Source of the DNA: a virus | Reading direction: 5' to 3' (one strand) | DNA: 22,580 nt | Virus record (IMG/VR): IMGVR_UViG_3300013118_000318 | Span: 1 to 22,580 of that record | Shown: positions 1-22,580 of the stretch, one piece after another | Layout of the letters: each line of letters begins with the position of its first letter | Position numbering within the stretch: the first letter of the stretch is position 1 | The notes under the pieces: generated by a model | Databases searched by the model: none | The model's input: only the letters and a program-made list of their open reading frames with translations | Told to the model about the DNA's origin: nothing | Program-made: the position numbers and the translations under genes

Positions 1-585
1 TCTACAGTTCGTTAGATAGTTTCTAGAACTATTCAATGGCTGAGGGTTTGTCTTGATCCACTCTACAAATCTCAACTGCTTGAACTTGTTTTGCTCCAGT
101 ATGTTCTTCAAGTCAGTGATCTTCCACAGATCAAAGAACACAATAGCAGTGCCGCCCTTACGCAATACTCTGTAGAACTGATGGACAAACTCGTTCAGAG
201 ACTCTAACGTAAATTTAGAGTCCCACTCCCCATAGTCTGTCTTTACTGCATATTTTTTGCCGTATATACTACCGTACTTTAGATAGTTTCTCTTGTGCTT
301 CTCTAATTCGTCTCGCCATAACTCTTTGTTGTCCTTGAATTTACTGTTCTCGAAAAACTGTTGCCACTGTTCTGCGGTCTTGTAACTGTTCCATTGCTCA
401 GTAGTCTTTACGTCTTGAGATCCCGCCTTATCCTGTTCGTTAACATGATCAACCCATTTATCCATACCAGTCTCTCTTGACGTGATATAGGGAGGATCTG
501 TCAGCACAAGATCAACAGAATTGTTATCTAGTCCTTTGAGAAATTCTACCCCTTCCTTTAGTTCAATTGACTGTTCGATTTTCAT
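1..585 (-). CDS. Beta-class N4/N6 DNA methyltransferase, 3' part beyond the window
   Basis: The first 195 codons of a gene that runs off the window at base 1. The ATG at 585 directly follows the TAA of the upstream gene. The protein opens with the target-recognition side of an amino-methyltransferase: residues about 23-33 read SVDLVLTDPPY, where DPPY (30-33) is catalytic motif IV. A strand with GGTAIVFFDLW (about 146-156) fits a following motif. In the beta class (N6_N4_Mtase fold) motif IV comes before the AdoMet-binding FxGxG motif, which would lie past the window edge. It should methylate adenine N6 or cytosine N4 in duplex DNA; the recognition sequence cannot be read. It is the third gene of a methyltransferase / nuclease-like / methyltransferase cassette. 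The family call is firm; specificity and completeness are unknown. Confidence 0.9.
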   Translation of the reverse strand, partial: MKIEQSIELKEGVEFLKGLDNNSVDLVLTDPPYITSRETGMDKWVDHVNEQDKAGSQDVKTTEQWNSYKTAEQWQQFFENSKFKDNKELWRDELEKHKRNYLKYGSIYGKKYAVKTDYGEWDSKFTLESLNEFVHQFYRVLRKGGTAIVFFDLWKITDLKNILEQNKFKQLRFVEWIKTNPQPLNSSRNYLTNCR

Positions 586-1155
586 TTAAAATGATCCTAT
601 AATTCTTTTTTGTAATTCGCGCTTCATGCTTTTATAATCAATATCCCCAATCAGTGTTGGCGTTACTGACCTATGCACAAACTCCAGTTCAACAAGGGGA
701 ATCTTGGCGATTATCGCATCAGAAGATCTAACAAGATACTTAGACAGTGACTCTCTGGTGATGATTGCTAGACTATTTTCTTGCCCAATCATATAGTAAT
801 CAGATTTGAGTGAGTCTATTAGCGGTTCGTTATCTTGGTTGTTCCCGATTTTATTTACAACTCTGACATTGACATTCTTTCTAAGGTTTCCCTTCTTTGT
901 TATCAACCCGTGAGAAATAAATTTGAATTCCACATGATGATTGTGCTTGGTATCAAGATGATCGCGTCCAGTTTCATCAATCCACTTGAGGCGTCCTTCA
1001 CTAAAGGCTTCAACACCCCCCTCTGCGAAGTCTGCTTTGTCGAACCTAAGTTTTCTCTCATTCAGAGATGGACCAATGGATGTCATCAGATTAGTATAAC
1101 GTCGTCCATCGATCACTGTCGACAACTCTTTTGCGTATTGTTTCAAGGTGAGCAT
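586..1155 (-). CDS. Candidate PD-(D/E)xK restriction endonuclease between two methyltransferases
   Basis: A 189-residue protein not recognised by overall similarity. Residues 65-78 (RDHLDTKHNHHVEFK begins at 64) put Asp65 or Asp68 before a strand carrying Glu76-x-Lys78, the spacing of a PD-(D/E)xK nuclease core. Basic strands follow (VNVRVVNKIGNN, 95-106), then a DYYMIG segment (119-124). Its start lies two bases after the stop of the D12 methyltransferase, its ribosome site (AAAGGA) lies inside that gene, and its stop abuts the next methyltransferase. Lying between two methyltransferases is what one expects of the cognate nuclease, as in DpnII-like systems with two adenine methylases and one nuclease. 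Context plus a plausible active site make a type II endonuclease the best guess. It is shorter than DpnII itself and could be another DNA-binding accessory protein. Confidence 0.55.
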   Translation of the reverse strand: MLTLKQYAKELSTVIDGRRYTNLMTSIGPSLNERKLRFDKADFAEGGVEAFSEGRLKWIDETGRDHLDTKHNHHVEFKFISHGLITKKGNLRKNVNVRVVNKIGNNQDNEPLIDSLKSDYYMIGQENSLAIITRESLSKYLVRSSDAIIAKIPLVELEFVHRSVTPTLIGDIDYKSMKRELQKRIIGSF

Positions 1156-1156
1156 A

Positions 1157-2041
1157 TCAGTTCCTTTTGTAACTGGTTATTAGCAACTCTTTGCGATCTT
1201 TTTGTGCTTCTGTGTATACCTTACTAGATTGCATTGTATATGTCAAGTCCCAATCATTAAAATAATAATCTGAAAATCGTTTTCTTAAAACTTCGTTAGA
1301 ATTATATGTAATCATCCATTCATGCTTACACTTTACAACGTCGTCATAAAATCTCATGTGGTCAAAACCTGAGTGCATGTTGCCGTTCTTACCATAGAGG
1401 TCATCTTTAATGTCATATGGTGGATCGAGGAATACAAAGCAATCTTGCCCCTTTGCGTTCAACACGCGATCATAGTCAAAATTAGTGATTTTCCAATCCT
1501 GTATTATCTTAGAATATGCTGGCAGCTTGTTGATGCCAGTCATACTAAAGTTCGATTCTGATGCTTGCTCTGAAAAAGAACTGCTCTCACCAAGTCCAGA
1601 GAAACTACACTTATTTAGTATGAAAAAATATACCGCCTTAGTAAAATCATCGACACTTGCGATGTCTGCCCTTGCTTTATTGAACAGTGCTCTGTGTTTA
1701 TCGATATTATTGATGATGGACTTGTCCCATTGAGACTTATCAATCTTATCCTTTCTCAGAGGTTTGGTAACATACTCAATGGGTTTCTTGATGCGTGCCA
1801 ACTCTTGATGCAGTGCTGGTCCTTTATCCCTTAGTTGCACCCAGAAGTTATACAAACTGTAGTACGCATCGTTAACCCAGACCTTTGTACCTGGTCGTGT
1901 TTGTGTGACGTGTAGTGCCATTGAACCACCTCCGAGGAATGGTTCTCTAAATTCCTTAAACTGCTTAGGCAGATCAGGATCCAGTTTCTTGATGGCCCTG
2001 GACTTGCCGCCAGGGTAACGTAATGGTGTTTTCAATGCCAT
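1157..2041 (-). CDS. D12-class (Dam/DpnM-like) N6-adenine DNA methyltransferase
   Basis: A complete 294-residue methyltransferase of the D12 class. TPLRYPGGKSRA (5-16) is the N-terminal AdoMet-site signature of this class, REPFLGGGSMALH (32-44) is motif I, WVNDAYYSLYNFW (55-67) follows, FILNKCSFSGLGE (140-152) is the conserved central segment, and FLDPPYD (204-210) holds catalytic DPPY. The length is normal for Dam and DpnM. It transfers methyl from AdoMet to adenine N6. Recognition is not deducible by eye, though many members act on GATC, a site common in this window. The gene follows the barrel-like protein with a good ribosome site (AGGAG) and leads the cassette with the nuclease candidate and a second methyltransferase. 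It would protect phage DNA or the cassette's own targets. Confidence 0.93.
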   Translation of the reverse strand: MALKTPLRYPGGKSRAIKKLDPDLPKQFKEFREPFLGGGSMALHVTQTRPGTKVWVNDAYYSLYNFWVQLRDKGPALHQELARIKKPIEYVTKPLRKDKIDKSQWDKSIINNIDKHRALFNKARADIASVDDFTKAVYFFILNKCSFSGLGESSSFSEQASESNFSMTGINKLPAYSKIIQDWKITNFDYDRVLNAKGQDCFVFLDPPYDIKDDLYGKNGNMHSGFDHMRFYDDVVKCKHEWMITYNSNEVLRKRFSDYYFNDWDLTYTMQSSKVYTEAQKDRKELLITSYKRN

Positions 2042-2065
2042 TTGTTTGTGCTCCTATTTTTATAA

Positions 2066-2614
2066 TTACCAGTTAACGCCAGTTGTAATTGCAGTTGCCC
2101 AATAGTTGTTGACATCAGGTATGAAACTGAAGTGTACTGGTACGCTGAACATGCCAGCATCCAGAGTGTATCCAACTGCGCCGATCAGGTGAACAAACTT
2201 ATCCTCTCCTGATGGATCGTGGAACGATAGGTTTGGACCTACGGCGATCTGAAATGACTTATCAATCTCAAATCCAATCAGTGCTCGAACTGATGGAGAG
2301 ATAACACTCTGATCTAATCCTGAAAGACTTACGTTCTGAATGAACAACACGTCCAACCAATCTCCACCTGGCATGCATTGCTGTAACTCGTACCCCATAG
2401 TGGTCATGTGTGGGCTCTTGAGTTTTGACTCCTCACCATTAGAGTCTGGTTTGTGTGAGTCGTTAGCATACGCATAACCGAATCGGACACCTGACCGCTT
2501 GGTCCACTTGCCTTGTCCCTTGGCGTCTGTTGGGTGTGCCGATGCCTGGGGACATCCTGCTAGTGGTGCAACGATTAACATCGCGAGTGCACAGATTAAA
2601 ATTTTCTTCAACAT
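2066..2614 (-). CDS. Exported, beta-rich protein, probably outer-membrane barrel or lipoprotein
   Basis: A 182-residue protein with a clear export signal: basic MLKK, a hydrophobic core at 5-17, then LAGC (18-21), a good lipobox. An AxA site (ASA, 24-26) is also present, so signal peptidase I cleavage before HPTD is an alternative. The mature part is rich in glycine and alternating residues (VRFGYAYAND, VRALIGFEID, FQIAVGPNLSF, FVHLIGAVGYTL), as in small eight-stranded barrels. It ends in Trp (TTGVNW), like the terminal aromatic of barrels handled by the BAM complex. Family not recognised. The gene lies just after the tRNA and before the methyltransferases, with a strong ribosome site (AAGGAG). 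An early exported envelope protein could alter the host surface, for example in superinfection exclusion; that is inference. Confidence 0.6.
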   Translation of the reverse strand: MLKKILICALAMLIVAPLAGCPQASAHPTDAKGQGKWTKRSGVRFGYAYANDSHKPDSNGEESKLKSPHMTTMGYELQQCMPGGDWLDVLFIQNVSLSGLDQSVISPSVRALIGFEIDKSFQIAVGPNLSFHDPSGEDKFVHLIGAVGYTLDAGMFSVPVHFSFIPDVNNYWATAITTGVNW

Positions 2615-2646
2615 AGTTTCTCCTTTTTTTGTTGATTAAATAAAAG

Positions 2647-2720
2647 CGCCCTGGGTAGGATTCGAACCTACGACCTGCGGATTAGAAGTCCGATGCTCTA
2701 TCCAGCTGAGCTACCAGGGC
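2647..2720 (-). tRNA. tRNA-Arg (anticodon UCU)
   Basis: A full 74-nt cloverleaf folds on the minus strand. The acceptor is GCCCTGG with CCAGGGC and discriminator G. The D arm is GCTC/GAGC, the anticodon loop CTTCTAA with TCT at 2686-2684, the variable region AGGTC, and the T arm GTAGG/CCTAC with loop TTCGAAT. The outermost pair of the anticodon stem is a T-C mismatch; the other four pair. No CCA is encoded, so the host must add it. It reads AGA and AGG codons. It sits inside a message, 7 bases downstream of a microprotein stop codon and 32 bases before the next start, so it must be cut from a protein-coding transcript. Confidence 0.97.
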
Positions 2721-2727
2721 ATATATA

Positions 2728-2820
2728 TTAGTGACTTCTTCTACGCCACCAATCAAATACTACACTGCCGAGGAAAATCCCAGCAGAGAGAGCGACAATA
2801 TCAATTATAAATCCGAACAT
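2728..2820 (-). CDS. 30-residue membrane microprotein with WWRRR tail
   Basis: A 30-codon gene, first after the promoter at 2848-2876. The ATG at 2820 has a purine-rich site (AAGGGA) seven bases upstream. The product starts MFGFIIDIVALSAG and forms one hydrophobic helix (about 2-21), followed by FDWWRRRSH. Aromatic residues at the boundary and three arginines after them suggest a single-pass inner-membrane peptide with the C-terminus in the cytoplasm. The function is unknown and no family is recognised. It shares its promoter and message with the tRNA, the barrel-like protein and the methyltransferase cassette. The promoter, ribosome site and clean helix make chance unlikely. Confidence 0.65.
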   Translation of the reverse strand: MFGFIIDIVALSAGIFLGSVVFDWWRRRSH

Positions 2821-2847
2821 GTTTTATCCCTTCATTGTTGTGTAACT

Positions 2848-2876
2848 ATTGTATCAACACTTAAATTGAAAGTCAA
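2848..2876 (-). promoter_or_regulatory. Sigma70-type promoter of the tRNA / methyltransferase unit
   Basis: On the minus strand, -35 TTGACT (2876-2871), a 17-base spacer and -10 TACAAT (2853-2848), each one mismatch from consensus. Transcription would start about 20 bases before the microprotein ATG at 2820. The -35 box contains the TGA stop of the upstream gene (2875-2873). Confidence 0.85.
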
Positions 2877-3109
2877 GCGTTTTTTGCTCTTGAAATGATT
2901 TTTAAAAATTTAGCACGAATCCACTCACACTCACCTGTAGACATTCTTATTTGGCATCTATACTCATCCCTGTGCCAAAAGTAATCGTCCGTAACGCTCG
3001 GCAAGTCGTGTATTCGCTTCTTCTGAGTTACTAAACCAATCTCTCCGCAATCCTTTGTAGGTTCCGTAACTCTAACGATGTCTCCAATGTCAAACTCTTG
3101 TCTGTGCAT
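2873..3109 (-). CDS. Small SH3/KOW-like beta-barrel protein
   Basis: 78 residues with the layout shared by several small genes here: a start with FDIGDIVRVTEP, a turn, EIGLVTQKK, then two more strands (YRCQIRMSTGECEWIRAKFLKII). A glycine-aspartate-hydrophobic opening, a G-L-V strand and a tryptophan near the end are typical of SH3-like or KOW barrels, which bind RNA, DNA or proteins. The particular partner is unknown. The ATG at 3109 has only a weak AGG site. It is the last gene of the transcript from the promoter at 6707-6735, and its stop lies inside the next promoter's -35 box. Confidence 0.7.
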   Translation of the reverse strand: MHRQEFDIGDIVRVTEPTKDCGEIGLVTQKKRIHDLPSVTDDYFWHRDEYRCQIRMSTGECEWIRAKFLKIISRAKNA

Positions 3110-3121
3110 AAACCTAACTAC

Positions 3122-3628
3122 TTAAAACCAATCGTCGTCGTCCCAGTTGAACGGGTTGTCATATTCATCCGTATCACTAGGATCCTTCTTGTTGCCACTA
3201 GATACCTTAGTTGATGGTACGTAAGGTGGTACAATTGGCGGTTTCTTGGTTGTTTTTGCTGAAGATCTTTTAGTGTATTGCTTTTGCTTCAGCACCTTCT
3301 TTTTCTTTTCAAACTTTCTTCTCAATATCTCAACCTTATCGTGCCTTTCGATAATACCCTGGGACATTGCTGGCAAATAAGACGGGTCTCCCCCGTCAAA
3401 CACTCTTACTTTTTCTCCCGACTTGAGAGTGAGTACAGGGTCTCCACCGATGATAGAAGGATGTGCAATAAGTTCCGATGCTGTCAGGTTCTTATAGAGA
3501 GTCTTCACTCGCCCCTCAATTACACTCGTTACGGGTACCCTAAAAGTACCCTTACTATCAGCCTCCACGACTGTTCTCTCCCCATCATAGAGGAAAGAGA
3601 CATGTTTTATAATCCTGGTTGACTTCAA
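3122..3628 (-). CDS. Unknown protein with beta-rich N-half, basic linker and acidic DDDDWF tail
   Basis: 168 residues if translation starts at the TTG at 3628, which sits eight bases after a strong GGAGG. An upstream in-frame TTG at 3643 lies 5' of that site and is less likely. The N-terminal ~95 residues look beta-rich (TRIIKHVSFLYDGERTVVEA, GGDPVLTLKSGEKVRVFDGG). A very basic stretch follows (FEKKKKVLKQKQYTKRSSAK), then a proline-rich segment (KKPPIVPPYVPS) and an acidic end (NPFNWDDDDWF). An acidic tail ending in Phe recalls the C-terminal tip of single-stranded DNA binding proteins, which recruits partners; no OB-fold was recognised, so this is only a resemblance. It lies five bases after the Cys-rich lipoprotein gene. 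Confidence 0.72.
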   Translation of the reverse strand: MKSTRIIKHVSFLYDGERTVVEADSKGTFRVPVTSVIEGRVKTLYKNLTASELIAHPSIIGGDPVLTLKSGEKVRVFDGGDPSYLPAMSQGIIERHDKVEILRRKFEKKKKVLKQKQYTKRSSAKTTKKPPIVPPYVPSTKVSSGNKKDPSDTDEYDNPFNWDDDDWF

Positions 3629-3633
3629 GTCAC

Positions 3634-3861
3634 TCACCTCCAACGCCTCTTCTCGTAGCAGATATGGTACTCATCGCAGATCTGAACTTCTCTGGTTTCT
3701 TCCCAGCAATAATTCCTGTTACAGACCTCAACCCTCTCCTGTCCATAATAACAGTCGTATTCCGTGTGAGAATATTCTGGGTGATATGGGTCGCAATCAT
3801 CGTCTAGCAAAATTAGACATCCTTGCAACATACAAAACAAAACCAATAATACTACTCTCAT
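3634..3861 (-). CDS. Cys-rich small lipoprotein
   Basis: 75 residues. The N-terminus MRVVLLVLFCMLQGC is a short lipoprotein signal with lipobox LQGC (Cys15 lipidated). The mature part is acidic and rich in Tyr and Cys, with Cys at 23, 37, 47, 52, 62 and 68, an even number that could form three disulfides in the periplasm. The ATG at 3861 overlaps the stop of the membrane microprotein upstream (ATGA), implying translational coupling. A membrane microprotein of the same 47-residue length followed by a Cys-rich lipoprotein recurs at 16551-16948. Function unknown; envelope defence or lysis accessory roles are possible. Confidence 0.72.
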   Translation of the reverse strand: MRVVLLVLFCMLQGCLILLDDDCDPYHPEYSHTEYDCYYGQERVEVCNRNYCWEETREVQICDEYHICYEKRRWR

Positions 3862-4001
3862 GTTCTACCCCAAATCAAAGTTCTCAACGACTTCACTCCA
3901 ACTTCGGCCGCAATCAACGTACCATAGACAGCTGCACCAAGAATTAAAGGTGCTGCGAGAATGGCAACATCAAGACAGAGTGTTATGTCATCCCGTTTCA
4001 A
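3858..4001 (-). CDS. 47-residue membrane microprotein, TTG start
   Basis: The reading frame between two genes opens at TTG 4001, seven bases after GAGG, and stops at 3858 in an ATGA overlap with the lipoprotein gene. The product starts MKRDDITLCLD and carries one hydrophobic, Ala-rich helix (VAILAAPLILGAAVYGTLIA, about 12-31), then VGVKSLRTLIWGRT. The first 14 bases overlap the upstream SH3-like gene in another frame. The ribosome site, the tight coupling at both ends and the helix support a real gene even though TTG is a weak start. Its length equals that of the membrane microprotein at 16805-16948. Function unknown. Confidence 0.65.
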   Translation of the reverse strand: MKRDDITLCLDVAILAAPLILGAAVYGTLIAAEVGVKSLRTLIWGRT

Positions 4002-4248
4002 AAGTAATCCTCAATTCTTTAATACGAGCACAAAGTTTGGCGTACTTCTCTGGGACGTGGCCCTCTTTCTTCCTCTCCAAGATCGACACCAGTGGTTCTG
4101 CCCACTCATCGACGGATGGCACATAGACCAAGTACTTGTCGCCAAACACTTCCTTGTAAAACATCCCCTCAAGTCCATTACAATTAGTGCCAAAGAGATC
4201 ATAATCTCCAATAAAAATTAACGCTTCGCCCTGTTTAACTTCACTCAT
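3988..4248 (-). CDS. SH3-like small protein with charged helical tail
   Basis: 86 residues. The N-terminal ~50 residues fit a small barrel: VKQGEALIFIGDYD, LEGMFYKEVFG, KYLVYVPSVDEWAEPL, with the G-M and W-x-E-P-L ends usual for this group. A basic helix follows (VSILERKKEGHVPEKYAKLC). The ATG at 4248 follows a microprotein gene by four bases. The role is unknown; such barrels are often nucleic-acid or protein binders. It belongs to the run of related small barrels between 2873 and 7370. Confidence 0.68.
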   Translation of the reverse strand: MSEVKQGEALIFIGDYDLFGTNCNGLEGMFYKEVFGDKYLVYVPSVDEWAEPLVSILERKKEGHVPEKYAKLCARIKELRITFETG

Positions 4249-4252
4249 CTAC

Positions 4253-4345
4253 CTAGTCCCTGTAATCATAATTAATGATAGCAAAACAAAAAAATAATAG
4301 CAACACAAAAAAGAACTTAAAAATAAAACCATCCGTAAGCAGCAT
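4253..4345 (-). CDS. Possible 30-residue membrane microprotein
   Basis: An ATG at 4345 opens 30 codons between two SH3-like genes, ending four bases before the next start. The product is one hydrophobic helix (FIFKFFFVLLLFFCFAII, 7-24) with a polar end NYDYRD. No convincing ribosome site precedes it, and a T-rich minus strand makes hydrophobic codons cheap. The case rests on position, on filling an otherwise empty gap, and on resemblance to the other one-helix microproteins here. Confidence 0.4.
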   Translation of the reverse strand: MLLTDGFIFKFFFVLLLFFCFAIINYDYRD

Positions 4346-4359
4346 GTTGCCAAGAGCGC

Positions 4360-4563
4360 TTAACGCTTTGTGAGTTGCCAAATCCATACTTCCTCCACAA
4401 TGCCCGTGGTCCAAGCTACGCGATACCTCTTCGCACTAACTGGTTTGATAACAATACCCACGCAAGCAGAAATATCCTCCCCCAAGAACTTTGAATATTC
4501 TCTGGCATCCAACCCAATTAGCATGCCTGGGTATATCTCGTTTGGTTTTAATCTCTTAGACAT
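4360..4563 (-). CDS. SH3-like small protein
   Basis: 67 residues, almost all barrel: IYPGMLIGLDAREY, CVGIVIKPVSAKRYRVAWTT, GIVEEVWIWQLTKR. The P-G-M/D-x-I opening, G-I-V strand, R-V-x-W strand and final W-I-W are the pattern shared with the genes at 2873, 4762, 6293 and 7083. The ATG at 4563 lies inside the end of the preceding gene (16-base overlap). Function unknown; probably binds a ligand or nucleic acid through the barrel. Confidence 0.72.
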   Translation of the reverse strand: MSKRLKPNEIYPGMLIGLDAREYSKFLGEDISACVGIVIKPVSAKRYRVAWTTGIVEEVWIWQLTKR

Positions 4564-4808
4564 TTTTTATTTTGTGATATGTATCGACTGATGTGATGAC
4601 AGATGTCAAGACTGTCACCTTCGAATCCTCGATCAAGTTCTTTATAAGACTCTAGTGCCTCTCTGGTTAATATAAACAATCTCGCAAATAAATCTGCTCT
4701 TGGCCCAAGATCTGATAATTGTTTCGTGTCCAAGTCATCCACTGAATACCCACTGTCTTCGTCAGACTTCCAATGGTAACCACTCCCCACTCTCCATTCT
4801 TTTGACAT
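4548..4808 (-). CDS. Unknown small helical protein
   Basis: 86 residues, not recognised. After a polar start (YHWKSDEDSGYSVDDLD) most of the protein should be helical (ADLFARLFILTREALESYKE), then LDICHHISRYISQNKKC. No signal peptide or membrane segment. The ATG at 4808 would overlap the upstream gene by 47 bases, more than usual here, so a later start is possible, but no clearly better site was seen. It lies between two SH3-like genes. Confidence 0.6.
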   Translation of the reverse strand: MSKEWRVGSGYHWKSDEDSGYSVDDLDTKQLSDLGPRADLFARLFILTREALESYKELDRGFEGDSLDICHHISRYISQNKKCLRD

Positions 4809-4995
4809 CTTTCTTTCTAATTAAACTCCACGACTTAAATTTGGTAATCCTACCCTCGTTTAACCCGTTTAACAATAAAACATTGTAATAATCATTGGGA
4901 AGAAACCCAACTACTTTTCCAAAAACATTAATTGGTTTACCTAGAGGAAAGTCCCTTAAGTAAACCTCATCGCCTCTGTTAAACTCCCTGTCCAT
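4762..4995 (-). CDS. SH3-like small protein
   Basis: 77 residues with FNRGDEVYLRDFP at the start, FGKVVGFLPNDYYNVLLLNG in the middle, and ITKFKSWSLIRKKDV before a short tail. The G-D-x-V opening, G-K-V-V-G-F strand and final W-x-L-I fit the same barrel type as its neighbours. The ATG at 4995 lies 38 bases after the FKBP stop and has no clear ribosome site. Function unknown. Confidence 0.7.
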   Translation of the reverse strand: MDREFNRGDEVYLRDFPLGKPINVFGKVVGFLPNDYYNVLLLNGLNEGRITKFKSWSLIRKKDVKRMESGEWLPLEV

Positions 4996-5033
4996 ACTAA
5001 GTAATTAGTACAGACAGGGGTTCAAAAGGTGAT

Positions 5034-5471
5034 CTAATTTACCTCTACTAATTCGATATCAAAGTTGAGATTCTTGCCTGCCATAGGATGATTAAAATCA
5101 ATCACAACAAACTCCTCCTCAACCTGATTAATCACTCCACGAACTGGCTGATTCTGTACGTTTCCTTCAATAACCACTCCCGCTTCAAACTCAAAGTTCT
5201 CTGGAAATGATTGTTTTGGCACAGATTGGATGCCTTCAGGATTATGTTCACCATAAGCCTGTTCAGGTTCAAGTGTAACAGTCTTCGTTTCGCCAACCTT
5301 CATCCCATTAACAGCTGCGTCAAATCCAGGGATCATCTGCCCTGCACCCACAGTAAACTCAATGGCCTCGCCACGGTCATACGAACTATCAAAAACAGTT
5401 CCGTCCTCGAAGGTTCCCTTGTAGTGAACATGCACTGCACGACCTTCCTTTGCTATTGTCTTCTTACCCAT
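5034..5471 (-). CDS. FKBP-type peptidyl-prolyl isomerase, SlyD-like
   Basis: 145 residues. The FKBP half begins VHVHYKGTFEDGTVFDSS (13-30), followed by IEFTVGAGQMIPGFDAAVNG (37-56) and VGETKTVTLEPEQAYG. Residues about 70-125 form the inserted chaperone flap of SlyD-type enzymes, and the core closes with FNHPMAGKNLNFDIEL (126-141). The enzyme turns prolyl peptide bonds in the cytoplasm and the flap binds unfolded chains. The His/Cys-rich metal-binding tail of E. coli SlyD is absent. No signal peptide. The ribosome site is strong (AAGGAG). With GroEL, Hsp20 and the ClpP-like protein it makes a folding set, perhaps serving late virion protein synthesis. The family call is secure. Confidence 0.95.
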   Translation of the reverse strand: MGKKTIAKEGRAVHVHYKGTFEDGTVFDSSYDRGEAIEFTVGAGQMIPGFDAAVNGMKVGETKTVTLEPEQAYGEHNPEGIQSVPKQSFPENFEFEAGVVIEGNVQNQPVRGVINQVEEEFVVIDFNHPMAGKNLNFDIELVEVN

Positions 5472-5485
5472 TTTATGTACTCCTT

Positions 5486-5740
5486 TTAATTGTTTTGGTT
5501 AAGATCTTTTTTTCTCTTCATTTTTTTCTTGAGGTATTTTCCAACCTCTGATTCTAGTTCAACCTCCTCCAATCCCTCCTCTTCTGGAGGTTCCCATATG
5601 TCCCACTCTACATTATCCATATTATCCTTTCCGTAGATGTAAGTCAAGTGATTTTCGAAATCTTTTGCCTTACAGTCAAAAGTCGAAGTCCTATCTTCGA
5701 TATGATTATTCTTGAGAATATATACTGTCGCTTCAATCAT
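5486..5740 (-). CDS. Unknown small protein with acidic then basic tail
   Basis: 84 residues, not recognised. The start reads like a short beta-alpha-beta unit (ATVYILKNNHIEDRTS, then AKDFENHLTYIYG), with a Trp pair (VEWDIWEPP). It continues with an acidic run (EEEGLEEVELESEV) and ends in a basic run (YLKKKMKRKKDLNQNN). The ATG at 5740 overlaps the upstream stop in ATGA form. The opposite charges could suit protein-protein or nucleic-acid contacts; nothing more can be said. Confidence 0.65.
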   Translation of the reverse strand: MIEATVYILKNNHIEDRTSTFDCKAKDFENHLTYIYGKDNMDNVEWDIWEPPEEEGLEEVELESEVGKYLKKKMKRKKDLNQNN

Positions 5741-6174
5741 CCAACAATCCTTATAACTGGTCTTAATTCGGAAGAGAACCCCTTCTCTTCATAGTATTCT
5801 AAATCCATCTCATTCAACTTCTTAAAGACCGCGCTCAACTTATCAGAAGAATTGGGTCCAAAAACTACACTCGACGGGAATGAAACAAAGTTTAAAAACT
5901 CATCCAGTTCCCTCTCAATGTTGGTTGTGGATATACCTCGCATGTCCAGGGTTCTGTATCTTTTCTGTGTTCTTCTATATTTCTTGTTCTCAGCATATTT
6001 GATTCTCATATTACCACAGTCAATCATTTGCCAAAACTGCGCCTTCTTGATTCTATTTACTCTGTCCCTAAACAAGTAAAACCAATACGCCCTAGTCTCT
6101 TTGATCAACAGCCCTGTACCAATATCTGTCATGATCATGTCGCCTGGTTTTACATTGTACCTCTCTTCTATCAA
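5737..6174 (-). CDS. SH3-like domain protein with long C-terminal extension, TTG start
   Basis: 145 residues if started at TTG 6174, which overlaps the microprotein stop as TTGA and follows GGAG by nine bases. The frame stays open upstream to another TTG at 6273, but that part runs antiparallel to nothing recognisable and lies over the microprotein gene. The start MIEERYNVKPGDMIMTDIGT and the following GLLIKETRAYWFYLFRDRV form the barrel seen in neighbours. The rest is basic (YRRTQKRYRTLDMRG), then helical (NIERELDEFLNFVSF, DKLSAVFKKLNEMD), ending RPVIRIVG. Function unknown; the basic middle could bind nucleic acid. Confidence 0.66.
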   Translation of the reverse strand: MIEERYNVKPGDMIMTDIGTGLLIKETRAYWFYLFRDRVNRIKKAQFWQMIDCGNMRIKYAENKKYRRTQKRYRTLDMRGISTTNIERELDEFLNFVSFPSSVVFGPNSSDKLSAVFKKLNEMDLEYYEEKGFSSELRPVIRIVG

Positions 6175-6296
6175 TCTCTCGTTCTCCAGAACAGATAAAC
6201 CTGAAGGACAAACAAGGCCACTATCGCGAGAATATACCATTGCCTGTTCTCCATCGTTATGACACCATACCAATCGTTTACTTCCATAACATTCAT
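6171..6296 (-). CDS. 41-residue membrane microprotein
   Basis: The ATG at 6296 overlaps the TGA of the SH3-like gene upstream (ATGA). A second in-frame ATG is three codons on. The stop at 6171-6173 overlaps the TTG of the next gene (TTGA). The product has a short polar start (MNVMEVNDWYGVITMENRQW) and one helix (YILAIVALFVLQVYLFW, 21-37) ending RTRD, so a single-pass inner-membrane peptide with positive residues inside. Coupled overlaps at both ends strongly suggest it is translated. Function unknown. Confidence 0.65.
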   Translation of the reverse strand: MNVMEVNDWYGVITMENRQWYILAIVALFVLQVYLFWRTRD

Positions 6297-6469
6297 TCTC
6301 TCACCAAACTTAAATCCCCAGACCACACCCAAAGTCTCTGCTCACCGAAGAGCACTAGAAGTTTGCCCACCTCATTTGGCTCCTTGAGTATTATACCATG
6401 CTTCACCTTGGGGGATAACAAGGGATCATGGTGCCAGTGAGTATATTTTACCAAATCTCCGACTCTCAA
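6293..6469 (-). CDS. 58-residue SH3-like protein, TTG start directly after an in-frame stop
   Basis: The frame opens at TTG 6469, the codon right after the in-frame TAA of the DUF2061 gene. The product starts MRVGDLVKYTHWHHD, continues VKHGIILKEP and KLLVLFGEQRLWVWSGDLSL, and ends VRE. This is the clearest copy of the local barrel pattern: G-D-L-V-K, G-I-I-L, strand with W-V-W, then L-x-L-V. A distant AGG-like site and the adjacent stop suggest re-initiation by ribosomes finishing the upstream gene. Read-through would instead add this domain to a membrane protein. The sequence is too characteristic to be chance. Confidence 0.72.
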   Translation of the reverse strand: MRVGDLVKYTHWHHDPLLSPKVKHGIILKEPNEVGKLLVLFGEQRLWVWSGDLSLVRE

Positions 6470-6673
6470 TTATTTGTCAACACCAAACCTTGTCTTGTAC
6501 CACAACCTCTCATGAGTATAGTATAGGACCGTCTTGGTCAAAATCTCTATGCCACTAAACATTGCTGCATAGTCAATGCTACCAGTCATTATCCACGATA
6601 ATATGAACGTGTCCAGTGTTCCTACAATTCTCCACGTTAGCGCCTTAGCGACGTGTCTCTTCTTTTGTACCAC
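6470..6673 (-). CDS. DUF2061 family small membrane protein
   Basis: 67 residues starting at GTG 6673 after a GGAGAGG site, first gene behind the promoter at 6707-6735. The whole length fits DUF2061: RHVAKALTWRIVGTLDTFIL (6-25), a TGS turn, a second hydrophobic segment with GIEILTKTVLYYTHERLWYK (41-60). Two membrane segments are predicted (about 16-30 and 37-52), with the conserved E-x-x-T-K and H-E-R-x-W. The family is widespread in bacteria, sometimes next to sulfate-activation genes, and its function is not established. In-frame with the downstream SH3-like gene across a single TAA. Confidence 0.88.
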   Translation of the reverse strand: MVQKKRHVAKALTWRIVGTLDTFILSWIMTGSIDYAAMFSGIEILTKTVLYYTHERLWYKTRFGVDK

Positions 6674-6706
6674 TATTACCTCTCCTTTGTTTGTTATTGT
6701 TTATAT

Positions 6707-6735
6707 ACTATACCAGATATGTTTTATGAAGTCAA
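6707..6735 (-). promoter_or_regulatory. Sigma70-type promoter before the DUF2061 gene
   Basis: TTGACT (6735-6730), a 17-base spacer and TATAGT (6712-6707) on the minus strand, each one mismatch from consensus. The start of transcription would fall near 6700, leaving a leader of about 27 bases with a GGAGAGG ribosome site before GTG 6673. No terminator was seen before 2873, so it may drive the whole small-gene run. Confidence 0.85.
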
Positions 6736-6748
6736 TCTTTTTTTTATG

Positions 6749-7120
6749 TTATGGTAGGGGGCGTCCAATATAATTATTCCAGGCATATCTCTTTCTCTTT
6801 TCGAGATAATCTTCCTCGTCTTCGCAGTCATATGATTCTCTTTCGAATGGAATGTCATAATACGCCTTCCTGCCGTTGCCGTGTCTCAAGTATCCCTTCA
6901 TCCAGTACCATCCGTAAAGAATTAGAAATCCGACAAAAAAGCACTCGATTTGCTGCTGAAAATGGATACACTCGTGGCGCCTGGTTGTTTCGCCTACTTC
7001 TCCGCGACACCAGACAAAAATACCAAGATTAATCGCTCCGATCTCAATTGGAGCAATCTTGCTCAACCAAACTGGGACTCTACTATTCTCTATGAAAATA
7101 GGCGTTAATGATTTCAGCAT
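6749..7120 (-). CDS. Membrane-associated HExxH protein, putative zinc metalloprotease
   Basis: 123 residues with His49-Glu-Cys-Ile-His53 followed by FQQQIE (54-59), the two-histidine helix of zincin metallopeptidases. A hydrophobic stretch follows at once (FFVGFLILYGWYWMKGYL, 61-78), and then IPFERESYDCE (90-100), where a glutamate could be the third metal ligand. An N-terminal hydrophobic part (IEIGAINLGIFVW) precedes the motif. It would sit in or on the membrane. Similar short HExxH proteins with F-E-R-E-A-Y segments exist in bacteria, but no substrate is known to me. The ATG at 7120 lies within the end of the upstream gene and follows a near-perfect GGAGGTA site. Confidence 0.7.
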   Translation of the reverse strand: MLKSLTPIFIENSRVPVWLSKIAPIEIGAINLGIFVWCRGEVGETTRRHECIHFQQQIECFFVGFLILYGWYWMKGYLRHGNGRKAYYDIPFERESYDCEDEEDYLEKRKRYAWNNYIGRPLP

Positions 7121-7370
7121 CAGTCTTACCTCCGTCGTAAACCCACAACCATTTTTTGTAGAGCCAACCTTGACCGTTTTCAGACCTCCTTAGATTAGTA
7201 AAATATGATTCATACTTAACTCCTGGGACCATCCGTACAAGGGCCTTATCGCTATAACCGTCTCCTCTTTGCTCTATCCTAAGAAGTAAACCGATCCACT
7301 CGTGTCTTGGAAAAATATAGTGATGAACAAGGTCCCCCACTTTCGGTTCTTTTCTACTGGTTCGTACCAC
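7083..7370 (-). CDS. SH3-like small protein
   Basis: 95 residues from GTG 7370. PKVGDLVHHYIFPRHEWIGL (9-28) gives the G-D-L-V opening and the W-I-G-L strand. The rest continues LLRIEQRGDGY, ALVRMVPGVKYESYF, and WLYKKWLWVYDGG, ending with a short helix (DAEIINAYFHRE). The pattern matches the barrels further downstream. Upstream lies a membrane microprotein gene, as for several others. The start has no clear ribosome site. Function unknown. Confidence 0.72.
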   Translation of the reverse strand: MVRTSRKEPKVGDLVHHYIFPRHEWIGLLLRIEQRGDGYSDKALVRMVPGVKYESYFTNLRRSENGQGWLYKKWLWVYDGGKTDAEIINAYFHRE

Positions 7371-7378
7371 ATAAGTAA

Positions 7379-7516
7379 CTAGTATTTACAAGAACATTCT
7401 GTCTGCTGATATTCAATTTGCCTATCGTAATCCCTATACCAAAACACTACCGCAGTCAATATTAGAGACCAAAGTATTAAGGAAGTTTGTTCAAGAACTT
7501 TAGGCGATAGTTTGAT
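7379..7516 (-). CDS. Possible 45-residue membrane microprotein with non-standard ATC start
   Basis: An open frame between two genes encodes one helix (about 11-26, TSLILWSLILTAVVFW) then a polar tail YRDYDRQIEYQQTECSCKY. No ATG, GTG or TTG precedes the helix after the last in-frame stop. However, a perfect GGAGGTGA (7530-7523) sits six bases before an ATC codon (7516-7514), which could initiate. The stop at 7379 is eight bases before the next gene. The layout equals that of the other microproteins. An error in the sequence or a frameshift from the upstream gene could also explain it. Confidence 0.42.
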   Translation of the reverse strand: MKLSPKVLEQTSLILWSLILTAVVFWYRDYDRQIEYQQTECSCKY

Positions 7517-8057
7517 AGTTAGTCACCTCCACGACTTTCGAAAGGTCATACTTATACTTAGCAGCAACGTTTGGTCTGCTCCTACTTTCCGCTTCTTGGA
7601 TTAGGAACTTGAGCCTCTTAAACAACAACTCACAGTTTATATAAAACTGAAAGGCTTTGACCAACACACTAACACCCGTGAAACTCATGGAGGTAGTATT
7701 TTCACTGAAACAAGTTCTGTCCTTCATATCGTTTCTGAACTCAATCTTCATCATTGTCTTAGACTTTAATGAGAGTTCCCTTCCAGCTGAATGATCTACT
7801 TGAAAATATAAATCACTCAACCCTATTGTGTCCAAAGACTTATAAGTTTCACCAAAGTGATTGACCAATGCATTAAATCCAGCGTCGACGAGACCAACTC
7901 CGTTACCAGAAAATTCTCTCTCTTCCGAATTGTACTGCATCTTCAATGTAATGTCTGTTTGGTTCCTTTCTTCATATAAATTAAGTGATAGTAGTTTTAA
8001 CTCTACCCTCTCTTTAAGATATTCCACGAAATACTTCAAGATAAGATCTCTGTTCAT
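7500..8057 (-). CDS. Protein resembling the LeuA dimerisation / regulatory domain
   Basis: 185 residues. Residues 50-67 (SGNGVGLVDAGFNALVNH) match the glycine-rich turn and helix of the C-terminal regulatory domain of 2-isopropylmalate synthase, and a second half (SMSFTGVSVLVKAFQFYINC, 123-142) looks like its repeat. Between them is a strand pair (SDLYFQVD, TMMKIEFRND). No TIM-barrel catalytic part is present, so it is not the enzyme; as a free domain it could bind a small molecule or act as a dimer scaffold. The helical C-terminus carries ESRSRPNVAAKYKYDLSKVV. The ATG at 8057 overlaps the upstream stop in ATGA form. Assignment is by pattern only. Confidence 0.6.
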   Translation of the reverse strand: MNRDLILKYFVEYLKERVELKLLSLNLYEERNQTDITLKMQYNSEEREFSGNGVGLVDAGFNALVNHFGETYKSLDTIGLSDLYFQVDHSAGRELSLKSKTMMKIEFRNDMKDRTCFSENTTSMSFTGVSVLVKAFQFYINCELLFKRLKFLIQEAESRSRPNVAAKYKYDLSKVVEVTNYQTIA

Positions 8058-8437
8058 ACTGTTGTCTTTTCAAATCCCTGTGAAACTTTAAAAATTTTGC
8101 GAACGCCTTTTGTTTGTTTGATCATTCTGAGGATCTTTAATTTTGCATCCTCTGGTGATCTGATCATTCCTGGTAGACTAGGTATGAACTTTACCTTCAA
8201 CCCTGCTATGTAATCTGTTTCTGATATTTTCTGATTCTTTACCATGATGGTTACAACGGTGATACTAGGGATTGCTCGAATATCGGCAACGATGTCCTCC
8301 AACCCTCTATATCCTCTCTCACCGCCAGATTCGGACTTGTATCCTAACATCATATAGAACTGGTAAACGCCCGTCTGTCGGGAGCGATCCTGCCTTTCTT
8401 GGATGAGCGAGTCAAAATAATCTTGAACTTCTTTCAT
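8054..8437 (-). CDS. Conserved-looking phage protein with ferredoxin-like pattern
   Basis: 127 residues, function not recognised. RGLEDIVADIRAIPSITVVT (43-62) looks like a helix running into a strand, followed by ISETDYIAGLKVKFIPSLPG and then EDAKLKILRMIKQTKGVRKI, another helix-strand step. Two such alpha-beta units suggest a ferredoxin-like fold, common in nucleic-acid or protein binders. The start has an AAGG site eight bases before ATG 8437, downstream of the Hsp20 terminator; a TTGACT at 8464-8459 has no good -10 partner, so the promoter is unclear. The next gene overlaps by ATGA. Confidence 0.68.
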   Translation of the reverse strand: MKEVQDYFDSLIQERQDRSRQTGVYQFYMMLGYKSESGGERGYRGLEDIVADIRAIPSITVVTIMVKNQKISETDYIAGLKVKFIPSLPGMIRSPEDAKLKILRMIKQTKGVRKIFKVSQGFEKTTV

Positions 8438-8473
8438 AAATAATACCTTACATTAAATAGTCAAAGGTGGAAG

Positions 8474-8498
8474 TAAAAGAGGGGCAAAAGCCCCTCTT
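8474..8498 (-). terminator. Rho-independent terminator after the Hsp20 gene
   Basis: A perfect nine-base stem (AAGAGGGGC with GCCCCTCTT) around a four-base loop, 8498-8477, followed on the minus strand by a short T tract (TCTTTTA). It starts seven bases after the Hsp20 stop. The weak T tract may allow some read-through into the gene at 8437. Confidence 0.8.
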
Positions 8499-8504
8499 AT
8501 GTAT

Positions 8505-8939
8505 TTAGTCAATCTTGATTGACAGTGGTTGTACCTCTGGGCGCTGCGGAACTCTAACTGAAAGCAAACCGTTCTCAAACTGCGCTTGTGCTGCAGCAAG
8601 ATCAAGGTTGTCGTCATAGTTAACGTACGTTTTCGTGAAGTTCCTACGGGCAATGCGTTGGCGCTTCTCGTTGTTCTCGTCTACCTGACCAGTTATAGTG
8701 ATTGACCGCTTATCAGTCTGAATGTCAATAGTGAGTTCTTTCTTCTTGAACCCTGCTAGGGCAAACTCCAGAATTGTAGAACCATCGTCGTCTCGATAAA
8801 TGTCGGCAACGGGATAGCCCTTTGTTGTGTGCTTAATCGCACCATCCATAAAGTGTTGATCACTAAACAGATTATCTAAAACTTCACTTAAGTACTTGTG
8901 ACCCAGAAGTCCTGGTCTATGTATTGCTATGTTGTTCAT
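8505..8939 (-). CDS. Small heat-shock protein, Hsp20/alpha-crystallin family
   Basis: 144 residues. A short N-terminal arm (LSEVLDNLFSDQ, 18-28) leads to the alpha-crystallin domain: YPVADIYRDDDGSTILEFAL (42-61), AGFKKKELTIDI (62-73), ITITGQ (80-85), RRNFTKTYVNYDDNLDLAAA (98-117) and FENGLLSVRVP (121-131). The C-terminal LSIKI (139-143) is the I-x-I motif that docks in oligomers. It holds unfolding proteins without ATP, for handover to other chaperones. It is a single-gene unit with its own consensus promoter, a strong AGGAGG site and a terminator, so it is probably made early and in quantity. Such genes are frequent in marine phages. Confidence 0.95.
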   Translation of the reverse strand: MNNIAIHRPGLLGHKYLSEVLDNLFSDQHFMDGAIKHTTKGYPVADIYRDDDGSTILEFALAGFKKKELTIDIQTDKRSITITGQVDENNEKRQRIARRNFTKTYVNYDDNLDLAAAQAQFENGLLSVRVPQRPEVQPLSIKID

Positions 8940-9007
8940 GTTATTTCCTCCTTATTAAGCAAGTTACATTTTATGATCAAGTCCCGAAGCAACTCAATCA
9001 TACCTAT

Positions 9008-9036
9008 ATTATAAGCACTGCCCAATAGAATGTCAA
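9008..9036 (-). promoter_or_regulatory. Consensus sigma70 promoter of the Hsp20 gene
   Basis: Exact TTGACA (9036-9031), a 17-base spacer and exact TATAAT (9013-9008) on the minus strand. The leader to ATG 8939 is about 60 bases and carries AGGAGG. The -35 box contains the TGA stop (9035-9033) of the upstream membrane protein gene. Confidence 0.93.
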
Positions 9037-9371
9037 TAGTAAAGTTGAATAAAAATTATTAAAACCGCTAGTCCGAAACAGACCATAGTCTTGGGCGTGA
9101 GCATCGACTCTCCCAATAGAAACCAAGTCAGTATAGGAAATATGATCAGTCCTGCCGAAGACCCTATAAATCTTGCTGTCCATGCTGAACCAGTCTCATC
9201 GACAATAAACTTCCAAGAATACCAAAAAGCAAGTGAACACGGCACACCCAACACAAATGCTGCAGTGATTGGTTTGTCTTTCCACCAGTCAGAGATATAT
9301 TGAGAATTTAATTGAAACCACCCTACGATCTGGCCAACGAAAACCAGTACGATACCTAACGACATCTTCAT
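9033..9371 (-). CDS. Four-helix membrane protein, small-transporter-like
   Basis: 112 residues, nearly all hydrophobic, with four predicted helices at about 3-19, 33-54, 66-83 and 90-110. The loops carry NSQYISDWWKDKP and FIVDETGSAWTA. The fourth-helix entry GESMLTPKTMVCFGLAVLII recalls the small multidrug resistance / DMT fold. The membrane-embedded glutamate of SMR pumps (helix 1) is not seen, so transport is unproven. The ATG at 9371 shares a base with the upstream stop (TGATG). It is the last gene of the groEL unit. Confidence 0.7.
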   Translation of the reverse strand: MKMSLGIVLVFVGQIVGWFQLNSQYISDWWKDKPITAAFVLGVPCSLAFWYSWKFIVDETGSAWTARFIGSSAGLIIFPILTWFLLGESMLTPKTMVCFGLAVLIIFIQLYY

Positions 9372-9721
9372 CAGTGTACTTCCAGACTCAGCGATGCATC
9401 TTTTAAAAGTTTCTTAGACTCAGATAATGCCAACAAACATTTCCAAATGTTTGCTATCTCTTCTTCTAGAAGTTCAAGTTCTCCATTTTCGTTCAACTCA
9501 ACAACCTCTATCAGTTCATCCAGGAAATTTCTAAATATAAAAGCGTTGACGCAGATCTTGTTTAACTCCTGATAAACAGTCTCTGAGACGTTCATGTCCT
9601 CACAATGTGCTGCTCTCAAAAGTTCCTTACTGAAGCTCAAACACTCAACAGTCCATTTGCGCCATTCTTCCAGAGAATCAGGTTTGAACTTCAGTTTGAT
9701 ATCACTATCTCCCGCTGACAA
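9371..9721 (-). CDS. Unknown helical protein, TTG start
   Basis: 116 residues, acidic and almost entirely helical (SLEEWRKWTVECLSFSKELL, then ELNKICVNAFIFRNFLDELI, and a last helix with ELELLEEEIANIWKCLLAL). It starts at TTG 9721 after a weak AAGGG. No motif or signal. It may be a helical-bundle binding protein. It overlaps the upstream gene by 17 bases and the membrane protein gene by one. Confidence 0.65.
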   Translation of the reverse strand: MSAGDSDIKLKFKPDSLEEWRKWTVECLSFSKELLRAAHCEDMNVSETVYQELNKICVNAFIFRNFLDELIEVVELNENGELELLEEEIANIWKCLLALSESKKLLKDASLSLEVH

Positions 9722-10106
9722 AACCCTTACCCCAAAAATGTTTGCTGTTTCTTTCTTCTGTTATAAGCAATACACTGATAAACATATCTTCTTGCTTTCT
9801 AATCACCTTAGCACTGTGAAGTTCTAGACTTCCATACTTTGGTTTCCTAATTCTTCTCTGAAACTTTCTTCTTGGGGGAGGGGCATTTAGAAATTCTATA
9901 CACCCGTCTATTAAATCTTCATCGGTAACCGAAGGCGGGATGGAGTCCTCGACCCTAATCCTCGCAGCAATTACCCACTTCTTCGATGCGAACCCTGGTA
10001 CATTCCAAAACATACTTCCATGGTATCTACCGAATTTAGTCTTGCCTTTTGCAAACTTCCTAATACCTTCATGTTCATAAATCGGTTCTAAATCACAACT
10101 AATCAC
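9705..10106 (-). CDS. Unknown mixed-fold protein, GTG start
   Basis: 133 residues, not recognised. It starts at GTG 10106, eight bases after AAGG, inside the end of the glutaredoxin gene. A beta-rich N-half (GRYHGSMFWNVPGFASKKWV, IAARIRVEDSIPP) is followed by a helix (DEDLIDGCIEFLN), a very basic proline-started stretch (PPPRRKFQRRIRKPKYG) and two strands (LELHSAKVIRK, MFISVLLITEE). The basic stretch could contact nucleic acid. Confidence 0.62.
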   Translation of the reverse strand: MISCDLEPIYEHEGIRKFAKGKTKFGRYHGSMFWNVPGFASKKWVIAARIRVEDSIPPSVTDEDLIDGCIEFLNAPPPRRKFQRRIRKPKYGSLELHSAKVIRKQEDMFISVLLITEERNSKHFWGKGFVSGR

Positions 10107-10353
10107 TTAATTCGCCTTTCAGGTCATCACAACCACCAACTAATTTAACTATACCAGTTTCTCCGTCGATGCGCAAGACAATTGGTACCGTGCGGTGGTC
10201 ATAAAACTTCTTCGCTTCTTCTAGGAACTCTCGATCGTCCTCTAGGTCAAAAAAATCATATTCTATACCAGCAAAATCCAGGAGATGCACAGCCTCTATA
10301 CAGTACGGACAAGAGGATCGCCCATAAACTAAATAACTTGTCCCCCTAGCCAT
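10099..10353 (-). CDS. Glutaredoxin
   Basis: 84 residues, the size of a single-domain glutaredoxin. It has the redox pair in CPYC (15-18), the TVPIV cis-proline loop and GGCDDL near the end, which binds glutathione. It passes electrons from glutathione to ribonucleotide reductase and to protein disulfides in the cytoplasm, supporting dNTP supply during phage replication. A ribosome site (GGAGA) stands seven bases before ATG 10353, which overlaps the previous gene by eight bases. No ribonucleotide reductase is in the window. The extra Cys in GGCDDL is usual in several members. Confidence 0.94.
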   Translation of the reverse strand: MARGTSYLVYGRSSCPYCIEAVHLLDFAGIEYDFFDLEDDREFLEEAKKFYDHRTVPIVLRIDGETGIVKLVGGCDDLKGELSD

Positions 10354-10630
10354 TGAGAAGTCTCCTGGTGTCCTTCATAGACTTCAATACCTGTGCGTAT
10401 TCTCCCAGGACTGTAATTCTTGCTACAGATGATCCCATAGAATATACAACTTCTGTAAACTTAAGGTCGTCTGCGGTGTTACCATTAACTTCCTGGATGT
10501 TCTGATGAGAAGGACTCACCGAGATAATAGAGTTTGTATTAATCGACATTGGTGTTGTGCTGAACACGTCCCTAACCAATCCATTATTAAATGCAGAATC
10601 TCTCGACAGTACATCAAGCGTTATCATCAT
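10346..10630 (-). CDS. Unknown small beta-rich protein
   Basis: 94 residues from ATG 10630, nine bases after GGGAGG; a frame-open ATG at 10660 lies before that site and inside the upstream gene. MMITLDVLSRDS opens, followed by SINTNSIISVSPSHQN, FTEVVYSMGSSVARITVLGE and a final helix (YAQVLKSMKDTRRLLNG). Short strands with one C-terminal helix suggest a compact binding domain. Function not recognised. It overlaps the upstream gene by 17 bases. Confidence 0.65.
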   Translation of the reverse strand: MMITLDVLSRDSAFNNGLVRDVFSTTPMSINTNSIISVSPSHQNIQEVNGNTADDLKFTEVVYSMGSSVARITVLGEYAQVLKSMKDTRRLLNG

Positions 10631-10901
10631 CGCTAGGTGCCTCCCTTTTTGGTTCCACAAACATGGCTTTCATGAACCCACTCAAGATAGACTCACAATC
10701 AGCGTACGATTCGGAAAGGTCCGCAGATAACTGCCTCATTCTACCCAGGTCGTTCAGGGACTTAACTCCCAGATCACCTGCGTGGATTTCCTGCGTTATC
10801 TCTTTGATTTGTGATATCAAATCTTCGTTCTTTTTCACAATTTCTTTAATCTTATTTGGTATTTCTTCCAAATCGATCGTATAAGATACTTTTACCTTCA
10901 T
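10614..10901 (-). CDS. Unknown helical, coiled-coil-like protein
   Basis: 95 residues. After a strand (MKVKVSYTIDLEEIP) long helices follow (KIKEIVKKNEDLISQIKEIT, then LNDLGRMRQLSADLSESYAD), ending with an acidic DDDNA tail. Heptad-like spacing suggests a helical hairpin or dimer. No function recognised. ATG 10901 has GGAGAAATA before it. Confidence 0.68.
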   Translation of the reverse strand: MKVKVSYTIDLEEIPNKIKEIVKKNEDLISQIKEITQEIHAGDLGVKSLNDLGRMRQLSADLSESYADCESILSGFMKAMFVEPKREAPSDDDNA

Positions 10902-10916
10902 TATTTCTCCGTGTTA

Positions 10917-11186
10917 TTACAAAACTTTAATAAGCAATGCACTTGCAAGACCCACGACGGCCGTAAACAAAGTCCAGATAACCTTGGAAGATGTATCTCT
11001 CCAGGACTCAAGCGCCCTGATGCGTGCGTAGAGTCCCTCATCTGGGTTGTATACGGCTTCTTTGATCTTGCCGACATTCTCCATCATCTCATCCTGTCGA
11101 TCCTTAACTGTCTCAATTGCTAAACATAACTTATCTAGTTTTCTAGTCAACTCTAACACCAAGTTCCTATCAAGATCTTCTGACAT
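10917..11186 (-). CDS. Coiled-coil protein with C-terminal membrane anchor, XhlA-like layout
   Basis: 89 residues. An N-terminal coiled coil (LTRKLDKLCLAIETVKDRQD, 13-32) is followed by a conserved-looking NPDEGLYARIRALESWRD (47-64), then a single helix to the end (KVIWTLFTAVVGLASALLI, 68-86). Such tail-anchored coiled-coil proteins include XhlA-type proteins that work with phage holins; the same layout also fits other phage membrane proteins, so a lysis role is only a possibility. Strong GGAGGG ribosome site. It lies between groEL and unknown genes. Confidence 0.72.
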   Translation of the reverse strand: MSEDLDRNLVLELTRKLDKLCLAIETVKDRQDEMMENVGKIKEAVYNPDEGLYARIRALESWRDTSSKVIWTLFTAVVGLASALLIKVL

Positions 11187-11239
11187 TTATTAACCCTCCT
11201 GGACTTCATCCACACAATAACTAGTTGCGACAAGGGCAA

Positions 11240-12823
<1,584 letters not shown>

Positions 12824-12840
12824 TCACTTTGTATGGTTAT

Positions 12841-12869
12841 ATTATAATCAAGTATACACTAGATGTCAA
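12841..12869 (-). promoter_or_regulatory. Consensus sigma70 promoter of groEL
   Basis: Exact TTGACA (12869-12864), a 17-base spacer and exact TATAAT (12846-12841) on the minus strand, between the upstream stop and ATG 12817. The predicted leader is about 15-20 bases with a GAGGTGAA ribosome site. No CIRCE-type inverted repeat was seen. Confidence 0.93.
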
Positions 12870-12877
12870 GTGGTTTG

Positions 12878-13822
12878 TTAGATTTTTTCGGCAGCGGCCT
12901 TTGTTTTGACAGTCTTCTTTATTGTCTTGGATTTTTGAGCGGACGTCTCTTTCTTTCCTTGGATCGATGCGTCAGTCTTAAACCTCTCCGCAGCAGTAAC
13001 GAGTTCCTGCAGCGTTGAAAAGAGATTCTTAAATTTTGAATCAAGTGCTTGAAAGAGTTTTTCTGTATAATCAACAGCATTCGATAAGTCCAATGTTCCT
13101 ATGTCCTTAAATTCATATATTGAATCCTTTAGTTCGTCGGGTTTTAACACAAACGTGCCGCCCTTGACCAACCGATTCTTCTTGTTTCGGGACAATGAAG
13201 ATTCCATCTTGTTATATGCATCTATATTTATGACAAATCTATAGAACCTAATCTTCTGGTCTTCTGGGAACTTTTCGCCAACAATGTAGGTCAAATATCC
13301 ATCCGACTGGAGATGTGTACGCAAGTTCTTGTAAGATCCTTGTACATTCGATCCTGGTTTGATAAATTTAAGTGACACGGGCATTCCTGGGAAGTCCACA
13401 TCGGCCAAGTTAGTCGCAGTGCTCTGGATTACCTTACCACCGAAGATCTCAGCCAGAAGGTGCTCAAACTGATACCCTTTGGCTGATTGATTTGGTGCGG
13501 ACAACAGATTGTGCAAAGTGCGTAAGACATCAACCTTAGCGATAGATGCTACATGATCGTTGATATCTATCTCTTCAGTTAAGAACTGGTTCATTCGCTG
13601 AATAAAACTACTCAACTCTGCAATGCTTCCAGGAACAACGTTTGCGACAGCTGTCTGAAGTCTTTTTAAACTTTCTGGTTTGGTTGCGTCTGATGCATCA
13701 TTCATCCAGTTGAAGTCCATAACAATTGGTTGATACTCTATTGTTGCTGGTTCTTCCTTGTTCTCCGAAATAGGTTTTCCAACTTTGGCGAACAACTCAA
13801 CTAAAAGATCTAAATCACTCAT
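12878..13822 (-). CDS. Possible PD-(D/E)xK nuclease-like protein with basic tail
   Basis: 314 residues, not firmly recognised. GYQFEHLLAEIFGGKV (116-131) places Glu120 on a helix. It is followed by ADVDFPGMPVSLKFI (140-154), with Asp141, Asp143 and Ser150-x-Lys152, an arrangement like an archaeal/viral PD-(D/E)xK core in which the usual Glu is replaced. GSYKNLRTHLQSDGYLTYIV follows. The N-terminal ~110 residues are helical and the last ~30 very basic (KSKTIKKTVKTKAAAEKI), which would bind DNA. It overlaps the ClpP-like gene by ATGA, so both may act together, for example in head maturation or host DNA processing. Could also be a structural protein with a degenerate fold. Confidence 0.55.
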   Translation of the reverse strand: MSDLDLLVELFAKVGKPISENKEEPATIEYQPIVMDFNWMNDASDATKPESLKRLQTAVANVVPGSIAELSSFIQRMNQFLTEEIDINDHVASIAKVDVLRTLHNLLSAPNQSAKGYQFEHLLAEIFGGKVIQSTATNLADVDFPGMPVSLKFIKPGSNVQGSYKNLRTHLQSDGYLTYIVGEKFPEDQKIRFYRFVINIDAYNKMESSLSRNKKNRLVKGGTFVLKPDELKDSIYEFKDIGTLDLSNAVDYTEKLFQALDSKFKNLFSTLQELVTAAERFKTDASIQGKKETSAQKSKTIKKTVKTKAAAEKI

Positions 13823-14586
13823 AGATAATCATCTGCGATCCCGTATTTGATCGCTTCCTCTGCAGATAAATAGGCATCAACGTTGTTTAAAAGTAACTTT
13901 TTAATCTTGTTCCTGGTTAGTTTCGTACATGAACAGAGGTAATCAAAATACATGTTTTGTAACTCTTTGGTTTCCTTCATCTCATTCTCAATATTGGGAA
14001 ACGAACCGTGATGTCCACTAATGACACTATGAAGCATCACTCTGCAGTTCTTGCCGATCTTTCTTCGCCCCTTTGTACCGCTGGCAAGGATCAATACCCC
14101 TGCTGACATTACTTTACCGATACCAATCGTTTCGATGTCACAATCTTGCTTGATTGTACTCATAATATCAATGATAGAAAACATATCAGATACAATACCT
14201 CCATGAGTGGAGATGTACAACTTGAAAGGCTTCTTCACCTCAACCATACTACCATCTTCAATCTCCACAACCGATGTCTTGGTGTGATCAAAGTAAAGCA
14301 TTGCCTGGACAACCTCGGCCGCCATTCGTTCTGAGATGTCCCCATAACAATTGATTGCTCGTATATCGTCCTTATCGTCCTTACCTGCAATGTTATTGAC
14401 GATGTATATCGGTTGCTTTCCAGAATCAATGATTTCATCGGCAAAATCATTTGCCAATTCTTCAAGGGTCTCTTCTTTCTTCTTTTTCTTCTTTTTGGAA
14501 GATTTTCTCGGCACTACGAATTCTCCAAAACTATTGTTTATCAATCCCTCTGGTGCTTCGACCTTCTTAGATAACTTTCTTGGCAT
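13819..14586 (-). CDS. ClpP-like (S14) serine protease with basic N-terminal extension
   Basis: 255 residues from ATG 14586, preceded by a GGAGAGAG site; the open frame reaches 14625 but lacks a better start there. Residues 1-60 are an added arm with a seven-lysine run (31-37). The protease domain holds KLYISTHGGIVSDMFSIIDI (122-141), IGIGKVMSAGVLILASGTKG (154-173, nucleophile Ser161), CRVMLHSV (181-188, His186) and YLSAEEAIKYGIADDYL (239-255). The third catalytic residue expected before YLSA is not an obvious Asp (LLLNNVDAY). It should cleave proteins in a ring, either with host Clp ATPases or, as in many phages, as a head-maturation protease. No capsid gene is near, so the role is open. Confidence 0.85.
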   Translation of the reverse strand: MPRKLSKKVEAPEGLINNSFGEFVVPRKSSKKKKKKKEETLEELANDFADEIIDSGKQPIYIVNNIAGKDDKDDIRAINCYGDISERMAAEVVQAMLYFDHTKTSVVEIEDGSMVEVKKPFKLYISTHGGIVSDMFSIIDIMSTIKQDCDIETIGIGKVMSAGVLILASGTKGRRKIGKNCRVMLHSVISGHHGSFPNIENEMKETKELQNMYFDYLCSCTKLTRNKIKKLLLNNVDAYLSAEEAIKYGIADDYL

Positions 14587-14860
14587 TGTAAACTCTCTCC
14601 TTGTTTGTTGGCGTTTTTTCGACAATTCTGAACGGGAAAGTTCTTAAGAACGACTTCCACTTATTATCATTCTGAAACTCTCTTTGCAAAATAAGGATCG
14701 ATTCCTTTCGCTTTGGACTAAATCCCGTAGAACATTCATTCCACTCACCCAACTCCCTTAACAAAGTCTTGACCTTTCGACCATCCTTATATCTTAATTG
14801 TATTCTACATACGACGGTCTTGTCGTCGTTCCTAACTTCTCTCCAAGCAACGATATCCAT
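14567..14860 (-). CDS. Unknown small basic protein
   Basis: 97 residues from ATG 14860, five bases after AGGAG; a GTG two codons earlier lies too near that site. MDIVAWREVRND, VVCRIQLRYKDGRKVKTLL and ILILQREFQNDNKWKSFLRT suggest a small alpha-beta protein, with a basic end (TPTNKERVYNAKKVI). No family recognised. It overlaps the ClpP-like start by 20 bases and so probably helps couple its translation. Confidence 0.65.
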   Translation of the reverse strand: MDIVAWREVRNDDKTVVCRIQLRYKDGRKVKTLLRELGEWNECSTGFSPKRKESILILQREFQNDNKWKSFLRTFPFRIVEKTPTNKERVYNAKKVI

Positions 14861-14868
14861 GCTCACTC

Positions 14869-15219
14869 CTACTGTTTAAAATCTTTAAAATCTGTTTCCT
14901 GAAAGTACTTTATATAACTCTTTGGTGCACCTCTCAATATAATCGCTGTGCATACAAGATCCCACTTCCGTACGACCTCTTCTTCATTCGCACAAAGTTT
15001 TGAGATCTCTTCTTTTGAAAGTCCCGATTCTTCAAGATGTCCTTTCTTCATCTCGAATGCAATCCTAAGTTGTTCTTTGAAATCTTGTGAAATCAACAGG
15101 AACTGTGCCATGATCTTCACAATCATGTCTCGCTGTTCCTTTGCGTGCATAAACCTGGAGAGTGCTCTTGTGAGCACTGCTCCAGTTACGAACCAAAATA
15201 ATGAATAGGTTATTTCCAT
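14869..15219 (-). CDS. Single-pass membrane protein with cytoplasmic helical domain
   Basis: 116 residues. The N-terminal helix (ITYSLFWFVTGAVLTRAL, 3-20) is followed by basic residues and then helices (KEQRDMIVKIMAQFLLISQD, KEQLRIAFEMKKGHLEESGL), ending KYFQETDFKDFKQ. The positive residues after the helix place the bulk in the cytoplasm. Function not recognised. The promoter at 15226-15254 ends only six bases before the ATG, so the message may have no leader. No ribosome site is present. Confidence 0.68.
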   Translation of the reverse strand: MEITYSLFWFVTGAVLTRALSRFMHAKEQRDMIVKIMAQFLLISQDFKEQLRIAFEMKKGHLEESGLSKEEISKLCANEEEVVRKWDLVCTAIILRGAPKSYIKYFQETDFKDFKQ

Positions 15220-15225
15220 GGTCTT

Positions 15226-15254
15226 ATAGTACCAAGTCCTTATGGTGGGGTCAA
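15226..15254 (-). promoter_or_regulatory. Sigma70-type promoter giving a likely leaderless message
   Basis: TTGACC (15254-15249), a 17-base spacer and TACTAT (15231-15226) on the minus strand. Transcription starting about seven bases past the -10 box would begin at or next to the A of ATG 15219. A second, overlapping TTGACT just upstream does not give a good -10 at 17 bases. Confidence 0.7.
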
Positions 15255-15267
15255 GTCAAAAATCAGA

Positions 15268-15867
15268 TTACTTGCTTTTTTTAACAAGTGATTCAGAGAT
15301 TCGCTTTGCAACTCTGCTTGCGATGCGCTCTGCGATCTCTTCGAGTTCTTCCTGATCTACTTCCTGAAGTGGTGCCTCTTCGTCGTCGAGTGGTTCCTCT
15401 TCAGCTGCTGGTTCATCAAGAGCAGGCTCTTCTTCATCGCCCAATCCCTCTTCAGCGCCACCTACTGCAGACAAAATCTGGTCGAGAATATCGCGAGCAG
15501 TCTGTAAAGAAGCAACATCACCTTCTGGGATATCAACCTCAACATCCTGTCCTTCTTCTGGACCTTCTTCAGCACCTAAATCGTCTTCGAGTCCTGGATC
15601 TTCTGGTGCTGGTTCTTCAGCAGCCATATCATCCTCAGCTGCATAGTCTAGTCCACCCTCTTCAACGGTCTCTTCCTCTAGTTCTTCCGTTGCCTCTTCG
15701 ATCTCTTCTTCAACGGTCTCTTCCTCTAGTTCTTCCGTTGCCTCTTCGATCTCTTCTTCCTCACCAAAGACAAATGCCTTTTCGTGAATTGGTTTAAGTC
15801 CTGCTAGTTTCCAGAACCTCTTGGTTGTTGCCTCGTTTAAGAGTGCTTTCTTGTTTTCATTTGACAT
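15268..15867 (-). CDS. Highly acidic repeat protein, possible virion-core or scaffold protein
   Basis: 199 residues, mostly Glu, Asp, Ala and Pro. The first ~30 residues are ordinary (NEATTKRFWKLAGLKP, 12-27). Next come two exact copies of a 16-residue unit (IEEATEELEEETVEEE), then a long acidic low-complexity region, a short helix (TARDILDQILSAVGG) and a basic C-terminal helix (EIAERIASRVAKRISESLVK). Long acidic chains with short folded ends occur in phage internal or scaffolding proteins and in DNA mimics. I infer one of these; no family is certain. Strong AAGGAG ribosome site; the 71 bases upstream hold no clear sigma70 promoter. Confidence 0.75.
   Translation of the reverse strand: MSNENKKALLNEATTKRFWKLAGLKPIHEKAFVFGEEEEIEEATEELEEETVEEEIEEATEELEEETVEEGGLDYAAEDDMAAEEPAPEDPGLEDDLGAEEGPEEGQDVEVDIPEGDVASLQTARDILDQILSAVGGAEEGLGDEEEPALDEPAAEEEPLDDEEAPLQEVDQEELEEIAERIASRVAKRISESLVKKSK
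15661..15756. repeat. Two exact 48-bp direct repeats inside the acidic protein gene
   Basis: Copies at 15661-15708 and 15709-15756 are identical base for base, including third codon positions, and the match runs three bases into the next copy. Each encodes 16 residues in frame. Identity at silent sites suggests a recent duplication, by slippage or recombination. Confidence 0.95.
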
Positions 15868-15938
15868 GTCATTCTCCTTATGAAAATAGTGTTTTTTGTT
15901 AACATTAATAAATAGAGTCGAAACTTACAAAAAGGAGA

Positions 15939-16229
15939 TTAAAATTCATCCTTCAAATCCTCCAGTAAATCCTGCGTCTCTTTCTTGTTAGATAGTTTCC
16001 TTAGTGCATTAATTTCTATCTGCCTCACCTTTAAATAGTTTATCTGCAGTCGTTCTGCACACTCATGCAGAGTCAAACCCTTGTCGGATCCGTCCTTGCC
16101 CTTTTCTTCTATCGAAATCAAACAACAGTTGTTCTCCTGTTCGTAGTCTATCCATTGTCTGCAGTCGGTGTTGGGGCATCCAATCTCCGATAGCTTGCAT
16201 TTCTTGGCGCATTCTGGTAAACAACTCAT
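15939..16229 (-). CDS. Cys-rich protein with sigma70 region-4-like helix-turn-helix
   Basis: 96 residues. The N-terminus has cysteines at 3, 7, 11, 18, 23, 35 and 36 (CLPECAKKC, CPNTDCRQWIDYE, NNCCL), a likely zinc or iron-sulfur site. Residues 51-79 (LTLHECAERLQINYLKVRQI, then EINALRKLS) match the promoter -35 binding helix-turn-helix of sigma70 region 4, including the V-R-Q-I-E and A-L-R-K-L ends. There is no region 2, so it is not a full sigma factor; it may replace or block region 4 and redirect host RNA polymerase, or bind DNA alone. I recall the same Cys-plus-region-4 layout in other marine phage genomes. ATGA overlap with the upstream gene. Confidence 0.82.
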   Translation of the reverse strand: MSCLPECAKKCKLSEIGCPNTDCRQWIDYEQENNCCLISIEEKGKDGSDKGLTLHECAERLQINYLKVRQIEINALRKLSNKKETQDLLEDLKDEF

Positions 16230-16591
16230 TCGGCGTCATCTTCTCCTCTTTCAATCAAATCAAAGACAAAGTCAATATCCTGATCGGTGATTCCCAGATC
16301 TCGCAGGGTTTGATTGCCTTGTTCAATGTCTTTGTTTTGTCTCTCAATTTTCTTTTTTCCAATTTTGTTCTTCTCCTGTTTTACTTTTGTAATGTACATC
16401 AAAATGTTTGGATCATTGTTGATGTACCCTGTAACCATAGACTTAAAGAAGTCGACCTGACTTATGCCATCCCTCCTTAACTTAAGTCTCAACTCCGCAT
16501 GCCTCTTGTCTGTGTCTGCGAAAGTTATCTTTTTTTCTTCCTGTCCGTACCTATAATAACCCACGATATAACCCACACGCTCTCCTGACAT
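16226..16591 (-). CDS. Conserved-looking basic helical protein, unknown function
   Basis: 121 residues from ATG 16591; a GTG five codons in (16576) has a better AGGAG site and may be the true start. KRHAELRLKLRRDGISQVDF (29-48) and FKSMVTGYINNDPNILMYIT (49-68) look like a helical DNA- or protein-binding unit. A lysine-rich coil (KVKQEKNKIGKKKIERQNKD) and LRDLGITDQDIDFVFDLIER near the end follow. No catalytic motif. It sits just before the region-4-like gene, so a regulatory link is possible. Confidence 0.68.
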   Translation of the reverse strand: MSGERVGYIVGYYRYGQEEKKITFADTDKRHAELRLKLRRDGISQVDFFKSMVTGYINNDPNILMYITKVKQEKNKIGKKKIERQNKDIEQGNQTLRDLGITDQDIDFVFDLIERGEDDAE

Positions 16592-16808
16592 GCTCCTGGT
16601 CAGGGTTTTGACAGATTGTTTCGCTTATCGCAAAGCACATAGCCGTTCCCGTATAGTCCCTCAAAGTACAATTCGCGTTGCACTCCGATAGATGCCATAC
16701 GGAAGACGGGTTGTAACAAACCTGTATACCGAGAGATCTAGTAACTGGTTCCTCTACTGTGGAATTGTCACCACAACCAAGTACCACTATCAACAACAAA
16801 TATCTCAA
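16551..16808 (-). CDS. Cys-rich small lipoprotein, TTG start
   Basis: 85 residues from TTG 16808, eight bases after AGAGG; the TTG overlaps the upstream stop (TTGA). MRYLLLIVVLGC is a short lipoprotein signal (lipobox VLGC, Cys12). The mature chain has Cys at 31, 43, 47, 58, 66 and 79 (IQVCYNPSS, LSECNANCTL, AMCFAISETICQN), again six, fitting three disulfides in the periplasm. Same architecture as the lipoprotein at 3634-3861 but with little sequence likeness. Function unknown. Confidence 0.7.
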   Translation of the reverse strand: MRYLLLIVVLGCGDNSTVEEPVTRSLGIQVCYNPSSVWHLSECNANCTLRDYTGTAMCFAISETICQNPDQEHVRRACGLYRGLL

Positions 16809-16948
16809 TCGAAATACCTCTCCCTAATGTATCGAATAAAGTCTTGCAAACAAAAGAGCGTAGCAACTATTGCCGCGAAGATCAGCGAAGTACCTATTGC
16901 GGTAGCTACCAGATCCCAATTATGTTCGATCGTACAAACTTCGTCCAC
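16805..16948 (-). CDS. 47-residue membrane microprotein, GTG start
   Basis: The GTG at 16948 lies seven bases after a perfect AGGAGG located in the end of the IMP dehydrogenase gene. The product starts MDEVCTIEHNWD, forms one helix (LVATAIGTSLIFAAIVATLF, 13-32) and ends in a basic amphipathic segment (LQDFIRYIRERYFD). Its stop overlaps the TTG of the lipoprotein gene. The strong ribosome site and coupling make it a good gene. Length and context match the microprotein at 3858-4001. Function unknown. Confidence 0.75.
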   Translation of the reverse strand: MDEVCTIEHNWDLVATAIGTSLIFAAIVATLFCLQDFIRYIRERYFD

Positions 16949-16949
16949 A

Positions 16950-17945
16950 CTAGTTCCTCCTAAGTATATGTGTACTGCTCTCTATCTGAGAAGCATTCGA
17001 CTGAATAATAAACTCTGCCTTGGCCTGAAGTTGGGTTATGTTCCTTGCTCCAGAGTACGAAAGACCTGATCTTACATTCTGCGTTAAACTTTCAACTATC
17101 CCCACAACCGACCCCTTATATGGAATCGTAGTGGAAATACCCTCAAGAGACCTGGCAGATCCGCGCCAATCCTGCTGTGCTTCCACTGATGCCATTCCCC
17201 TATAGACCTTATATTTACTACCATCAGTACTCTGAAAGGTCTCTCCAGGACTTTCGTCTGTGCCAGCTAACATTGACCCCAGCATCACAAAGTCTGCTCC
17301 TGCAGCAAGAGCCTTGACTATATCGCCTGCAGTCTTTATGCCGCCGTCAGCAATAATCACTGCGCCGTCCTCATAACTACAAGTCAACACCGATTCAAAA
17401 GTTGGGACACCATGACCAGTCTGGACCCTGGTTGAGCAGATTGATCCACCACCAATTCCAATCCTTACTGCATCTGCGCCCCACTCCGAGAGGGCAACGT
17501 ATGCCTTCGGTGTGGCGACGTTACCAGCGATGACATTAACTTCCTCACCATACTTATCTTTAATTGTTTTCAGGGCCCTCTCAACCAAAACGTGATGTCC
17601 GTGGGCGACGTCTAAACAGAAAGTCGAAACACCCACATCATTAAGAGACTTGACCCTATCCATGAAATCACCAGAAACACCAATGGCGGCGGCCGCGTTA
17701 GAAGGGGTCATCTGAATTTGCTCTTCTTTAGTGCAATATCTGTGTGTTATTGCAAGGGCGCCCAACTCTCCAAAGGTGCTTGCCATTCGCAACCCAGTTA
17801 CCGTATCCATCGGACTTGATATGATTGGCAAGTAATACGTCCTATTCCCCAGCTGGCGGGTGAGGTCAATTTCCGATCTCGACTCCACGTCGCTAAATTG
17901 AGGCACTAATAAAACGTCATCAAAACTATGTGTTTGTCTTTTCAT
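16950..17945 (-). CDS. IMP dehydrogenase without CBS domains (guaB-like)
   Basis: 331 residues of TIM barrel. [12 protein letters not shown] (8-19), [10 protein letters not shown] (42-51), LDVAHGHH (111-118), GNVATP (141-146), [19 protein letters not shown] (161-179, catalytic Cys170), [20 protein letters not shown] and [12 protein letters not shown] with YRGMAS are the family motifs. The [12 protein letters not shown] and AEFI ends resemble IMP dehydrogenase more than GMP reductase, but both share this fold. The enzyme oxidises IMP to XMP for GTP and dGTP. The usual ~120-residue CBS pair is missing, so nucleotide control through it is lost, and the flap region is short. In the active loop G-P-G is G-G-G. 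Its neighbour is dUTPase, fitting nucleotide supply. Confidence 0.9.
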
Positions 17946-18198
17946 TTAATTCTTTTCCTATCTCATCAAGGAGATTCGTTGCCTTGGACCAGCAATCTGG
18001 ACAATAAAGGTTTACTCGACCCTCTTTCTCCCTGACCACAACATTCCACGTTCTTACTTGTTCTTTATTTATCCTATCATAGGGAGCGAGACAAGTCAAG
18101 CAATGATCTGGTAATTTGTCAAATAATCCAACTTTCACTTGCATATCTTTTTCTGCTTGCTTCTTTCTCGCTCTCTTTAGTTTTCTTGTAGCACTCAT
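17926..18198 (-). CDS. Small zinc-ribbon-like protein
   Basis: 90 residues. Cys33-x2-Cys36 (CLTC) and Cys66-x2-Cys69 (CPDC) make a four-cysteine zinc site around a strand pair (TWNVVVREKEGRVNLYC). A basic N-terminal helix (RKLKRARKKQAEKD, 5-18) could hold nucleic acid. Function not recognised. It overlaps dUTPase by ATGA and the IMP dehydrogenase start by 20 bases. Confidence 0.72.
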   Translation of the reverse strand: MSATRKLKRARKKQAEKDMQVKVGLFDKLPDHCLTCLAPYDRINKEQVRTWNVVVREKEGRVNLYCPDCWSKATNLLDEIGKELNEKTNT

Positions 18199-18647
18199 AC
18201 GCCCGTAGACCCGAAACCGCCACCACCTCTTGATGTCTTACTTCCATAGACACTATCCTCCTCGATCTCCCATAGTTCTGGTTTTTCAATTCTCACAAAA
18301 ACTCCCTGGGCGATTTTTTGACCAGGTTCGATATATTGAATGTCCTTACCTATGTTCTGGAGGTTTACGAAGATCTCTCCATCATACCCTTCGTCCACGA
18401 CGCAAGCACCCGTGATCAACTGTGTCTTTGTAGCGATGCCCGACTTGTTCATGATCTGAAGCATACACCCTGGTGGTACCTCCACCTTCACGCCAGTCTC
18501 CAACAGACAACTCTTACCTGGTTTCAATCGTTGTATTGCATTGTCCATTGGACAGAAGAAGAAGTCCATTCCTGCGTCAGTCTTGTGTGCGCGCACTGGA
18601 ACCTGTGCCGTTGGTCTTGTCTTGTAAACTCTAACAAATTCTTTCAT
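18195..18647 (-). CDS. dut: dUTP diphosphatase, trimeric type
   Basis: 150 residues with all five motifs: KTDAGMDF (22-29), NKSG (67-70), VDEGYDGEIFVNLQN (84-98), PGQKIAQ (108-114) and SRGGGGFGSTG (139-149, the C-terminal arm that closes over substrate). It hydrolyses dUTP to dUMP, keeping uracil out of phage DNA and feeding dTMP synthesis. Motif 2 has Lys where most members have Arg before Ser-Gly. The length is normal. ATGA overlaps on both sides place it in an operon with the HAD and zinc-ribbon genes. Confidence 0.96.
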   Translation of the reverse strand: MKEFVRVYKTRPTAQVPVRAHKTDAGMDFFFCPMDNAIQRLKPGKSCLLETGVKVEVPPGCMLQIMNKSGIATKTQLITGACVVDEGYDGEIFVNLQNIGKDIQYIEPGQKIAQGVFVRIEKPELWEIEEDSVYGSKTSRGGGGFGSTGV

Positions 18648-19027
18648 CTCAAAATCTCCTCAGATGGTCCTACCACCACTCTCTTCAACCCCTCATCCCT
18701 TCTGATGCTGAACGCTATGGATCTAGCATAACGAGGTTTACTGGGGTCCATATCATTTATCAAATATCTTGCGCCGCGTTCAATGCCCATGATCAACTTA
18801 TCCCACGGGACATCATTCAACAACAACTCCTTTACTGTATGGTTTCTGTATTCTTCAGGTCTTGCAGTAGTGAAGATAATCATGCACCCTTCCCTCTTCC
18901 AAGTCTTTAATTTTTCCAACGCGCCAGGTGTAAGTTCTGGTTTTGTCGTCTTCAGTTCTTCAAACTTACGATATTTAAAGATGGTGCCATCAATATCACA
19001 AAATATAGTTCTCTTCTTTTCTGTCAT
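18644..19027 (-). CDS. HAD-superfamily phosphatase
   Basis: 127 residues. FCDIDGTIF (9-17) gives nucleophile Asp11 and Asp13. FTTARPEEYR (52-61) gives motif II, and LINDMDP (89-95) the metal-binding Asp. It is a small cap-less HAD enzyme acting on a phosphorylated small molecule; the substrate cannot be read. Position next to dUTPase hints at nucleotides, for instance a 5'-nucleotidase, but sugar phosphates are as possible. Coupled by ATGA to both neighbours. Confidence 0.88.
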   Translation of the reverse strand: MTEKKRTIFCDIDGTIFKYRKFEELKTTKPELTPGALEKLKTWKREGCMIIFTTARPEEYRNHTVKELLLNDVPWDKLIMGIERGARYLINDMDPSKPRYARSIAFSIRRDEGLKRVVVGPSEEILR

Positions 19028-19674
19028 GCTTCGCAGGTGCCTCCACTCAAGTCCCTCTCCTCTAAGAGTGTATAAGTAAATTTGTTTCCATACTTATCAG
19101 ATGCGTCCTCGCATGTCTCCATAAACTCTGCAAAGTCCACACTACTTTGGAACACTTGACAACCTGCTGATACACCGCCAGTGTTAACTCGTGCATCCGA
19201 ACCACGGTGCTTATGAATGTTAATACCGTACCAACCCTCGTCTTCTGGTCCGTGATAGTCTGGAGTTGTATCTCTGTTGTTGTCTCTCCATACGCTCACC
19301 TTACCGCCTCTTTGACATAGTGCGGTATGCCCCTTTTGACTATTACCATGCCAGTCGATCTTGTAAGTGCTCCTGTATTGCCCAGGAACCAAAATTGCAG
19401 TACCCTTGTGCGCTACTGCCTTTAATGGCCATCTCAAAATAGAAGTACCTGGTTCGGTAGTTACTGGGTATACATCCGCCACCCACTCTCCGTCCACTTT
19501 ATAGATAACGTTAATTGAGTCATCAAACTTTGATGCGTCACCAGAGTCGTTACGAACTCCAATGATGTTCAAGTTGAGGTCTCCGTTCTCAAAAAATGCA
19601 TAACCTTTACTGGTTAATGCCTGTTTGTATTGGTCTGCCATCATCTTGGCAGCGAATCCTGTTAATTTAGCCAT
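19024..19674 (-). CDS. YkuD / L,D-transpeptidase-like protein
   Basis: 216 residues with no signal peptide. GWYGINIHKHRG (147-158) and TGGVSAGCQVF (165-175) provide His154 or His156 and Cys172, the pair of the YkuD cysteine fold (H...S-x-G-C). The fold links or cleaves peptidoglycan stem peptides. Similar cytoplasmic copies in phages are thought to be lysis or cell-wall enzymes, needing a holin or tail to reach the wall. The N-terminal part has a strand-rich region with AILVPGQYRSTYKIDWHG. Strong TAGGAGG ribosome site; overlap ATGA with the HAD gene. Confidence 0.78.
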   Translation of the reverse strand: MAKLTGFAAKMMADQYKQALTSKGYAFFENGDLNLNIIGVRNDSGDASKFDDSINVIYKVDGEWVADVYPVTTEPGTSILRWPLKAVAHKGTAILVPGQYRSTYKIDWHGNSQKGHTALCQRGGKVSVWRDNNRDTTPDYHGPEDEGWYGINIHKHRGSDARVNTGGVSAGCQVFQSSVDFAEFMETCEDASDKYGNKFTYTLLEERDLSGGTCEA

Positions 19675-19685
19675 TGTGTTTCCTC

Positions 19686-22580
19686 CTATGCTAACATTCT
19701 AAAAGTTTTTCTAACTGATCTAGTGCTGAAACCCCACTGTGCATCCCAGTGAAGGCGTGCCATGTAGGGTCTGTTCACATAAACCTTATCCTTGTTTGGG
19801 TCGACACCCCAACACTTGATTGTATTCTCCTCAGAGTTGGAATCGATCACCTTAACTACATAAAACAATTTACCATTTTTTGTTTTCTTTTGCAAGACTT
19901 CTCTTGGAATAAACCAACAAACCTGGAGTTCCGCATCGAACTCTGAAATGGGTGGTATCATCAACTCGTCTATCTTGCTCTGCAGCTGCTCATTCATGAC
20001 CGTGCTCATGGGAAAGATCCCAACTAGATCCACTAGATACTGTAACTTCTCCTCATCTGTGAAGTCCCCCTCTGGTTCAAACTTCTCAATGTTGTCTTCT
20101 AGGTTTTTCTCTTTGCGTGGGCGCTCAACTGCAACTGCAGACCAGAAGTGTTTCATTCCCGAAAACCTCTCATCCATCAAACAGTTCAGTGCCTGACTCA
20201 AACAGAGTGCAGAGACCGCCTTCTTGTTTAATTTTGAATAGATAATATTATCATTGAACAGGAACTCCTCAATCTTATTGAAGGGTCTGTTGTCTATTAT
20301 CTGCTGAATAGCGGTCATACCCAATCCCTTTATGGAAGAGAGTGGTTGAATCAATGTCTTGCCATCTTCACTGATCTCCCACCTGACACCAGAAGTATTC
20401 ACATTAAGTGGTTCAATCTTATACCCATAAGATTTTGCAACGTTGATTGCGCGCTCCTTGCGCTTATCAGGTTCCTTGTCCAAGAAGGCAGCTAACCAGC
20501 ACTCTGGATAATAATTAAGAAGATAAGCACATTGAAAAGAAAGCACGCAATAGGAGACAGCATGAGATTTATTAAAACCGTAACCAGAAAAATACTTGAA
20601 CTTGTCCCACAACTCCTTCGCTTCATGTTGTTTCATTCCTTTCTCTAGGCAACCTCGCCTAAACTTATCGTAGATCTTATCCATCTCTACCTGTGGGGCG
20701 CCTGTACCTTTCTTTGTGAGCAACTTGCGCAACTTATTACCCTCATCGAGTGACAAGTTCTTGCCCAATTTGTGAGCAAGCATAGCAATCTGCTCCTGAA
20801 AAATCAGGAACCCATAGGTCTCTTCGGTGACATCTCTTACATATTGATTGAGATACTCTACCTCTTCAGGATTTTCTTTAGCGCCGATGTACATCTTATC
20901 CACACCCGCAGACAGCGGTCCAGGGCGATAAATAGAAGTAATGGCGGCAAGGTCCGTAATATTATTCGGGCGACCATTCTTGCAGAAGTCCTGTGCCCCA
21001 TTCTCTGTAAATTGGAATATTCCTGCCCATTTTCCCTCATGAAAGACATTCTTCCAAACCTCCTCGTCATCCAAATTAATCTTCTCTGGATGTAACTTAG
21101 TTTCATAGAAAGTCTTAATGTCCTCAAACGTAGGATCACTAACACCCTCATACCTAACTAGTATATGCCTGATTGCATCTTCAATCATACGCAACGAGGC
21201 GAGACCCAAGATATCAAACTTGATAAACCCCATCGTCTCTAGGTGTCGAACGTTTTGACCTTCTGACCATGGTGTTTGTCGAACACCTCCAGAGTTAATG
21301 AGTGGCATCCATTCATTTAAATTCTCTCCAATCACCACACCTCCAGCATGACGAGATGCTGATCGAGTCTGACCATACAATGCATTAACATGTGTCTCAA
21401 CTTCTGGATATTTATTTAAAAACTTTTGTAGCGACTCTGAGTATTGCATAAGTTCTTCAAAGGTTGGACTGTAAACACCCGCAGTGATACCATGTGCCTT
21501 CTTCGCAAGAGGAGTTGCCTCGTAAACCATCTTGTTGGTTACCGCATTCACTTCAGCAAATGGAATCTTATAAAACTTCGAGATATCTTTTACAAGTGAT
21601 CGCAGCTGCAATGTGTTCCAGTTTGTGATAGGAACAACAACATCGTCACCCCATTCATCAATTAGGTGTTCTTTGAGTACCATAGGGTCAGAAACATCAT
21701 AGTCGATATCAGGATATCCAGACCCACCTTTTGTTAAAAAACGCTCGAATTGTAGTCCGTAACGGATCGGATCTATCTGTGTGATACCCAAGGCATAAGC
21801 GACCAGAGAACCCGCAGCAGAACCTCTTCCTGCGCCTGTAAGTTGCATCCTCGTCGCTTCTTCTGCTATCTTCTTCATCGTCAAGAAGTATTTGCTAAAA
21901 CCCCTGTCTTCAATTACGTTGACCTCATACTTGAGGCGTTCAATATACTCTGTCTTGTCAGCAAATCCCTTCTCCTTTGCTCCTGCGATACACAGTACTG
22001 CGAGCGCCTGGCCAGCTGACTTTCCATCGGGAACAACAAAGTCTGGGAGTCTTACTGTGTTATCTGGTAAGAAGGATTCAATCATGTTGTAAGCAATATC
22101 GTGTGTCTTGGTGATGGAGTTCAGAACCAAGTTGTCGTTATACTCCACCCCACACTCTTCGGAATACTTCTTATAACTCTCCCACATTTGGTCGCCATTC
22201 TTAGGATACAACTCGTACCCTATCTCCTCAACATCGATTGGTAATTCTTCACTCAACCACTCTACCTTACGACCTAGAAATCCCAACCTCTTATATAACT
22301 CTCTGTCTTTCCACGCTTCTGGGGAATAGTAATGAGAGTCTGCTGTGGAGATCAGATCAATGCCAAACTCATAATGCATCTGGATGATGAATTGATTTAA
22401 CTTATGTTGTTCTGGGATATTATTCCACTGCAATTCTCCATACCACCTGTCACCAAAGATAGACTGCATCTTTTGCGTTGTCTTGCGCATAGCATCCAGT
22501 ACTGCGTCTTCCCCCTCATCTCTGTTTTGCCAGAAGTCCCCAGCATAAATCCCACCAAGACAGGCAGATGCTGCAATGAC
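19686..22580 (-). CDS. dnaE: DNA polymerase III alpha subunit (DnaE/C-family), 5' end beyond the window
   Basis: 964 codons in view; the frame runs through 22491-22580 (SACLGGIYAGDF), so the start lies upstream and roughly 130 residues are missing. WYGELQWNN and STADSHYYSP belong to the PHP domain. The palm shows GRGSAAGSLVAYALGITQID, PDIDYDVSDP (two catalytic Asp) and KFDILGLASLRMIED (third). RHAGGVVIG and FQEQIAMLAHKLG are fingers motifs, GYGFNKSHAVSY follows, then helix-hairpin-helix SSIKGLGMTAIQQII and a C-terminal OB-like part (LQVCWFIPREVLQK). It should replicate the phage DNA. A YkuD-like gene lies directly downstream. No proofreading subunit or clamp gene is in view. Confidence 0.97.
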   Translation of the reverse strand, partial: VIAASACLGGIYAGDFWQNRDEGEDAVLDAMRKTTQKMQSIFGDRWYGELQWNNIPEQHKLNQFIIQMHYEFGIDLISTADSHYYSPEAWKDRELYKRLGFLGRKVEWLSEELPIDVEEIGYELYPKNGDQMWESYKKYSEECGVEYNDNLVLNSITKTHDIAYNMIESFLPDNTVRLPDFVVPDGKSAGQALAVLCIAGAKEKGFADKTEYIERLKYEVNVIEDRGFSKYFLTMKKIAEEATRMQLTGAGRGSAAGSLVAYALGITQIDPIRYGLQFERFLTKGGSGYPDIDYDVSDPMVLKEHLIDEWGDDVVVPITNWNTLQLRSLVKDISKFYKIPFAEVNAVTNKMVYEATPLAKKAHGITAGVYSPTFEELMQYSESLQKFLNKYPEVETHVNALYGQTRSASRHAGGVVIGENLNEWMPLINSGGVRQTPWSEGQNVRHLETMGFIKFDILGLASLRMIEDAIRHILVRYEGVSDPTFEDIKTFYETKLHPEKINLDDEEVWKNVFHEGKWAGIFQFTENGAQDFCKNGRPNNITDLAAITSIYRPGPLSAGVDKMYIGAKENPEEVEYLNQYVRDVTEETYGFLIFQEQIAMLAHKLGKNLSLDEGNKLRKLLTKKGTGAPQVEMDKIYDKFRRGCLEKGMKQHEAKELWDKFKYFSGYGFNKSHAVSYCVLSFQCAYLLNYYPECWLAAFLDKEPDKRKERAINVAKSYGYKIEPLNVNTSGVRWEISEDGKTLIQPLSSIKGLGMTAIQQIIDNRPFNKIEEFLFNDNIIYSKLNKKAVSALCLSQALNCLMDERFSGMKHFWSAVAVERPRKEKNLEDNIEKFEPEGDFTDEEKLQYLVDLVGIFPMSTVMNEQLQSKIDELMIPPISEFDAELQVCWFIPREVLQKKTKNGKLFYVVKVIDSNSEENTIKCWGVDPNKDKVYVNRPYMARLHWDAQWGFSTRSVRKTFRMLA

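Follow-up and report, generated by a model that had tools for sequence, protein, structure and literature searches.

Restriction-modification is usually viewed as a bacterial defence against phages, and phages often carry the methyltransferase half alone, as a shield. In the MboI system, the genes follow one another in the order methyltransferase, endonuclease, methyltransferase. A viral methyltransferase gene beside an endonuclease gene is also found in chloroviruses and Marseilleviridae, there as here. In chloroviruses, endonucleases packaged in the virus particle are believed to break down host DNA, but mutual exclusion was not caused by these enzymes (PMC7019647). For Marseilleviridae, it has been proposed that rival viruses are excluded, and Melbournevirus left host DNA undegraded (PMC7253447). 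These viruses infect eukaryotes, whereas the locus described here belongs to a bacterial virus, and its single gene row holds two methyltransferases and perhaps as many endonucleases. A literature search by title and the start of the abstract, with most subscription journals outside its coverage, found no paper on such a phage system.

The methyltransferase cassette

The DNA analyzed in this study (the window) is a stretch of 22,580 nucleotides, positions 1 to 22,580 of IMG/VR virus record IMGVR_UViG_3300013118_000318. Its first three genes all lie on the minus strand, and their transcribed order is a D12 (alpha) class Dam-like N6-adenine methyltransferase gene (P0002, 2041-1157, 294 aa, PF02086), the gene of the orphan protein P0001, a candidate PD-(D/E)XK endonuclease (1155-586, 189 aa, with D65 or D68, E76 and K78), and a beta-class DpnA-like DNA methyltransferase gene (585-1, PF01555), of which 195 of 294 aa are inside the window. 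The D12 methyltransferase and P0001 genes are separated by one base (TGA, T, ATG), and there is no gap between P0001 and the beta methyltransferase, where TAA abuts ATG. Shine-Dalgarno-like sequences stand before the starts of the D12 methyltransferase, P0001 and the beta methyltransferase (AGGAG, AAAGGAAC and AGGAT, respectively). From these junctions and the Shine-Dalgarno-like sequence at each start, we infer that the three genes are probably translationally coupled as one unit. A tRNA-Arg gene (TCT anticodon) was also observed upstream of the cassette at 2646-2720 on the minus strand.

The sequence-only reading had described three genes with almost no gaps, and the three frames and their 1-base and 0-base gaps agree with this description. 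Its methyltransferase calls also hold, for the D12 gene with PF02086 and for the beta-class gene with PF01555, but the beta gene is incomplete in the window. The further statement that the cassette repeats the gene content of DpnII-type systems stands in part: a D12 (DpnM-like) and a beta-class (DpnA-like) methyltransferase lie around a third gene, as in DpnII and MboI, but by profile this middle gene falls outside the DpnII family: P0001 has 189 aa against the 278 positions of the DpnII profile and gave no PF04556 match. The PF04556 search at E ≤ 10 matched none of four phage records, including the whole long phage record (G001), and matched five of 14 control genomes, one above the cut-off. 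By this profile evidence, the cassette is not classed as a DpnII-type system; it may work like one.

The D12 methyltransferase matched PF02086 (E 5.4e-30) and the phage methyltransferase family phrog_56 (E 3.2e-77), with which it scores far better than with DpnM. Its closest solved chain was 7m6b_B (E 5.7e-61), with the DpnM chain 2dpm_A at E 1.6e-5, and the dam model TIGR00571 stayed under its cut-off (85.8 vs 114.85 bits). Matches were present in 436 phage records, 330 of them named Synechococcus, with a best identity of 50.9%, and judged by these similarities the gene is close to the Dam genes of marine cyanophages. In four cyanophage or marine records viewed, the Dam genes nearest to it are located near replication (clamp-loader) genes (at L018 by frames only), and P0001 is absent beside them; at L018 and L020 it was searched for and not found. 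The window shows 16 differences from two near-identical records (5.5 kb compared), and every one of them falls within 73 bases of the D12 methyltransferase gene, window positions 1697-1769. This patch amounts to five residue changes at residues 100-114, and it lies inside residues 88-130, which phmmer left unaligned with the nearest solved relative. It appears to be recombined or fast-changing and lies perhaps in the target-recognition part of the enzyme.

The beta methyltransferase matched PF01555 (N6/N4 methyltransferases) with E 3.4e-10 for the part in the window and 1.2e-31 for the full 294 aa, and its best solved chains were 5hfj/5hek (E 5.6e-33), named DpnA by their depositors. Its closest bacterial relative found, in a Bdellovibrionaceae MAG (49% identity, L028 1-1240), overlaps a gene of the IceA family (PF05315, E 1.4e-32). 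The IceA family includes restriction enzymes, and these two overlapping genes may form a restriction-modification pair of the bacterium. Of many similar phage records, that of Escherichia phage JohannJBalmer was viewed, and the 8.5 kb surrounding its beta methyltransferase relative contain no annotated endonuclease. With Dam-like kin in cyanophages, IceA-overlapping kin in a bacterium and kin in JohannJBalmer, both histories are possible for the methyltransferases, as a shield or as a restriction partner.

The orphan protein P0001

Both D65-x10-E76-x-K78 and D68-x7-E76-x-K78 are present in P0001, so that the D-x(7-10)-E-x-K core named in the sequence-only reading is there, but not above chance. 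The same pattern was found in 33 of 108 proteins (≥100 aa) of the long phage record and in 1189 of 5000 shuffled versions of the P0001 sequence, and a stricter motif with hydrophobic flanks in 5 of the 108 proteins and 101 of the 5000 shuffles. Because the motif is this frequent by chance, it is weak evidence by itself. At E ≤ 1, P0001 was without a family match in each of Pfam, PHROGs, NCBIfam and PADLOC; the Melbournevirus endonuclease was also without a motif in standard domain searches (PMC7253447).

Four scans of viral contigs yielded homologues in two records only, both IMG/VR records (146,626 and 50,630 bases) and identical over P0001, and there were none in genome_contigs and none in phages at E ≤ 10. 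These scans detect close relatives best, and therefore distant relatives of P0001 may exist. E76 and K78, which had been proposed as the residues to follow in homologues, were seen in identical copies only, and diverged homologues were not found. Several other matches were set aside. A plasmid match at E 8 sits in an oxidoreductase gene and is ascribed to chance, and a pattern match at L025, where the local frame belongs to an unrelated protein with 2729 residues or more, was likewise taken as chance. Two matches (E 0.005 and 0.008) in 368 genomes from the phylum of a Bdellovibrionales MAG are at chance level, one being in a dissimilar 421-residue frame and the other in a reading frame interrupted by three stops, and a match in G004 at E 0.06 lies in a 354-residue frame resembling an outer-membrane protein. 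The phmmer search of P0001 against PDB had designed alpha-repeat proteins at the top (best E 1.4e-4, with many weak repeat matches) and no nuclease. P0001 was also compared by profile with the family of P0006, which is discussed below, and no alignment resulted (probability 0.05%).

The AF2 single-sequence model of P0001 has a mean pLDDT of 36 and thus no confident fold. In this crude model, E76 and K78 are on strand 73-78, followed by strand 94-103, a short helix 112-115, strands 120-125 and 128-133 and helix 134-140, which is the order of strands and helices in the confident P0006 model after its VEYKS strand. Neither PDB nor BFVD yielded a Foldseek match at E ≤ 0.001. The PDB rows were mostly unrelated proteins (best E 0.6), and the nuclease domain of Eco15I had the top probability among the best 50 of them (0.28, rank 35); in BFVD, the unnamed I3ULT4 was best (E 0.084, probability 0.93), and A0A516M4M6 had a probability of 0.80. 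When the crude model was compared by VIA-align with 991 Foldseek candidates, 23 chains (18 entries) reached Z ≥ 2. Six of the 18 entries are PD-(D/E)XK nucleases, including ranks 1-3, 5 and 6, namely NhoI (8rpx and 8q5n, Z 3.9 and 3.4), Eco15I (3.4), PvuII (3.0), DpnI (2.9) and RecU (2.2), and the remaining 12 are unrelated proteins with a best Z of 3.1; by VIA-align's own note, Z values of this size may reflect only a common arrangement.

The structure prediction that had been suggested as a check on P0001 has turned out mixed: its best weak neighbours are PD-(D/E)XK proteins, but pLDDT is 36 and Z only 2.2-3.9. The same holds for the earlier suggestion that P0001 cuts DNA, which has these neighbours on its side, and against it the missing DpnII profile match and the missing confident fold. 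From this suggestive crude-model evidence, we lean modestly towards P0001 being a PD-(D/E)XK nuclease. The main alternative is that P0001 is no nuclease: the two methyltransferases would then shield the phage against host restriction, P0001 would be accessory or unrelated, and P0006 would be the sole endonuclease, whether or not with a partner methyltransferase. The wide distribution of Dam-like methyltransferases in cyanophages (the 436 records above) fits this alternative, as do the uninformative motif and unreliable model of P0001, but the tight junctions of P0001 between two methyltransferases, its PD-(D/E)XK-type strand order and its weak structural neighbours argue against it, and we consider it unlikely.

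P0006 and the extended gene row

The row continues beyond window position 1 in the long record, and the coordinates given here are those of L006, the locus carrying the extended row. Window positions 1-5504 are 99.7% identical to the 146,626-base record over the compared part. On the minus strand, the whole beta methyltransferase gene (L006 14197-15081, 294 residues) is followed by P0005 (L006 13119-14162, 347 aa), P0006 (L006 12560-13075, 171 aa), P0007 (L006 11439-12485, 348 aa) and then a T4-type RNA ligase. P0005 and P0007, which flank P0006, have no assigned function, and residues 98-188 of P0007 weakly resemble the ZorC family of defence proteins (E 0.0013). The phage encodes relatives of the P-SSM2 proteins gp17, gp18, gp20, gp21 and gp23, which are about 31-41% identical to them where the sequences align, and by these similarities it is a bacterial virus that belongs, as a distant member, to the T4 superfamily. 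The phage also has a GroEL chaperonin gene at window 11240-12817 on the minus strand (phrog_5725, E 3.5e-144).

The gene of P0006 stands outside the window, some 1.1 kb downstream from the beta methyltransferase gene, and its product matched phrog_35715, a family of no assigned function (E 1.7e-63). Its model, made from six aligned sequences, has a pLDDT of 83. The 12 best Foldseek rows were all PvuII (first E 7.7e-6, probability 1.00), and VIA-align superposed P0006 on PvuII with Z 10.3 and rmsd 3.5 over 128 residues, so that the predicted fold is PvuII-like over nearly the whole chain. D53, E63 and K65 of P0006 are invariant in nine of nine aligned sequences, among which P-SSM2 and P-SSM5 are nearly alike, and this D-x9-E-x-K aligns with that of PvuII, in which D58, E68 and K70 are the catalytic residues. 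The difference from PvuII lies in the sequence, which is about 18% identical and scores 13.4 bits with PF09225, under the curated 25; two of nine members of the P0006 family matched PF09225 at E ≤ 1, with a best E of 0.002. Judged by its model, P0006 is a well-supported endonuclease candidate, the strongest of the row, and with such a confident PvuII-like fold in the same row, a phage endonuclease near the methyltransferases is likely even if P0001 is none.

Relatives of P0006 were found in the Prochlorococcus phages P-SSM2, P-SSM5 and P-TIM68 (six records) and in five further IMG/VR contigs, and in the isolated phages P-TIM68 and P-SSM2 they are annotated as hypothetical. At five of eight loci (L011, L012, L013, L014 and L016; that is, P-TIM68 and four IMG/VR contigs), the P0006 relative is directly followed by an overlapping frame of 182-194 residues with SNPPF, which we take to be a methyltransferase-like motif. 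In P-TIM68, this frame is annotated as a DNA methyltransferase and has a weak Pfam methylase match (E 0.0014). The row gp049-gp050-gp051 of P-TIM68 resembles the row described here, as it consists of a methylase, gp050 as the relative of P0006 (47% identity, annotated hypothetical protein) and a second annotated DNA methyltransferase, but in the 12.5 kb viewed it has no P0001 and no D12 methyltransferase match. A beta-class methyltransferase is present in five of the eight fetched stretches around P0006 relatives (L010, L011, L012, L014 and L016), whereas in the stretches fetched for P-SSM2 and P-SSM5 both the overlapping frame and a beta-class methyltransferase are missing near the P0006 relative. 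The overlapping partner gene was searched for in G001 and not found; thus, if P0006 has a partner in this phage, it would be either methyltransferase of the row or some other gene. It is improbable that P0006, and perhaps P0001, are free-standing homing-type or replication/repair nucleases with one or few sites and the methyltransferases incidental neighbours, because, although the homing endonuclease I-Ssp6803I (Z 6.6, rank 15) and, with Z up to 6.0, the Holliday-junction resolvases Hjc and RecU are near P0006 in structure and the P-SSM2 and P-SSM5 stretches would suit such enzymes, PvuII is clearly the closest fold and methyltransferase-like genes overlap P0006 relatives at the five loci named above.

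Restriction sites in the phage DNA and the proposed role of the gene row

Neither GATC (738 seen vs 767 expected) nor CAGCTG (71 seen vs 52 expected) is avoided in the phage genome, and the phage would therefore need methylation if either were the target. CCGG is nearly absent from G001, with 9 seen vs 168 expected, and 0 vs 35 in the 37-kb region surrounding the cassette, and AGCC/GGCT is depleted (168 seen vs 478 expected). In 50-kb stretches of other phages (L041, L042 and L044), CCGG was seen 0 times vs 14 expected in P-SSM2, 0 vs 29 in S-SCSM1 and 0 vs 36 in syn9, and a Vibrio phage had 22 vs 111. A CCGG-cutting enzyme of the phage itself was set aside as the cause of the missing CCGG, because the three cyanophage stretches avoid this site too and two of these phages, S-SCSM1 and syn9, are without a P0006 match. 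The depletion may indicate a host that restricts CCGG, possibly a picocyanobacterium.

Considering the results above, we read the row as a restriction-modification-like island of a T4-superfamily phage, with one well-supported endonuclease candidate (P0006) and one possible one (P0001), and we judge this reading to be evenly balanced between right and wrong. The Dam-like and DpnA-like methyltransferases would mark the phage's own DNA. P0001 would most likely be a small PD-(D/E)XK endonuclease coupled to both methyltransferases, of a family not described in the searched libraries. The nuclease or nucleases, if their sites match those of the methyltransferases, would cut DNA that lacks the mark, whether from the host or from a co-infecting phage, in the way assumed for the chlorovirus restriction enzymes. 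The tight junctions, the flanking DpnM-like and DpnA-like methyltransferases and the IceA overlap in the bacterial relative of the beta methyltransferase speak for the island; the chance-level motif and pLDDT of 36 of P0001, the Dam kin without P0001, and the fetched P-SSM2 and P-SSM5 stretches without a methyltransferase speak against it.

More tentatively, and with the chances somewhat against it, the phage may carry a complete self-protecting restriction weapon, in which P0001 represents a new endonuclease family next to the PvuII-fold family, and host or rival DNA is destroyed while the phage's own is marked. If this is true, P0001 would found a new family of small endonucleases between Dam-like and DpnA-like methyltransferases, and the PvuII-fold family would be a second endonuclease, also in Prochlorococcus phages and partly beside methyltransferase genes. 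A phage with the cutting half too could use restriction offensively, as described for viruses of eukaryotes (PMC7253447; PMC7019647). As the PvuII-fold family is present in the isolated phages P-TIM68 and P-SSM2, this idea of offensive restriction is open to direct laboratory test.
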